From: Pseudomonas putida
GTDB taxonomy: Bacteria; Pseudomonadota; Gammaproteobacteria; Pseudomonadales; Pseudomonadaceae
Reading direction: 5' to 3'
Length of the DNA stretch: 64,000 nt
NCBI GenBank assembly: GCA_029953615.1
Contig: CP124529.1
Coordinates: forward strand, 682,001 to 746,000
Positions within the stretch are counted from its first letter, which is position 1. Every line of letters starts with the position of its first letter. Positions 1 through 64,000 of this stretch are shown here, piece after piece. A program made the position numbers and the translations under genes. The notes under the pieces were generated by a model. The model searched no databases. It saw nothing but the letters and a program-made list of their open reading frames with translations, and had not been told where the DNA came from.

Positions 1-1173
1 GAGCCATCGCCGCTGGGTATCAGTGTCGCCTCGCCACGCCTGGACATCGGCCAGAGCGTGGCCTGGAAGGACGGCATCGTCGACCGGCTGACCACCGGCG
101 TCGCCGCGCTGCTGAAAAAGCACGGGGTTAAAGTGATCCATGGCTGGGCGAAGGTCCTCGACGGCAAGCAGGTCGAGGTCGATGGCCAGCGTATCCAGTG
201 CGAACACCTGTTGCTGGCCACGGGCTCCAGCAGCGTCGAACTGCCGATGCTGCCGCTGGGCGGGCCGATCATTTCCTCGACCGAAGCCCTGGCGCCGAAA
301 ACCCTGCCGCAGCACCTTGTGGTGGTGGGCGGCGGCTATATCGGCCTGGAACTGGGCATTGCCTACCGCAAGCTGGGCGCGCAGGTCAGTGTGGTGGAAG
401 CGCGCGAGCGCATCCTGCCGACCTACGACAGCGAGCTGACCGCCCCGGTGGCCGAATCGCTGAAGAAGCTGGGCATCGCCCTGCACCTGGGCCATAGCGT
501 CGAAGGTTACGAAGGCGGCTGCCTGCTGGCCCGTGATGGCCAGGGCGGGCAACTGCGCCTGGAAGCCGACCAGGTGCTGGTGGCCGTAGGCCGTCGGCCA
601 CGCACGCAAGGTTTCAACCTGGAGTGCCTGGACCTGAAGATGAACGGCGCCGCCGTCGCCATCGACGAGCGCTGCCAGACCAGCATGCGCAACGTCTGGG
701 CCATCGGCGACGTGGCCGGCGAACCGATGCTTGCGCACCGGGCCATGGCCCAGGGCGAGATGGTCGCGGAGATCATCGCCGGCAAGGCACGCCGTTTCGA
801 ACCCAGCGCGATCGCCGCGGTATGTTTCACCGACCCGGAAGTGGTGGTGGTCGGCAAGACCCCGGAGCAAGCCAGCCAGCAAGGGCTGGACTGCATCGTC
901 GCGCAGTTCCCGTTCGCCGCCAATGGCCGGGCCATGAGCCTGGAATCCAAAAGCGGTTTCGTGCGCGTGGTGGCGCGCCGTGACAACCACCTTATCCTTG
1001 GTTGGCAGGCGGTTGGCGTGGCTGTTTCCGAGTTGTCGACGGCGTTTGCCCAGTCGCTGGAGATGGGCGCGTGCCTGGAGGACGTAGCCGGCACCATCCA
1101 TGCCCACCCGACACTGGGTGAGGCGGTACAGGAAGCGGCACTGCGCGCCCTGGGCCACGCTCTGCATATCTGA
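1..1173 (+). CDS. lpdV: Dihydrolipoyl dehydrogenase (E3) of the branched-chain 2-oxoacid dehydrogenase complex, 5'-truncated by the window
   Basis: This is the FAD/NAD-linked disulfide oxidoreductase that reoxidises lipoamide on the E2 subunit during valine, leucine and isoleucine catabolism. The frame is open from base 1 with no start codon, so the gene enters from the left. About 390 codons are visible against 459 in P. putida LpdV, so roughly 69 residues, including the FAD-binding N terminus and the redox-active Cys pair, lie outside. Visible are the second Rossmann motif [13 protein letters not shown], the FAD-contact stretch [16 protein letters not shown], and the C-terminal catalytic [10 protein letters not shown] with the His-Glu pair. 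The sequence reads as LpdV rather than the pyruvate or 2-oxoglutarate complex E3 paralogues. It is expected to be the last gene of a bkdA1-bkdA2-bkdB-lpdV operon, and a terminator hairpin follows directly. Confidence 0.96.
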
Positions 1174-1199
1174 CACTGAAGCGGCTGAGGCCGATTTGG

Positions 1200-1232
1200 C
1201 CCGCTGCGCCCCAGGCGCCGCGGGTCTTTTTT
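1200..1232 (+). terminator. Rho-independent terminator after lpdV
   Basis: An 11-bp GC stem with one mismatch (CCCGCTGCGCC paired with GGCGCCGCGGG) closes a three-base loop and is followed by TCTTTTTT. It lies 27 bases after the lpdV stop and would end the bkd operon. Confidence 0.8.
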
Positions 1233-1246
1233 CATGCCTGATCGGT

Positions 1247-1343
1247 GCCGGCCTCTTCGCGGGTAAACCCGCCCACAGGATTTGTGCTGCCTTTGAGCCT
1301 TGTGCAATACCTGTGGGAGCGGGTCCACCCGCGAAGAGGCCCG
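1247..1343. repeat. REP pair, class A (CGCGGG..CCCGC type)
   Basis: Two inverted copies of the P. putida 35-bp REP lie between convergent lpdV and the diguanylate cyclase gene. The first is near 1247-1279 and the second near 1311-1343, each built on CTTCGCGGGTNNACCCGC and the CCCACAGG tail. Confidence 0.85.
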
Positions 1344-1349
1344 CTCGGT

Positions 1350-2348
1350 TTACTCCGAAATGGCGTTCTTGCCAGCATCCTTGGCCCGGTACAGCGCCTG
1401 GTCGGCACGCGCCAGCAGCGTATACGGGTCATCTTCTTCCTGCCATTGCACCACGCCGTAGCTCATGGTCAGCCGGCAATCGCCCACCGGCCCCAGCCGC
1501 TCCATCACCTGGCGCAATCGCCACGCCACCTCCAGCGCTTCGCCCAGCGAGGTCTGTGGCAGCACGATGGCGAACTCGTCACCACCCCAACGGGCCAGCA
1601 GGTCCGGCTCTCGCAGGCAGGTTCGCAGGCTGTCGACCACCCGCACCAGCGCCGCATCACCCTGGGCATGGCCATAACGGTCATTGATCGGCTTGAAGTC
1701 ATCCAGGTCCATGGCAATCAGCGACAACGGCTGGCGAAAGCGCTGGGCGCGCTGACATTCCCGCTGCAGCACGTTTTCCAGCCGGTAGCGGTTGGCGACC
1801 CGGGTCAAGGCATCGCGTTCGGCCAACTCGCGGTTCTCATCCAGTTGCCGCTGCAACTGCTGGTTCACCCACGACAGCTCGCGGGTGCGTTCGGCGACCT
1901 GGCTTTCCAGCGACTGGTTCTTCTGCTGCAGCTGCGCCACCAGGCGTTTGCCGGCATCGATGTTGCGGTGGGCACCAAGCATGCGCGCCACCGAGCCATC
2001 CGGATTACGGTCGATGATGTAGCCGCTGTCCTCGACCCACAGGTAGCTACCGTCCTGGCAACGACAGCGGTATTCGACCAGGTAGTGCTCGTTGCGCTGG
2101 TTTATGTACGCCTCGAAATGCGCCATCACCCGAGGGTAGTCCTCCGGGTGGATCACGCTTTCCCAGGTGAGCACTGAATTGGCCATGGAATGGCTGGGGT
2201 AGCCGAGCATGGCGTACCAGCCCGGGTTGCGATAGACGTAGCCGGTATTGGCATTCCAGTCCCAAATGCCATCGCTGATCAAATCGAACAACGTATGCAA
2301 CTGCTGCTCGCTGAAGCCGGCAGGTACCGGCCGGGTTTCCTGACTCAT
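1350..2348 (-). CDS. PAS-GGDEF diguanylate cyclase
   Basis: This 332-aa protein is predicted to make cyclic di-GMP from two GTP in the cytoplasm in response to a signal sensed by its PAS domain. Residues about 12-135 form a PAS/PAC unit (ISDGIWDWNANTGYVYRNPGW; terminal GAHRNIDAGKR). Residues about 135-175 look like a helical coiled-coil linker, and the GGDEF domain fills the rest. The active-site motif GGDEF is intact, and an REPD sequence sits exactly five residues before it, matching the allosteric RxxD I-site, so product inhibition is likely. There are no membrane segments or EAL domain. It stands alone, convergent with lpdV across a REP pair. ATG at 2348 is used. The enzyme class is clear, but the signal and the controlled phenotype cannot be read from sequence. 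Confidence 0.93.
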   Translation of the reverse strand: MSQETRPVPAGFSEQQLHTLFDLISDGIWDWNANTGYVYRNPGWYAMLGYPSHSMANSVLTWESVIHPEDYPRVMAHFEAYINQRNEHYLVEYRCRCQDGSYLWVEDSGYIIDRNPDGSVARMLGAHRNIDAGKRLVAQLQQKNQSLESQVAERTRELSWVNQQLQRQLDENRELAERDALTRVANRYRLENVLQRECQRAQRFRQPLSLIAMDLDDFKPINDRYGHAQGDAALVRVVDSLRTCLREPDLLARWGGDEFAIVLPQTSLGEALEVAWRLRQVMERLGPVGDCRLTMSYGVVQWQEEDDPYTLLARADQALYRAKDAGKNAISE

Positions 2349-2564
2349 GAATGCTCTCCCTGATGCCCAGCAACTTCGCTCCGATCAAGGGGCTGCCGAC
2401 AGTGGTGGTCATTGCCGCAGGCGGCAAGGTCATGCCTCTGACGGGCAAGCATATGCCCAGCGTGCCACCATCGGAATACCCCAACCCCTTATTTTCTCGG
2501 CGTTGGCGGCTGGCATGGCATTTGCCATTCCACACTGGCCAATCACCTTTCCGAGGAGGACCCC

Positions 2565-3095
2565 ATGTCGATTGCCATCAACGGCCTCGGCTGGCAGGCC
2601 GTAGTACATCAGCAGCAGCGCACCAGCAACGAGCAAACGCCGGCCAATGGCCCGCAGCTCAGCCCGCTGATGGTCGCCAGCAATGCCACCGCGCAACACG
2701 GCAGCCGAGGCAATACTGCGCAGCAGAATGCCGAGGACGCCCGCGAAGAAGCCTTTGCCAGGCTCAAGGTAATGCTGCACAACCCCGAGGCCGCCGGCAG
2801 CCCACCGGGGGACAGGGCGACTGCGGAAACCAGCAGCGCCCGCCAGGCCTTTGACGACTACATGAACAAGACCCCGGGCGAGATGATCAAGGAGAAGCTG
2901 TTGCATGAACTGGGCATGACCGAGGACGAATACAACGCCTTGCCGCCCGAGCAGAAGGAAAAGGTCGCCCAGCAGCTTGCCCAACGCATGCAGGAAGATG
3001 TGGAAATAAAGACCCAGGCAAAGATCGACGCCCAAGCCACTGCGCGGGAAACCACTGAGGATGGGCAGCACCTGACAACACGCACGGGAATGTAA
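2565..3095 (+). CDS. Conserved hypothetical protein, 176 aa
   Basis: I do not recognise a characterised family. A good ribosome-binding site (GAGGAGG, 2552-2558) precedes ATG 2565, and coding bias matches the neighbours. The N-terminal half is Gln/Asn/Ala-rich and looks disordered. The C-terminal half (about residues 85-165) is charged and helical, with a segment near MTEDEYNALPPEQKEKV that resembles small helical bundles. There is no signal peptide, membrane segment, cysteine or obvious catalytic motif. It lies alone between the divergent diguanylate cyclase and a convergent tRNA-Arg gene. A soluble, possibly secreted-effector-like or regulatory protein is conceivable, but no function can be assigned. 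Confidence 0.75.
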   Translation: MSIAINGLGWQAVVHQQQRTSNEQTPANGPQLSPLMVASNATAQHGSRGNTAQQNAEDAREEAFARLKVMLHNPEAAGSPPGDRATAETSSARQAFDDYMNKTPGEMIKEKLLHELGMTEDEYNALPPEQKEKVAQQLAQRMQEDVEIKTQAKIDAQATARETTEDGQHLTTRTGM

Positions 3096-3116
3096 CAGGG
3101 GTACGAGGGATAAATG

Positions 3117-3193
3117 GCGTCCCAGGCAGGAATTGAACCTGCAACCTTCCCCTTAGGAGGGGGATGCTCTATCCAATTGAGCTACTGAGACGC
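3117..3193 (-). tRNA. tRNA-Arg (anticodon CCT)
   Basis: On the minus strand the acceptor arms GCGTCTC and GGGACGC pair (one G-U), the D arm reads AGCTCAATTGGATAGAGC, the anticodon arm is TCCCC-CTCCTAA-GGGGA with anticodon CCT, and the T arm contains GGTTCAATTCC. It reads the rare AGG codon. No full CCA triplet is encoded after the stem. Confidence 0.95.
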
Positions 3194-3302
3194 AAGTGCC
3201 GGCAACGAGCGCTGCACAGCGGGACGGCCAGCATGTTAACCAGCATGCCGGCGTTTGTCATGCTTCAAGCGGGCTTTTTCGCGTAATCCTTTTCTGCCAA
3301 TG

Positions 3303-3902
3303 CTACACCTGCGGCAACACACCTTCATCACGCAGCAGCGCGAACAACGCCGCGACCGCTGCTTCCAGGCTGGTGGAATTGTCCAGCACATGCACCGACG
3401 GATCGTTCAGCGCCTGCAAGCGGGCGTTACGGGCCAGCCGCTGCTCGACCTCATCTGCGGTTTCCCGACCGCGCGCCAGCAAGCGCTCGCGCAGCACCTC
3501 GGGCCTGACCTCGACACGCACTGCCAGCAGGTTCGGGTAGCGCTGGCGCGCCTCGGTCAGATAAGCCCGCGAACCATTCACCAGCACCGCCCTGCCCGCC
3601 GCCAGCCACTGGTCAAGCTGCTGTGGAATACCGTAATCCAGGCCATTGGCTCGCCAATGCATGGCGAACGCCCCCTGAGCCCGCAGTGTTTCGAACTGTT
3701 CGGCCGTGACCCCGTGGGCGGCTTCGCCCCTGGCTTCGGCCGAACGGGTTATGACGCGACGGGCGATTTCCACCCCGGCGGCAGTCAGCCGCTCACGTGA
3801 CGCGTCGATCAGGGAATCTTTCCCTGAACCCGACGGTCCTATAAGAAATATCAACCGGCCTGTCCCTGATTGGCGGTCGCTTGCGTCATGTTGCATAGCC
3901 AC
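3303..3902 (-). CDS. phnN: Ribose 1,5-bisphosphate phosphokinase
   Basis: PhnN phosphorylates ribose 1,5-bisphosphate with ATP to give PRPP, the last salvage step after C-P lyase attack on phosphonates. The 199-aa product has the guanylate-kinase fold: a P-loop GPSGSGKDS near residue 25, then RVITRSAEARGEAAHG and HWRANGLDYGIP, typical of PhnN rather than Gmk. No other phn gene is nearby, so it works apart from any C-P lyase operon here. ATG 3902 gives MAMQHDAS; a second ATG two codons later is equally possible. The gene is convergent with nothing on its 3' side except the tRNA-Arg gene, about 110 bases away. Confidence 0.9.
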   Translation of the reverse strand: MAMQHDASDRQSGTGRLIFLIGPSGSGKDSLIDASRERLTAAGVEIARRVITRSAEARGEAAHGVTAEQFETLRAQGAFAMHWRANGLDYGIPQQLDQWLAAGRAVLVNGSRAYLTEARQRYPNLLAVRVEVRPEVLRERLLARGRETADEVEQRLARNARLQALNDPSVHVLDNSTSLEAAVAALFALLRDEGVLPQV

Positions 3903-4241
3903 TATGCTCTATGAGAGGGAACCGGCGCATTCTAGTGGTTTTCCAGTCCTTTTGCTGCTTTTTACCAGTTTTTGACGGCAAAAGTCTGACAGTTGGGCAA
4001 GCCGGCGCATGTAAAACTTTTCAAACCAGTACTCATTTCTGATAATTGGTACTGGCATAAAGCCTTTATTCGGCTCACTATTTGTCACAGAATTGACGCC
4101 AAGGAAACGGCGACCATGAGGCAAGATGAGCATCCATTTTTCACCGACGGTTGAACATTCTGTCGTCGCCACGGTCGTACTACCACCCCGTGCGGCCAAT
4201 TTGAGAACCGCTTCCCCTGAACCAAAATCCGGTCAATTTAT
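3903..4241. other. Intergenic region between divergent phnN and amrZ
   Basis: These 339 bases are clearly more AT-rich than the flanks and show no convincing gene. The minus-strand open frame across it has no ribosome-binding site and an unnatural composition. It should hold the amrZ promoter. The GGCATAAAGCC motif at 4054-4064 resembles an AmrZ-type operator. Confidence 0.6.
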
Positions 4242-4568
4242 ATGCGCCCAATGAAACAGGCTATTTATTCGAGCCGCACCGCTGACAAGTTCGTCGTCCG
4301 CCTGCCAGACGGAATGCGTGAGCGCATTGCCGAGGTAGCGCGCAACCATCACCGCAGCATGAACTCCGAGATCATCGCGCGCCTGGAACAGAGCCTTATC
4401 CAGGAAGGTGCGCTGGGTGACGAGTTGAGCATGCGCCTGGACAGCCCCGAACTGTCCCTGCATGAACGCGAGTTGCTGCAACGCTTCCGCCAACTGTCCC
4501 ACCGCCAGCAGAACGCGCTGGTCGCCCTCATCGCTCACGATGTGGAAATGGCTGCCGACGCTTCCTGA
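4242..4568 (+). CDS. amrZ: Ribbon-helix-helix transcriptional regulator AmrZ (AlgZ)
   Basis: AmrZ is a small Arc-type DNA-binding protein that, in pseudomonads, controls alginate, motility and c-di-GMP genes and represses its own transcription. The 108-aa product has the flexible N-terminal arm followed by [19 protein letters not shown], in which the beta strand KFVVRLPDG contacts DNA. Two helices ([25 protein letters not shown]) complete the Arc domain by residue about 60. The C-terminal tetramerisation part contains [28 protein letters not shown], which is very well kept in the family. ATG 4242 is chosen by this alignment. A terminator follows at once, so the gene is monocistronic. Confidence 0.95.
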
Positions 4569-4586
4569 GGTTTGCAGTGCACATGA

Positions 4587-4613
4587 AAAAGCCAGCGTAA
4601 GCTGGCTTTTTTT
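4587..4613 (+). terminator. Rho-independent terminator after amrZ
   Basis: The stem AAGCCAGC / GCTGGCTT with a GTAA tetraloop is followed by a run of T residues and lies 19 bases past the amrZ stop. Confidence 0.88.
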
Positions 4614-4648
4614 ATGGGCGGACGGTCCTGCAGGAGACGCGGTCCTTT

Positions 4649-4764
4649 GTAGGAGCGGCCTTGTGTCGCGATGGGCCGCCAGGCGGCCCCAAAAATTCAT
4701 GCCGCACCGTTGAAATCCTGGGGCCGCCTTGCGGCCCATCGCGACACAAGGCTGCTCCTACAGG
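4649..4764. repeat. REP pair, class B (GGGCCGC..GCGGCCC with CTCCTAC tail)
   Basis: Two inverted copies (4649-4690 and 4719-4764) lie between convergent amrZ and mgtE. Each has a GGGCCGC palindrome, the stretch CATCGCGACACAAGG and the tail GCTCCTAC. This is the same class that the IS110-family element at 50.6 kb has entered. Confidence 0.85.
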
Positions 4765-4789
4765 GATCGCGTAGGCCGGAAAGACCGGG

Positions 4790-6232
4790 TTAGAGCAGGA
4801 ACAGCGTGGCCAGCCCAAGGAAGATGAAGAACCCGCCACTGTCGGTCACCGCGGTAATCATCACGCTGGAGCCCATCGCCGGGTCGCGCCCCAGGCGAGT
4901 CAGGGTCATCGGGATCAACACCCCCATCAAGGCCGCCAACAGCAGGTTCAAGGTCATCGCCGCGGTCATCACCAGGCCCAACGACCAGCTGCCATACAGC
5001 CAGAATGCCACCGCACCGATCACCCCGCCCCAGATCAGGCCGTTGAGCAGCGATACCGCCAGCTCCTTGCGCATCAGGCGGCTGGTGTTGCCCGGCGACA
5101 CCTGGTCCAGCGCCATGGCGCGTACGATCATGGTGATGGTCTGGTTACCGGAGTTGCCGCCAATACCCGCCACGATCGGCATCAACGCCGCCAGGGCTAC
5201 CAGTTTCTCGATCGAACCTTCGAACAGGCCGATCACACGCGACGCAACGAAAGCAGTGATCAGGTTGATGGCCAACCAGGCCCAGCGGTTGCGCAGCGAA
5301 CGCCAGACCGAGGCGAAGATATCTTCTTCCTCGCGCAAACCGGCCATGTTCAGCACTTCGCTTTCGCTTTCTTCACGAATCAGATCGACCATTTCGTCGA
5401 TGGTCAAACGGCCGATCAGGCGTTCGTTCTTGTCCACCACCGGCGCCGATACCAGGTCATAACGCTCGAAGGCCTGCGCCGCATCATAGGCATCTTCCTC
5501 GGGGTGGAAGGAGACCGGGTCGGTCGCCATGACCTCCGCCACCATTTTCTCCGGGTCGTTGACCAGCAGGCGCTTGATCGGCAATACGCCCTTGAGAATG
5601 CCGTCATAGTCGACCACGAACAGTTTGTCAGTGTGGTTCGGCAGCTCTTTCAGGCGGCGCAGGTAGCGCAACACCACTTCCAGGCTGACGTCTTCGCGGA
5701 TGGTGACCATCTCGAAGTCCATCAGCGCACCAACCTGCTCCTCGTCGTAGCTCAGCGCCGAACGCACGCGCTCGCGTTGCTGGGCATCGAGGGTTTCCAT
5801 CAGCTCGTGAACAACGTCACGCGGCAGCTCAGGGGCCAGGTCGGCCAGCTCGTCGGCGTCCATTTCCTTGGCGGCGGCGAGCAGCTCGTGATCGTCCATG
5901 TCGGCGATCAGCGATTGCCGCACAGCATCGGAGACTTCCAGCAGGATGTCGCCATCGCGATCCGAGCGCACCAGCTGCCAGACCGTCAGGCGGTCTTCCA
6001 GTGGCAAGGCTTCGAGGATATAGGCGATGTCGGCGGGGTGCAGGTCATCGAGCTTGCGCTGCAGCTCGACGAGGTTCTGCCGGTGGACCAGGTTTTCCAC
6101 CAGGTCGTGGTGGGCGCCTTCCTGACGGTGGGTCAGGTCTTCGACCACGCGCTGGCGCTGCAGCAGTTCGACCACCTGGGCCAGGCGGTCCTGCAGGCTT
6201 TCCTGCGCTTTTTTTACTTCTACTTCAGTCAT
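4790..6232 (-). CDS. mgtE: Magnesium transporter MgtE
   Basis: MgtE is an inner-membrane Mg2+ channel gated by cytoplasmic Mg2+. The 480-aa protein has an acidic N domain (residues about 35-170, with LHPADIAYILEALP and DADELADLAPELP), a CBS pair (about 170-290, ending RLIGRLTIDEMVDLI), a plug helix (ESEVLNMAGL), and a transmembrane pore domain of five helices containing PIVAGIGGNSGNQ and the terminal SGGFFIFLGLATLFLL. All hallmarks are intact. The start is ATG 6232 (MTEVEVKK), as in other Pseudomonas MgtE proteins; the frame stays open 30 bases further upstream, but that extension does not look like protein. It is transcribed alone, with REP elements on both sides. No M-box riboswitch is evident in the leader. 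Confidence 0.95.
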   Translation of the reverse strand: MTEVEVKKAQESLQDRLAQVVELLQRQRVVEDLTHRQEGAHHDLVENLVHRQNLVELQRKLDDLHPADIAYILEALPLEDRLTVWQLVRSDRDGDILLEVSDAVRQSLIADMDDHELLAAAKEMDADELADLAPELPRDVVHELMETLDAQQRERVRSALSYDEEQVGALMDFEMVTIREDVSLEVVLRYLRRLKELPNHTDKLFVVDYDGILKGVLPIKRLLVNDPEKMVAEVMATDPVSFHPEEDAYDAAQAFERYDLVSAPVVDKNERLIGRLTIDEMVDLIREESESEVLNMAGLREEEDIFASVWRSLRNRWAWLAINLITAFVASRVIGLFEGSIEKLVALAALMPIVAGIGGNSGNQTITMIVRAMALDQVSPGNTSRLMRKELAVSLLNGLIWGGVIGAVAFWLYGSWSLGLVMTAAMTLNLLLAALMGVLIPMTLTRLGRDPAMGSSVMITAVTDSGGFFIFLGLATLFLL

Positions 6233-6535
6233 AGGCGAACTCCACTCCCAGCAGCGGAGCACGCCGGGAGAATCAATCGGTCAGATCTTTCTGTATGAAT
6301 CTTGTTAGCGAGTAACTACTGGGTAAGTCCATGGTGGTTTTCCACAAGCCCCGGCGGGGCTGACGGGCGCAATCATACACTGCTAAAGCTGTCAGATCGC
6401 TTAAAATTTTGGCCAGAACAATCGTTTGCGTGATAAAGCTGGGACAACGCTCGAAGCTATCAGTGCGACGGTGGATCTGGCAGTTAAAGCACATTTGATA
6501 TGTGCCAGGATGTGTTTGTGGTGCCTGATCGATTC

Positions 6536-6640
6536 TGGGGCTGCTTTGCAGCCCATCGCGACACAAGGCCGCTCCTACAAGGGATCGCGTACTTCTGTAG
6601 GAGCGGCCTTGTGTCGCGAAAGGGTCGCGCAGCGGCCCCA
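6536..6640. repeat. REP pair, class B
   Basis: Two inverted copies meet head to head. The left one ends in GCTCCTACAAGGGATCGCG, and the right one starts GTAGGAGCGGCC. This intact pair shows what the IS110-family target at 50.6 kb looked like before insertion. Confidence 0.85.
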
Positions 6641-6703
6641 AAGGCACACGCTCAATCTACAGATGAGCTTAGATCGACATCAGCAACAATTCATTGGCGC
6701 AGA

Positions 6704-6735
6704 AAAACAAAAAGCCCGCTCAAATGAGCGGGCTT
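6704..6735 (-). terminator. Terminator of the tRNA-Arg cluster
   Basis: An 11-bp perfect stem AAGCCCGCTCA / TGAGCGGGCTT with a two-base spacer is followed, on the minus strand, by a T-rich tract (TTTTGTTTTT). It sits 13 bases beyond the last tRNA-Arg. Confidence 0.88.
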
Positions 6736-6747
6736 CTTGATTGGGTG

Positions 6748-6824
6748 TGGCGGACTCAGGAGGATTCGAACCTCCGACCGCTCGGTTCGTAGCCGAGTAC
6801 TCTATCCAGCTGAGCTATGAGTCC
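6748..6824 (-). tRNA. tRNA-Arg (anticodon ACG), copy 3
   Basis: The acceptor arms GGACTCA / TGAGTCC pair perfectly. The anticodon arm CTCGG-CTACGAA-CCGAG carries ACG, the T arm is GGAGGTTCGAATCCTCC, and CCA is encoded. It is the last of three near-identical tandem copies. The ACG anticodon is expected to be edited to ICG and read CGU, CGC and CGA. Confidence 0.97.
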
Positions 6825-7044
6825 GTGGTGGTAGTTTTAGACCAGGTTACCACTGGTTGGTTGAAGCGCCTTTGCAAGCAGAGCCACTTCAAAAAGTGGC
6901 GGACTCAGCAGGATTCGAACCTGCGACCGCTCGGTTCGTAGCCGAGTACTCTATCCAGCTGAGCTATGAGTCCGCGATGGTATTTTTAGACCAGGTTACC
7001 ACTGGTTTCTTGAAGCAGCCTTGCATGCAAAGCCACTTCAAAAG
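6825..7044. repeat. Tandem spacer repeats of the tRNA-Arg array
   Basis: The two spacers (6825-6896 and 6974-7044) are close copies sharing TTTTAGACCAGGTTACCACTGG and GCCACTTCAAAA. With the tRNAs they make a tandem unit of 148-149 bases. Confidence 0.85.
6897..6973 (-). tRNA. tRNA-Arg (anticodon ACG), copy 2
   Basis: It is identical to its neighbours except for one compensated change in the T stem (GCAGGTTCGAACCTGC in place of the GGAGG/CCTCC form). CCA is encoded. The spacer to the next copy is about 72 bases and is itself repeated. Confidence 0.97.
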
Positions 7045-7121
7045 TGGCGGACTCAGGAGGATTCGAACCTCCGACCGCTCGGTTCGTAGCCGAGTACTCT
7101 ATCCAGCTGAGCTATGAGTCC
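7045..7121 (-). tRNA. tRNA-Arg (anticodon ACG), copy 1
   Basis: This is the first of the tandem copies in transcription order. Acceptor, D, anticodon (ACG) and T arms are standard, and CCA is encoded. A strong sigma-70 promoter lies 14 bases upstream. Confidence 0.97.
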
Positions 7122-7135
7122 GTGTCTTGCCGCGC

Positions 7136-7163
7136 ATTATAGGTCGCTGAAACATTTTTGCAA
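7136..7163 (-). promoter_or_regulatory. Sigma-70 promoter of the tRNA-Arg cluster
   Basis: On the minus strand, TTGCAA (-35, 7158-7163) and TATAAT (-10, 7136-7141) are 16 bases apart, followed by a GC-rich discriminator (GCGCGGC) of the kind found at stringently controlled stable-RNA promoters. The first tRNA begins 14 bases later. Confidence 0.75.
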
Positions 7164-7227
7164 GAACTTTTTCGTTTAAAATCAACTACTTAGCGTTCTT
7201 ACCGTTTACAGCGCCCTAAGCGAATAA

Positions 7228-7318
7228 TGGCGGTGAAGGGGGGATTCGAACCCCCGATACCCTTATGAGGTATACTCCCTTAGCAGGGGAGCGCCTTCGG
7301 CCACTCGGCCACCTCACC
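7228..7318 (-). tRNA. tRNA-Ser (anticodon GCT)
   Basis: This is a class II tRNA with acceptor GGTGAGG / CTTCACC, anticodon arm CTCCC-CTGCTAA-GGGAG (GCT), a long variable arm (GTATACCTCATAAGGGTATC) and encoded CCA. It reads AGC and AGU. Confidence 0.97.
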
Positions 7319-7390
7319 GCAACACGAGGCGAATATTAAACAGGCTCTTCCTCGTTTGCAACCCTTTTTTTGAAAAAAACTTCAAAAAAA

Positions 7391-7579
7391 TTAAAGGCTT
7401 GGCTCCTCGTCCTTCTCTTTCTTGATCCGCAGGTAGATTTCTTCGCGGTGCACAGCCACTTCTTTCGGGGCGCTGACGCCAATACGCACCTGGTTGCCTT
7501 TGACGCCGAGCACCGTCACGGTGATCTCGCCGTCTCCAATGATCAGGCTCTCGGCGCACCGACGAGTCAGAATCAACAT
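7391..7579 (-). CDS. csrA: Carbon storage regulator CsrA/RsmA
   Basis: CsrA is a dimeric RNA-binding protein that binds GGA motifs in mRNA leaders and is titrated by RsmX/Y/Z small RNAs through the Gac system. The 62-aa product starts [16 protein letters not shown] and has the conserved [23 protein letters not shown], including the RNA-contacting Arg residues of strands 1 and 5. The short acidic tail [10 protein letters not shown] is normal for Pseudomonas. ATG 7579 follows a strong AAGGAGAAA ribosome-binding site; an upstream in-frame start would add an unnatural MRKEKA. It lies downstream of alaS-lysC in the usual pseudomonad order. It is one of several Csr paralogues expected in this group. 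Confidence 0.97.
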
Positions 7580-7745
7580 AGCTTTCTCCTTACGCAAAAC
7601 ATTCAGGGGTAACAGTCATGGGTGTTGCGGCCTGGTCGTGGACGACGACTCGGGGCCCGGTTACTCACCACGCAGGGCAGGACAGGCCTGCGTGGCGAGC
7701 AGAAACGCGAAGGGCGCGGCAAGCCGCGCCCTTCCAGGCAGCGTA

Positions 7746-8983
7746 TTACTCGCTCTGTCGTGCCGGAGCGTCAAGCTCGAACGCGGTGTGCAGCGCGCGC
7801 ACGGCCAGCTCCAGGTACTTCTCCTCGATCACCACCGAAACCTTGATCTCGGAGGTGGAGATCATCTGAATGTTGATGCTCTCCTTGGCCAGGGCTTCGA
7901 ACATGCGGCTGGCCACACCGGCGTGCGAACGCATGCCGACGCCAACGATCGAGACCTTGGCGATCTTGGTGTCGCCGATCACTTCACGGGCGCCGATTTC
8001 GCGGGCAGGGTATTTTCCAACACGCTCTGCGCCTTCTCGTACTCGTTGCGGTGTACGGTGAAGGTGAAGTCGGTGGTGTTATCGTGGGCAACGTTCTGCA
8101 CGATCATGTCGACCTCGATGTTCGAGGCGCTGATCGGGCCGAGGATCTTGAAGGCCACGCCCGGGGTGTCCGGCACGCCGCGAATGGTCAGCTTGGCTTC
8201 ATCACGGTTGAAGGCGATACCGGAAATGATCGGCTGTTCCATGGATTCCTCTTCATCAATGGTAATGAGGGTACCCGGACCCTCCTTGAAGCTGTGCAGC
8301 ACGCGCAGCGGAACGTTGTACTTGCCGGCGAACTCCACCGAACGGATCTGCAGCACCTTGGAACCGAGGCTGGCCATTTCCAGCATCTCTTCGAAGGTGA
8401 TCTTCTCCAGGCGCCGGGCCTGTGGCACAACGCGCGGGTCGGTGGTGTAGACGCCATCGACGTCGGTGTAGATCTGGCACTCGTCAGCCTTCAGAGCCGC
8501 CGCCAGGGCCACACCGGTGGTGTCGGAACCGCCACGGCCCAGGGTGGTGATGCTGCCGTGCTCGTCGACGCCCTGGAAGCCCGCCACCACGACCACGCGG
8601 CCCTCCTTGAGGTCGGCACGAATCTTCTGGTCGTCGATCTGCAGGATGCGCGCCTTGTTATGCGCGCTGTCGGTGAGAATGCGCACCTGGTTGCCGGTGT
8701 AGGACACCGCTGGCACACCACGCTTGATCAAGGCCATGGTCAGCAAGGCAATGGTGACCTGCTCGCCGGTCGACACGATCACGTCCAGTTCACGCGGAAC
8801 CGGCTGATCGGTGATCTGCTTGGCCAGGTCGATCAGGCGATTGGTTTCACCGCTCATGGCCGACAATACAACCACCAGGTCGTCGCCCGCCTCACGGTGT
8901 TTCTTGACCTTATCGGCTACCTGCTCGATCCGCTCGATGGAACCGACAGAGGTGCCGCCAAATTTCTGTACGATCAACGCCAT
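7746..8983 (-). CDS. lysC: Aspartate kinase, frame broken near the C-terminal third
   Basis: LysC phosphorylates aspartate, the entry step to lysine/diaminopimelate, threonine and methionine. From ATG 8983 the frame gives [15 protein letters not shown] (kinase motif) through [25 protein letters not shown] and the first ACT domain, then goes wrong after VLENT (about residue 325) and stops near 7979. The remaining 86 residues, [15 protein letters not shown] to the end of the second ACT unit, are coded in another frame (to 7746). Removing two bases (a CT at about 8003-8006) restores a 411-codon gene, the usual length. No regulatory pseudoknot or slippery run suggests programmed frameshifting. 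Because the enzyme supplies the cell wall and several amino acids, a sequencing error is the likeliest cause. Lysine/threonine feedback through the ACT pair would be lost if the lesion is real. Confidence 0.9.
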
Positions 8984-9065
8984 TTCAATGGTGCCTCAGC
9001 CCATACAGGGCCCCAAAAAACAATCCAACATGAGGGGGGGACGACTAGACCATCCCCCCTTCATC

Positions 9066-11690
9066 TCAAAGTCCCTGCTCTGCGAATGGCACGGCCAGCG
9101 CCAAGGCCTGGTCCAGCGCAGCGACGTCGACGCCACCACCCTGGGCCATGTCCGGACGGCCACCGCCCTTGCCACCCACTGCCGCAGCGGCTTGCTTCAT
9201 CAGATCGCCAGCCTTGAGTTGGCTGGAGAGGTCCTTGGTCACGCCGGCCACCAGCACGACCTTGCCCTCATGCTCGCTGCCCAGCAGGATCACTGCGTGG
9301 CCGAGCTTGTTCTTCAGTTGATCGACCAGCGCCAGCAAGGCCTTGCCGTCCTGCCCATCCAGGCGGGCGGCGAGCACCTTGGCGCCCTTGACCTCAACGG
9401 CCGCGTTGGAGAGATCGTCCCCGGCGGCGCTGGCGGCCTTGGCCTGCAGCTGTTCCAGCTGCTTCTCCAGCTGGCGGTTGCGCTCGAGCACAGCCGACAG
9501 CTTGTCGATCAGGTTGTCGCGGTTACCCTTCACCAGTTGCGCGGCTTCCTTGACCTGCTCTTCGGCAGCGTTCAGGTAGGCCAGCGCAGCAGCGCCGGTG
9601 ACCGCTTCGATTCGGCGCACGCCCGAAGCCACGCCGCCTTCGCTGATGATCTTGAACAGGCTGATGTCACCGGTGCGCTTGGCGTGGATACCGCCGCACA
9701 GCTCCACCGAGAAATCGCCGCCCATGCTCAGCACACGCACGGTGTCGCCGTACTTCTCGCCGAACAGCGCCATGGCGCCCTTGGCCTTGGCGGTTTCGAT
9801 GTCGGTCAGTTCGGTTTCTACCGCAGTGTTCTTGCGCACTTCGCGGTTGACGATGTCTTCCAGGGCCTTGATCTGCTCCGGTTTGACCGCCTCGAAGTGG
9901 CTGAAGTCGAAACGCAGGCGCTGGCTGTCGACCAGCGAGCCTTTCTGCTGTACGTGCTCGCCCAGTACCTGGCGCAGCGCTTCGTGCAGCAGGTGGGTGG
10001 CGGAGTGGTTCAGCGAGGTGGCGTGCTGCACCTCGGCATCGACCTTGGCCTCGACCGGCGAACCGATCACCAGCGCACCGCTGGCAACCACGCCGTGGTG
10101 CAGGAAGGCACCGCCGGTCTTGGTGGTGTCGCGCACGTCGAAGCGCGCAGCGCCAGCCTGCAGGTAGCCGGTGTCACCCACCTGGCCACCGGATTCGGCG
10201 TAGAACGGCGTGCGGTCGAGCACGACCACGCCCTGCTCGCCCTCACCCAGCTGGTCGACGGCCTGGCCGTCCTTGTACAGGGCGATGATCTTGCCCTGGC
10301 CTTCGGTGGCTTCGTAGCCTAGGAATTCGGTGGCGCTGTCGACCTTGACCAGGCTGTTGTAGTCCATGCCGAAGGCGCTGGCGGAGCGGGCACGTTCACG
10401 CTGGGCGTCCATCTCGCGCTCGAAACCGGCTTCGTCGATGGTCAGCTCGCGCTCGCGGGCGATGTCGGCGGTCAGGTCCATCGGGAAACCGTAGGTGTCG
10501 TACAGCTTGAACACCACGTCGCCCGGCACCACGTCGCCTTCGAGCTGGGCCAGGTCCTGCTCGAGGATGCGCAGGCCCTGCTCCAGGGTCTTGGCGAACT
10601 GCTCTTCTTCAGCCTTGAGCACGCGCTCGATGTGCGCCTGCTGGCTGTTCAGCTCCGGGAAGGCCTCGCCCATTTCCGCTACCAGCGCGGCAACGATCTG
10701 GTAGAAGAAGCTGCCCTTGGCGCCCAGCTTGTTACCGTGGCGGCAGGCACGACGAATGATGCGGCGCAGCACGTAGCCACGACCTTCGTTGGAAGGCAGC
10801 ACACCGTCTGCGATCAGGAAGCCGCACGAACGGATGTGGTCGGCGACCACTTTCAGCGAGGCCTGGCCGTCATTGCTGCAACCGATGGCCTTGGCCGCGG
10901 CCGCCAGCAGGTTCTGGAACAGGTCGATCTCGTAGTTCGAGTGCACGTGCTGCAGCACGGCGCTGACGCGCTCCAGGCCCATGCCGGTGTCCACCGACGG
11001 CGCTGGCAGCGGGTGCAGCACGCCGTCGGCGGTGCGGTTGAACTGCATGAAGACGTTGTTCCAGATCTCGATGTAGCGGTCGCCGTCTTCTTCCGGCGAG
11101 CCGGGTGGGCCGCCCCAGATGTCCGGGCCGTGGTCGTAGAAGATCTCGGTGCACGGGCCGCACGGGCCGGTGTCGCCCATGGTCCAGAAGTTGTCGGAGG
11201 CGTACGGGGCGCCCTTGTTGTCACCGATGCGCACCATGCGCTCGGCCGGCACGCCGACTTCCTTGGTCCAGATATCGTAGGCTTCGTCGTCAGTGGCGTA
11301 GACGGTGACCCAGAGCTTTTCCTTGGGCAGGTTCAGCCACTTTTCCGACGTCAGGAAGGTCCAGGCGAAGGTAATCGCGTCGCGCTTGAAATAGTCGCCG
11401 AAGCTGAAGTTGCCCAGCATTTCGAAGAAGGTGTGGTGACGCGCGGTGTAACCGACGTTTTCCAGGTCATTGTGCTTGCCACCGGCGCGCACGCACTTCT
11501 GGCTGCTGACCGCACGGGTGTAGGCACGCTTCTCTGCACCGAGGAAGCAGTCCTTGAACTGGTTCATGCCTGCGTTGGTGAACAGCAGGGTCGGGTCGTT
11601 GTTCGGGATCAGCGAACTGGAGGCGACTCGGGTATGGCCCTGCTCTTCGAAGAAGCGAAGGAAGGCTTCACGGATTTCTGCGCTTTTCAT
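9066..11690 (-). CDS. alaS: Alanyl-tRNA synthetase
   Basis: AlaS charges tRNA-Ala and edits Ser/Gly mischarging. The 874-aa protein has the class II catalytic core at the N terminus (motif 1 ending [32 protein letters not shown] segment), the tRNA-recognition helices, and the editing domain with the zinc-binding [11 protein letters not shown] and [14 protein letters not shown]-Ala domain with a coiled coil (about residues 720-760) and a [15 protein letters not shown] glycine motif completes it. The length is normal. ATG 11690 ([11 protein letters not shown]) matches the family; the open frame upstream to 11837 is not protein-like. It heads the alaS-lysC-csrA gene string typical of pseudomonads. 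Confidence 0.97.
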
Positions 11691-12088
11691 AGGTTCTTCC
11701 ACGGAAACGGCGGCCCTGTTGGGCAAACGCGTCGACGAAACGACGGCAAAGGGCCGCATTATATCGGTCCTGCGGTCTCGATGCAGTGTGTTTATACGAT
11801 AGAAACCATCGTTTGGACGGTTTTTCGGGCTATGCAAACGAAAACGACATCACTGGATGCTAAATCCAGCCTTTCGCCACTGGCAAGCCAATTACCGCTC
11901 ATGGGGAGGGAAAATGGAACAGACGGTGAATTAAAAGAGTTTCATGGGAAAACAGGATCCATTTCAACCTGTACCGGCCCCATCGCCGGCAAGCCGGCTC
12001 CCACATCGAGCGCATCAGCTTCAGGCCCTGCGCTGTACCTGTGGGAGCCGGCTTGCCGGCGATGGGGCCATTACAGGCTGACGGGCAA
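11691..12088. other. Intergenic region between alaS and astE
   Basis: No gene is seen in these 398 bases. The part next to alaS should carry its promoter. The part next to astE is a class C REP pair (11972-12072). Confidence 0.55.
11972..12072. repeat. REP pair, class C (GCCGGCAAGCCGGC type)
   Basis: Two inverted copies with the core CCATCGCCGGCAAGCCGGCT and the tail CCCACA flank a 40-base loop, immediately after the astE stop. Confidence 0.85.
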
Positions 12089-13099
12089 TCAGCCCAGGCG
12101 CTGCCCCGAATCGGGCACGATGAGGATCCCTGCGCGCAAGCCGTTCTTGACCTTGGGGTTGGGGAAGATGATGCGCGCGCCCTCCTCCTCGACCACCCAG
12201 CGCGTCTCGGCCAGGTCTTCGGCCAGCAGGTAGCCCTTGCTCAGCTCGGAGAAATTCTCGATGTCCGCCGGCAGGTGCAGGTGGAAGCTGTCGCTGTGCT
12301 TGATGATCTCGCGAGAAACGCTGAACAGCTGCAGGCCATCCAGCGAGCTTTCGCCTTCAGGCTCGGTATTTTCGATGATGCGGATCAGCCGCTCTTCCAG
12401 CCTGTCGAGGTTCACCTCCTCGTTCTGACCGAACGGGCGGGCCTTGCCCAGCTCCAGGGTGAAGGCTTCGGCCTCGAGCTGCTCGTAGGTGAAGGCGCTG
12501 AAGGTGAATGGAAGACTTGCTTTGCAACAACACCGCCTCCATGCCCGCCGCCGCCAGGCGTGCCAGTTCGCGGCGGGAATGCTTGCGCCCCTCTTTATAA
12601 GGGTACAAGGCGAACTGCTCGATCTTCGAGCCACGAATGGCAGTATGCAAGTCGTAATGCAGGCGGCTGCGCCCCGGCTTGCTGAAGAACACCCGGGCGA
12701 ACTGTTCCAGCTCGGCGGCACGCAATGCCTCGAAGCCACTGGACAGCTCGTGGCGGCCGTTGAACAGGCGGTTGATGTCCTGCTCGATGAAACGCTCGCC
12801 CTTGCGGATCGCTGCCGGGTTGCCGAACAGGAACAGCACCCGTGCCTTGGGTTTGATCTTGCCGTTGGCCACACCATGCAGCAGCCGCTCGAGCAATTCG
12901 ATCGGTGCCGTTTCGTTGCCGTGGATGCCGGCGGACAACAGCAGGTCCAACCCGCAATCCTCGCTTTCGGCAGGGCGCACTTCGAGCGCGCCCTCCCCCA
13001 GCCAGCGCCCAAACGCGCGCCCTTGGGTGTCACTTGGGTCTTCTCGGCCGGTTCGTGATCGGTGAGGGTCAGCTCAAGCAATTTTCCAAGGGCGAGCAT
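12089..13099 (-). CDS. astE: Succinylglutamate desuccinylase, with two compensating frame lesions
   Basis: AstE hydrolyses N2-succinylglutamate to glutamate and succinate, the last step of the arginine succinyltransferase pathway. From ATG 13099 the frame reads [17 protein letters not shown] to KGARL, and then the true protein continues in another frame ([15 protein letters not shown], zinc motif [35 protein letters not shown], to QSKSSI). It returns to the first frame at [15 protein letters not shown] and ends normally at DSGQRLG. Two extra bases near 13007-13010 and one near 12511-12513 explain this, and removing three bases gives 335 codons, the usual size. The first frame is open throughout, so the locus looks like an intact gene although about 155 residues, including the zinc site, would be nonsense. 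It is the last gene of the aru operon. Confidence 0.9.
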
Positions 13100-13109
13100 A
13101 GGTACTTCC

Positions 13110-13400
13110 TTAGTGGTGGTGGCCGCAGTCGGGGCCATGGACGTGATCGTCGTCTTCGCCGACCTCCGCGGGTTCCATTTCCAGCTGCAGGCTGACCAGG
13201 TTGGTGGCCATCGGGCGCAGCAGCAGGTTGGCGTATTCGGTGTCGTCTTCCTCGACATCCACGCCAATCAGCAACTGGCCACGGCCATCCTGCTGAATCC
13301 ACACTTCCTTGCCTTGCCAGACCACGGCAAAGCGGGTGCAGGAAGTTTCCAGCTGGGTGCCGTCTTCATCTTCCAGGATAAGGCGCAGGGCGTCGGTCAT
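13110..13400 (-). CDS. Small acidic protein with His-rich C terminus, in the aru/ast operon
   Basis: I do not recognise a named family. The 96-aa product starts [20 protein letters not shown] at ATG 13400, 14 bases after the astB stop on the same strand. It has a compact beta-rich body ([25 protein letters not shown]) and ends in an acidic, His-rich tail ([18 protein letters not shown]) that could bind a divalent metal. A gene of this kind at the same place in P. aeruginosa is my recollection, not something visible here. Sitting between astB and astE, it may assist the zinc enzyme AstE, but that is inference. Confidence 0.82.
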
Positions 13401-13414
13401 TGCAAAGTCTCTCT

Positions 13415-14764
13415 TCAAGGTTGGCGTTGGAACGGGTACACCGAGCCCAACTTCAGGATCTGGGTCAATTCGTCCAGTGCCGTACGGCATTCCACCAGCA
13501 ATTGCGGGTCGGCCAGGTCCGCTTCGCCAAGGCGATCGCGGTAATGCTTGTCAACCCATTGCAGCAGGGTGTCGTACAGCGGGGCGGTCATGATAACGCC
13601 TTGGTTGACCGCTGCCAGTTCCGTTTCCTTCAACGCCACGCGCAAACGCAGGCACGCCGGGCCACCGCCGTTCTGCATGCTCTGCTTGAGGTCGAATACC
13701 TTGACCTCCTTCACCGGGCCGCCCTGGCTGGTCAACTGACCCAGATAGGCCCAGACCCGCTCGTTGTTGCGGCACTCTTCCGGCACCACCAGCAGCATCG
13801 AACCGTCGTCGCGGCTGAGCAGCTGGCTGTTGAACAGGTAGGAGCGCACCGCGTCCTCCACCGTAACCGCTGCCCGCGGCACGCAGATGGCCTGGAAGTT
13901 GCCACCCTTGCTGGCCAGTTTAGCTCGCAGCTGGCCAAGTACCGCGTCGGTCTCGAGGAAAGCGTCCTCGTGGTAGAACAGCACCTCGCCGTTGCCCACC
14001 GAGATTACATCGTTGTGGAACACGCCCTGGTCGATCACGGCCGGGTTCTGTTGAGCGTAGACCACGCCATCGTCGCTCAGGCCATGCAGCCTGGCCACCG
14101 CCTGCGAGTCTTCCAGGGTTTGCCGGGCCGGGTATTTCTGCGGCGCCGGGTAGCGGCTGTCGAACGCACTGCGGCCATAGACGAAGAACTCCACGCCAGC
14201 CTCGCCGTAGCTACGGCAGAAGCGCGTGTGGTTGGCCGCGCCCTCGTCACCGAACTGGGCCACGGCAGGCAGTGCCGCATGGTGGGCAAAATGCTGCTCA
14301 TTGCTGAACATGGCCCCGAGCACGCGGCTGGTGGTCGGGTGCTCGATGCTGCGGTGGTACTTGCAGTTGAGGTTGGCAGCGGTGAAGTGCACGCGGCCAT
14401 CGGCCGTGTCGGCACTGGGGCTGACGGTGGCGGCGTTGGCCACCCACATGCTCGAGGCCGAGCAGCTGGCCACCAGCAATGGCATGGCTTCCCTGGCAGC
14501 ACGCTGGATCACTTCGGCATCGCTGCCGCTGAAGCCAAGGCGGCGCAGTGCGGCCACATCCGGGCGCTCCTGCGGCGCCAGCACGCCCTGCTTGAAGCCC
14601 ATGTCGGCCAGCGCTTTCATCTTCGCCAGGCCCTGGCGCGCGGCTTCGCGCGGGTTGGAACCCTGCTGGCTGTTGCTCTGCGAAGCCACGTTGCCGTAGG
14701 ACAGGCCGCCATAGTTGTGGGTAGGCCCCACCAGGCCATCAAAATTCACTTCGTAGGATTTCAT
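13415..14764 (-). CDS. astB: N-succinylarginine dihydrolase
   Basis: AstB converts N2-succinylarginine to succinylornithine with release of CO2 and two ammonia, the second step of the pathway. The 449-aa protein belongs to the amidinotransferase (beta/alpha propeller) superfamily. The start [22 protein letters not shown], the mid-chain [17 protein letters not shown] segment and [19 protein letters not shown], and the Cys in [13 protein letters not shown] near the C terminus, which fits the catalytic nucleophile, are all present. Length is standard. It follows astD by 23 bases in the operon. Confidence 0.96.
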
Positions 14765-14787
14765 CGGCTAGGCTCCGTGACCTGTTG

Positions 14788-16251
<1,464 letters not shown>

Positions 16252-17280
16252 TTATTTGGCCTCCCGGCTTGCCGACAGCGGCACCGCGCGCACGTTGTCG
16301 CCGGCACCCATGCGCAGGCGCTTGGCCGTCAAGGGGTCGACCACCAGGGTACCGGCGGCCAACCGCGCAGGTGCAGCCGTGATGCGGCAGTCGTCGCGCT
16401 TGCGGTTGTGAATGATGTAAGGGGTGGCGTCATCGCCCGGCGTGCCCACGGCCAGCACCAGGGTCTGGCTTTCGCGTACGGCGCGGATCTTGTCGGTGTC
16501 GCACTCGATGGCGGGGCCGGCGTCGAAAATATCGACGTAGCCCTGGTAGTTGAAGCCTTCCTGCTTGAGCATGGCCAGCGCCGGCTCGGTGTCCTTGTGC
16601 ACGCGGCCGATCACGTTGCGCGCTGCCTCGGACAGGAAGCAGGTGTACAGCGGAAACTTCGGCATCAGTTCGGCAATGAACGACTTGTTGCCCACGCCGG
16701 TGAGGTAGTCGGCCTGGCTGAACTCCATCTTGAAGAAGTGCCGGCCCAGGCTTTCCCAGAATGGCGAACGCCCCTGCTCGTCGGACATGCCCCGCATTTC
16801 GGCGATGATCTTCTTGCCGAACAGCTCGGGGAACTCGGCGATGAACAGCATGCGCGCCCGCGACAGCAGACGGCCGTTGAGGCCGGAGCGGTAGTCGCTG
16901 CGCAGGAACAGCGAGCACAGCTCGGAGTTGCCGGTCAGGTCGTTGGCCAGGAACAGGGTGGGGATTTCGCGGTAGATCTTCAGCTCCTGCGAGGCGCTGA
17001 CGGTCAGGCCGACCCGGTAGTTGTACCAGGGCTCGCGCAGGCCGACGGCACCGGCGATGGCACTGATGCCCACGACCATGCCTTCGTCGTTTTCCAGCAC
17101 GAACAGGTAGTCGGTGTCGGCGCGCTCGGCTTCGCCACGGAAGCTTTTTTCCGCCCAGCCAACGCGATGCCCCAGGCGCTCTTCGTTGGCCGGCAGCGTG
17201 GTCAGCCCGGTGGTCCCGGTGCTGCGTGCCAATTCGATCAACGCAGGCAAATCGCTGCTGCGTACAGGACGAACGATCAT
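16252..17280 (-). CDS. aruG: Arginine N-succinyltransferase, beta subunit
   Basis: With AruF this enzyme transfers succinyl from succinyl-CoA to the alpha amino group of arginine (and ornithine), committing arginine to the AST pathway. The 342-aa product starts MIVRPVRSSDLPALIELARS and has the family landmarks GTTGLTTLPANEERL, LCSLFLRSDYRSGLNGRLL, RGMSDEQGRSPFWESLGRHF and DIFDAGPAIECDTDKIRAVR. AruF, the alpha subunit, is encoded just upstream (78 bases), as in other pseudomonads that use a heteromeric enzyme instead of single-chain AstA. Confidence 0.95.
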   Translation of the reverse strand: MIVRPVRSSDLPALIELARSTGTTGLTTLPANEERLGHRVGWAEKSFRGEAERADTDYLFVLENDEGMVVGISAIAGAVGLREPWYNYRVGLTVSASQELKIYREIPTLFLANDLTGNSELCSLFLRSDYRSGLNGRLLSRARMLFIAEFPELFGKKIIAEMRGMSDEQGRSPFWESLGRHFFKMEFSQADYLTGVGNKSFIAELMPKFPLYTCFLSEAARNVIGRVHKDTEPALAMLKQEGFNYQGYVDIFDAGPAIECDTDKIRAVRESQTLVLAVGTPGDDATPYIIHNRKRDDCRITAAPARLAAGTLVVDPLTAKRLRMGAGDNVRAVPLSASREAK

Positions 17281-17358
17281 GCTATCTCCTTGTGCGACGG
17301 CGGCGGCCGGCGCGAAACTCTGCTAACGCATCAATCCGCAAACGTCTGTTGCCAGACC

Positions 17359-18378
17359 TCAGACCGCGACCAGGCGCACGCTGGCGCCCTCGCCCACCCC
17401 CAGCGCATCGGCGGCCGCCAGGCTCAGGCTGACCGGCTTGCCGGGCACCCAGTCCAGGTCCAGCAGCACTGCGCGGTAGTCCTGCAACTGGCCATTGCAC
17501 ACCAGGTATGGGCGCCCGCCCTTGACCGGGGCGTCCTCGAGCTTCACCGGCACCACCCGGCTCTGGGCGATCGAGCGGATACCCGAGGTACGCGCATGCA
17601 GGGTCGGGCCGCCGTCGAAGATGTCGATGTAGTGCTCGGTCTCGAAGCCTTCGCGCATGAGGATGTCGAAGGTAATCTGCGCCCGCGGGTGCACCTGGCC
17701 CATGGCTTCCTGCGCCAGGTCAGGCAGCAGCGGCACATAGATCGGGTAGTGCGGCATCAGCTCGGCGAGGAAGGTGCGGCTCTTGAGGCCGCACAGGCGT
17801 TCGGCATCGGCGTAGTTGAGGTCGAAGAAGTTGCGACCGATGGCATCCCAGAACGGTGATTCACTCTGCTCGTCGCTGTAGCCGACGATCTCGGTCACCA
17901 CCGAATCGGCGAAGCGCTCCGGGTGCGAAGCCATGAACAACAGGCGACCACGTGAATTGAGCTCGGCCCAGCCACTGTTCACCAGCTCCGGCAGTACATA
18001 AAAGCTGGTCAGCAGGCTGTTGCCGGTCAGGTCGTGGCACAGCGAAAGCACGTGGATCTTGTTGTGGATCTTCAGCTCGCGCGAGGCGTGCACGAAGGTT
18101 TCGTTACGAAAGCTGTAGAACGGCTCGGAGTAGCCGGCCGAGGCGACGATCGCCGAGCAGCCTGCCAGCTTGCCGGTTTCGCTGTCTTCAAGGACGAAGA
18201 AGTAGCTTTCCTCGCCATTGAAGCTGACCTCGGCGGCGAAGGAAGTCTCGGAAGCGGCGATCTTGTCGCCCAGGCGAGCAGCGTCGTCCGGCAGCGAGGT
18301 GACACCAATGGGGCTGTCTGCAGCCATGCGCTGCACTTCGTTCAGATCAGCCATTTGCGCGGGGCGCATCACCAGCAT
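17359..18378 (-). CDS. aruF: Arginine N-succinyltransferase, alpha subunit
   Basis: This is the partner of AruG. The 339-aa product starts MLVMRPAQMADLNEVQRMA and shares with AruG the GNAT-like layout: VTSLPDDAARLGDKI, LSLCHDLTGNSLLTSFY, LNSRGRLLFMASHPERF, VGYSDEQSESPFWDAIGRNF and DIFDGGPTLHARTSGIRS. The two subunits are clearly paralogous. ATG 18378 is kept because MLVMRPAQ is conserved. The gene lies 132 bases downstream of aruC on the same strand. Confidence 0.95.
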   Translation of the reverse strand: MLVMRPAQMADLNEVQRMAADSPIGVTSLPDDAARLGDKIAASETSFAAEVSFNGEESYFFVLEDSETGKLAGCSAIVASAGYSEPFYSFRNETFVHASRELKIHNKIHVLSLCHDLTGNSLLTSFYVLPELVNSGWAELNSRGRLLFMASHPERFADSVVTEIVGYSDEQSESPFWDAIGRNFFDLNYADAERLCGLKSRTFLAELMPHYPIYVPLLPDLAQEAMGQVHPRAQITFDILMREGFETEHYIDIFDGGPTLHARTSGIRSIAQSRVVPVKLEDAPVKGGRPYLVCNGQLQDYRAVLLDLDWVPGKPVSLSLAAADALGVGEGASVRLVAV

Positions 18379-18510
18379 GGTGTCACTCCTTTGGAATACG
18401 GGCCGCTCACGGCGGCACGAAAAAACGGCAGGTGCACCGGCACCTGCACGGGAATCGGGTATCGCCGGCCCGCAGGCAGCGCGGGAGCCGGCGAAGGGAC
18501 CTCAGGCCGT

Positions 18511-19830
<1,320 letters not shown>

Positions 19831-19860
19831 TTACAGCGCAAAACCCAGTTTTGACAAGGC

Positions 19861-19876
19861 TTTCGGCAATGCGACA
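19861..19876 (-). promoter_or_regulatory. Candidate ArgR box, aruC-distal
   Basis: The minus strand reads TGTCGCATTGCCGAAA, again TGTCGC-N8-AA. It is 51 bases from the proximal box, close to five helical turns, and it overlaps an inverted GCGACA/TGTCGC pair. Confidence 0.65.
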
Positions 19877-20010
19877 AACACTGTCGCAATCGCGCAGTGT
19901 ACGGGAGAGAGGGGGCTGGGTGAACGGGTGTTCACATTAAGAAAGGCGCTGCCTGCACTGGCCTCTTCGCGGACACGCCCGCGAAAGGGCCGGCATAGGA
20001 GAAGGAAATA

Positions 20011-20991
20011 TCAGCCTTTTTCGGCAGGCGCCGAGCTCAGTTCGAACGGGCTGCTGCTACGCCGCTGGTTACGATCTTCCCGTGGCGTTGCGCCAAAGAA
20101 GTTGCGGTAGGCACTGGAAAAATGCGGCCCCGACGAGAAGCCACAGGACAGCCCGATCTGGATAATCGACTTGCTGGTCTGCATCAGCATCTGCCGCGCC
20201 TTGTTCAGCCGCAGCTCCAGGTAATACTGGCTCGGCACGCGGTTCAGGTACTGCTTGAAAATTCGCTCCAGTTGCCGGCGCGACACGCACACGTGCTGGG
20301 CAATTTCGTCAGTGGTCAGCGGCTCTTCGATGTTGGCTTCCATCAGCAGCACCGCCTGGGTCAGCTTGGGATGGCTCGAGCCCAGGCGGTTCTGCAGCGG
20401 AATGCGCTGGCGCTCGCCACCCTCGCGGATGCGCTCGACCACCAGTTCCTCCGACACCGCCCCGGCCAGCTCCGCCCCGTGGTCACGGGCCAGCACCGCC
20501 AGCAACAGGTCGGTCACGGCCATACCACCACAGGCAGTCAGGCGATCGCGGTCCCAGTCGAACAGGTGGCTGGTAGCGATGACTTTGGGAAAGCGCTCGG
20601 CAAAATCATCCTGCCAGCGCCAGTGCACTGCAGCCCGGTAACCGTCAAGCAGTCCCAGCATCGCCAAGGGGTAGACCCCGGCTGACAGGCCGCCGATCAC
20701 GCAGCCACTGCGCGCCAGGTGCTTGAGCGCCGCCGACAACGCCGCCCCCACCGCCGGCGGCTGCTCGTCAGCCAGCAGGAACAGCTTGTGGCACCCTTCG
20801 AGACGGCCGTTCCACGGCTCGCCCGGCAAACGCCAGTTGCCCTCCTGCGCCGGCTCCGCCTGCAGGAAGAGCAGCTCGTAGACCACCTCGGGGTGCACCC
20901 GCTGCGCCACCTGCAACACTTCCTCGGCCAGCGCCAGGGTCAAAGGCCTGGTGCTGGGCCAGATGAGAAAACCGATTCGCTGGGTGGTCAT
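20011..20991 (-). CDS. argR: ArgR, AraC-family arginine-responsive regulator
   Basis: Pseudomonas ArgR is unrelated to the E. coli repressor. It activates arginine uptake and the AST pathway and represses biosynthesis when arginine is present. The 326-aa product has an N-terminal DJ-1/PfpI (GATase1-like) domain (residues about 5-190, with GGLSAGVYPLAMLGLLDGY and TACGGMAVTDLLLAVL) and a C-terminal AraC DNA-binding domain (about 215-310, with LTTDEIAQHVCVSRRQLERIF and SIIQIGLSCGFSSGPHFSSAYRNFFG). It lies between the transporter and enzyme genes it should control, 98 bases after hisP. Confidence 0.94.
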   Translation of the reverse strand: MTTQRIGFLIWPSTRPLTLALAEEVLQVAQRVHPEVVYELLFLQAEPAQEGNWRLPGEPWNGRLEGCHKLFLLADEQPPAVGAALSAALKHLARSGCVIGGLSAGVYPLAMLGLLDGYRAAVHWRWQDDFAERFPKVIATSHLFDWDRDRLTACGGMAVTDLLLAVLARDHGAELAGAVSEELVVERIREGGERQRIPLQNRLGSSHPKLTQAVLLMEANIEEPLTTDEIAQHVCVSRRQLERIFKQYLNRVPSQYYLELRLNKARQMLMQTSKSIIQIGLSCGFSSGPHFSSAYRNFFGATPREDRNQRRSSSPFELSSAPAEKG

Positions 20992-21089
20992 AGGGTACGG
21001 TCCGAAACCTGAGGTCGTTCGAGTCTGTGCGCCGGGTCAGGCTGCGCTCGCCGCGCAGCATGCCCTATTCTGGTGCAAAATTGCAGTTT

Positions 21090-21854
21090 TTACTTCAGGC
21101 TGCCGGAGAGGAACTGCTTCAGACGCTCCGACTGCGGGTTGGCCAGCACTTCGCGCGGGCAGCCGGTTTCCTCGACCAGGCCCTTGTGCAGGAACACCAG
21201 CTGGTTGGACACCTCGCGGGCAAAGCCCATTTCGTGGGTCACCACCACCATGGTGCGGCCTTCCTGGGCCAGCGCCTGCATTACCTTGAGCACATCGCCG
21301 ACCAGTTCCGGGTCCAGCGCCGAGGTCGGCTCGTCGAACAGCATGACCTCCGGCTCCATGGCCAGCGCCCGGGCAATTGCCACACGCTGCTGCTCGCCGC
21401 CGGACATATGCCCAGGGAAGGCGTCCTTGCGATGGGCGACACCCACCTTGGCCAGGTAGTGCTCGGCCTTTTCCAGGGCCTCCTTGCGGTTCACGCCCAG
21501 CACGTGCACCGGCGCTTCGATGATGTTTTCCAGCGCAGTCATGTGCGACCACAGGTTGAAGTGCTGGAACACCATCGACAGGCGCGAGCGCATGCGCTGC
21601 AACTGACGCGGATCGGCGGCCTTGAGTGCGCCATCCTTGCCTGGTACCAGCTTCAACTCTTCGTTGTTGAGCAGGATCTTGCCGGCGTGCGGCTGCTCCA
21701 GCAGGTTGATGCAGCGCAGGAAGGTCGACTTGCCCGAACCGCTGGAGCCGATGATGCTGATGACATCGCCTGCCTTGGCCGACAGGGACACGCCCTTGAG
21801 CACTTCATGGCTGCCGTAGCGCTTGTGCAGGTCTTGGACTTCGAGTTTGTACAT
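21090..21854 (-). CDS. hisP: Arginine/ornithine ABC transporter, ATP-binding subunit
   Basis: This is the cytoplasmic ATPase of the HisP/AotP type that powers basic amino-acid uptake. The 254-aa chain has Walker A GSSGSGKST, Q-loop VFQHFNLWSHM, signature MSGGEQQRVAIARAL, Walker B VMLFDEP and the switch His in VVTHEMGFAREV. ATG 21854 (MYKLEVQDLHKRYG) is preferred; a GTG 15 bases upstream is also possible. It is the last transporter gene, 22 bases after hisM. Confidence 0.94.
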   Translation of the reverse strand: MYKLEVQDLHKRYGSHEVLKGVSLSAKAGDVISIIGSSGSGKSTFLRCINLLEQPHAGKILLNNEELKLVPGKDGALKAADPRQLQRMRSRLSMVFQHFNLWSHMTALENIIEAPVHVLGVNRKEALEKAEHYLAKVGVAHRKDAFPGHMSGGEQQRVAIARALAMEPEVMLFDEPTSALDPELVGDVLKVMQALAQEGRTMVVVTHEMGFAREVSNQLVFLHKGLVEETGCPREVLANPQSERLKQFLSGSLK

Positions 21855-21876
21855 GCTGTCGATTCTCACAAAGCGG

Positions 21877-22575
21877 TCAGTGCTTGCGCGGCGCCAGGTA
21901 GCCGAGCCAGCGGCGTTCGGCCATCTTGAACAGGCGCACCAGGATGAAGGTCAGGCACAGGTAGAACACGCCCGCCGTGATGTAGGCCTCGAAAGGCAGG
22001 TAGTACTGGGCATTGACCGTACGCGCAGCGCCAGTGATGTCGATCAGGGTGACGATCGACGCCAGACTGGTGGTCTGCAGCATCATGATCACTTCGTTGC
22101 TGTACTGCGGCAGCGCGCGGCGCAGGGCCGACGGCAGCAGGATGCGCCGGTACATCTTCATGCGCGACATGCCCATGGCCTTGGCCGCCTCGATTTCGCC
22201 ATGGGGCGTGGCCTTGAGGCTGCCGGCGATGATTTCGGCGGTGTAGGCACTGGTGTTGATGCCGAACGCCAGGCAGGCGCAGAAGGTAGCGCTGGACAGC
22301 AGCGGCCACAGAAAGCTTTCGCGCACCGCCTCGAACTGCGCCAGGCCGTAGTAGATCAGGAACAGCTGCACCAGCATCGGCGTGCCACGGATCACGTAGG
22401 TGTACAGCCACGCCACGAGATTGACCGCTGGCTGTCTGGAAACCCGCATCAGGCCCAGCGGAATGGCCGCCAGCAGGCCGAAGAACAGCGAGATCGCCAG
22501 CAGCTTGAGGGTGGTCAGCAGGCCGCCGAAGTACATCGGCAACGCCTCCCAGACGACGTTGTAGTCGAAGATCAT
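21877..22575 (-). CDS. hisM: Arginine/ornithine ABC transporter, permease HisM
   Basis: A 232-aa inner-membrane permease of the HisMQ family with about five transmembrane helices. The cytoplasmic coupling loop EAAKAMGMSRMKMYRRILLPSALRR (the EAA motif) is intact, and the N terminus FGGLLTTLKLLAISLFFG is typical. The start overlaps the hisQ stop by four bases (ATG at 22575, hisQ ending at 22572), which points to coupled translation and a HisQ-HisM heterodimer. Confidence 0.94.
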   Translation of the reverse strand: MIFDYNVVWEALPMYFGGLLTTLKLLAISLFFGLLAAIPLGLMRVSRQPAVNLVAWLYTYVIRGTPMLVQLFLIYYGLAQFEAVRESFLWPLLSSATFCACLAFGINTSAYTAEIIAGSLKATPHGEIEAAKAMGMSRMKMYRRILLPSALRRALPQYSNEVIMMLQTTSLASIVTLIDITGAARTVNAQYYLPFEAYITAGVFYLCLTFILVRLFKMAERRWLGYLAPRKH

Positions 22576-23261
22576 AGTTCAGCCACCTTGACGCCCACCG
22601 AGTAGCGGCGCTCGAGATACTTCAGGGCCAGCAGCGAGATGCTGGTCAGCACCAGGTACAGGGCCGCCACTGCCAGGAAGAAGGTGAAAGGCTCGCGGGT
22701 GGCGTCGGCCGCCTGCTTGGCCTTGAACATCATGTCCTGCAGGCCCACGACCGAAATCAGTGCAGTGGCCTTGGTCAGCACCAGCCAGTTGTTGGTGAAG
22801 CCCGGGATCGCCAGGCGAATCATTTGCGGCACCTGGATGCGGAAGAACACCTGGCGGTTGCTCATGCCATATGCCACACCCGCTTCGGCCTGGCCCTTCG
22901 GAATACCGAGGAATGCACCGCGGAAGGTTTCCGAGAGGTAGGCGCCAAAGATGAAGCCCAGGGTACCGATACCGGCGATCAGCGGATTCAGGTCGATGTA
23001 GTCTTCATAGCCGAGCAGCGGCGCTACCCGGTTGATGATGTCCTGCCCGCCGTAGAAGATCAGCAGGATCAGGACCAGGTCCGGAATGCCACGAATCACC
23101 GTGGAATACAGATCGCCCAGCCAAGCCAGCCAGCGCACCGGCGACAAGCGCAGCGCCACACCGATCAGGCCGAGCACGATGGCCAGGGCCATCGACGACA
23201 GGGCGAGCTGAAGCGTCAGCCACGCCCCGTCGAGGATGACTGCCCCGTAGCCTTTCAACAT
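22572..23261 (-). CDS. hisQ: Arginine/ornithine ABC transporter, permease HisQ
   Basis: A 229-aa permease that pairs with HisM. It begins MLKGYGAVILDGAWLTLQLALS, has the RGIPDLVLILLIFYGGQ segment and the EAA loop QAEAGVAYGMSNRQVFFRIQVPQMIRL. An 88-base gap with a 12-bp hairpin separates it from argT. Confidence 0.94.
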   Translation of the reverse strand: MLKGYGAVILDGAWLTLQLALSSMALAIVLGLIGVALRLSPVRWLAWLGDLYSTVIRGIPDLVLILLIFYGGQDIINRVAPLLGYEDYIDLNPLIAGIGTLGFIFGAYLSETFRGAFLGIPKGQAEAGVAYGMSNRQVFFRIQVPQMIRLAIPGFTNNWLVLTKATALISVVGLQDMMFKAKQAADATREPFTFFLAVAALYLVLTSISLLALKYLERRYSVGVKVAEL

Positions 23262-23289
23262 GATGAGGTCCTCGACCTAGAGAATGAAA

Positions 23290-23328
23290 AATGGTGCAAA
23301 CCTCAGAGCCTCTGCTGTTTGCACCATT
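23290..23328. promoter_or_regulatory. Intercistronic hairpin between argT and hisQ
   Basis: A perfect 12-bp inverted repeat AATGGTGCAAAC / GTTTGCACCATT around a 15-base loop lies between the binding-protein and permease genes. It has no T-tract, so it is better read as an mRNA-stabilising or attenuating structure that keeps argT product in excess than as a full terminator. Confidence 0.7.
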
Positions 23329-23349
23329 GCACAGGTGAAACCCGACGTC

Positions 23350-24135
23350 TTAGTTCGAGTCTGGACCGTAGATATCGAAGTTGAAGTACTTCTTCTCGAT
23401 TTCTTTGTACTTGCCGTTGGCACGGATGGCATCGATGGCCGCGTTGATGCGGTCGACGTTGGCCTTGTCACCCTTGCGCACGGCAATGCCGATGCCGTCA
23501 CCGAAGTACTTGGCGTCGGTGAAGGACGGGCCTACGAAGGCGAAGCCCTTGCCGGCGTCGGTCTTGAGGAAGCCGTCTTCCAGCAGGGTGGCGTCAGCCA
23601 CGGTGCCATCGAGGCGGCCAGCTGCCACGTCCAGGTAGATTTCGTTCTGGGTGCCGTAAGGAACCACGGTGGCACCTTTGGCGCCCAGCACTTCCTTGGC
23701 GAAGCGGTCGTGGATCGAGCCGCGCTGCACACCAATCTTCTTGCCCTTGAGTTCATCCAGGCTGTCGCTGACGGCGGTGCCTTCCTTCATCACCAGGCGC
23801 GCCGGGGTCAGGTAGTAGCGCTTGGTGAAGTCGACCGATTTCTTGCGGTCGTCGGTGATCGACATGGACGACAGGATGGCGTCGATCTTGCGCACCTTCA
23901 GCGCCGGGATCAGGCCGTCGAATTCCTGCTCGACCCAGGTGCACTTGGCTTTCATCTCTTCGCACAGCGCGTTGCCGATGTCGTAGTCAAAACCGGCGAT
24001 GCTGCCATCAGGTTGCTTGAAGGCAAAGGGTGGGTAGGCGGCCTCGATACCGATTTTCAACGGTTTTTCATCGGCCTGCGATACCAGGGAAAACACGGAC
24101 AGCGCCAGGGCGCCAAGCAGTGCGAGCTTCTTCAT
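23350..24135 (-). CDS. argT: Periplasmic lysine/arginine/ornithine-binding protein
   Basis: ArgT captures basic amino acids in the periplasm for HisQMP. The 261-aa precursor starts [24 protein letters not shown], a signal peptide with cleavage probably after SQA. The mature part has the family features [44 protein letters not shown], and [17 protein letters not shown] 24135 is the only start that gives a normal signal peptide; the open frame reaches further upstream without protein-like sequence. It is the first gene of the arginine block. Confidence 0.95.
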
Positions 24136-24284
24136 CAGGTAACTCCATCGGTACGGGGCAATACAAGGCAGGTAACGGCTGCCCGATATGCGAATGGGTA
24201 CAACGCGAGCCGCGCAGGGTATCGACCAAGGTCGCAGACCACGAGCGTGTGAGTGGCATTCTAGCGACAGCCCGGTAGTCGATA

Positions 24285-24300
24285 TTTCTTCAAAGCGACA
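24285..24300 (-). promoter_or_regulatory. Candidate ArgR box upstream of argT
   Basis: The minus strand reads TGTCGCTTTGAAGAAA, matching TGTCGC-N8-AA. A second TGTCGC (rc of 24264-24269) lies 31 bases closer to argT but lacks the AA. Together they suggest ArgR binding 130-165 bases upstream of the start codon. Confidence 0.6.
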
Positions 24301-24568
24301 ACTACTTACAGAAGCGCCTGAAACCGCTGCGGGCGATGTTGACAGCCAGTGCAAAATATGCAAAAGCGCAAGAAATAGAACCTATAGACCTAGCAATTCC
24401 CGGGCCTATTATTGGCAAAGCCTTGTAGTACGGCAAGTGTAGCGTGTTGCGCGGGGAAAAATGCCAGCGAAATGCACCGAAACGAAGCGGAATTGTTTCC
24501 TGGCGCCCCGATGACGTGCGCCAACGGTGACAGAACAGTTACCGATGAATGTCGGGTAACAGTAAAGC

Positions 24569-24602
24569 AAAAACCCCGCCGGTTGCCCGGGCGGGGTTCT
24601 TG
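24569..24602 (-). terminator. Rho-independent terminator after acsA
   Basis: On the minus strand AACCCCGCCCGGGCAACCGGCGGGGTT forms a 9-bp stem (AACCCCGCC / GGCGGGGTT) followed by TTTTTGCTTT. A REP pair separates it from the acsA stop. Confidence 0.75.
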
Positions 24603-24688
24603 TGTGGGAGCGGGCGTGCCCGCGAAGCAGGCGGCGCGGTGGATGGCACCGGCTGCGCCGGTGTTCGCGGGCGCGCCCGCTCCCACAC
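24603..24688. repeat. REP pair, class A
   Basis: Two inverted copies carry GGGAGCGGGCGTGCCCGCG and CGCGGGCGCGCCCGCTCCC, just after the acsA stop. Confidence 0.85.
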
Positions 24689-24695
24689 GCGGCTG

Positions 24696-26657
<1,962 letters not shown>

Positions 26658-27054
26658 CTGTGTTACCTCGGTGTAATAGTTGTTTTTGTATGGAACCGTT
26701 TGTAACTGTACCAGAGCAACAAAAGCCATTCGACGTTGGTAGTAATTTGGTACGCCCGTCCCGGCAAAGCGCTCTGGCATGCGGATTACAGCCCTGACCA
26801 CGAAAAAACGGGGGCTTTAGCAGAAGATTGTTACAGATTTTGCCAAAACACTTTATCAAAAGACCCACTGTTTCGGCCTTCGCCCCAGCCATAAAATTCA
26901 CTTCGCCAGCAACGGCAAGGCGATTAACAACTGGTAACAGCCCCCACGAAGGCAAGCGTTAATCCCCATCCAAACCCGATAGTTAAAACCAGCAATACTC
27001 GCGGCGCCATAAGCGCCGCGTGCCCCCTCACGACCTTAGACAGGTAAATTGAAA
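26658..27054. other. Divergent promoter region acsA / DUF2790 gene
   Basis: This 397-base AT-richer spacer has no supported gene. A short perfect hairpin GCGGCGC / GCGCCGC at 27001-27019 lies 35 bases before the DUF2790 start and could be a leader structure. Confidence 0.5.
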
Positions 27055-27309
27055 ATGAAAGCTTTACTGGTATTGGTACTTGGCAGTCTTTGCGGCGCGG
27101 CGATGGCCGGCGAAGCCAAAGATGCCGAGCAGATTCCGGTTGAACAGTACAGTTACTCGCAGCACCTGGACATTGCCCGCGTCATTTCCATGAGCGAAGT
27201 GCCCAATGTGTGCGAAGTCGTGCCAGCCCGCATGACCTACGAGGACTCCAAGGGCCAGAAGCACATTCTCGAATACCGCGTGATGGGGAACGGCTGCTCG
27301 AACGGCTGA
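27055..27309 (+). CDS. Small exported DUF2790 protein
   Basis: The 84-aa product starts MKALLVLVLGSLCGAAMAGE, a clear signal peptide cleaved after AMA, leaving about 66 residues in the periplasm. The mature part IPVEQYSYSQHLDIARVISMSEVPNVCEVVPARMTYEDSKG with a C-terminal Cys (GNGCSNG) is the DUF2790 pattern common in Pseudomonas, where members are copper- or stress-responsive in some reports. Two Cys in the mature chain could form one disulfide. ATG 27055 is used; a TTG two codons upstream is less likely. Function is unknown. Confidence 0.85.
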   Translation: MKALLVLVLGSLCGAAMAGEAKDAEQIPVEQYSYSQHLDIARVISMSEVPNVCEVVPARMTYEDSKGQKHILEYRVMGNGCSNG

Positions 27310-27321
27310 TACCTTGTGGAT

Positions 27322-27424
27322 TGGGGGCCCTGCGGGCCCCATTCGCGGGCTTGCCCGCTCCCACAGGTACAGCGCCTGCCTTGAATCTGGCGCGGTACCT
27401 GTGGGAGCGGGCAAGCCCGCGAAG
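27322..27424. repeat. REP pair, class A
   Basis: Two inverted copies (CATTCGCGGGCTTGCCCGCTCCCACAGG and its mate) sit between convergent DUF2790 and phhR genes. Confidence 0.85.
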
Positions 27425-27460
27425 AATATTGCACCTGATTAACAGGTTATTGACCGCTTG

Positions 27461-29020
27461 TTAATCTGCAGACTTGCCAAGCGAGTAATCCCTCAACTTG
27501 TTGGCAATGGTCGTATGCGAAACACCCAGTCTTTTACCTAAAGCCCGGCTACTCGGAAACTCCCCCATCAAACTTTCCAGCACCGCTTTTTCAAAGCGCC
27601 CGACAATTTGCGAAAGATCTCCATCCAGCGAAAACTCACCCAACGGCTGGCGCACACCATAATCCGGCAAACGGATATGTTCACTTTTGACTACGCCGCC
27701 TTCGCATAACGAAACCGCCTGGAACAATACGTTTTCCAACTGCCTGACATTACCCGGCCAATGGTACTGCCCAAGTTTGTCCATCGCCGCCGGCGCCAGG
27801 CGTGGCATGGCGCAGCCGATCTGCCGGCTGGCCTGGTCGAGAAAGTGCTGCACCAGCCCTTCCAGGCCATCCATGCATTCGCGCAAGGGTGGAATGTGCA
27901 GCGACAACACATTGAGCCGGTGATACAGGTCCTGGCGAAACTCGCCACGGGCACACAATTCGGACAGATCCACCTGGGTCGCGCAGATCACCCGCACATC
28001 CAGATACACCTCTTCATCACTGCCTACGCGGCGGAAGCAGCCATCCTGCAGAAAACGCAGCAGCTTCACCTGAAGACGCGGGCTCATCTCCCCTACCCCG
28101 TCAAGGAACAGCGTGCCACCGGCGGTCAGCTCCAGCAGCCCCAGCTTGCCCTCGGCTCGCGCCCCTTCGAATGCCCCGGGGCCGTAGCCGAACAGCTCGG
28201 TTTCGGCCATCGACTCGGGCAACCCGGCGCAATTGAGCGCCATCAATGGCGACTGGCCGCGCGGGCTGGCCAGGTGGCAGGCACGCGCCAGCAGCTCCTT
28301 GCCGGTGCCAGTCTCGCCCTCGATCAGCAATGGCGCATCCAGCGGCGCCATGCGCCGCGCCTCGCGTACCACCGCCGCCATCACCCGCGAGCTCTGGAAG
28401 ATGCTGTCGAAACCGCGCAGCTCCTGCTTGCGCACGTTGTAGATGCGCTCACCGATACGGTCGGCGCGGTGCAGGGTCAACACTGCCCCGGCCAGCGCCT
28501 CGCTGTCGTCATGCTCGGACTGCAGCGGCGCGATGTCGGCGAGGAACACATCGCCCTTGACCTTGATGCGCAGGCCGTTTATGCGCGACTTGTTGGCCCG
28601 CACCAGCTCTGGCAGGTCGAAGTCCTCCACATAGCGTGCCAGCGGCATGCCCGGCACCTCGTCTACCCGCACCCCCAGCAACTGCGCAGCGGCACGGTTG
28701 GCGGCGACGATACTGCCGCCCATGTCGATCGACAGCACCGGGAAGTCCAGCGCCCCGAGCAGCGCATTCAGCTCCATGTGCCGGCGCTCGCTGGGCATCA
28801 GCCCCACGCGCTTGACGCCAAACACCCCGGCGATGGCCTCGAACTTCGGCCGCAGCGCCTGGAACTGCAAATTGATCAGGTTCGGGCAATGCAGGTAGAT
28901 GGCGTTGCCATGGTCACCGCCCACCTCGCCGCGCAGCACGTTGATGCCGTACTCCACCAGCAGGTTGAGGATGTCGCGCAGGATGCCAATACGGTTCTGG
29001 CAATGCACTTTGATACGCAT
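27461..29020 (-). CDS. phhR: PhhR, TyrR-like transcriptional regulator of aromatic amino-acid catabolism
   Basis: PhhR activates the phenylalanine hydroxylase genes and other phenylalanine/tyrosine degradation and uptake genes. The 519-aa chain has an N-terminal ACT domain (MRIKVHCQNRIGILRDILNLL), a PAS domain (about residues 78-140), an AAA+ domain with Walker A EGETGTGKELLAR and a Walker B region (GTLFLDGVGEMSPRLQ), and a C-terminal helix-turn-helix (RALGKRLGVSHTTIANKL). The sigma-54 contact GAFTGA is not kept: the position reads GAFEGARAEGK, consistent with P. putida PhhR working with sigma-70. ATG 29020 matches the known 519-residue protein. Confidence 0.95.
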   Translation of the reverse strand: MRIKVHCQNRIGILRDILNLLVEYGINVLRGEVGGDHGNAIYLHCPNLINLQFQALRPKFEAIAGVFGVKRVGLMPSERRHMELNALLGALDFPVLSIDMGGSIVAANRAAAQLLGVRVDEVPGMPLARYVEDFDLPELVRANKSRINGLRIKVKGDVFLADIAPLQSEHDDSEALAGAVLTLHRADRIGERIYNVRKQELRGFDSIFQSSRVMAAVVREARRMAPLDAPLLIEGETGTGKELLARACHLASPRGQSPLMALNCAGLPESMAETELFGYGPGAFEGARAEGKLGLLELTAGGTLFLDGVGEMSPRLQVKLLRFLQDGCFRRVGSDEEVYLDVRVICATQVDLSELCARGEFRQDLYHRLNVLSLHIPPLRECMDGLEGLVQHFLDQASRQIGCAMPRLAPAAMDKLGQYHWPGNVRQLENVLFQAVSLCEGGVVKSEHIRLPDYGVRQPLGEFSLDGDLSQIVGRFEKAVLESLMGEFPSSRALGKRLGVSHTTIANKLRDYSLGKSAD

Positions 29021-29066
29021 GAGGGCTCTCGAAGCGCCAATGTTTTTCAACACCGCGCGGAAAAGT

Positions 29067-29084
29067 CGTAAAGATAAGCTGACA
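29067..29084 (+). promoter_or_regulatory. Candidate PhhR box 2
   Basis: CGTAAA-N6-CTGACA partly fits the PhhR/TyrR pattern TGTAAA-N6-TTTACA. It lies in the phhR/phhA intergenic region, nearer phhR. Confidence 0.4.
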
Positions 29085-29139
29085 AAAACAGCCGAAGCTT
29101 CAGCCAGATGCCTCGGATTTTCCGACACCTGCGCATTTT

Positions 29140-29157
29140 TGTAAAATTATCGTTACG
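29140..29157 (+). promoter_or_regulatory. Candidate PhhR box 1
   Basis: TGTAAA-ATTATC-GTTACG has a perfect left half-site and a 4-of-6 right half-site for TGTAAA-N6-TTTACA, 120 bases upstream of phhA. Confidence 0.5.
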
Positions 29158-29276
29158 AAAATACCGCCCAAAGCCAGCACCGGCCGTTGACCCACCCCGT
29201 GCAAAGCGGCCAGCGAAGGGATATTCCTTAGGCATGTCCTGTACATAACAAGAAAAGCCCTCACCAGGAGAGCCAC

Positions 29277-30065
29277 ATGAAACAGACGCAATACGTGGCA
29301 CGCGAGCCCGATGCGCATGGTTTTATCGATTACCCGCAGCAAGAGCATGCGGTATGGAACACCCTGATCACCCGCCAGCTGAAAGTGATCGAAGGCCGTG
29401 CGTGCCAGGAATACCTGGACGGCATCGACCAGCTCAAGCTGCCCCATGACCGCATTCCGCAGCTGGGAGAGATCAACAAGGTGCTGGGCGCCACCACCGG
29501 TTGGCAGGTTGCCCGGGTCCCGGCGCTGATCCCCTTCCAGACCTTCTTCGAACTGCTGGCCAGCAAGCGCTTCCCGGTAGCTACCTTCATCCGCACCCCG
29601 GAAGAGCTGGACTACCTGCAGGAGCCCGATATCTTCCATGAGATCTTCGGCCACTGCCCGCTACTGACCAACCCTTGGTTCGCCGAATTCACCCACACCT
29701 ATGGCAAGCTCGGCCTGGCCGCGACCAAGGAACAACGGGTGTACCTGGCGCGCCTGTACTGGATGACCATCGAGTTCGGCCTGATGGAAACCGCGCAGGG
29801 CCGCAAGATTTATGGCGGCGGCATCCTCTCGTCACCCAAAGAGACCGTCTACTGTCTGTCTGACGAGCCCGAGCACCAGGCCTTCGACCCGATCGAGGCG
29901 ATGCGTACACCGTACCGCATCGACATTCTGCAGCCGCTGTATTTCGTGCTACCGAACATGAAGCGTCTGTTCGACCTGGCCCACGAAGACATCATGGGCA
30001 TGGTTCACAAAGCCATGCAGCTGGGCCTGCACGCACCGAAATTTCCACCCAAGGTCGCTGCCTGA
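29277..30065 (+). CDS. phhA: Phenylalanine 4-monooxygenase
   Basis: PhhA hydroxylates phenylalanine to tyrosine using tetrahydrobiopterin and O2. The 262-aa product is the bacterial catalytic-domain-only form. The iron ligands are visible in HEIFGHCPLL (His121, His126) and in YWMTIEFGLM (Glu166), and the pterin-contact stretch is VPALIPFQTFFELLASKRFPV. ATG 29277 follows an AGGAGAG ribosome-binding site. phhB follows with a 39-base gap. Confidence 0.96.
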   Translation: MKQTQYVAREPDAHGFIDYPQQEHAVWNTLITRQLKVIEGRACQEYLDGIDQLKLPHDRIPQLGEINKVLGATTGWQVARVPALIPFQTFFELLASKRFPVATFIRTPEELDYLQEPDIFHEIFGHCPLLTNPWFAEFTHTYGKLGLAATKEQRVYLARLYWMTIEFGLMETAQGRKIYGGGILSSPKETVYCLSDEPEHQAFDPIEAMRTPYRIDILQPLYFVLPNMKRLFDLAHEDIMGMVHKAMQLGLHAPKFPPKVAA

Positions 30066-30104
30066 GCGACTTTGCCGATAACAACTCGAACCGGAAAACA
30101 CCAC

Positions 30105-30461
30105 ATGAATGCCTTGAACCAAGCCCATTGCGAAGCCTGCCGCGCCGACGCACCGAAGGTCACCGACGAAGAACTGGCCGAGCTGATTCGCGAAATCCCG
30201 GACTGGAACATCGAAGTACGTGACGGCCACATGGAGCTGGAGCGCGTGTTCCTGTTCAAGAACTTCAAGCACGCCCTGGCGTTCACCAATGCCGTAGGCG
30301 AGATCGCCGAAGCCGAAGGCCATCACCCGGGCCTGCTGACCGAGTGGGGCAAGGTCACCGTGACCTGGTGGAGCCACTCGATCAAAGGCCTGCACCGCAA
30401 CGACTTCATCATGTGTGCGCGTACTGACGAAGTTGCGAAAACGGCAGAAGGCCGCAAGTAA
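30105..30461 (+). CDS. phhB: Pterin-4a-carbinolamine dehydratase
   Basis: PhhB regenerates the pterin cofactor used by PhhA. The 118-aa protein has the family active-site pattern [21 protein letters not shown] (two adjacent His plus a distal His) and W-N-I-E-V-R in the first strand. ATG 30105 ([17 protein letters not shown]) is chosen over the open frame upstream because the [12 protein letters not shown] start is conserved in Pseudomonas. It is cotranscribed with phhA. Confidence 0.95.
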
Positions 30462-30473
30462 GCACTGAGAAAA

Positions 30474-30592
30474 TGGGGCCGCTTCGCGCCCCTTCGCGGG
30501 CCGGCCCGCTCCCACAGTGACCGCGTCGCCCCTGGCTTTCGTGACTTCCTGTGGGAGCGGGCAAGCCCGCGAAGGGGCGCGAAGCGGCCCCA
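30474..30592. repeat. REP pair, class A with extended outer palindrome
   Basis: Two inverted copies with outer GGGGCCGCTTCGCGCCCC / GGGGCGCGAAGCGGCCCC arms lie after phhB. A TTTTTT run follows the second arm, so the structure could also terminate transcription. Confidence 0.8.
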
Positions 30593-30752
30593 GTTTTTTG
30601 CAGGATAACTGTCCGCTGTTCGCCCGCAAAACCGACAAACGATCGGCAAAAAATCCAAACTGTCATTCAGACTTGTGTATCCTGCCCCTGCTTCGCGAAG
30701 CTTAAACGCGCCTGGCGCAGACTTTTCACTCACACTTGCGAGGAACGACGAG

Positions 30753-30881
30753 ATGCATGAAATCCCGAATCTTCCCTTCCCAAGCCTGAACCCAGAAGAG
30801 CCAACCGTGACCGTTCACGCCGAACCGGCAACCGCCGTCGAGCAGGATGGTGACGATCAATCCAGCGCTGACCAGGAATAA
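30753..30881 (+). CDS. Small acidic protein, 42 aa
   Basis: ATG 30753 is preceded by a good AGGAA ribosome-binding site and opens a frame MHEIPNLPFPSLNPEEPTV ending DDQSSADQE. It is acidic, with no Cys, membrane segment or signal peptide. It sits 92 bases upstream of the MFS gene. I do not recognise a family. The clean start signal and natural composition support it, but its small size leaves doubt. Confidence 0.55.
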   Translation: MHEIPNLPFPSLNPEEPTVTVHAEPATAVEQDGDDQSSADQE

Positions 30882-30973
30882 CCGCGCGTCCCCCCGACTG
30901 TGTGAAAACGGCTGACCTGCGGGCCACCCCCGTCATCACGTTTTCACACCGTCCAGAACCCACGTAGGCCCTC

Positions 30974-32173
30974 ATGCCCCACTCACCGCGCCCCCTTGCG
31001 GTCACCCTGCAAGTCGTCTCCATCGTCCTCTTCACCTTCATCGGCTACCTGAACATCGGCATCCCGTTGGCCGTATTGCCCGGCTACGTGCACAACGACC
31101 TGGGCTTCAGTGCCGTGGTCGCGGGCCTGGTGATCAGCGTGCAGTACCTGGCCACCCTGCTCAGCCGCCCCACCGCCAGCCGCATCATCGACAACCACGG
31201 CAGCAAGAAAGCCGTCATGTATGGCCTGGCCGGCTGCGGGCTCAGCGGGGTCTTCATGCTGGCCTGCGCCTTTCTCAGCCACCTGCCGTGGCTGAGCCTG
31301 GCCTGCCTGCTGCTCGGCCGCCTGGTGCTCGGCAGCGCCGAAAGCCTGGTGGGCTCCGGTGCGATTGGCTGGGGCATTGGCCGGGTGGGTGCCACAAACA
31401 CGGCCAAGGTCATCTCCTGGAACGGCATCGCCAGCTATGGCGCGCTGGCCATTGGCGCCCCGCTGGGCGTGCTGATGGTCAAGGCCCTAGGCCTGTGGAG
31501 CATGGGCGTGAGCATCATCCTGCTGTGTGCGCTCGGGCTGCTGCTGGCCTGGCCCAAGCGGGCCGCACCGATCGTCAGCGGCGTGCGCCTGCCGTTCCTG
31601 CGTGTGCTGGGCAAGGTGTTCCCGCATGGCTCGGGGCTAGCGCTGGGCTCGATCGGCTTTGGCACCATTGCCACCTTCATTACCCTGTATTACGCCAGCC
31701 GCGGCTGGGCCAATGCGGCGCTGACCCTGAGCCTGTTCGGCGCCGCCTTCATAAGTGCACGGCTGTTGTTCGGCAACCTGATCAACCGGATTGGCGGGTT
31801 CCGGGTGGCAATCGCCTGCCTGTCGGTGGAAACGCTTGGGCTGCTGATGCTGTGGCTGGCGCCCAGCGCCGAGATGGCATTGGCAGGGGCGGCGTTGAGC
31901 GGGTTCGGCTTCTCGCTGGTGTTCCCGGCATTGGGCGTGGAGGCGGTGAACCAGGTGTCGGCGGCCAACCGCGGGGCGGCGGTGGGGGCGTATTCGCTGT
32001 TCATCGATTTGTCGCTGGGAGTGACCGGGCCGCTGGTAGGCGCGGTGGCGGCGGGGTTCGGGTTTGCTTCGATGTTTTTGTTTGCGGCAGCAGCAGCGGC
32101 TTGCGGGCTGGCGTTGAGCCTGTATCTGTACCGCCAGGCGCGACGGGGACGAAACAGAGCGCAAGAAGCCTGA
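30974..32173 (+). CDS. Major facilitator superfamily transporter (YhhS-like)
   Basis: A 399-aa inner-membrane protein with about twelve transmembrane helices. The loop between helices 2 and 3 has [21 protein letters not shown], the MFS A-motif variant, and [18 protein letters not shown] is typical of the YhhS/arabinose-efflux group. The substrate is not known; export of small sugars, drugs or herbicides has been proposed for relatives. It is monocistronic apart from the 42-aa frame ahead of it, and it is followed by a REP pair. Confidence 0.88.
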
Positions 32174-32188
32174 ATTCGTAGTGCCTGC

Positions 32189-32300
32189 ACTGGCCCTATC
32201 GCCGGCAAGCCAGCTCCCACAGGGGTAGCACATGACCTGAGATCAATGCGGTCGGTGTGGGAGCTGGCTTGCCGGCGATGGGCTGCGAGGCAGCCCCCGA
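32189..32300. repeat. REP pair, class C
   Basis: Inverted copies of CCTATCGCCGGCAAGCCAGC and GCTGGCTTGCCGGCGATGGG lie between the convergent MFS and dehydrogenase genes. Confidence 0.85.
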
Positions 32301-32311
32301 CGCCCTGAGAC

Positions 32312-35300
32312 CTAGCGCTTGGCGTACTGCAGCACCACTTCCAGCGGGTGGCGCATCTGCCGCTCGGTCATGCGCTTGACCTGGCTACGGCACGAGTAGC
32401 CCGTTGCCAACGGCTCGCCTTCCTTGTCCAGCTTGGTCGCCCACGACTGCTCGAAGATGGTCCGCGAGGTATCCTGGTTGCGCGCCTCGTGCCCATAGGT
32501 ACCGGACATACCGCAGCAGCCAGTCGCCTCGGTCACCAGCTTCAGGCCCAGGCGAGCGAACACCTGCTCCCACTGCCTGGTGCTGGCCGGCACGTTGGTC
32601 TTCTCGGTGCAATGCGCCATCAGGCGGAAATTGCCCGGCGCGGTCGGCGCCTGCTCAGGCAGCACATCCATCAGCCACTCCTGCGGCAACAGCACCTGCG
32701 GGCAACCATCCAGGCCCGGTACCTTCTGGTACTCCTGGCGATACACCAGGGTCATCGCCGGGTCCAGGCCCACCAGCGGCACACCACAGTCGGCCAGGGC
32801 CTTGAGCTGGGTGGCATTGCGAATCGCTGCCTTGGCGAACGCACCGAGGAAGCCCTGCACGTGCAGCGGCTTGCCGTTGGCGCTGTACGGCGCCAGGAAC
32901 ACCCGGTGGCCCAAACGGTGGGCCAGGTCGATGAAGGCCGACAGCAGCGGCGTTTCGAAATAACGGGTAAAGGCGTCCTGCACCAGCACGATGCTGCGCT
33001 CGCGCTGGGCCGGGGTCAGCTCACGCAGGGCCGGTACCGTGGCCACGCCGACGCGGCAGCGGGTCAGGGTGGCCTGGAAGTTGAAGCGGCTGATCAGTGG
33101 GCTGTCGACCATGCCGACCTTGTCGGCCAGCAGCTTGCTCACCCACTTCGAGCCCATCACTGCGTTATACAGCCCGGGCGCATGGGCCAGGTACGGGATG
33201 GTGAATTCCAGCGAGCCAATCAGGTAGTCACGCAGCGGGCGCTGGTAGCGGCCGTGGTACAGCTCGAGGAAGCGCGAACGGAAATCCGGCACGTTGACCT
33301 TGATCGGGCACTGCCCGGCGCACGACTTGCACGCCAGGCAGCCGGCCATGGCATCGTACACCTCATGGGAGAAGTCTTCCTGGCCCTGGCTACGCGCACG
33401 GTTGTTGCGCAGGCGCGCCGGCAGGCCCTTGAGCCACGAGACCTTGTTGCGCGCGGCAGCCAGCACATCGATGTCGGCCTCGCCCTGCAGGCGCAGCCAC
33501 TCGCGCATCAACGAGGCACGGCCCTTGGGCGAATGCTGGCGTTCACGGGTGGCCTTCCACGATGGGCACATGGCGTCGTTGGGGTCGTAGTTGTAGCACG
33601 CGCCGTTGCCGTTGCAGTGCACGGCGCTGGGGAAGTCCTGCCACACGCGTTCGTCGATGGTGCGGTCGAGGTCACCGCGCAGGGTTACGCCATCGACCGG
33701 GGTCAGGCCCTCGGCGCTGCCCAACGGGGTGCAGATCTTGCCCGGGTTGAGCTGGTTGTGCGGGTCGAAAGCGCCCTTCAGGCGCTGCAGCGCCGGGTAC
33801 AGCTCGCCAAAGTACTCCGGCACGTATTCCGAACGCAGGCCCTTGCCGTGCTCGCCCCACAGCAAACCGCCATAGCTTTTGGTCAGTGCCGCCACGGCAT
33901 CGGAAATCGGCTTGACCAGTGCGGCCTGGGCCGGGTCCTTCATGTCCAGTGCCGGGCGCACGTGCAGCACGCCGGCATCGACGTGGCCGAACATGCCATA
34001 GGCCAGGCCGTAGCCATCGAGCAGTGCGCGGAACTCGGCGATGTAGTCGGCCAGTTGCTCCGGCGGTACCGCGGTGTCTTCAACGAACGGTTGCGGGCGT
34101 ACTTCGCCTTCGACGTTGCCCAGCAAGCCCACCGAACGTTTACGCATGGCATAGACGCGGGTCACCGCTTCGGCCCCCTCGGCCAGGGTGTGGCCCAGGC
34201 GCTCGACGCTGGTGTCGTTCTGCAGGTGCTGGATGAACGCTTGCACCCTGGCATTGACCTCGGCCGGCTCGTCGCCGCAGAACTCCACCAGGTTGATGCC
34301 GAGGGTCGGTCGCTCGGGGTCGGCCGGGAAGTACTCGGCGACGCTGTGCCAGACGATGTCCTTCATCGCCAGCATCAGCACCTTGGAGTCGACGGTCTCG
34401 ATCGACAGCGGCTTGTGTGCCATCAGCGCGTTTGCATCACGCAGGGCATCCATGAAGCTGGTGTAGCGCACGTTGACCAGCACGGCATACTTGGGGATCG
34501 GCAGCACATTGAGCTTGGCTTCGACCACATAGCCCAGCGAGCCCTCGGCGCCGCACAGCACGCTGTTGAGGTTGAAGCGACCCTGCTCGTCGCGCAGGTG
34601 GGCCAGGTCGTAGCCGGTCAGGCAACGGTTGAGCTTGGGGAAGGTAGCTTCGATGAGATCAGCCTGGGTTTCGTGGATCTGGCGCGCCATGCGGTACACC
34701 TCGCCGACCCGGCCGGGCGCGGCACAGGCCTGCTCCAGCGCGGCATCGTCGATCGGCAGGCTGTGCAGGCGCTCGCCACCGAGCAGCACGCTATGCAGTT
34801 CCAGTACGTGGTCGCGGGTCTTGCCATAGGTGCAGCTGCCCTGGCCACTGGCATCGGTGTTGATCATGCCGCCGACTGTGGCGCGGTTGGAGGTGGACAG
34901 CTCGGGAGCGAAGAACAGCCCGTGCGGCTTGAGGGCGGCGTTGAGCTGGTCCTTGACGGTACCGGCCTGCACCCGCACCCAGCGCTCCTCGACGTTGATT
35001 TCGAGGATCTTGTTCATGTGCCGCGACAGGTCGACGACGATACCGTCGGTCAGCGACTGGCCATTGGTGCCCGTACCGCCGCCGCGCGGGGTCAGCTTCA
35101 CCTGCTGGAAGCGCTCCTCGGCCATCAGCGTGGCGACCCGCGCCACATCGTCGGCATCCAGCGGGAACACCGCCGCCTGTGGCAAGCGCTGGTAGATCGA
35201 GTTGTCGGTGGCCAGCACCGTACGGGTTGCGTAGTCGGCACTGATCTGGCCACGGAAGCCGCTGTTGCGCAGCGCTTCGAGGAATTCGGGGTAGTTGGCG

Positions 35301-35332
35301 CTCGGGGCAACGGTCGGTAGCTGGGCGATCAT
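32312..35332 (-). CDS. FAD/4Fe-4S dehydrogenase, YdiJ type (D-2-hydroxyacid oxidation)
   Basis: The 1006-aa protein fuses a D-lactate-dehydrogenase-type flavoprotein (FAD_binding_4: KLTPRGGGTGTNGQSLTDG near residue 80; FAD-oxidase C domain to about 480) with an iron-sulfur part. The ferredoxin-like motif CLACKSCAGQCPIKV near residue 660 and the C-terminal CCG domain (EATGCCGMSGTYGHEARNQ near residue 930) are intact. E. coli YdiJ and relatives oxidise D-2-hydroxyglutarate, and some members act on D-lactate; the substrate here is an inference. ATG 35332 (MIAQLPTVAPSANYPEF) is chosen because the upstream open frame is not protein-like. A divergent LysR gene is the likely regulator. Confidence 0.9.
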   Translation of the reverse strand: MIAQLPTVAPSANYPEFLEALRNSGFRGQISADYATRTVLATDNSIYQRLPQAAVFPLDADDVARVATLMAEERFQQVKLTPRGGGTGTNGQSLTDGIVVDLSRHMNKILEINVEERWVRVQAGTVKDQLNAALKPHGLFFAPELSTSNRATVGGMINTDASGQGSCTYGKTRDHVLELHSVLLGGERLHSLPIDDAALEQACAAPGRVGEVYRMARQIHETQADLIEATFPKLNRCLTGYDLAHLRDEQGRFNLNSVLCGAEGSLGYVVEAKLNVLPIPKYAVLVNVRYTSFMDALRDANALMAHKPLSIETVDSKVLMLAMKDIVWHSVAEYFPADPERPTLGINLVEFCGDEPAEVNARVQAFIQHLQNDTSVERLGHTLAEGAEAVTRVYAMRKRSVGLLGNVEGEVRPQPFVEDTAVPPEQLADYIAEFRALLDGYGLAYGMFGHVDAGVLHVRPALDMKDPAQAALVKPISDAVAALTKSYGGLLWGEHGKGLRSEYVPEYFGELYPALQRLKGAFDPHNQLNPGKICTPLGSAEGLTPVDGVTLRGDLDRTIDERVWQDFPSAVHCNGNGACYNYDPNDAMCPSWKATRERQHSPKGRASLMREWLRLQGEADIDVLAAARNKVSWLKGLPARLRNNRARSQGQEDFSHEVYDAMAGCLACKSCAGQCPIKVNVPDFRSRFLELYHGRYQRPLRDYLIGSLEFTIPYLAHAPGLYNAVMGSKWVSKLLADKVGMVDSPLISRFNFQATLTRCRVGVATVPALRELTPAQRERSIVLVQDAFTRYFETPLLSAFIDLAHRLGHRVFLAPYSANGKPLHVQGFLGAFAKAAIRNATQLKALADCGVPLVGLDPAMTLVYRQEYQKVPGLDGCPQVLLPQEWLMDVLPEQAPTAPGNFRLMAHCTEKTNVPASTRQWEQVFARLGLKLVTEATGCCGMSGTYGHEARNQDTSRTIFEQSWATKLDKEGEPLATGYSCRSQVKRMTERQMRHPLEVVLQYAKR

Positions 35333-35484
35333 CGAAGGATGGCCTCTTGATATTGGCAAATTCACGGGATTCCTGTCGTACCGGCATGGGTGGTGGCATG
35401 CGGGGATGACGTACAGGCCAATGTTCCTGTAGTTTCGCTCCAGGGGCAAACGGATAATCCTGCCGCTATTGATGACTTTCATGA

Positions 35485-36369
35485 ATGAATTACCGCCATC
35501 TGACCCCGTCCATGTCGCTGCTGCTGGCATTCGAGGCCGCCGCCCGACATGAAAGCTACACCCGTGCCGCCGCCGAGCTGTCGCTCACCCAGAGCGCGGT
35601 CAGCCGCCAGGTGCAGGCGCTGGAACAGCAACTGGGCCTCACCCTGTTCCGCCGCGAGGGGCGCCAGGTGCAGCTGACCGATGTCGGCCGCCTGTACCAG
35701 CGCGAGCTCAGCGAGGCACTGGGGCGCATCCGCAGCGCCACCTTGCAGGCATTGGCCTACCAGTCGGGGGTGGGCACCTTGCGCCTGGCCACCCTGCCCA
35801 CCTTTGGCTCGAAATGGCTGCTGCCGCGGTTGCATGCCTTCTACAGCGCCCATCCGGGCATGCTGGTGCACATCCATTCCCGCATCGAAGCCATCAACTT
35901 CGACACCAGCGAGATCGATGCGGCCATCGGCGTGGCCAGCCACGACCTGCCCGGGCTGATCTGCCATCGCCTGCATGCCGAGGAACTGGTGGTGATATTG
36001 CCGCCGGAGGCTGGCGCGGACAGCCAGGGCTGGTGCCCGACGCGCATCAGTGAAGAGGTGCTGCTGAATGTGGCCAACAACCCGCATGCCTGGGGCGAGT
36101 GGTTCTCGCACCATGGCCTGGCGCACCGGGCAATGCGCCTGGGGCCGAGCTTCGAACTGACCTCACACCTGATCCAGGCGGTACGGGCCGGGATCGGCAT
36201 CGGCCTGGTGCCGCGCATACTGGTGGAAGAGGAACTGGCCAAGGGTGAGCTGTACAGCCCCGGGGAGGCCTTTGCCAGCCAGCGCAGTTATTACCTGATC
36301 TATCCCCCGCGCAATGAGGCGCTGCCGTCGCTGCGGGCGTTTCGCAGCTGGTTGCTGGAGCAGATCTGA
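35485..36369 (+). CDS. LysR-family regulator (GcvA-like)
   Basis: A 294-aa regulator: an N-terminal winged helix (SLLLAFEAAARHESYTRAAAEL and SLTQSAVSRQVQALEQ) and a C-terminal periplasmic-binding-like effector domain. The MNYRHLTPSMSLLLAFE start belongs to the GcvA/AmpR-like branch. It is divergent from the YdiJ-type dehydrogenase with 152 bases between starts, the usual arrangement for a LysR protein and its target. The effector is not known; D-2-hydroxyacids are a reasonable guess. Confidence 0.88.
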   Translation: MNYRHLTPSMSLLLAFEAAARHESYTRAAAELSLTQSAVSRQVQALEQQLGLTLFRREGRQVQLTDVGRLYQRELSEALGRIRSATLQALAYQSGVGTLRLATLPTFGSKWLLPRLHAFYSAHPGMLVHIHSRIEAINFDTSEIDAAIGVASHDLPGLICHRLHAEELVVILPPEAGADSQGWCPTRISEEVLLNVANNPHAWGEWFSHHGLAHRAMRLGPSFELTSHLIQAVRAGIGIGLVPRILVEEELAKGELYSPGEAFASQRSYYLIYPPRNEALPSLRAFRSWLLEQI

Positions 36370-36384
36370 ATGTCTGGGTTGCCT

Positions 36385-36480
36385 GTACCGGCCCTTTCGC
36401 GGGCACGCCCGCTCCCACAGAGGTATCACAGGTCCTGAGTGCTGCGCTGTGGGAGCGGGCGTGCCCGCGAAAGGGGCAGC
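36385..36480. repeat. REP pair, class A
   Basis: Inverted copies (CCTTTCGCGGGCACGCCCGCTCCCACAG and mate) lie between the convergent LysR and permease genes. Confidence 0.85.
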
Positions 36481-36489
36481 ACAGGCAAC

Positions 36490-36523
36490 AAAAAACCCGA
36501 AGCCAGTCACCTGACTTCGGGTT
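36490..36523 (-). terminator. Rho-independent terminator after the aromatic amino-acid permease
   Basis: On the minus strand AACCCGAAG pairs with CTTCGGGTT around a central CAG/CTG extension, followed by TTTTTGTTG. It lies 23 bases past the gene. Confidence 0.8.
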
Positions 36524-36545
36524 TCTGCAGTCTGCCTGTCGCGCC

Positions 36546-37964
36546 TTACTTGGCCACGCTACCGGCAGCCTCAAGGGCCTGCGCCTTGCGACGCGGCTTG
36601 ATCATGTAGGCTACGAACATGGCGAACAGCCACACCGGGATCGCATACACCGAAACCTGGATACCCGGGATCATCAGCATGATGCCCAGGATCAGCACCA
36701 CGAACGCCAGGCAGATGTAGTTGCCATAGGGGTACCACAGGGCCTTGAACAGCGGCTTCTGGCCGGTGCGGTCCAGGTGCTGGCGGAACTTCAGGTGCGA
36801 GTAGCTGATCATCGCCCAGTTGATCACCAGGGTAGCCACCACCAGCGACATCAGCAGTTCCAGCGCGTTCGACGGCATCAGGTAGTTGAGCAGCACCGCA
36901 ATCAGGGTCACGGCTGCCGACACCAGGATCGAGCGCACCGGTACACCGCGGCTGTCGACCTTGGCCAGCGCCGCCGGGGCGTCACCTTGTTCGGCCATGC
37001 CCAGCAGCATGCGGGCGTTGCAGTAGGTACCGCTGTTGTACACCGACAGTGCCGCAGTCAGGACCACGAAGTTCAACAGGTGCGCGGCCACGTCACTGCC
37101 CAGCAGCGAGAACACCTGCACGAACGGGCTGCTGCCATAGCTGCCACCGGACGCATCGATGCTGGCGACCAGGTTGTCCCATGGGGTCAGCGACAGCAGC
37201 ACCACCAGGGCACCGACATAGAAGATCAGGATGCGGTAGATGACCTGGTTGATCGCCTTGGGGATCACGGTCTTCGGCTTGTCGGCCTCGGCGGCGGTGA
37301 AGCCGAGCATTTCCAGGCCACCGAAGGAGAACATGATGAAGGCCAGGGCCATCACCAGCCCGCTGACACCGTTCGGGAAGAAGCCGCCATGCGACCACAG
37401 GTTGGCCACGGTGGCTTCAGGGCCGCCGCTGCCGCTGGTCAGCAGGTAGGCACCCAGGCCGATCATGCTGACGATGGCCACCACCTTGATGATGGCAAAC
37501 CAGAATTCGGCCTCACCGAAGAACTTCACGTTCATAAGGTTGATGGCGTTGATCAGCACGAAGAACGCTGCCGCCGTGACCCAGGTGGGGATCTCCGGCC
37601 ACCAGTAGTGAACATACTTGCCGACCGCCGAAAGCTCCGACATGCCCACCAGGATGTACAGCACCCAGCAATTCCAGCCTGACAGGAAGCCGGCGAAACC
37701 ACCCCAGTAGGTGTGGGCGAAATGGCTGAAGGAGCCGGCCACCGGTTCTTCGACGATCATTTCACCGAGTTGGCGCATGATCATGAAGGCGATGAAGCCG
37801 CAGATGGCGTAGCCAAGGATCATCGACGGGCCGGCGGATTTCATCACGCCTGCCGAGCCGAGGAACAGGCCGGTACCAATTGCACCGCCGAGGGCGATCA
37901 ACTGGATATGGCGGTTCTTCAGGCCCCGCTTGAGCTCGCCTGAATGCATGTTTTGTCCACTCAT
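36546..37964 (-). CDS. aroP2: Aromatic amino-acid permease (AroP family)
   Basis: A 472-aa APC-superfamily proton symporter with twelve transmembrane helices that brings in Phe, Tyr and Trp. It has the GELKRGLKNRHIQLIALGGAIGTGLFLGS start of the AAT family, and the consensus EMIVEEPVAGSFSHFAHTYW. ATG 37964 (MSGQNMHSGELKR) matches AroP-type proteins. Its proximity to phhR/phhAB fits import of phenylalanine for hydroxylation. The choice of aroP2 over other AAT-family members rests on sequence recollection and locus. Confidence 0.85.
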   Translation of the reverse strand: MSGQNMHSGELKRGLKNRHIQLIALGGAIGTGLFLGSAGVMKSAGPSMILGYAICGFIAFMIMRQLGEMIVEEPVAGSFSHFAHTYWGGFAGFLSGWNCWVLYILVGMSELSAVGKYVHYWWPEIPTWVTAAAFFVLINAINLMNVKFFGEAEFWFAIIKVVAIVSMIGLGAYLLTSGSGGPEATVANLWSHGGFFPNGVSGLVMALAFIMFSFGGLEMLGFTAAEADKPKTVIPKAINQVIYRILIFYVGALVVLLSLTPWDNLVASIDASGGSYGSSPFVQVFSLLGSDVAAHLLNFVVLTAALSVYNSGTYCNARMLLGMAEQGDAPAALAKVDSRGVPVRSILVSAAVTLIAVLLNYLMPSNALELLMSLVVATLVINWAMISYSHLKFRQHLDRTGQKPLFKALWYPYGNYICLAFVVLILGIMLMIPGIQVSVYAIPVWLFAMFVAYMIKPRRKAQALEAAGSVAK

Positions 37965-38606
37965 GAACGAAGTCACCTGCATTGTTTTTATCTGTGACGG
38001 AATCGGACCCACCGCGCTCGTGGCGCAGCGGAATGGGCAAGGTGGTTACCTTGGGTTTCCTGACCTCAGGTGCCGCCGGAGCGGTTCAACCAGGCGTGAT
38101 CAGGAGTGCGCGGTACGCAAAGGAGTCACAGGTAAAACGCGGCGCACTGTATACCCCTGCAAACGCGCAGGCGTCAACGCGTTGCGTCGTTTCCTCGGGA
38201 AAAAACGCAGCGATCCTGTGGTGTGGGCCTTGAAAGGCGGAGTGATCGGCGTACATGGCGCCTCCATTTGTTGTTTTGTCAGCCTGGCTCTGTGGACAGG
38301 CTTTTGCACACGGCAATGGCGGCTATAACACCGTGAGGCGGGGGTTTGGGCAAGGGTGGGCGGGGCTTGGCCGGCTGTTTTGGCGGGGAGCCGGCGGCAA
38401 GGTTTGTTTACACGATTCGACCTAATCTGAAATCAGGGCTGAAACCGACCACATTCGTACAATTTTCTTTACAAGGTGGTTCGGAAACTTGCCAGTCGTC
38501 CGAAAATTCTTTTTATTCAATATCTTGGGGCCGCTTTGCGGCCCCAAATTCTCACAGGCATAAAAAAACCAGCCCGAAGGCTGGTTCTCTTTAAAGCAAA
38601 GGCCAA
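37965..38606. other. Long intergenic region upstream of aroP2
   Basis: No gene is supported in these 642 bases. It contains the aroP2 leader, an AT-rich stretch (38400-38520) with a PhhR-like site at 38456-38473, a lone palindrome TTGGGGCCGC / GCGGCCCCAA at 38525-38547 (half of a class B REP), and the rluB terminator. Confidence 0.6.
38562..38587 (-). terminator. Rho-independent terminator after rluB
   Basis: On the minus strand AACCAGCC-TTCG-GGCTGGTT forms an 8-bp stem with a stable TTCG loop, followed by TTTTTATG. It is 20 bases past the rluB stop. Confidence 0.9.
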
Positions 38607-39674
38607 TCAGCCACGGGGTTTGCCGCGGCCACGCCCTGCCGGCTTGTCACCTTCAGGCTTGGCCGGGCGCTTGCGCATCTCGCTCGGGCGCTCTGCCACC
38701 GTGCTGCCACGGCTGGTCTTGCGTGGGGCCTCTTCACGCGGCTGGCGTGCAGGGCGTTCGCCGGCAGCAGCACCTTCGTGAGCCGGGCGCAGGCTGCGCA
38801 CGCGCTCACCACGGCCCAACGGGCGAGTGGATTTGCGCTGCAGGCGCTCCATCTTGTCCTTGGCCTTGAGCTTCATGGCTGGCAGCGCCACCGGCTGCAG
38901 GCCCACCTCAGCGGCAAGGATGTCGATTTCACCCTGGGTCATTTCACGCCAGCGGCCCATCGGCAGGTCGGAGTTGAGGAACACCGGGCCGAAACGCACG
39001 CGCTTCAGGCGGCTGACCACCATGCCCTGGGACTCCCACAGGCGACGCACTTCACGGTTGCGGCCTTCCATCACCACGCAGTGGTACCAGTGGTTGAAGC
39101 CTTCGCCACCGGGCGCCTTCTGGATGTCGGTAAACTTGGCTGGGCCGTCTTCCAGCATCACGCCGGCCTTCAGGCGCTCGATCATCTCGTCGTCGACCTC
39201 ACCACGCACACGTACCGCGTACTCACGGTCCATCTCATAGGACGGGTGCATCAGGCGGTTGGCCAGTTCACCGTCGGTAGTGAACAGCAGCAGGCCGGTG
39301 GTGTTGATATCGAGGCGGCCGATGTTGATCCAGCGGCCTTCTTTGGGCCGCGGCAGGCGGTCGAACACGGTCGGGCGGCCTTCCGGGTCGTCACGGGTAC
39401 AGATTTCGCCATCGGGTTTGTTGTACATGATCACCCGGCGGGTGGCCTCGGCGGCCTCTTCGCGCTTGATCAGCTTGCCATCCACGGCAATGGCGTCGTG
39501 CAGGTCGACGCGCTGGCCGAGGGTGGCCTCGACGCCGTTGACCTTGATGCGGCCCTGGCTGATCCAGGCCTCGACGTCACGGCGCGAGCCAACGCCGATG
39601 CGCGCCAGCACTTTCTGCAGCTTTTCGCCGGATGGAGGGGTGATTTCGGTATCTTGCAGGTCTTGCTCACTCAT
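38607..39674 (-). CDS. rluB: 23S rRNA pseudouridine 2605 synthase
   Basis: RluB isomerises uridine 2605 of 23S rRNA. The 355-aa product has an N-terminal S4 domain (EKLQKVLARIGVGSRRDVEAWI), the RsuA-family catalytic domain with the active Asp in GRLDINTTGLLLFT, and EGRNREVRRLWESQG. The C-terminal ~95 residues are an Arg/Lys/Pro-rich low-complexity tail (from about 260 on), longer than in E. coli and usual for Pseudomonas. It is the last gene downstream of scpA-scpB, separated by a REP pair. Confidence 0.95.
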   Translation of the reverse strand: MSEQDLQDTEITPPSGEKLQKVLARIGVGSRRDVEAWISQGRIKVNGVEATLGQRVDLHDAIAVDGKLIKREEAAEATRRVIMYNKPDGEICTRDDPEGRPTVFDRLPRPKEGRWINIGRLDINTTGLLLFTTDGELANRLMHPSYEMDREYAVRVRGEVDDEMIERLKAGVMLEDGPAKFTDIQKAPGGEGFNHWYHCVVMEGRNREVRRLWESQGMVVSRLKRVRFGPVFLNSDLPMGRWREMTQGEIDILAAEVGLQPVALPAMKLKAKDKMERLQRKSTRPLGRGERVRSLRPAHEGAAAGERPARQPREEAPRKTSRGSTVAERPSEMRKRPAKPEGDKPAGRGRGKPRG

Positions 39675-39832
39675 CTGGGCACCTCCCGGTGTAGGAATGA
39701 AATCAGGGTTTTGACGACGAATGCGCCAAAAGGCCGCGCATCATACGCGGTTCGGTGGGGGAACGCACTGGAGGGTAGTGGGTTTTGTGGGTATTGCGAG
39801 GGGTTTCTGCCTAATGGTGGGGTGCTGACAGT

Positions 39833-39937
39833 GCCGGCCTCTTCGCGGGCTTGCCCGCTCCCACAGGGATATCACAGGTCCTGAGGGCTGCGCAGTACCT
39901 GTGGGAGCGGGCGAGCCCGCGAAGAGGCCGGTACTGG
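39833..39937. repeat. REP pair, class A
   Basis: Inverted copies lie between scpB and rluB, which run in the same direction, so this pair is intercistronic. Confidence 0.85.
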
Positions 39938-39947
39938 CAACAAGGAA

Positions 39948-40718
39948 TCAGGGCAGCGACTTGCCCTCTTCCCCCACCGAGGCCTCAGCCTCTTCCTCGC
40001 GCAAGTCATCGAAATCGGTCTTCAGCCCCTCTTCCATGGCATCCAGCTCCACCAGCAAGCTGCGGAAGCTGGTCTCCTCCTTCGGTTCGGCAACCTCGTC
40101 CTCGTCGCCAAGGCTGGCATCAGCCAAAGCCTGCAAGTGCGCCGGCACTGGCGCATCATCCGGGTCGAGCAGCGGCTCCGGCTCCATCTCCCGCAGTTCG
40201 GCCAAGGCCGGCAGCTCGTCCAGGCTCTTGAGGTTGAAATGGTCGAGAAACGCCTTGGTAGTGGCGAACATCGCCGGCCGCCCGGGCACTTCGCGGTAGC
40301 CGACCACGCGGATCCACTCACGCTCCATCAGGGTCTTGATGATGTTGCTGTTCACCGCCACGCCGCGCACATCCTCGATTTCGCCGCGGGTGATGGGCTG
40401 GCGATAGGCGATCAGGGCCAGGGTTTCCAGCAGCGCGCGCGAGTAGCGCTGCGGCCGCTCTTCCCAAAGGCGCCCGACCCACGGCGCAAAGTCTTCGCGA
40501 ATCTGCAGGCGGTAACCGCTGGCCACCTCCTTGAGCTCGAAGGCGCGGCCATTGCACGACGTGCCCAGCAGCTCCAGCGCCTGCCTGAACACCTTGGGCT
40601 CCGGTCGCTCGGCCTCCTCGAACAGTTCGTACAGGCGCTCCAGGGATTGCGGCTTGCCCGAAGCCAGCAGGAAGGCTTCGATCAGCGACGCCAGGTCGCG
40701 GGGTTCATTCAGGTTCAT
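39948..40718 (-). CDS. scpB: Condensin accessory protein ScpB
   Basis: ScpB is the kite-type winged-helix subunit of the Smc-ScpAB chromosome condensin. The 256-aa product starts MNLNEPRDLASLIEAFLLAS and has the two winged helices (for example ETLALIAYRQPITRGEIEDVRGV and MEREWIRVVGYREVPGRPAMF). The C-terminal third is acidic and probably disordered. ATG 40718 overlaps the scpA 3' end by 14 bases, so translation is coupled. Confidence 0.95.
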   Translation of the reverse strand: MNLNEPRDLASLIEAFLLASGKPQSLERLYELFEEAERPEPKVFRQALELLGTSCNGRAFELKEVASGYRLQIREDFAPWVGRLWEERPQRYSRALLETLALIAYRQPITRGEIEDVRGVAVNSNIIKTLMEREWIRVVGYREVPGRPAMFATTKAFLDHFNLKSLDELPALAELREMEPEPLLDPDDAPVPAHLQALADASLGDEDEVAEPKEETSFRSLLVELDAMEEGLKTDFDDLREEEAEASVGEEGKSLP

Positions 40719-41559
40719 CGGGATCTTCAACAAGCGCCGGGCGAAGCCGCACGTGGATAGCGGCGAAGGGTTCATTCTGCACCAGTTCGACCAGCGATTC
40801 CTTCACCAGCTCGAGAATCGCCATGAAAGTCACCACCACGCCCAGCTTGCCCTCCTCGGCGGCGAACAGCTCGACGAACGGCACGAATCCACCGCCCTTC
40901 AGGCGTTCCAGCACCTGGCTCATGCGCTCGCGGGTGGACAAGGTCTCGCGGGTGATCTGGTGGCTTTCGAACAGGTCGTTGCGGCGCATCACCTCGGCCA
41001 TCGACACCAGCAGCTCTTCCAGGCTGACCTGGGGCAACAGCTTGCGCACCTTGGCCTGCGGCGCCTCCAGGCGTGGCACCAGCACCTCGCGACCGACCCG
41101 TGGCAACTCATCGATGCCTTCGGCGGCGGCCTTGAACCGCTCGTACTCCTGCAGGCGCCGGATCAGTTCGGCGCGCGGGTCGCCCTCCTCCTCCTCGACG
41201 TCGGCCGAGCGCGGCAGCAACATGCGCGACTTGATCTCGGCGAGCATGGCAGCCATCACCAGGTATTCGGCAGCCAGCTCCAGGCGCACGCTCTTCATCA
41301 GCTCTACGTAGCCCATGTACTGGCGGGTGATTTCTGCCACCGGGATGTCGAGGATGTCGATGTTCTGTTTGCGGATCAGGTACAGCAACAGGTCCAGCGG
41401 GCCTTCGAAGGCTTCGAGGATGACTTCCAGGGCGTCCGGCGGGATGTACAGGTCCAGCGGCAGCTCGGTCAGGGCTTCGCCATAGACCAGAGCCAGTTGC
41501 AGCTGCCGAGGCTCGTCGACCTGTTCGGCCGGCGCCTCGGGCGCTTCCACCTGGCTCAC
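40705..41559 (-). CDS. scpA: Condensin kleisin ScpA
   Basis: ScpA bridges the Smc heads and binds ScpB. The 284-aa product contains the kleisin N-terminal segment FEGPLDLLLYLIRKQNIDIL and the C-terminal winged helix (VVVTFMAILELVKESLVELVQNEPF). A ~40-residue N-terminal extension precedes the core. The start overlaps the 3' end of the YciO gene by four bases (ATGA type), giving a tight YciO-scpA-scpB operon. Confidence 0.95.
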   Translation of the reverse strand: MSQVEAPEAPAEQVDEPRQLQLALVYGEALTELPLDLYIPPDALEVILEAFEGPLDLLLYLIRKQNIDILDIPVAEITRQYMGYVELMKSVRLELAAEYLVMAAMLAEIKSRMLLPRSADVEEEEGDPRAELIRRLQEYERFKAAAEGIDELPRVGREVLVPRLEAPQAKVRKLLPQVSLEELLVSMAEVMRRNDLFESHQITRETLSTRERMSQVLERLKGGGFVPFVELFAAEEGKLGVVVTFMAILELVKESLVELVQNEPFAAIHVRLRPALVEDPDEPE

Positions 41560-42185
41560 GCGTTGACCAGGAACGGCGTGGGGTCGCCGCAGCCTTCACG
41601 GACCAGTTCCGGCTCATCGCCGGACAGGTCGATGATGGTCGAGGCCTTGAGGTCACCGAAACCGCCATCGATCACCAGGTCGACATGATGCTCCAGGCGC
41701 TCGCGGATCTCGTAAGGGTCGGTCATCGGCTCGGTGTCGCCCGGCAGGATCAGGCTCACACTCATCAACGGCTCGCCCAGTTCAGCCAGCAAGGCCAGGG
41801 TGATGGCATGGGCCGGCACCCGTAGCCCGATGGTGCGGCGTTTATCGTGCAACAGCAGGCGCGGCACTTCGCGCGTGCCGTTGAGGATGAACGTGTAAGG
41901 CCCCGGCACATGTGCCTTGAGCAGGCGGAAGGTGCCGGTGTCGACCTTGGCGTACAACCCCAGCTGCGACATGTCGCAGCACATCAGGGTGAAGTTGTGC
42001 GTCTTGTCCAGCCCGCGCAGGCGCCGCACCCGTTCGATGGCCGCCTTGTCACCCATCTGGCAACCTAGTGCGTAGGCCGAATCCGTCGGGTACACCACCA
42101 CACCGCCCTTGCGGATAATCTCGACGGCCTGCTTGATCAGGCGCTGCTGCGGGTTCTCCGGATGAATCTGGAAAAATTGGCTCAC
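41556..42185 (-). CDS. YciO/YrdC/Sua5-family protein (threonylcarbamoyl-AMP synthase-like)
   Basis: The 209-aa product shares the TsaC/Sua5 fold (GGVVVYPTDSAYALGCQMGDKAAIERVRRLRGL; HNFTLMCCDMSQL; KAHVPGPYTFILNGTREVPR; RTIGLRVPAH). The YciO branch is distinct from TsaC, and its in vivo role in tRNA t6A formation is uncertain. GTG 42185 (MSQFFQIHPENPQ) is chosen because homologues start this way; the open frame upstream runs into the PHP gene. It lies 13 bases downstream of the PHP gene. Confidence 0.88.
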   Translation of the reverse strand: MSQFFQIHPENPQQRLIKQAVEIIRKGGVVVYPTDSAYALGCQMGDKAAIERVRRLRGLDKTHNFTLMCCDMSQLGLYAKVDTGTFRLLKAHVPGPYTFILNGTREVPRLLLHDKRRTIGLRVPAHAITLALLAELGEPLMSVSLILPGDTEPMTDPYEIRERLEHHVDLVIDGGFGDLKASTIIDLSGDEPELVREGCGDPTPFLVNA

Positions 42186-42198
42186 GTAGTCGTCCTGT

Positions 42199-43059
42199 TC
42201 ATACCGCCAAAGGCTGTTCATGGCTGAATCGGCGCCACAAAGGTGGCAGGTCCTCGGGCAAAGGCCGGTAGGCACCGATCTCACCCCAGGTGCCGGGGCC
42301 GTGGAAGTCACTGCCAGCGCTTGCCAGCAGGCCGAACTCACGGGTGAGGATGGACATGGTGCCCACCTGCTCGGCAGGCATCATCCCGTTGACCACTTCA
42401 AGCGCCTGCCCGCCTGCCTGAATATAGTCGGCAATCAGCCTTCTGCGCTTGCTGCGGGTCAGATCGTAGTGCATGGGATGCGCCAGGCTCACCCAAGCAT
42501 TGGACTGGCGCAGGGTAGCGACGGTTTCATCGAGGGTCGGCCAGTGCTGCTTGACGTCCCCCAGCTTGCCGGCCCCCAGCCATTTGCGAAACGCCTCGCC
42601 GCGGTCCTTGACGTGCCCGGCGCGCACCAGGTATTCGGCAAAATGCGGGCGTGCCGGGGCGTTGCCGCTATCGCCCAGTTCGTGCTGCACGGCGCGAGCG
42701 CCGTCGAGGGTACCGGGCATGCCCTTGGCCGCCAGCCTTTTGTCGATTTCTTCGGCGCGCAGCCAGCGGCCACGGTGCAGCGCATCGATTGCCGCCAGCA
42801 GGGGCGGCGCGTCGAGCGGGAAGTCATAGCCCAGCACATGGATGGTCGCACCACCCCAGGTGCACGACAGCTCTACCCCGCTGACCCAGTGCATGCCCTT
42901 GTCGCGGCATGCCTGGCGCGCCTCGGGCAGGCCTTCGATGGTGTCATGGTCGGTGAGTGCCAGCGTTTGCACCCCGTGCTCATGGGCCCGGGCGACCAGG
43001 GTCGAGGGCGACAGGGCGCCATCGGAGGCCGTGCTGTGACAGTGCAGATCAACATTCAT
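42199..43059 (-). CDS. PHP-domain phosphoesterase (RNase AM/YciV-like)
   Basis: A 286-aa cytoplasmic metal-dependent phosphoesterase. The PHP metal-binding motifs are [28 protein letters not shown] and the C-terminal [13 protein letters not shown]. coli YciV (Rnm) hydrolyses 3',5'-nucleotide bisphosphates and trims 5' ends of rRNA and other RNAs; the same role is inferred here. It heads the PHP-YciO-scpA-scpB string and is divergent from yciB with 67 bases between starts. Confidence 0.88.
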
Positions 43060-43126
43060 GGAGGAGCGCTTTCGCTGGAATCGATGTTTGTTATTATGCC
43101 GTCACATCCCGATTCTGGCTGCCATT

Positions 43127-43720
43127 GTGAAACAATTCATCGATTTCATCCCGCTGCTGCTGTTCTTCATCGTCTACAAGCTCGACCCGCGCCCCATGGA
43201 AGTCGCCGGCCACAGCTTCGAATTCGGCGGTATCTACAGCGCCACGGCCATGCTGATCATCAGCTCGCTGGTGGTTTATGGCGCGCTGTTCCTGCGCCAG
43301 CGCAAGCTGGAAAAGGGCCAGTGGCTGACCCTGGTAGCCTGCCTGGTGTTCGGCGGCCTGACGCTGACCTTCCACAGCGAAACCTTCCTGAAGTGGAAGG
43401 CGCCGGTGGTGAACTGGCTGTTCGCCCTGGGCTTCGCCGGCAGCCACTTCGTCGGCGACCGGGTGCTGATCAAACGCATCATGGGCCACGCCCTGAACCT
43501 GCCCGATGCCATCTGGACCCGCCTGAACCTGGCCTGGATCGGCTTCTTCCTGTTCTGCGGCGCGGCCAACCTGTTCGTTGCCTTCACCTTCCAGGACTTC
43601 TGGGTCGACTTCAAAGTGTTCGGCAGCCTGGGCATGACCGTGATCTTCCTGGTGGCGCAGGGCATGTACCTGTCGCGCCACTTGCACGACGACCCTTCTA
43701 CCTCCAAACCCAAGGATTGA
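43127..43720 (+). CDS. yciB: Inner-membrane septation protein A (YciB/IspZ)
   Basis: A 197-aa polytopic inner-membrane protein with five to six helices. It has been linked to cell-envelope synthesis and septation in enteric bacteria and Shigella. The [19 protein letters not shown] start, [15 protein letters not shown] and [20 protein letters not shown] are characteristic. The start is GTG 43127, since no ATG gives the conserved N terminus. yciI follows after one base, so the two are cotranscribed. Confidence 0.93.
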
Positions 43721-43721
43721 C

Positions 43722-44021
43722 ATGCTCTACGCCATCATCGCCAGCGACGTCGCAAACTCCCTGGAAAAGCGCCTGGCCGCCCGCCCGGCGCACATCGAAC
43801 GCCTGCAGCAACTGAAAGCCGAGGGCCGCGTGGTACTGGCCGGCCCGCACCCGGCCATCGACAGCAACGACCCGGGCGAAGCAGGTTTCAGCGGTAGCCT
43901 GATCGTTGCCGAGTTCGAATCGCTGGCTGCGGCGCAGGCCTGGGCCGATGCCGATCCGTACATTGCGGCCGGCGTGTACGACAAGGTCGTGGTCAAGCCG
44001 TTCAAGCAAGTACTGCCCTGA
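43722..44021 (+). CDS. yciI: YciI-like protein
   Basis: A 99-aa ferredoxin-like alpha/beta-barrel protein of the YciI family ([60 protein letters not shown]). The conserved His (RPAHIERL) and Asp resemble the family's putative active site. Some relatives are dehydrochlorinases, but the physiological function is unknown. It follows yciB by one base. Confidence 0.92.
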
Positions 44022-44033
44022 TCCGAGACCGCG

Positions 44034-44130
44034 TCGGCCTCTTCGCGGGCTTGCCCGCTCCCACAGGTAACCCACAAACCTCAGGATCTTTGGTGTCCCT
44101 GTGGGAGCGGGTTTACCCGCGAAGAAGGCC
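44034..44130. repeat. REP pair, class A
   Basis: Inverted copies lie after yciI and before the response-regulator promoter region. Confidence 0.85.
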
Positions 44131-44227
44131 ACGCAGTACTGGCAGTTATACGATTGCCATCAGTCTGCGGTATCTTTGCCACTGGCGGGCCGATTTAGCC
44201 GCCGTCAATGGTTGAATTGAGTGAGTC

Positions 44228-44905
44228 ATGAGCGAGCTGTTACTGATTGATGATGACCAGGAGCTGTGCGAGCTGCTCGGCAGCTGGCTGACCCAGGAAG
44301 GGTTTACCGTGCGCGCCTGCCACGATGGCCACAGCGCACGCCAGGCCCTGGCCGCGCACGCCCCGGCGGCCGTGGTGCTGGACGTGATGCTGCCCGACGG
44401 CAGTGGCCTGGAACTGCTCAAGCAGTTGCGCAGCGAGCATGCCGAACTGCCGGTACTGATGCTCTCGGCGCGCGGCGAGCCGCTGGACCGCATCCTCGGC
44501 CTGGAACTGGGCGCCGACGACTACCTGGCCAAACCCTGCGACCCGCGTGAGCTCACCGCTCGCCTGCGTGCGGTGCTGCGCCGCAGCCACCCCTCCGCCA
44601 CCACCAGCCAGGTGGAGCTGGGCGACCTGGTTTACAGCCCTGCTCGTGGCGTGGCCAGCATCGATGGCCGCGAAATGACCCTGACCCTGTCCGAAAGCCG
44701 CATTCTCGAAGCCCTGCTGCGCCAACCCGGCGAGCCGCTGGACAAGCAGGAACTGGCGCAGATCGGCCTGGGCCGCAAGCTGACCCTGTACGACCGCAGC
44801 CTGGACATGCACGTCAGCAACCTGCGCAAGAAGATCGGTCCGCACGCCGATGGCCGGCCACGCATCGTTGCCCTGCGCAGCCGTGGCTATTACTACTGCC
44901 TCTGA
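44228..44905 (+). CDS. OmpR-family response regulator (CpxR-like)
   Basis: A 225-aa two-component regulator. The receiver domain has the acidic pair DDD8-10, phosphoacceptor Asp52 (VVLDVMLPDGSG), Ser80 and Lys102 (LAKPCDP). The winged-helix output domain has LTLSESRILEALLRQPGEPLDKQEL and DMHVSNLRKKIG. It is followed by a CpxP/Spy-like gene and its presumed histidine kinase, an arrangement like the Cpx envelope-stress system. Confidence 0.93.
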   Translation: MSELLLIDDDQELCELLGSWLTQEGFTVRACHDGHSARQALAAHAPAAVVLDVMLPDGSGLELLKQLRSEHAELPVLMLSARGEPLDRILGLELGADDYLAKPCDPRELTARLRAVLRRSHPSATTSQVELGDLVYSPARGVASIDGREMTLTLSESRILEALLRQPGEPLDKQELAQIGLGRKLTLYDRSLDMHVSNLRKKIGPHADGRPRIVALRSRGYYYCL

Positions 44906-45007
44906 ACATCTTTACCGAGCCTTTACCCTCCACTGACCGCGCTTGACGGTGATCTCCCTAGACTGTGCTCATCCGGTAACCACCGGCCCATGTAAAGGAG
45001 AGACACC

Positions 45008-45424
45008 ATGCGCAAGACCCTTATCGCCCTGATGTTCGCCGCCGCCCTGCCGACCGTGGCCATGGCCATGCCTGAAGGCGGCCCGCGCCACGACGGCCCG
45101 CATCATCGTGGTGATGCGCCTTTCCACCAGCTGGACCTGAGCCGTGACCAGCGCCAGCAGATCGGCAAGCTGATGGGCGAGCAGATGAAACAGCGCCGCG
45201 ACATCACCGAGCGCTACCTGTCCAAGCTGCCGGCCGCCGACCAGAAGGCGATGAAGGACGAACTGCAGGCCAACCGCGACAAGACCGACAGCGCGGTCCG
45301 TGCCCTGCTCAAGCCTGAGCAGCAGAAGAAGTTCGACGAACTGCAGAAGGAACGCGCCGCACAAAAGGCCGAGTGGCAGGAGTTCCAGGCCTGGAAAGCT
45401 GAAAAAGGCAACAAGGCCCAGTAA
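45008..45424 (+). CDS. Periplasmic CpxP/Spy-like LTXXQ protein
   Basis: A 138-aa precursor with signal peptide MRKTLIALMFAAALPTVAMA. The mature part begins with a His-rich stretch (GGPRHDGPHHRGDAPFH), which may bind metal, and is otherwise helical with two degenerate LTxxQ motifs (LSRDQRQQI and LKPEQQKKF). CpxP/Spy proteins are ATP-independent chaperones or negative modulators of the sensor kinase. The position between regulator and kinase genes supports a feedback role. ATG 45008 follows a GGAGAG ribosome-binding site. Confidence 0.9.
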   Translation: MRKTLIALMFAAALPTVAMAMPEGGPRHDGPHHRGDAPFHQLDLSRDQRQQIGKLMGEQMKQRRDITERYLSKLPAADQKAMKDELQANRDKTDSAVRALLKPEQQKKFDELQKERAAQKAEWQEFQAWKAEKGNKAQ

Positions 45425-45490
45425 GCTGTCAGCCCGATGCCCGGCCCGCCTCAGTGCGAGCCGGGCTTTTCCCGTTTGCAGGAGGTGCAC

Positions 45491-46826
45491 TTGCGTTCAC
45501 TGTTACTGGCGCATCCTGGCCAGTTTCTGGCTGGCCATCACCCTGGTTGCGGGCCTGTCGATCCTGCTGGGCCATATGCTCAACCAGGACGCCTGGATCC
45601 TCAGCCGCCACCCGGGCCTGAATACCCTGGCCAGCAAGTGGGCCAAGCATTACGAACAGGAAGGCCTGGCTTCGGCACAGCACTTCCTGGAACGGCGCAA
45701 GGACCGCTACAAGATCGACGTGCAGGTGCTCGACGACAGTGGCGAGGCCGTGGTGCCTGGCACCTTCCCACGCCGTGCGGCGGCCTTCGAGGCACGCCAG
45801 CACAACGACCAGCGGCGCCTGCCGTGGCGCCGGCTGACCGAGGAATACACCAGCCCCGACACCGGCGAGACGTACCTGCTGATCTACCGCATCCCCCATC
45901 CGGCGCTGGACGCCTGGCACCGCGAAAGCCTGTTGTGGCCGCTCAGTGCGCTGGGCATTGCCCTGGTGGTGCTGACCCTGTTCAGCCTGCTGGTAACGCT
46001 GTCCATCACCCGCCCGCTCAACCGCCTGCGCGGCGCCGTGCATGACCTGGGCCAGACCACCTACCAGCAGAACAGCCTGGCACAATTGGCGGCGCGGCGT
46101 GACGAGTTCGGCGTGCTGGCCAAGGACTTCAACAAGATGGGCGCGCGCCTGCAAAGCACCATCGGCAGCCAGCGCCAGTTGCTGCGCGATGTGTCCCATG
46201 AACTGCGCTCGCCGCTGGCCAGGCTGCGTATCGCCCTGGCCTTGGCTGAACGCGCCGAGCCCGAGCAGCGTGAGGCGCTGTGGCCACGCCTGACCCGCGA
46301 ATGCGACCGCCTGGAAGACCTGATCAGCGAAATCCTCGCCCTGGCGCGGGTCGATGCCGAACAGGCCCATGCCGAACCGGTCGACCTCAATGCCCTGCTC
46401 GGTAGCGTGCGCAAGGACGCCCAGCTCAGCGCACCGGAGCAGGATGTGCGCCTGGAGGCACAGCCGGGGTTGACCATGCTGGGCTGGCCAAAACTGATCG
46501 AGCGTGCCGTGGACAACCTGCTGCGCAACGCCCTGCGCTTCAACCCGCAGGGCCAGCCGATCGAGCTCAGCGCCGTGCGCGAGCAGGACCGTATCGTGAT
46601 CCGCGTGCGTGACCATGGACCTGGAGCGGCGGCGGAACACCTGGCGCAGCTGGGGGAACCCTTCTTCCGTGCGCCGGGGCAGGATGCGCCGGGGCATGGG
46701 CTGGGGCTGGCGATTGCACGCAAGGCGGCAGAGCGGCATGGTGGCAGCCTGGTGCTGGACAATCATCCACAGGGAGGCTTTGTGGCCAGGCTGGAGTTGC
46801 CGGTGACTGAAGCGACAGGCAGTTGA
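45491..46826 (+). CDS. Sensor histidine kinase (CpxA-like), frame broken after codon 4
   Basis: The kinase partner of the upstream response regulator. From the conserved TTG start at 45491 (AGGAGG upstream) the frame reads MRSL and then loses register. Dropping one base near 45505 gives MRSLFWRILASFWLAITLV and a normal 444-aa protein. That protein has a first membrane helix at about 7-30, a periplasmic sensor of about 120 residues, a second helix and HAMP, H-box DVSHELRSPLARLRIAL, N-box RAVDNLLRNALRF, and G-boxes DHGPGAA and GHGLGLAIA. No in-frame start upstream has a ribosome-binding site or normal N terminus. A sequencing insertion is the simplest reading. Confidence 0.88.
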
Positions 46827-46842
46827 TGTGATGTAAATGCTG

Positions 46843-46940
46843 CTGGCCTCTTCGCGGGCCTGCCCGCTCCCACAGGTACTACACAGGCCTTGAAGCAGTG
46901 TTGTACCTGTGGGAGCGGGCAAGCCCGCGAAGAGGCCGGA
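46843..46940. repeat. REP pair, class A
   Basis: Inverted copies lie between the convergent histidine kinase and nitroreductase genes. Confidence 0.85.
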
Positions 46941-46972
46941 TGCCTTGATACGGCGATCAGCCCAAGGCTGCG

Positions 46973-47530
46973 TTACTCGCCCCAGGCGCTGACAAACGCG
47001 GCAGTTTCCAGAATCGGCGCCGTACGCGGCTCGGTCAGCGGCGTACCAACATACAGGTAACCGATCAGCTCCTCGTTCTCGGCCAGCCCCAGGCCCTTGT
47101 GCACATGAGCATCGAAAGCCATTTCGCCGGTGCGCCATACCGCACCGATACCTTGCGCATGCGCAGCAATCAGGATGCCGTGCGCCGCACAGCCTGCCGC
47201 CAGCCGCTGCTCGGACTTGGGCACCTTGAAGTGGTCCTGCAGCCTGGCAATCACCACGATCAGCAACGGCGCCCGCAGCGGCGCGGCGCGGGCCTTGTCC
47301 AGGGCAGCCTGGCTGGCATCGCCCTTGTGCTGCAGCGCTTCGGCGAACAGCTCCCCCAGCTTCTCCCGGCCCTGGCCTTCGATGGTGAGAAAGCGCCATG
47401 GCCGCAGCTGACCGTGGTCCGGGGCGCGCAAGGCGGCCTGGAACAGCGCCTCGCGCTGTGCGGCATTGGGCGCCGGGTCAGTCAGACGTGGTACGGAAAC
47501 ACGGTTGAGCAATGCGTCGAGAGCCTCCAT
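46973..47530 (-). CDS. Nitroreductase-family flavoprotein (YdjA-like)
   Basis: A 185-aa FMN-dependent oxidoreductase of the small YdjA type. MEALDALLNRVSVPRL, RAPDHGQLRPWRFLTIEG and GIGAVWRTGEMAF (flavin contacts) are present, and the C-terminal ENEELIGYLYVGTP is typical. It is expected to be cytoplasmic and to use NAD(P)H; the natural substrate is unknown. ATG 47530 is chosen over an open extension. It is divergent from trkH with about 100 bases between starts. Confidence 0.9.
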   Translation of the reverse strand: MEALDALLNRVSVPRLTDPAPNAAQREALFQAALRAPDHGQLRPWRFLTIEGQGREKLGELFAEALQHKGDASQAALDKARAAPLRAPLLIVVIARLQDHFKVPKSEQRLAAGCAAHGILIAAHAQGIGAVWRTGEMAFDAHVHKGLGLAENEELIGYLYVGTPLTEPRTAPILETAAFVSAWGE

Positions 47531-47631
47531 GGCTACCCTCCTGGCAGGTGAATGTGCCGCCATTCTAGCGTTTACATCACCAGACCCATAGGTAGAATGG
47601 CGCCCTTCCGTTTCGAGTCAGAGCAGATCAC

Positions 47632-49086
47632 ATGGCGTTGCCGACCTTAAGGATCATTGGTTTCATCATCGGCATCTTCCTGATTACCCTCGCCGTCAGC
47701 ATGGCCGTGCCCATGGCGACCCTGGTGATCTTCGAACGCACCCGTGATATGCCGTCGTTCCTCTGGTCGAGCCTGATCACTTTCATCGCCGGCCTGACCC
47801 TGGTGCTTCAGGGCCGCCCCGAGCATGTGCACCTGCGCCCGCGCGACATGTACCTGCTGACCGTCAGCAGCTGGCTGGTAGTGTGCGTGTTTGCCGCCCT
47901 GCCGTTCCTGCTGACCCAGCACATCAGCTATACCGACGCGTTTTTCGAAAGCATGTCAGGCATCACCGCCACCGGCGCCACCGTGCTCAGCGGGCTCGAC
48001 AACATGTCACCGGGCATCCTGATGTGGCGTTCGATGCTGCACTGGCTTGGCGGCATCGGCTTCATCGGCATGGCGGTAGCGATCCTGCCGCTGCTGCGCA
48101 TCGGTGGCATGCGCCTGTTCCAGACCGAATCGTCCGACCGCTCGGAGAAGGTCATGCCGCGCTCGCACATGGTCGCCAAATCGATCGTGGGGGTATACGT
48201 CGGCTTTTCGATCCTGGGTGCGCTGGGCTTCTGGTGGGCCGGCATGAGCCCGTTCGATGCGATCAACCACGCCATGTCGGCGATTTCCACTGGCGGGTTT
48301 TCCACCTCCGACCAGTCGCTGGCCAAGTGGGACATCCCGGCCGTGCACTGGGTCGCGGTGGTGGTGATGATTCTCGGCAGCCTGCCCTTCACCCTTTACG
48401 TGGCGACGCTGCGCGGCAACCGCAAGGCACTGCTCCGCGACCAACAGGTGCAGGGTTTGCTGGGCATGCTGGTGGCCACCTGGCTAGTGCTTGGCACCTG
48501 GTACTGGGCCACCACCAACCTGCACTGGCTCGACGCCCTGCGCCACGTGGCGCTGAACGTGACCTCGGTGGTCACCACCACCGGTTTCGCCCTGGGTGAC
48601 TACAGCCTGTGGGGCAACTTCTCGCTGATGCTGTTCTTCTACCTGGGCTTCGTCGGCGGCTGCTCCGGCTCGACGGCAGGTGGCATCAAGATCTTCCGCT
48701 TCCAGGTCGCCTACATCCTGCTCAAGGCAAGCCTCAACCAACTGATCCACCCGCGTGCGGTGATCAAGCAGAAGTACAACGGCCACCGCCTTGACGAAGA
48801 AATCGTGCGGTCGATCCTCACCTTCTCGTTCTTCTTCGCCATCACCATCTGTGTCATGGCGCTGCTGCTGTCGTTGCTTGGCGTGGACTGGATGACCGCC
48901 CTGACCGGCGCTGCCGGCACGGTGTCGGGTGTGGGCCCGGGCCTGGGGGAAGTGATCGGCCCGTCGGGCAACTACGCCACGCTGCCGGATGCCGCCAAAT
49001 GGATTCTCGCCAGCGGCATGCTGCTCGGTCGCCTGGAAATCATCACCGTACTCGTGTTGTGCATGCCGGCATTCTGGCGCCACTGA
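47632..49086 (+). CDS. trkH: Potassium uptake protein TrkH
   Basis: A 484-aa inner-membrane K+ channel subunit with four MPM repeats. The selectivity-filter segments include SITATGATVLSGLDN, AISTGGFSTSDQSL, TSVVTTTGFALGDYS and the last AAGTVSGVGPGLGEVIG. It works with the NAD-gated TrkA, which is not in this window. Its 3' end overlaps the AraC-family gene by 44 bases, tail to tail. Confidence 0.94.
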   Translation: MALPTLRIIGFIIGIFLITLAVSMAVPMATLVIFERTRDMPSFLWSSLITFIAGLTLVLQGRPEHVHLRPRDMYLLTVSSWLVVCVFAALPFLLTQHISYTDAFFESMSGITATGATVLSGLDNMSPGILMWRSMLHWLGGIGFIGMAVAILPLLRIGGMRLFQTESSDRSEKVMPRSHMVAKSIVGVYVGFSILGALGFWWAGMSPFDAINHAMSAISTGGFSTSDQSLAKWDIPAVHWVAVVVMILGSLPFTLYVATLRGNRKALLRDQQVQGLLGMLVATWLVLGTWYWATTNLHWLDALRHVALNVTSVVTTTGFALGDYSLWGNFSLMLFFYLGFVGGCSGSTAGGIKIFRFQVAYILLKASLNQLIHPRAVIKQKYNGHRLDEEIVRSILTFSFFFAITICVMALLLSLLGVDWMTALTGAAGTVSGVGPGLGEVIGPSGNYATLPDAAKWILASGMLLGRLEIITVLVLCMPAFWRH

Positions 49087-50104
49087 CCAGCTCTGGCTCC
49101 GCACCCAGGCGGGCGCGGAATTCACCGGGTGTGGCATCGAACCAGCGGCGGAACGCCCGATAGAAGTTGCTGGGGTCGGCAAAGCCCAGCAGGTAGGCGG
49201 TTTCCAGCAGCGTCATGCCAGGCTGCGCCAGGTATTGTTCGGCCAGTTCTCGGCGGGTGTCATCGAGCAGGGTCTGGAAACTGGTGCCCTCCTCCTGCAA
49301 CCGCCGCTGCAAGGTGCGCTGCGACAAGTGCAGGGCCTGGGCCAGGGCCTCGCGCTTGGGCTCGCCCTGCGGCAGGATGCGGCACAGCACCTGGCGCACG
49401 CGGTGGGTGACCCGGCTTCCCGTGAAACGCGCCAGGTATTCGCCGGCAAAGCGGTCATGCAGGATGGCCATGGCTTCGTTGGCGGTGGGCAGCGGTGCCT
49501 CCATGTCGGCGCGCTCGAATACCAGCGCATCGTGCGGCGCACCGAACACCAGCGGCGAGTGGAACGCCACCTTGTACGGTTCGATGTCCTTTGGTTGCGG
49601 CCCCTGCACCAGCACCCGGCGTGGTTGCAGCTGCCGACCGCTGAGCCAGCTGCACAGCGCCAGCGCGCACGCCAGCGACGCCTCGGCACTGTGCCGGGTG
49701 GGCGGCAGATGGTCGCCGTGCACGGTCAGGATCAGCGAATAGCCTTCGGGGCCGAGGACGAAGCTGAGGTCGGAGCTTTCGGCGATGATGCGCTGATAAC
49801 GCACCAGTCGCTCGAAGCCTTCGGCCAACGTGCGGCTGGACATCAACGCATAACCCACCACATGGAACGACGCCGGGCGCACCACCCGCGCCATGTTCAG
49901 GCCAATGGCCTCGTTGCCCGACAGTTCCACCGCCAGTTGCCACAACCGGGTCATGGAGTCCTGGGGGAAGCGCGCGTCGGGGTCGTCGAGGGCGGCGAAA
50001 TCCAGCCCCAGCTGCTTGAACATGGCCTGGCAGTCCAGCCCTTCCAGTTCGAGTGCCTTCACGATTCCTGACGCCCAGCTCGCTGACGTGGTTCTTTCGC
50101 TCAT
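49043..50104 (-). CDS. AraC-family transcriptional regulator
   Basis: A 353-aa regulator with an N-terminal Arabinose_bd-type domain (residues about 20-205) and a C-terminal double helix-turn-helix (REALAQALHLSQRTLQRRLQEEG; MTLLETAYLLGFADPSNFYRAFRRWFDATPGEF). It belongs to the branch that includes OruR and similar virulence or catabolic regulators. ATG 50104 (MSERTTSASWASGIVKAL) is used; an ATG three codons upstream is possible. The target is not evident from the neighbours. Confidence 0.9.
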   Translation of the reverse strand: MSERTTSASWASGIVKALELEGLDCQAMFKQLGLDFAALDDPDARFPQDSMTRLWQLAVELSGNEAIGLNMARVVRPASFHVVGYALMSSRTLAEGFERLVRYQRIIAESSDLSFVLGPEGYSLILTVHGDHLPPTRHSAEASLACALALCSWLSGRQLQPRRVLVQGPQPKDIEPYKVAFHSPLVFGAPHDALVFERADMEAPLPTANEAMAILHDRFAGEYLARFTGSRVTHRVRQVLCRILPQGEPKREALAQALHLSQRTLQRRLQEEGTSFQTLLDDTRRELAEQYLAQPGMTLLETAYLLGFADPSNFYRAFRRWFDATPGEFRARLGAEPELVSGARMPACTTRVR

Positions 50105-50255
50105 GACAGGCATCTTGCTGACCGCTCCTGCGGTAAACCCCAAGGATATTCAATTGGCGCCTATTGTCACTGATAGGCCTCGCCAGTCACTCTAGACTCG
50201 AATCAGGCTCCACGCCGTGCATCTTGTCCAGAAGTATTAATCCCGGAGCACTGCC

Positions 50256-50567
50256 ATGAACCGCACAGCGCAATTTCGCAGTTTCGCCGAGTTCTATCCC
50301 TACTACCTGGGGGAACACAGCAACCCCACCTGCCGCCGCCTGCACTTTGTCGGCACCAGCCTGGTGATCGCCCTGCTGGCGTATACAATCGGCAGTGGCA
50401 AATGGTTGCTGCTACTGGCCTTGCCCGTGTTCGGCTACGGCTTTGCCTGGGTCGGGCATTTCTTTTTCGAAAAGAATCGGCCAGCGACCTTTACCCATCC
50501 GCTGTATAGCCTGATCGGGGATTTCGTGATGTTCAGGGATATCCTGCTGGGCAAGATCAGTCTGTAG
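50256..50567 (+). CDS. Mpo1-like (DUF962) membrane protein
   Basis: A 103-aa protein with two predicted membrane helices. The conserved YPYYLGEHSNPTCRRLHFVGT contains the His/Asn pattern of the Mpo1-like family, and a second His pair sits in FAWVGHFFFEKNRPATFTHPLYS. Yeast Mpo1 is an Fe-dependent dioxygenase in fatty-acid alpha-oxidation, and bacterial relatives are uncharacterised. ATG 50256 is used. The IS110-family insertion begins about 50 bases after its stop. Confidence 0.9.
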   Translation: MNRTAQFRSFAEFYPYYLGEHSNPTCRRLHFVGTSLVIALLAYTIGSGKWLLLLALPVFGYGFAWVGHFFFEKNRPATFTHPLYSLIGDFVMFRDILLGKISL

Positions 50568-50572
50568 ATTTT

Positions 50573-50614
50573 TTGGGGCCGCTTTGCGGCCCATCGCGAC
50601 ACAAGGCCGCTCCT
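50573..50614. repeat. Class B REP, left half of an IS-split pair
   Basis: TTGGGGCCGC...GCGGCCCATCGCGACACAAGG continues to GCTCCT and then stops at the element boundary, where other copies continue ACAAGG. Confidence 0.9.
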
Positions 50615-50649
50615 TGTATGTTGTGTCTGGCCTAGCGGGAGAGGTTATT

Positions 50650-50810
50650 CTCGTCGGGCTGAAGAAGCACTTCCGGGGAGGCCGATCGCTCCTGAAGGCA
50701 GGTATTGCCCCTGACCTTGTATGTAGAGAGGCCCCCCGCCTCATTGCCCACTGCGAAGAGTATCGAGAAGCCGACAAGTCGGACTTCGCATTACAAGGTT
50801 GCAGCAGCAT
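50650..50810 (+). ncRNA. Predicted bridge RNA of the IS110-family element
   Basis: IS110-family elements encode a bridge RNA with a target-binding and a donor-binding loop. Here the target loop would be a stem (50675-50683 with 50730-50738, one mismatch) holding CGCTCCT (50687-50693, identical to the left target), a small hairpin GGCA/TGCC (50697-50709) and CCTTGTA (50715-50721, complement of the right target TACAAGG). The donor loop would hold AGAGTATC (50757-50764, identical to the element's right end), hairpin CCGAC/GTCGG (50771-50782) and TACAAG (50792-50797, complement of the core plus left end CTTGTA). Exact RNA ends are not known. Confidence 0.7.
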
Positions 50811-50870
50811 GAAGTTCGAGGTCGGGGAACCGGAGGCCATTGTTACCTAACTCGCTTGGGAGAGGAAGGA

Positions 50871-51866
50871 ATGAGTGTCTGGGTTGGCGTCGATATCGGC
50901 TCACGTACTTCGGTCGTTGGGGTGCGTAAAGATGGGCGTCCGGCCGGACAGTGGGATATCGCTCAAACCCCTGCAGGCCGTAAGGCTGCGGTGAAAAAGC
51001 TGCTGGCACTCAAACCCAAGTCGATCGTGATGGAGGCGACCGGAATCTATTACCTGGACTTGGCCCTTGAGCTACATGCGGCTGACCTCCCTGTATCCGT
51101 GATCAACCCCAAGAGCTTCCACAATTTCGCCAAACTGATGCTGGTGAACAGCAAGACCGATGCAATAGATGCTCAACTGCTGTCCGAGTACGGCGAGCGT
51201 ATGACACCGCGCTTGTGGACACCTCCAAGCCTTGTGCAGCTTGAACTGAGGGCTCTGGGGCGACACATCAATCGTTTGGTGGGGCATCGTACAAGGGCGA
51301 AGAACGAACTGCATGCATTGCAGGCGACCGCTACAACCGTGTCGATGCTGATCGAGGATCAGGAGGAAGCGATTGCTTCACTGGATAATCGAATTGAGCG
51401 CTTTCGTAAGGCGGGCCGCGAGCTGGTCGCCCAGTGTCCGACGCTTACTCGGCAGTACAAGCAGCTGCTCGCAGGGCCTGGGATGGGAGAAGTCTCTGCA
51501 CTTGCGGCATTGGCTGAACTGACCATCCTTCCTCAAATGCTCAAGTCCTCGCAGGTAGCTCGCCACGCGGGTCTCGATGTTCGACAGACCCAATCGGGAA
51601 CGAGCATTGATAAGCCCGGCAGACTCGGCAAAAGTGGGAATGCTTATCTACGGGCAGCCATGTACATGCCTGCCTTGACCGCAGTGCGCTGCGACCCTTA
51701 TGCGAAGGCTTTTTACGAGTCGTTGGTCAACAGGGGCAAGAAGAAAATGCAGGCTATCGCTGCTGTCATGCGCAAGTACCTGACAGGCATCTGGGCATGT
51801 ATGCGCGGGGATGAGCCATTTGATACGGCCAAGCTTTTCAGCTCTGAACACCTCAGAAAAGCTTGA
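50871..51866 (+). CDS. IS110-family transposase (DEDD/serine recombinase)
   Basis: A 331-aa bridge-RNA-type recombinase. The N-terminal RuvC-like domain has Asp8 (WVGVDIGSRT), Glu55 (VMEATGIY) and Asp97/Asp100 (NSKTDAIDAQLL), the DEDD set. A coiled-coil linker lies at about 155-195. The C-terminal Transposase_20 domain starts LLAGPGMGEVSALAALAEL and has the Ser-Gly pair QSG (Ser242) where the catalytic serine is expected, then GNAYLRAAMYMPAL. All key residues are intact, so the element may be active. ATG 50871 follows AGGAAGGA. Base composition is lower in GC than the flanking genes, as expected for a mobile gene. Confidence 0.93.
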   Translation: MSVWVGVDIGSRTSVVGVRKDGRPAGQWDIAQTPAGRKAAVKKLLALKPKSIVMEATGIYYLDLALELHAADLPVSVINPKSFHNFAKLMLVNSKTDAIDAQLLSEYGERMTPRLWTPPSLVQLELRALGRHINRLVGHRTRAKNELHALQATATTVSMLIEDQEEAIASLDNRIERFRKAGRELVAQCPTLTRQYKQLLAGPGMGEVSALAALAELTILPQMLKSSQVARHAGLDVRQTQSGTSIDKPGRLGKSGNAYLRAAMYMPALTAVRCDPYAKAFYESLVNRGKKKMQAIAAVMRKYLTGIWACMRGDEPFDTAKLFSSEHLRKA

Positions 51867-51883
51867 CCGCCAACAGAGTATCT

Positions 51884-51965
51884 ACAAGGTCCGCATAAAT
51901 TCCAGATTCACGCGGTCGTTGTAGGAGCGGCCTTGTGTCGCGATGGGCTGCAAGGCAGCCCCCAG
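51884..51965. repeat. Class B REP tail and inverted mate, right side of the IS
   Basis: ACAAGGTCCGC is the continuation of the split left REP. The mate GTAGGAGCGGCCTTGTGTCGCG to GGCAGCCCC lies at about 51920-51965. Confidence 0.85.
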
Positions 51966-51977
51966 GGCCCTCAAACC

Positions 51978-52775
51978 CTACGCCGGTTCGCGCACCGCCG
52001 CCGCTGCCTGCGCCTCCGCCAGCCGATAAAGCTCGATCGTGCCATCCCAATGCTCGATCAGCGCTGTGCACGACTCCACCCAATCCCCGCAATTGAGGTA
52101 CTCCACCTCCCCCACCTGGCGAATCTCGGCATGGTGGATATGCCCACACACCACCCCATGAAAACCGCGGCGGGTGCATTCGTGGGCAATCGCATCCTCG
52201 AAGTCGCTGATGAAGTTCACCGCGCCTTTGACCTTGTGCTTCAGGTACGCCGACAGGGACCAATAGCCGTATCCATAGCGGGCGCGCCAATGGTTGAGCC
52301 AGCGATTGAGCACCAGGGTGAACTCGTAGGCACGGTCACCCAGAAATGCCAGCCAGCGGTGGTAACGGGTAATCACATCGAACTGGTCGCCATGGATCAC
52401 CAGCAGGCGGCGGCCATCGGCGGTCAGGTGCTCGGCCTCGTCCACCAACTGGATGTTGCCAAGGATCAGCCTGGAATAACGGCGCAGGAATTCGTCATGG
52501 TTGCCGGTCACGTAGATCACCTCGGTGCCCCGCTTGCTCATGGTCAGCAACCGGCGGATCACGTTGGTATGGGCTTGCGGCCAGTAGATGCCACCGCGCA
52601 GCTTCCAGCCATCGATGATATCGCCCACCAGGTAGATGCGGTCGGCCTGGTAACCCTTGAGGAACTGCGACAGGTGTTCGGCCTGGCAGTCGCGGGTACC
52701 CAGATGCACATCGGAGATCCACAGGGTACGCACGCGTTGCTTGCGCGAGGGACGGGACAGTTCGGCATGGGTCAT
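51978..52775 (-). CDS. Calcineurin-like metallophosphoesterase (UDP-2,3-diacylglucosamine hydrolase family)
   Basis: A 265-aa cytoplasmic phosphoesterase with all metal-site motifs: ISDVHLGTRDC, VGDIIDGWKL, TGNHDEFLRRYS, VIHGDQFD and GHIHHAEIR. It resembles the LpxH-like YbbF/DUF group that cleaves UDP-diacylglucosamine or related lipids, but true LpxH is expected elsewhere, so substrate assignment is uncertain. ATG 52775 (MTHAELSRPSRKQRVRTLW) is used. Divergent from the AraC gene at 52.9 kb. Confidence 0.88.
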   Translation of the reverse strand: MTHAELSRPSRKQRVRTLWISDVHLGTRDCQAEHLSQFLKGYQADRIYLVGDIIDGWKLRGGIYWPQAHTNVIRRLLTMSKRGTEVIYVTGNHDEFLRRYSRLILGNIQLVDEAEHLTADGRRLLVIHGDQFDVITRYHRWLAFLGDRAYEFTLVLNRWLNHWRARYGYGYWSLSAYLKHKVKGAVNFISDFEDAIAHECTRRGFHGVVCGHIHHAEIRQVGEVEYLNCGDWVESCTALIEHWDGTIELYRLAEAQAAAAVREPA

Positions 52776-52906
52776 GGGCAGGCTCCGGCGCAGTTTGCTG
52801 GAGCCTGGCAGGCGCGGATGACAGCGCGGTGGCAAAACCGTTACGAGTGATGGGTTGCAGGGAATCAGGCACAATGCGCTTCTGCCCTGCGAGGACGACG
52901 CTACCC

Positions 52907-53680
52907 ATGACCGCCGGCCCGATCCTCTCGCTGCGCCACTACCGCGACAGCCTGATCGCACACAGCCACGAACACCCGCAACTGGTGTTCGGCCTGCGCG
53001 GCCGCCTGGATTTCGAGGTGCAGGGGCATGGCGCCGGGATCGATCGACAGGGGTTGATCGTGGTACCGGCGGGCGCCCATCACACCTGCGCCAGCGATGG
53101 CGGTAGCGATTGCCTGGTGCTGGATGTACCAGGAGACCTCTGGTTGCGCGAGCAACTGGGCGAACATGCCGATGCCAGCCGCCGTTTGCTCGACCGCCCC
53201 GGCCCCCTGGGCCTGGATGAGCGCCAGCAGCAGCTGGTGGACTGGCTGGCGGCCAGCCCCATGCATGACCCATTGATTGCCCGGCAAGGGGCAGCGCTGC
53301 TGCTGGCCAGCCTCAACCCCACGGCGGCCGCCAGCGTCAGCGCCAGCCAGCGCCTGCCCTATGCTGCCTTCGATGCGCATATCGAGCAGCATGCCGCCTA
53401 TCCGCTGCAAGTGGCTGACCTGGCGCGCATCGCCGGGTTGTCCAGTGCCCGCCTGCATGCGCGCTTTACTGCGGAGTGCGGGATGACGCCGATGGACTAC
53501 ATTCGCCAGCGGCGCTTGCTCAAGGCGCGGCGCCTGGTGGTGCAGACCTTGCTACCGATGGGCGAGATTGCGGCGCAGGTGGGGTACAGCTCGCAGAGTG
53601 CGTTTTCGGCGGCGATGTTGCGGGCGTTCGGGTGTACGCCGCTTGCGTTGCGACGAGAGTCTGGCGACAAGGCACATTAG
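52907..53680 (+). CDS. AraC-family regulator with cupin sensor domain
   Basis: A 257-aa regulator. The N-terminal part is a small cupin (AHSHEHPQLVFGLRGRLDFEVQG; LIVVPAGAHHTCAS), and the C-terminal 100 residues are the AraC DNA-binding domain (LQVADLARIAGLSSARLHARFTAECGMTPMDYI; MGEIAAQVGYSSQSAFSAAML). ATG 52907 (MTAGPILSLRHYRDS) is chosen from the cupin start. It precedes an EamA exporter gene in the same direction, which may be its target; a REP pair lies between. Confidence 0.88.
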   Translation: MTAGPILSLRHYRDSLIAHSHEHPQLVFGLRGRLDFEVQGHGAGIDRQGLIVVPAGAHHTCASDGGSDCLVLDVPGDLWLREQLGEHADASRRLLDRPGPLGLDERQQQLVDWLAASPMHDPLIARQGAALLLASLNPTAAASVSASQRLPYAAFDAHIEQHAAYPLQVADLARIAGLSSARLHARFTAECGMTPMDYIRQRRLLKARRLVVQTLLPMGEIAAQVGYSSQSAFSAAMLRAFGCTPLALRRESGDKAH

Positions 53681-53724
53681 TCTGGCGACAGAATGCATTC
53701 TCCCGAGCCTATACACTGAGCCTG

Positions 53725-53825
53725 TACCGGCCCTTTCGCGGGCGCGCCCGCTCCCACAGGTGTTGCACCGTTTTCAACACCTGTGCAGTACCTGTGGGAG
53801 CGGGCATGCCCGCGAAGAGGCCGGC
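53725..53825. repeat. REP pair, class A
   Basis: Inverted copies (CCTTTCGCGGGCGCGCCCGCTCCCACAGG and mate) lie between the AraC and EamA genes, which run in the same direction. Confidence 0.85.
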
Positions 53826-53858
53826 ACAGCCAGTAGAGATCTTGAGCAAGGACCCCCC

Positions 53859-54749
53859 ATGAACCACCGCACTGCCCTCGGCGCCCTGCACATTGGCGCG
53901 CTGTTCTTCGGCCTCACCGGCGTCTTCGGCAAACTGGCCGCCAGTGCCAGCCCGGTGATCATCGTCTTCGGCCGCGCCGCCTTCGCCGTGCTCGCCCTGG
54001 CCCTGTTCGCCAGCCTGGCCGGGCCGGGCTGGCAACGGCTGAGCGGTCAGGACGCCCGCCGTCTGCTGCTCGGCGGCGTGCTGCTGGCCGGCCACTGGGT
54101 CAGCTTCTTCATTGCGGTAAAGGTCGCCGGCGTGGCCATCGCCACCCTCGGCTTCGCCAGCTTCCCGGCCTTTACCGTGATCCTCGAAGGCCTGCTGTTC
54201 CGCGAACGCATCCGCCGCAACGAGGCTTTGCTGGTATTGCTGGTCAGTATCGGCCTGGTCCTGGTCACGCCGGCCTTCGACCTGGCCAGTGAAGCCACCG
54301 GTGGCCTGCTGTGGTCATTGCTGTCGGGGTTGCTGTTCTCCCTGCTGTCACTCACCAACCGCGCCGGCTCCGGGCGCCTGCCCGCAGTGCAGGCGGCGCT
54401 GTGGCAGAACCTGGTGGTGGGGCTGTGCCTGCTGCCGTTCGCGGCACCGGGCCTGGCTGGCGTAGCCACCATGGACTGGCTGTGGATCGCCCTGCTCGGC
54501 ATCTTCTGCACCGGCGTGGCACACAGCCTGTTCGTCGCCAGCCTGTCGGTGATCAAGGCGCGCACCGCCGCCGTGGTATTCGGCATGGAGCCGGTCTACG
54601 GCATCGCCGTGGCCTGGGCGGTGTTCGCCGAAACCCCGACCCTGCGCATGCTGCTGGGGGGCGCACTGATCATTTTCGCCATCGTGCTGTCCAGCCGCCT
54701 GGCCGCCGAGCAACCGCCCAGGCAGCGGCCACTGGCCGAGGGCGCCTGA
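53859..54749 (+). CDS. EamA/DMT-family transporter
   Basis: A 296-aa inner-membrane protein with ten predicted helices in two EamA repeats (GALFFGLTGVFGKLAASASPVII...; GLLWSLLSGLLFSLLSLTNRAGS...). Members export amino acids, purines or other metabolites. The conserved EPVYGIAVAWAVFAETP ends the second repeat. ATG 53859 is used. The substrate cannot be inferred. Convergent with the SelW-like gene, with one base between stops. Confidence 0.9.
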   Translation: MNHRTALGALHIGALFFGLTGVFGKLAASASPVIIVFGRAAFAVLALALFASLAGPGWQRLSGQDARRLLLGGVLLAGHWVSFFIAVKVAGVAIATLGFASFPAFTVILEGLLFRERIRRNEALLVLLVSIGLVLVTPAFDLASEATGGLLWSLLSGLLFSLLSLTNRAGSGRLPAVQAALWQNLVVGLCLLPFAAPGLAGVATMDWLWIALLGIFCTGVAHSLFVASLSVIKARTAAVVFGMEPVYGIAVAWAVFAETPTLRMLLGGALIIFAIVLSSRLAAEQPPRQRPLAEGA

Positions 54750-54750
54750 T

Positions 54751-55032
54751 TCAGCGGTCGTTGTGGCCAAGGTCACGCTGTGGGTCGATCTGGTCGCGTA
54801 CCCGCTGCTTCAGCACCTTGGCCTCGGGGAAACCACCGTCGGCCTTGCGTTCCCAAATCTGCACGCCATCGCAGGTGATGCGGAAGATACCGCCGGTGCC
54901 AGGCTCCAGCGCCACTCGGCCAAGGTCGTCGGTGAAGGTGCTGAGCAGTTCCTGGGCCAGCCAGGCGGCACGCAGCAGCCATTGGCACTGGGTGCAGTAC
55001 GTGATGACGATTTCCGGTTTGCTGTCGGCCAT
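54751..55032 (-). CDS. SelT/SelW/SelH (Rdx)-family selenoprotein-like protein
   Basis: A 93-aa thioredoxin-like protein with the redox motif CTQC near the N terminus (EIVITYCTQCQWLLRAAWLAQELL) in the Cys-Cys form, not selenocysteine. The family pattern GTGGIFRITCDGVQIWERKADGGFPEAKVLKQRVRD is intact. Function in bacteria is not established; a glutathione-linked redox role is inferred. It is divergent from the plpD-type gene by 67 bases. Confidence 0.92.
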   Translation of the reverse strand: MADSKPEIVITYCTQCQWLLRAAWLAQELLSTFTDDLGRVALEPGTGGIFRITCDGVQIWERKADGGFPEAKVLKQRVRDQIDPQRDLGHNDR

Positions 55033-55099
55033 GGTGAGGCATCTCCAGGTGAGGGGCCGCTTATACTAGCGGTCTTTAGCCCACGGTTTGAGACTCACG

Positions 55100-57286
55100 A
55101 TGCGCCGTTTGCTGTTCTGTTTGCTGTTCACCCTCACCGCCCTCACGGCATTCGCCGCCGAACCGGCCAGGCCCAAGGTTGGCCTGGTGCTGTCTGGCGG
55201 CGCGGCCCGCGGCCTGGCCCACATCGGTGTGCTCAAGGCCCTGGAGGAACAGGGTGTGCGCATCGACGCGATCGCCGGCACCAGCATGGGCGCGGTGGTC
55301 GGCGGCCTGTATGCCTCGGGCTATAGTGTCGAAGAGCTGGAAAAGCTCGCCACCACCCTCGACTGGCAACAGGCGCTGTCCGATGCCCCGCCGCGCAAGG
55401 ACGTACCGTTCCGGCGCAAGCAGGATGACCGCGATTTCCTGGTCAAGCAGAAGCTCAGCTTTCGCGACGACGGCAGCCTGGGCCTGCCGCTGGGGGTAAT
55501 CCAGGGCCAGAACCTGGCACTGCTGCTGGAAAGCAAGCTGGCGCATACCGCCGACACCCGTGACTTCGACAAGCTGCCGATCCCCTTCCGCGCAGTGGCC
55601 ACCGACATTGCCAGTGGCGAAAAGGTGGTGTTCCGCCGTGGCCACCTGCCTCAGGTGATCCGCGCCAGCATGTCGATCCCGGCGGTGTTCGCCCCGGTCG
55701 AGCTGGACGGCCGGCTGCTGGTGGACGGCGGCATGGTCGACAACATCCCGGTGGACGTCGCCCGCGAAATGGGGGTGGACCTTGCCATCGTGGTCGACAT
55801 CGGCACCCCGCTGCGTGACCGCAAGCAGCTGGCCACGGTGGTTGACGTGCTCAACCAGTCGATCACCCTGATGACCCGGCGCAATTCGGAAGAACAACTG
55901 GCCAGCCTGCACCGAGACGACATCCTCATCCAGCCACCGCTGAGCGCCTTCGGCGTCACCGATTTTGGCCGCGCCCGGGAAATGATCGATGCCGGCTACC
56001 GCGCCACCCGCCTGCTCGACCCGCGCCTGGTCGCCCTGCGCAGGTCTGAAGGCGACAGCAGCCTGGCCGTGGCCCGCTCGCCGCGCCAGCGCACACCGGT
56101 AATCACCGCAATCAGGATCGAGAACGACTCCAAGGTCAGCGACGAGGTCATCCGCTCGTATATCCGTCAGCCGATCGATGCCCCGCTGGAGCTCGGCCGC
56201 CTGCAGACCGATATGGGCACGCTGTATGGCCTGGACTATTTCGACCGGGTGCAGTACCGCGTGGTGCACAAGGGTGACGACAACACCCTTGTGATCAACG
56301 CCCGGGGCCGTCGTGGCGGCACCGACTACCTGCGCCTGGGCCTGAACCTGTCGGACGACCTGCGCGGCGACAGCGCCTTCAACCTGGGCGCCAGCTACAG
56401 AGTCAACGGCATCAACAGCCTCGGCGCCGAATGGCTGACCCGTGGCCAGATCGGCGACCAGCAGGAGTTGTACAGCGAGTTCTACCAGCCGCTGGACGTA
56501 GGTTCGCGTTATTTCATCGCGCCGTACCTGGCCTTCGGCTCACAGAACATCGAAGCCACCCTGGACAACGACCCGGTGGCAGAGTACCGCCTGGAGCGTT
56601 ACGGCTTTGGCCTGAACGTGGGGCGGCAGATCGGCACCAACGGTGAAGTGCGCCTGGGCGTGGGCAAGGCCTGGGGCGAGGCCGAGGTGCGCATCGGCGC
56701 CCAGGACCTGCCCAAGGTCAGTTTCAATGAAGGTTTCTACGAGCTGAAGTACTCGTTCGACACGCTCGACAACGTGTACTTCCCGCACCGCGGCGAAGAT
56801 ATCGGCCTGACCTTGCGCAAGTATGACCAGTCGCTGGATTCTGACCAGGATTACCGGCAGTGGATGTTCAACCTGGACAAGGCCATCAGCAGCGGGCCGA
56901 ACACCTTCGTGCTGGGCGGGCGCTACGGGCGCACGCTGGACGATACCGAAGTGGTGACGTCGAGCTTCGTCATGGGCGGCGCGCGGGAGCTGTCAGGCTT
57001 CCGCCAGGACTCGGTGTCGGGGCAGAACGTGAGCCTGATGCGCATGGTCTACTACCGCCGCCTGACGCCACGGGCCTACGTGCCGCTGGACTTCCCGCTG
57101 TACATCGGCGGGTCGCTGGAGCGTGGGCGGGCGTGGAACAACGACAACGAGTTCGACAGTGGCTACATCAATGCGGCGAGCATCTTCCTGGGGCTGGAGA
57201 CGCCGCTGGGGCCGTTGAACCTGAGCTACGGGGCGAACAGTGCGCATGAGCAGGCGGTGTACCTGAACCTGGGGCATACCTTCTGA
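55100..57286 (+). CDS. plpD: Patatin-like phospholipase, type Vd autotransporter
   Basis: A 728-aa secreted phospholipase A1 fused to its own outer-membrane translocator. The signal peptide is MRRLLFCLLFTLTALTAFAAEP. The patatin domain has the oxyanion-hole LSGGAARGLAHIG, nucleophile Ser62 in GTSMG, and catalytic Asp in VDGGMVDNIPVDVAREMG (near residue 210). A POTRA domain follows (about 325-400, VITAIRIENDSKVSDEVIRSYI), and a 16-strand BamA-type barrel ends LGHTF with the terminal Phe. Length equals P. aeruginosa PlpD (728). ATG 55100 is used. Confidence 0.94.
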   Translation: MRRLLFCLLFTLTALTAFAAEPARPKVGLVLSGGAARGLAHIGVLKALEEQGVRIDAIAGTSMGAVVGGLYASGYSVEELEKLATTLDWQQALSDAPPRKDVPFRRKQDDRDFLVKQKLSFRDDGSLGLPLGVIQGQNLALLLESKLAHTADTRDFDKLPIPFRAVATDIASGEKVVFRRGHLPQVIRASMSIPAVFAPVELDGRLLVDGGMVDNIPVDVAREMGVDLAIVVDIGTPLRDRKQLATVVDVLNQSITLMTRRNSEEQLASLHRDDILIQPPLSAFGVTDFGRAREMIDAGYRATRLLDPRLVALRRSEGDSSLAVARSPRQRTPVITAIRIENDSKVSDEVIRSYIRQPIDAPLELGRLQTDMGTLYGLDYFDRVQYRVVHKGDDNTLVINARGRRGGTDYLRLGLNLSDDLRGDSAFNLGASYRVNGINSLGAEWLTRGQIGDQQELYSEFYQPLDVGSRYFIAPYLAFGSQNIEATLDNDPVAEYRLERYGFGLNVGRQIGTNGEVRLGVGKAWGEAEVRIGAQDLPKVSFNEGFYELKYSFDTLDNVYFPHRGEDIGLTLRKYDQSLDSDQDYRQWMFNLDKAISSGPNTFVLGGRYGRTLDDTEVVTSSFVMGGARELSGFRQDSVSGQNVSLMRMVYYRRLTPRAYVPLDFPLYIGGSLERGRAWNNDNEFDSGYINAASIFLGLETPLGPLNLSYGANSAHEQAVYLNLGHTF

Positions 57287-57289
57287 ATA

Positions 57290-57393
57290 TTGGGGCCGCC
57301 TTGCGGCCCTTCGCGGGCACGCCCGCTCCCTCAGAGTGCAGCGATACACCTGTGGGAGCGGGCATGCCCGCGAAGGGCTGCAAGGCAGCCCCA
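57290..57393. repeat. REP pair, class A with GGGCCGC outer arms
   Basis: Inverted copies lie between convergent plpD and the MarR gene, with outer GGGGCCGCC / GGCAGCCCC arms. Confidence 0.85.
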
Positions 57394-57401
57394 ATGGCCC
57401 C

Positions 57402-57839
57402 TCAGGATTTCTCGAGGTTGGCCAGGATCCTGGCATGCACCCGCATGCACACCTGCAGGTCCGCCTCGTCCACCCCGGTGAACAGCTCCACCCGCAGTTG
57501 ATTGGCAATGGTCTCGATCTGGTCGATCAGCGGCTTGGCCGGAGGGCACAGCACGATCTTCTTCGCCCGCCGGTCCTCCAGCACCGCCTGCCGGCGCACC
57601 AGCCCCTGCCCTTCAAGGCTATCAAGCAGGCGCGCAAGGGTCGGGCCTTCAACACCCACGCTCTGGGCCAGCTCACGCTGGGTCGGGGCCTCTTCGAAAC
57701 GGGCCAGGTGCAGCAACACCAGCCAGCGCGCCTGGGACAGGTTGAGCCCGGCCAGGCGCCGGTCCAGCTCGGCACGCCACCCCCGGGACATCTGGGCCAG
57801 CTGCATGCCGAAGCGGTGTTGGTTGTCGGTCAGGGGCAT
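57402..57839 (-). CDS. MarR/SlyA-family transcriptional regulator
   Basis: A 145-aa winged-helix dimer. The HTH is LNLSQARWLVLLHLARFEEAPTQRELAQSVGVEGPTLARLLDSLEGQGLVRRQ, and the wing is AVLEDRRAKKIVL (quoted in parts under the length limit: recognition helix EGPTLARLLDSLEGQGL). It resembles SlyA-type regulators that respond to small phenolic ligands. ATG 57839 (MPLTDNQHRFGMQL) is preferred over a TTG two codons upstream. The regulon is not evident from the neighbours. Confidence 0.88.
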   Translation of the reverse strand: MPLTDNQHRFGMQLAQMSRGWRAELDRRLAGLNLSQARWLVLLHLARFEEAPTQRELAQSVGVEGPTLARLLDSLEGQGLVRRQAVLEDRRAKKIVLCPPAKPLIDQIETIANQLRVELFTGVDEADLQVCMRVHARILANLEKS

Positions 57840-57987
57840 AAGCAACTCATTGAACAGATCTAATTATTAGGCAGCTAACCATGGCCCGTCCCACGAGGCA
57901 AGGCTCGGGCACCCTGGAATGTTCGATAATCGTGAAAAAACATGACGAAGGTCAGCAGATGGCAGGTCTGGGCGATCCTGTCGCCAC

Positions 57988-60135
57988 TCACAGTTCAAAC
58001 TCGGCCGCCAGCGCCGCACGCACGCAGTACAGCACGCCCTCCGGCACCCGTGCCCCGAACAGCGGCGCAATCGCCGACACCGGTGGCAGCTCGCCCTCGC
58101 CATCGAGGAAGGCATCCTGCACTTCCATCAACAGGTCTTCCGGCAGGTCCAGGGCCTGCTCCAGGCTCAGCTCCTGACAGCCCAGCGCCTCGGCCAGCAA
58201 GCTGTAGACGTTTTTCTCGCTGCAGTTCAGCTGGCCAGCGATCTGCGCCGGGGTCATACCGGCGCGGGCCAGGCTGACCAGTTCGTGGCGCAGGTCGAGC
58301 ACCACTTTCGGTGCGTCGTCGGTGCCACCGCTGTTGTTCAGCACCTCGAGGAAGGCCTGGCCATAACGCTCCAGCTTGCGCGCGCCCACGCCACTGACCT
58401 GGGCCATGTCGCTGAGGCTGACCGGCTGGCTGCGCAACATCTCCAGCAACGTCGAGTCGGGGAAGATGACGTAGGGCGGCACACTGTGCTCCTCGGCCAG
58501 CTTGCGCCGCAGGGTACGCAGCGCTTCCCACAGCTCGCGCTCTTCGGCACGCACCAGCTGGCTGGCCGGGCTGCCGCCACTGGAGGACGAGGTTTTGGCA
58601 GTGGTTTGCGGTTTGAGGTCACGGCGCAACTGCAAGGTCACTTCGCCACGCAGCAGCGGCCGGCAGCTGTCGGACAGGCGCAGGCCACCGTAGCCTTCCA
58701 GGTCGATGTCGACCAGGCCGCGCGCCACCAGCTGGCGGAACAGCGAGCGCCATTCGACCTCGGCCAGGCCTTTGCCGACGCCAAACACCGAGAGCTTCTC
58801 GTGGCCGAAATTGCGCACCTTGTCGGTGTCCTTGCCCAGCAGCACGTCGACCAGGTGCCCGACGCCGTAGCGCTGGCCGGTGCGGAACACCGCCGACAGT
58901 GCCTGGCGGGCAGGCTCGGTGGCGTCCCATGTCTGCACCTGGTCGACACAATTGTCGCAGTGCCCGCATGGTTGCTCGAGGGTTTCGTCGAAATACGCCA
59001 GCAGCGACTGGCGGCGGCAGCGGGTTTCTTCGCACAGGGCCAGCATGGCGTCGAGCTTGTGCTGCTCGATGCGCTTGTGGCGCTCGTCACCTTCGGAGTT
59101 CTGCAGCATCTGCTTGAGCATGACCATGTCCTGCAGCCCGTAGGCCATCCAGGCATCGGACGGTAGCCCGTCACGGCCGGCACGGCCGGTCTCCTGGTAG
59201 TACGCCTCGAGCGACTTGGGCAGGTCAAGGTGGGCGACAAAGCGCACGTTGGGCTTGTCGATACCCATGCCGAAGGCGATGGTGGCGACCATGATCAGCC
59301 CTTCCTCGTTGAGGAAGCGGTGCTGGTTGGCCGCGCGCGTCTCGGCAGCCAGGCCGGCGTGATACGGCAGCGCCGGGAAGCCCTGGTCGCAAAGGAAGGC
59401 GGCGGTCTCGTCGACTTTCTTGCGTGACAGGCAATAGACGATGCCGGCGTTGCCGCGGCGCTCGCCGAGGAAGGCCATCAGTTGCTTGCGCGGCGCCTCC
59501 TTGGGCACGATGCGGTAGAAGATGTTGGGCCGGTCGAAACTCGACAGGAAGCGCTCGGCGCCTTGCAGGTGCAGGCGCTGGACGATTTCTTCACGGGTGC
59601 GCATGTCGGCGGTGGCGGTCAGCGCGATGCGCGGCACATGCGGGAACAGCTCGGCCAGCTGGCCCAGTTGCAGGTATTCGGGGCGGAAATCATGGCCCCA
59701 TTGCGACACGCAGTGGGCCTCGTCGATGGCGAACAGCGCGATATCCAGGTCGCGCAGGAAGTCGAGCATGCGCGGCTGCACCAGGCGCTCCGGCGCCAGG
59801 TACAGCATCTTCACTTCGCCACGGCGCAGGCGCCCGGCCAGGTCACGCTGCTGCTCCGGCGTCAGCGTGGAGTTCAGCGCGGCAGCCGGCACCCCCAGCT
59901 CGTCGAGGGTAGCGACCTGGTCGTCCATCAGCGCGATCAGTGGCGAGACCACCACCGTCAGGCCCGGGCGTAACAGCCCCGGCACCTGGAAACACAACGA
60001 CTTGCCGCCGCCGGTGGGCATCAGCACCAGGGCATCGCCGCCATTGGCCACGCAGTCGATGATCGCTGCCTGGCGCCCGCGGAAACTGTCGTAGCCGAAG
60101 ACGTCCTTGAGAACGCGCTGAGCCTGTTCGAGCAT
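57988..60135 (-). CDS. recQ: ATP-dependent DNA helicase RecQ
   Basis: A 715-aa superfamily-2 helicase with the RecQ layout: Walker [18 protein letters not shown] in [22 protein letters not shown]-like [10 protein letters not shown], the helicase C domain ending [16 protein letters not shown], zinc-binding Cys ([14 protein letters not shown] and QPCGHCDNC), RQC winged helix ([19 protein letters not shown]) and an HRDC domain ([23 protein letters not shown]). About 100 extra C-terminal residues carry a further helix-turn-helix-like segment ([19 protein letters not shown]), usual in Pseudomonas RecQ. ATG 60135 ([19 protein letters not shown]) is used. Confidence 0.95.
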
Positions 60136-60381
60136 GTGCAACTCCACAAATCGCCGTACCATCCTGGATACAGGCTGGACGAAAAACCCGCCCCGCACAC
60201 GCCAAATGCGTAAGCGGTTTTTGCCAGGCAGCCGGCAAAACCTGCCCCTGGATGAAAAATCGCGGAGTATACCGCAGCGCTGCCCCGCGCAGGGCACCGC
60301 GACGATAGACGTTCCCTTTGCCCCGCCGTCGCCGCAAGGTGCTAGAATTCGTTATCGTTTATTCCCCAAGGTAGCCCTGTA

Positions 60382-60969
60382 ATGTCCTTCGCCGAGCAAC
60401 TGACCCGCCTGCAAGCCTTCCTCGACGCCGACGAGCTGCACGAAGAAGCGCTGGACTATGTCGCCGCCCACGGCTACCTCACCGCCCTGTCGATCAATGC
60501 CGAGGAAGTGCCCGAGCGCGAATGGATCGACGCCTTGTTCGCCGAAGAACCGCACTACGCCAGCGACGCTCAGCGCACCGAGATCGAAGCCACCCTGGTG
60601 GCGCTCAAAGCGCATATCGCCCGTCAGTTGGCCAGTGACGACGAGTTCGAGCTGCCGTGCGACCTGGACCTGACCGACGAGCCGGACGATTCCGACCTGC
60701 GCGGCTGGTGCATCGGCTTCATGGAAGGCGTATTCCTGCGTGAAGAGGCCTGGTTCGAGAACGCCGAGGAAGAAGTCAGCGAGATGCTGTTGCCGATCAT
60801 GGTTGGCTCGGGCCTGTTCGACGAGCAGCCGGAGTTCGCCGATATCGCCAGCAACGCCAACCTGCAGGACGACATGATCGTGCAGATCCCGGAAGCGCTG
60901 ACTGCCCTGTTCCTGCTGCTGCACGCCCCTGACGAAAAGCCGGCGCTGCTCAAGCCACGCCACCACTAA
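60382..60969 (+). CDS. UPF0149/YecA-family protein
   Basis: A 195-aa acidic cytoplasmic protein of the YgfB/YecA family. It has LTALSINAEEVPEREWIDALF and the family core LRGWCIGFMEGVFLREEAW, but not the SEC-C zinc motif of longer YecA proteins. Function is unknown; some relatives repress ampDh3-type operons in P. aeruginosa (YgfB). ATG 60382 is used. The next gene starts one base after its stop, so they form an operon. Confidence 0.88.
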   Translation: MSFAEQLTRLQAFLDADELHEEALDYVAAHGYLTALSINAEEVPEREWIDALFAEEPHYASDAQRTEIEATLVALKAHIARQLASDDEFELPCDLDLTDEPDDSDLRGWCIGFMEGVFLREEAWFENAEEEVSEMLLPIMVGSGLFDEQPEFADIASNANLQDDMIVQIPEALTALFLLLHAPDEKPALLKPRHH

Positions 60970-60970
60970 G

Positions 60971-61342
60971 TTGCTTGTGCGCTACCTGCTGCTGGCCACC
61001 GGCTGGCTCAGCGTCGCGTTGGGGGTGTTGGGGATTTTCCTGCCGGTGTTGCCCACCACCCCGTTCCTGCTATTGGCGGCGGCCTGCTTTGCCCGCAGCT
61101 CGCCGCGCTTTCACCACTGGCTGGTCCATCACCCGAAGCTCGGGCCATGGATCCGCGACTACCTCAGTGGTGAAGGCATCCCCCTCAAGGGCAAGGTCTA
61201 TGCTGTCGGCCTGATGTGGGCCAGCATCGGCCTGTCGTGCTATCTGGTACCGCTGTTCTGGGCCCGCACCTTCATGTTGACCAGCGCCGTGCTGGTAAGC
61301 CTGTATATCCTCAGCCGGAAGACCTTGCACAGGCCAAAGTGA
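60971..61342 (+). CDS. DUF454 (YbaN-like) inner-membrane protein
   Basis: A 123-aa protein with two to three membrane helices. The consensus GVLGIFLPVLPTTPFLLLAAACFARSSPRFHHWL is the DUF454 signature, and the last part has a second hydrophobic pair. No function is known. The start is TTG 60971 or GTG 60977; neither can be preferred with certainty, though GTG gives the compact MRYLLLATG. Cotranscribed with the UPF0149 gene. Confidence 0.88.
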   Translation: MLVRYLLLATGWLSVALGVLGIFLPVLPTTPFLLLAAACFARSSPRFHHWLVHHPKLGPWIRDYLSGEGIPLKGKVYAVGLMWASIGLSCYLVPLFWARTFMLTSAVLVSLYILSRKTLHRPK

Positions 61343-61654
61343 CAATATTTTGTCGCCAAATATCAATATCGCCTAACTGATACTTCTCTTATCCGAAAGA
61401 ATTCTGGAACCAGGCACAAGCCTTGTATTCACGGGCTTTCACGGCCATCCATAGTGGTGCACTTGTGCAGTCCTGCGCAAACCAATTAGACAATATATGT
61501 CTTATATGGCAATTTGATATGAAGAAATCTTCTTATCTATCGCATTGAATGTACTTAGCTGTGTTGTTAAAAACCTGCAACACTATACGCGATTAGTTTA
61601 TCGTCATTTTTTTGGCGAACAGCAGGATAAATTCCAGGATCAGGGAGATGTACC
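61343..61654. other. AT-rich promoter region upstream of lapE
   Basis: These 312 bases are the most AT-rich stretch at this end of the window and contain no gene. There are three short dyads: GACAATATTTTGTC (61341-61354), AGACAATATATGTCT (61488-61502) and GAAGAAATCTTC (61521-61532). The first overlaps the upstream stop codon. They are candidate operators of unknown proteins. Confidence 0.55.
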
Positions 61655-63028
61655 ATGCGCGTTTTGAACCCCATCACCAGTGCGTTACTGTTGGCCCTGG
61701 CGAGTGCCAACGTACAGGCGATGTCGATCACAGAGGCCGTCCAGAGCGCCGTGGACTACCATCCCCAAGTCAGCTCCAACCGCAACAGCAAGCTCTCGGC
61801 CGATGAAGACGTAAAGTTTGCGCGTGGTGGCTACTTCCCTTCCGTAGACCTGGTCGCAGGCTACGGCCGGCAGCGTTCGGACAATAACAATACGCGCGGG
61901 GTAAACCCCGATGGTACGAGCAACCACAACAAGGAAACGCTCAACTACACCCAGTCCGAGCTGCGCCTGCGGCAGATGATTTTTGACGGCTTCAACACCT
62001 CGAACGAGGTGGGCCGCACCGAAGCGGTCTCCACTTCCCGCGCCTACTACACCCAGGCTGTCGCCCAGGATGTCGCCCTGCGTGCAACCGAGGTGTACCT
62101 GGAAGTGCTCAAGCGCCGTGAGCTGGTAGCCCTGGCCAGGAATAACCTGCAAGCCCACCTGCGCGTCAACGACCAGATCGGCCTGCGCAACGAGCGCGGC
62201 GTCGGCAGCACCGCCGACCTTGACCAGTCCCGCGCCCGTCGCGCCCTGGCGGAAAACAACCTGGACACCGCCGAAGTCGACCTGGCCGACGCCGAGGCCA
62301 ATTTCTTCAGTGTCGTCGGCCGCATGCCGGACGAGCTGGAAAGCCCGCAGTCGATCAAGGTTGAAATGCCGGCTGATCTCGAACAGGCGCGTGAAGGCAT
62401 GCGCCAGAACAACCCTTATATCAAGTCGGCCCAGGCTGACGTAAATGCTGCCGAGAAGCAGTACGAAGTGGCCAAGTCGACCTTCTATCCTCGCTTCGAT
62501 GCCATCCTGGCCACAGGCGCCAACAACAACACCGGCGGCGAGAAAGGTCACAGCAACAACGACTGGCAAGCCGGCGTCGAGATGAACTACAACCTGTTCC
62601 GCGGCGGCAGCGACAAGGCTCGCCTGAACTCCGACGCACACAAGGTCAACCAGGCGCTGGACATCCGCAACAACGCCCTGCGTGAGCTGACCGAGAACCT
62701 GAGCCTGGCGTGGAACGCCATGAACAACGCCAGCAAGCAGCTGCCGACCGCGCGTGAATACGCCGAGACCACCAAGCGCGTGCGTGCGGCCTACCAGGAC
62801 CAGTTCGGCCTGGGCCAGCGTACCCTGCTCGACCTGCTCGACAGTGAAAACGAGCTGTACAACGCCGACCGCCGCTACACCGAGGTGCGTTATACCGAGG
62901 AGTTCTCGCGCTACCGCGTGCTGGCGACCATGGGCGAGTTGCTGAGCAAGCAGCGTATTTCGCTGCCGCCGGAAGCGCTGGCTACTACCGAAGTGCGCAC
63001 CGAGGCGCGCTTGCCTGACATGCGTTGA
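61655..63028 (+). CDS. lapE: TolC-family outer-membrane protein of the LapA adhesin exporter
   Basis: LapE is the outer-membrane pore through which the LapBC type I system secretes the giant adhesin LapA in P. putida/fluorescens biofilms. The 457-aa precursor has signal peptide MRVLNPITSALLLALASANVQA, then two OEP repeats (ITEAVQSAVDYHPQVSSNRN; MRQNNPYIKSAQADVNAAEKQYEVAKSTFYP). Length and sequence fit the AggA/LapE branch. No lapB, lapC or lapA gene is near, consistent with the unlinked position of lapE in P. putida. ATG 61655 follows AGGGAG. Confidence 0.9.
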   Translation: MRVLNPITSALLLALASANVQAMSITEAVQSAVDYHPQVSSNRNSKLSADEDVKFARGGYFPSVDLVAGYGRQRSDNNNTRGVNPDGTSNHNKETLNYTQSELRLRQMIFDGFNTSNEVGRTEAVSTSRAYYTQAVAQDVALRATEVYLEVLKRRELVALARNNLQAHLRVNDQIGLRNERGVGSTADLDQSRARRALAENNLDTAEVDLADAEANFFSVVGRMPDELESPQSIKVEMPADLEQAREGMRQNNPYIKSAQADVNAAEKQYEVAKSTFYPRFDAILATGANNNTGGEKGHSNNDWQAGVEMNYNLFRGGSDKARLNSDAHKVNQALDIRNNALRELTENLSLAWNAMNNASKQLPTAREYAETTKRVRAAYQDQFGLGQRTLLDLLDSENELYNADRRYTEVRYTEEFSRYRVLATMGELLSKQRISLPPEALATTEVRTEARLPDMR

Positions 63029-63043
63029 TCAGGTTCGAGATGT

Positions 63044-63186
63044 CGGGGCCGCTTTGCGGCCCATCGCCGGCAAGCCAGCTCCCACACGTACAGCACAAGC
63101 TTCACCCTTTGTGTTCCAGCTGTAGAAACACAAACTTGAGCCCTGCCGCTGCACCTGTGGGAGCTGGCTTGCCGGCGATAGGGCCG
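63044..63186. repeat. REP pair, class C with a class B-like arm
   Basis: Inverted copies (GGGGCCGCTTTGCGGCCCATCGCCGGCAAGCCAGC and the mate GCTGGCTTGCCGGCGATAGGGCC; only short parts are needed to recognise them: CGCCGGCAAGCC / GGCTTGCCGGCG) lie between convergent lapE and the DTW gene. Confidence 0.8.
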
Positions 63187-63197
63187 TCACTGCCACC

Positions 63198-63797
63198 TCA
63201 CCCCTCACCATGGTTGCGCTGGAACGTCTCCGCCCCCATGGCCCTGATCTGCCCCTCGATCAACGCCTCGAACGGTGCCAGCAGCGCATCGAAACAGGCC
63301 GGCTGCTCCAACGCGTTCAACGCCCCCACCACGGCCTCGATAGTCGATAACGCCCCCGCCTCCGGTGCCTTGCGCAAGCGGTAGCGTGAAGGCGCGACAG
63401 CCCCCAGCGTCACCCTCGGCAACGTATCCAGCAGCGGGTTCAGGTACAGCAGCTTGCGCGCCTTGCGCCAGGTGCCGTCGGGCACGATCAACAGCAAGGG
63501 TTTGTCGTCCGTCTCGCCATAGGCCAGCAATTCCTGGGCGTCATCGCCCGGGAACAGCAGGGCCGGCCGGTAACCCGGGGTCGCCAGCAATTCGCTCAGG
63601 TCATCGAACACCTCGCCTACCCGCAACTCGGCGTTGTTCAGGCCAAGGGCGGCCAGGCGGGCGGTGTTCAGGGCATGGGCGGTTTCACTGGGGTGCTGCA
63701 GCAGGATGACGCGGGTGCGGCTGTCGAGCGCGGGTATCAGTGGGCAGAGGCAATGGTCGAGCGGGCGCTGGCAACGCTCGCAGCGGGGTCTGGGCAT
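63198..63797 (-). CDS. DTW-domain tRNA-uridine aminocarboxypropyltransferase-like protein
   Basis: A 199-aa member of the DTW family (SPOUT-related) that adds the 3-amino-3-carboxypropyl group to uridine in tRNA (acp3U; E. coli TapT at U47). The N-terminal Cys cluster CERCQRPLDHCLCP can hold zinc. The DTW motif is present as DGTWRKARKLLYLNP, and the conserved RKAP is in RLRKAPEAGALSTIEA. ATG 63797 is used. The exact modified position here is not known. Confidence 0.88.
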   Translation of the reverse strand: MPRPRCERCQRPLDHCLCPLIPALDSRTRVILLQHPSETAHALNTARLAALGLNNAELRVGEVFDDLSELLATPGYRPALLFPGDDAQELLAYGETDDKPLLLIVPDGTWRKARKLLYLNPLLDTLPRVTLGAVAPSRYRLRKAPEAGALSTIEAVVGALNALEQPACFDALLAPFEALIEGQIRAMGAETFQRNHGEG

Positions 63798-63834
63798 GGG
63801 GTTCTCCTTGGCGGGAACAGTTTGCCACAGAACC

Positions 63835-63942
63835 GGGGCCCGCTTTGCAGGCCATTCGCAGCACAAGGCTGCTCCTACAAGGGCCACGCGACCCACTGTA
63901 GGAGCAGCCTTGTGCTGCGAAAGGGCTGCAAAGCAGCCCCTG
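63835..63942. repeat. REP pair, class B variant
   Basis: Inverted copies (CATTCGCAGCACAAGGCTGCTCCTACAAGG and mate; the diagnostic tail is CTCCTACAAGG) lie between the DTW gene and the next minus-strand gene. The tail is identical to the IS110-family target core region. Confidence 0.85.
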
Positions 63943-63947
63943 CGATT

Positions 63948-64000
63948 TCAGCGGTTGAACCGCTCTGCCAGGCTATGCAGGTACTCCGCCATGCGTTCCA
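63948..64000 (-). CDS. C-terminal end of a gene entering from the right
   Basis: The last 53 bases read on the minus strand as ERMAEYLHSLAERFNR followed by TGA. Only 17 codons are visible. The helical, amphipathic end would fit a chemoreceptor C terminus, and an aerotaxis receptor at this locus in P. putida is my recollection. The identity is a guess. Confidence 0.4.
   Translation of the reverse strand, partial: ERMAEYLHSLAERFNR

Follow-up and report, generated by a model that had tools for sequence, protein, structure and literature searches.

The element at positions 50613..51883 of the window (the whole analysed stretch of 64,000 nucleotides) is almost certainly an IS110-group insertion sequence of the IS621 type whose bridge RNA would choose both its target and its own ends. 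It lies from CT core to CT core on the forward strand, as do the parts of the element and its target site given below, and is present in 11 copies with differing flanks in the host genome, a single contig of 5.76 Mb whose REPs and relatives suggest the Pseudomonas putida group. The preliminary description had proposed an IS621-type bridge RNA on the basis of four short matches, all of which are present where it had placed them: CGCTCCT (50687..50693) equals 50608-50614, CCTTGTA (50715..50721) is the reverse complement of 51883-51889, AGAGTATC (50757..50764) equals 51875-51882, and TACAAG (50792..50797) is the reverse complement of 50613-50618. Covariation of target guides with targets and a conserved two-loop RNA structure support this reading, with a different placement for one of the four guides.

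The element encodes an IS110 recombinase of 331 aa (50871..51866), preceded by a 5' non-coding end of 258 nt, and its stop codon is separated from the right core by 15 nt. Both recombinase domains exceed their cut-offs (PF01548, 77.8 bits; PF02371, 64.1 bits) and the DEDD and serine motif residues D8, E55, D97, D100 and S242 correspond, by motif, to the catalytic residues D11, E60, D102, D105 and S241 reported for IS621 (PMC11208158); the residue alignment (HMMER) was made with ISCro4 only. The two domains together with the conserved serine, and the short core of fixed sequence at both junctions (CT...CT in 11/11 copies), are those of the IS110 family. In all 11 RNA-model matches the RNA lies upstream of tnp, which assigns the element to the IS110 group and excludes IS1111. 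A distant second IS110-type recombinase with 28% identity is encoded in the same genome (L025; G000:C1 3850262-3851083).

The 11 copies have this stretch in common, small indels excepted. Ten copies are full and encode an identical protein, and one has a broken tnp, which is divided into two overlapping frames (L023/L024; G000:C1 417126-418378); ahead of the tnp start, the window copy lacks one G that the others have. All 11 junctions read GGCCGCTC-CT on the left and CT-ACA on the right, and the insertion point is the same in 11/11 copies, at one position within a GTAG-headed REP. Comparison of these junctions places the core dinucleotides of the window copy at 50613..50614 and 51882..51883. 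The left part of the broken REP occupies 50595..50614, with the left target CGCTC and the core CT at 50608-50614, and the right target, core plus ACAAGG, lies at 51882..51889. The left flank CGACACAAGGCCGCTC was found in 10/11 copies, the eleventh having one differing base, whereas the right flanks vary beyond the common CTACA, reading CTACAAGG (4/11), CTACAGG (4/11), CTACATT (2/11) or CTACACA (1/11). Against the reverse complement of Pput4, the REP of P. putida W619 listed in Table 1 of PMC2817692, the left target agrees at 16/16 bases in ten copies and 15/16 in one. A covariance model of the two-loop RNA, built de novo from our own alignment, found 11 RNAs in this genome, all of them within the 11 copies, and thus no orphan RNA at that threshold.

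Two REP families are present in the genome, as seen in a 464-kb sample consisting of the window and 20 further stretches. Within it, CGCTCCTACA occurred 18 times and CGCTCCCACA, of the CGCTCC-CACA kind, 106 times, making the latter about six times commoner. Both fit the left guide, and their sole difference in ten bases is the second core base. Insertions were found at the CGCTC-CT-ACA kind in 11/11 cases and at CGCTCC-CACA REPs in 0/11, an absence predicted by the CT core together with a GTAG right guide; by number alone (18 of 124), 11/11 would have a probability of about 6e-10, presuming equal access and independent copies. Genome-wide, CGCTCCTACA was counted at 253 sites (reverse-read control, 34), the count of CGCTCCCACA being limited to the sample, and AAGGCCGCTCCTACA with up to two mismatches at 419 sites (control, 18), so that most sites are free. 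GTGG-type REPs (GCCCGCTCCCACA), the second REP family, form seven inverted pairs in the window (24603-24687, 27353-27412, 30504-30562, 36407-36460, 39853-39912, 46862-46920 and 53746-53805), alongside two single sites.

Relatives with matches, the own genome included each time, were found in 9/398 genomes of the genus (at 1e-60), 7/369 of the class (at 1e-50) and, by DNA, 8/298 of the family; the genus and class searches scored few candidates per genome, and their copy numbers are therefore lower bounds. With 874 proteins passing 1e-40 among 8000 candidates scored, many more relatives exist than were read with flanks. Across 398 genomes of the phylum and under strict filters, the RNA model matched the own genome alone. 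When three distant matches were followed into their own families or genus, no further lineage appeared, the results being additional copies or pieces of G644, G706, G929 and G971. A DNA search of plasmids yielded one record, Vibrio alginolyticus plasmid pVb1796 (L026), and a plasmid protein search at 1e-30 gave 29 records, all below 60% identity, of which pVb1796 alone was used. Its protein is 43% identical and its RNA region shares 75% DNA identity over 13% of the element; the left target is not REP-like, and the flanks give the impression of coding sequence. In genome G213, four copies (L029, L036, L042 and L047) carry a partial second tnp directly after the first (residues 197-331, 76% identical to the recombinase of the window), and its presence in all four indicates that this duplicated end moves together with the element.

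Left-end RNAs from 26 relatives were aligned, some groups sharing a genome (two each in G134, G865 and G796), and guides and flanks were read from copies with usable ends, giving 59 left and 54 right targets. No usable left target was available for L008 (left flank missing) or for L063 and L069 (left end lost), and no right end lay within the loci L066-L070, L073, L074 and L012. The fragments L009, L010, L011 and L061 were left out, L001 repeats L028, L034/L040 repeat L008, and L089 and L090, both pieces, stand outside the counts. Right ends of L029, L036, L042, L047 and L038 were assigned by a second rule, those of the first four being out of the first rule's range because of the partial tnp repeat; of two left-end-like stretches in L038, the nearer one was taken.

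Comparing sequences across these relatives shows, by covariation, that guides match targets, and more strongly on the left than on the right. Left target guides, CGCTCCT in the window copy, agreed with the targets of their own elements at a mean of 4.81 out of 6 non-core positions, with 2.62 expected (11 distinct guides, 59 copies), and reassigning the guides gave an equally good result in 0/20,000 permutations, which are not independent events as the copies share descent. When RNA columns were scanned against target positions with no preset positions (24 rows for the left side, 20 for the right), columns 25, 24 and 23 paired with target positions -2, -3 and -4 took ranks one to three on the left, and these columns fall within CGCTCCT (50687-50693). 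Weak left-target fits were seen for L066 and L070 (3/6 each), for the Vibrio element (4/6) and for one of three G034 copies, which is mismatched at -4; for 3/11 left guides, the targets of some other guide score higher.

Natural retargeting is visible among closely related elements. In the guide class GATCxCTCCT, a guide A goes with a target A in 5/5 copies and a guide G with a target G in 31/32, the five guide-A copies coming from two lineages and thus representing few events. Between P. fluorescens PfAR1 (L007) and G312 (L032), the recombinases are 98.5% identical and the 271-nt left ends have two differences. One of these falls on position -4 of the guide, an A in one element and a G in the other, and the two targets differ in the same way at -4; they differ elsewhere also, so that the one-base case falls short of a clean swap. 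Among more distant relatives, which have other guides, the guide CCCGAC faces CCCGAC in 4/4 counted copies, and two further G644 copies outside the counts (L086, L087) combine the guide TCCCGAC with targets TCCCGAC or GCCCGAC. For the guide CCCACC the identical target was found in 1/2 copies, for GGCGAC in 1/3, and the guide TCGGTC faces CCGGTC in 4/4. AAGCCCGACCTAC occurs 189 times in genome G644 (reverse control, 0) and 12 times in G706, and was absent from the nine other genomes searched, the own genome included; its abundance in G644 suggests that the guide of that element, too, points to a high-copy repeat.

These observations bear on the possibility that the recombinase itself recognises the palindromic structure of the REP, the RNA matches being by-products of a regulatory leader RNA. 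Such a view would fit the location of all 11 own copies in REPs and the antisense RNA described for ISPpu9, which is complementary to that element's own leader (PMC8450116), but we regard it as very improbable: guide and target base change together between recombinases that are nearly identical, 0/11 copies lie in CGCTCC-CACA REPs, the commoner kind in the 464-kb sample, and the left targets of some relatives, for example the Vibrio plasmid and G442, showed no stem in the stem search.

On the right side, the target guide is TATGTAG (50720..50726), with a near-constant part, GTAG (50723-50726), in 24/26 relatives; departing ends are TTAG in G442, where the target is CTAAC, and GGAG in L069. Over 9 distinct right guides (54 copies), own targets were matched at a mean of 3.78 of 5 positions, with 2.81 expected, and 32/20,000 permutations, again not independent, were equally good. 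In the column scan, column 59 with target position 3 shared the top rank with two unrelated columns, while on its diagonal column 58 ranked fourth and column 57 ninth, with other cells between; columns 57-59 correspond to window positions 50721-50723, inside TATGTAG. Past CTAC the fit is poor in the own copies, whose targets ACAAG, ACACA, ACAGG and ACATT face a guide reading ACATA, and also in G644 (targets ACAGA, ACAGC and ACATC with guide ACGCG) and G929 (target ACTCG with guide ACAAA). In genome G537, the left ends of L052 and L058 differ by three bases, one of them within the right target guide (GTTCCGTAG and GTCCCGTAG, respectively), and L058 matches its own flank CTACGGG fully.

The preliminary description had instead read the right target guide as CCTTGTA, and the exact 9-nt complementarity of that stretch to the right flank of the window copy, shared as CTACAAGG by the four own copies noted above, makes this an understandable choice. 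We nevertheless consider the assignment wrong with very little doubt, as the other seven own copies carry CTACAGG, CTACATT or CTACACA, four of its bases (50715-50718) belong to the 3' arm of the inner hairpin, and 0/14 of the listed top cells of the right scan fall in columns 50-54. The accompanying caution that this match might be a direct repeat was justified in that CCTTGTATGT does occur at both 50612-50621 and 50715-50724; the second copy, however, varies in relatives (CCTTGTCTGTAG, CCTCGCGCGTAG) with the left end unchanged as CTTGTATG. A by-eye assignment of the right target guide can thus be plausible yet wrong, which is relevant to anyone reading guides off such RNAs.

TATGTAG and the other guides are set in a conserved two-loop RNA (50671..50835), defined by alignment, RNAalifold, pair counts and the covariance model. 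RNAalifold on the 26-relative alignment returned 34 pairs, 22 of them with compensatory changes on both sides. Paired cells made up 97.1% across the alignment, compared to 34-50% with partners slid by 1-3 columns, and 0/500 alignment shuffles matched any of five pairing measures; these controls are biased in favour of the structure, which was itself derived from this alignment of related rows. The layout is a stem, the left guide, a hairpin, the right guide and the closing strand of the stem, followed by a second such unit, giving the two internal loops of an IS621-type bridge RNA, with a weakly supported closing stem in the donor loop.

The target-binding loop (50676..50737) is closed by 50676-50683 with 50730-50737 (helix 2; 97.8% of cells paired, both-side changes in 2/7 pairs), and these seven consensus pairs confirm the stem first noticed around the target guides. 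Its inner hairpin (50695..50718; helix 3) pairs AAGGCAGG (50695-50702) with CCTGACCTT (50710-50718), with 98.5% of cells paired and both-side changes in 7/8 pairs; the outermost pair is A-U in 13/26 relatives and G-C in 13/26. In the donor-binding loop (50751..50804), the closing stem, 50751-50756 with 50799-50804, was placed by folding and is paired in 69.1% of cells across relatives, and the inner hairpin (50767..50787; helix 5) is paired in 98.3% with both-side changes in 6/7 pairs. Both small hairpins between the guides had been recognised early on, with extents that were too short. A further hairpin (50629..50660) precedes both loops in a single-sequence fold (z -1.96). Single-sequence folding, which had been suggested as a check, gave a divided outcome: the 168-nt core is stabler than shuffles (z -2.24), but the whole 258-nt left end is not, with z -0.43 and 69/200 shuffles equally good. 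An Rfam 15 search of the region returned no family matching at E up to 1.

The run of C in the 3' strand of the target-loop stem (50732-50737, and its counterpart in L013-L023) is five long in some own copies and six in others, so that two versions of the RNA exist side by side. An open frame of 88 aa does cover the region (50584-50850), but that it is a short leader ORF with incidental RNA structure is scarcely credible and was rejected, given the single-base indels among own copies, such as the five or six C, and the compensating pairs across relatives.

The left donor guide, which in the window copy is AGAGTATC and equals the right end at 51875..51882 (left donor plus first core base), fits its own right end in all 20 aligned relatives where that end could be read. 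Eight of 8 positions matched in 15/20 and 7/8 in five, where four have G for A, a possible G-T wobble, and one has a mismatch (L058). In G644, G706 and G442, where the right end has changed, the left donor guide has changed with it. The right donor guide TACAAG is complementary to core plus left end, as first read, but hardly varies in relatives, and its assignment thus rests on position and complementarity. The left end, CTTGTATG (50613..50620; core plus right donor), is conserved in relatives whose left end is readable and reads CTTGTATC in G442. Joining of right and left ends would create a promoter-like TTGACC-17-TATGTT, for which the -35-like half lies at 51863..51868 and the -10-like half, recognised by its consensus pattern, at 50617..50622. 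The corresponding pattern TTGANN plus TAT(G/C)(T/A)T, as a pattern match without shuffle control, is present in 52/52 copies from 19 lineages, with a spacer of 17 nt in 51 copies and 18 in one. This predicted junction promoter may account for the conservation of the ends while targets drift.

By homology to IS621, the joined ends of the excised element would form a promoter driving the left-end RNA, which would fold into target and donor loops and be bound by the DEDD/Ser recombinase; expression, binding and catalysis are predicted from this homology. The guides CGCTCCT and (TAT)GTAG would choose CGCTC-CT-ACA, here mostly a GTAG-headed REP, and the donor guides AGAGTATC and TACAAG would bind the joined ends of the element itself. 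The junction sequences place recombination at the CT core.

The near-constant right guide led us to consider the heads of REPs more broadly. CTAC, which is the complement of GTAG, consists of the core and two right-target bases; according to the catalogue in PMC2817692, RAYT-type REPs of Stenotrophomonas open with GT(A/G)G and other REPs listed have GTAG or GTGG heads. A listed GTAG-headed REP was matched at 12/16 bases or more by 37/59 copies, compared to 4.0% of the 1426 CTAC sites across the loci retrieved, REPs being among these control sites; 13/26 groups have such a copy. Hairpin-prone left targets were weakly apparent in a folding test (16/59 copies and 6/26 groups at or below 0.05) and moderately in a stem search at 0.05 (22/59 copies, 12/26 groups by median), in which the own REPs score 0.255-0.41; the REP assignment therefore leans more on the catalogue than on these tests. 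Weighing against a link with REP heads, neither a stem (0.1, median) nor a catalogue match (below 12) was found for G181, G312, G442, G799, G796a, G971 and the Vibrio plasmid, and G646, G659, G706, G865a, G865b and G796b have a stem with a catalogue match below 12. The five G312 copies share the left flank GATCGCAGCCTNCNGCAGCTC, indicating that they also lie in a repeat. We tentatively suggest, with somewhat more doubt than conviction, that this IS110 clade specialises on RAYT/REP sequences, the CT core and the near-constant GUAG of the right guide locking onto CTAC, complement of the head with which many RAYT-associated REPs begin, and the left guide being re-tuned per host to the variable stem of the REP. 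If so, the head base would decide which host REP families are open to the element.

The one-base guide change between near-identical elements offers an independent natural case of guide-target coupling, and the two REP kinds, CTACA and CCACA, a one-base natural exclusion inside a single genome. A constant core and short right guide combined with a changing long left guide further suggest a route by which an element could follow a fast-evolving host repeat.

Published accounts of REP-specific IS110 elements in Pseudomonas go back to 2006 (PMC1525189), and the bridge RNA mechanism with family-wide covariation was published in 2024 (PMC11208160); in the open-access literature searched, we found no publication tying RAYT or GTAG REP heads to bridge RNA. 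The descriptions of ISPpu9 and ISPpu10 place all their copies in P. putida KT2440 between REP bases nine and ten, with 2-bp direct repeats (PMC1525189), and both resemble the present element in being REP-specific members of the IS110 family. ISPpu10 is one of six elements named as having had their bridge RNA inspected (Durrant et al. 2024, PMC11208160), and ISPpu9 differs in the AG repeat and A/B boxes described for it (PMC8450116). The present element may prove to be an iso-element of an IS that already has a name. ISPa11, of the IS1111 group, likewise has a REP target and a seeker RNA, but in its published account that RNA lies downstream of tnp (PMC11187229), unlike the upstream RNA found here and in the IS110 group.

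Among solved recombinases, compared by protein sequence (phmmer), ISCro4 scored best (9t56, E 7.1e-40), and IS621 is distantly similar (8wt6, E 8.7e-33). With IS621, whose RNA was compared by its description, the element shares the CT core, the target and donor loops, a junction promoter (predicted here, and reported across the circle junction of IS621 in PMC11208160) and a REP target. As the preliminary description had held, the order of guides, left target, right target, left donor and right donor, and the location of the RNA in the left end agree with the IS621 accounts (PMC11208160, PMC11208158). The four-base right target guide of IS621 is described as pairing with target C8 to C11, spanning the core C8-T9 and A10 (PMC11208158), and should thus also read CTAC, presumably with the letters GUAG. 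Apart from its distant recombinase, the present element differs in that its left target guide reads the arm of a Pseudomonas REP. As the mechanism is known from E. coli IS621, we regard it as a clear new example of that mechanism, and no new system.
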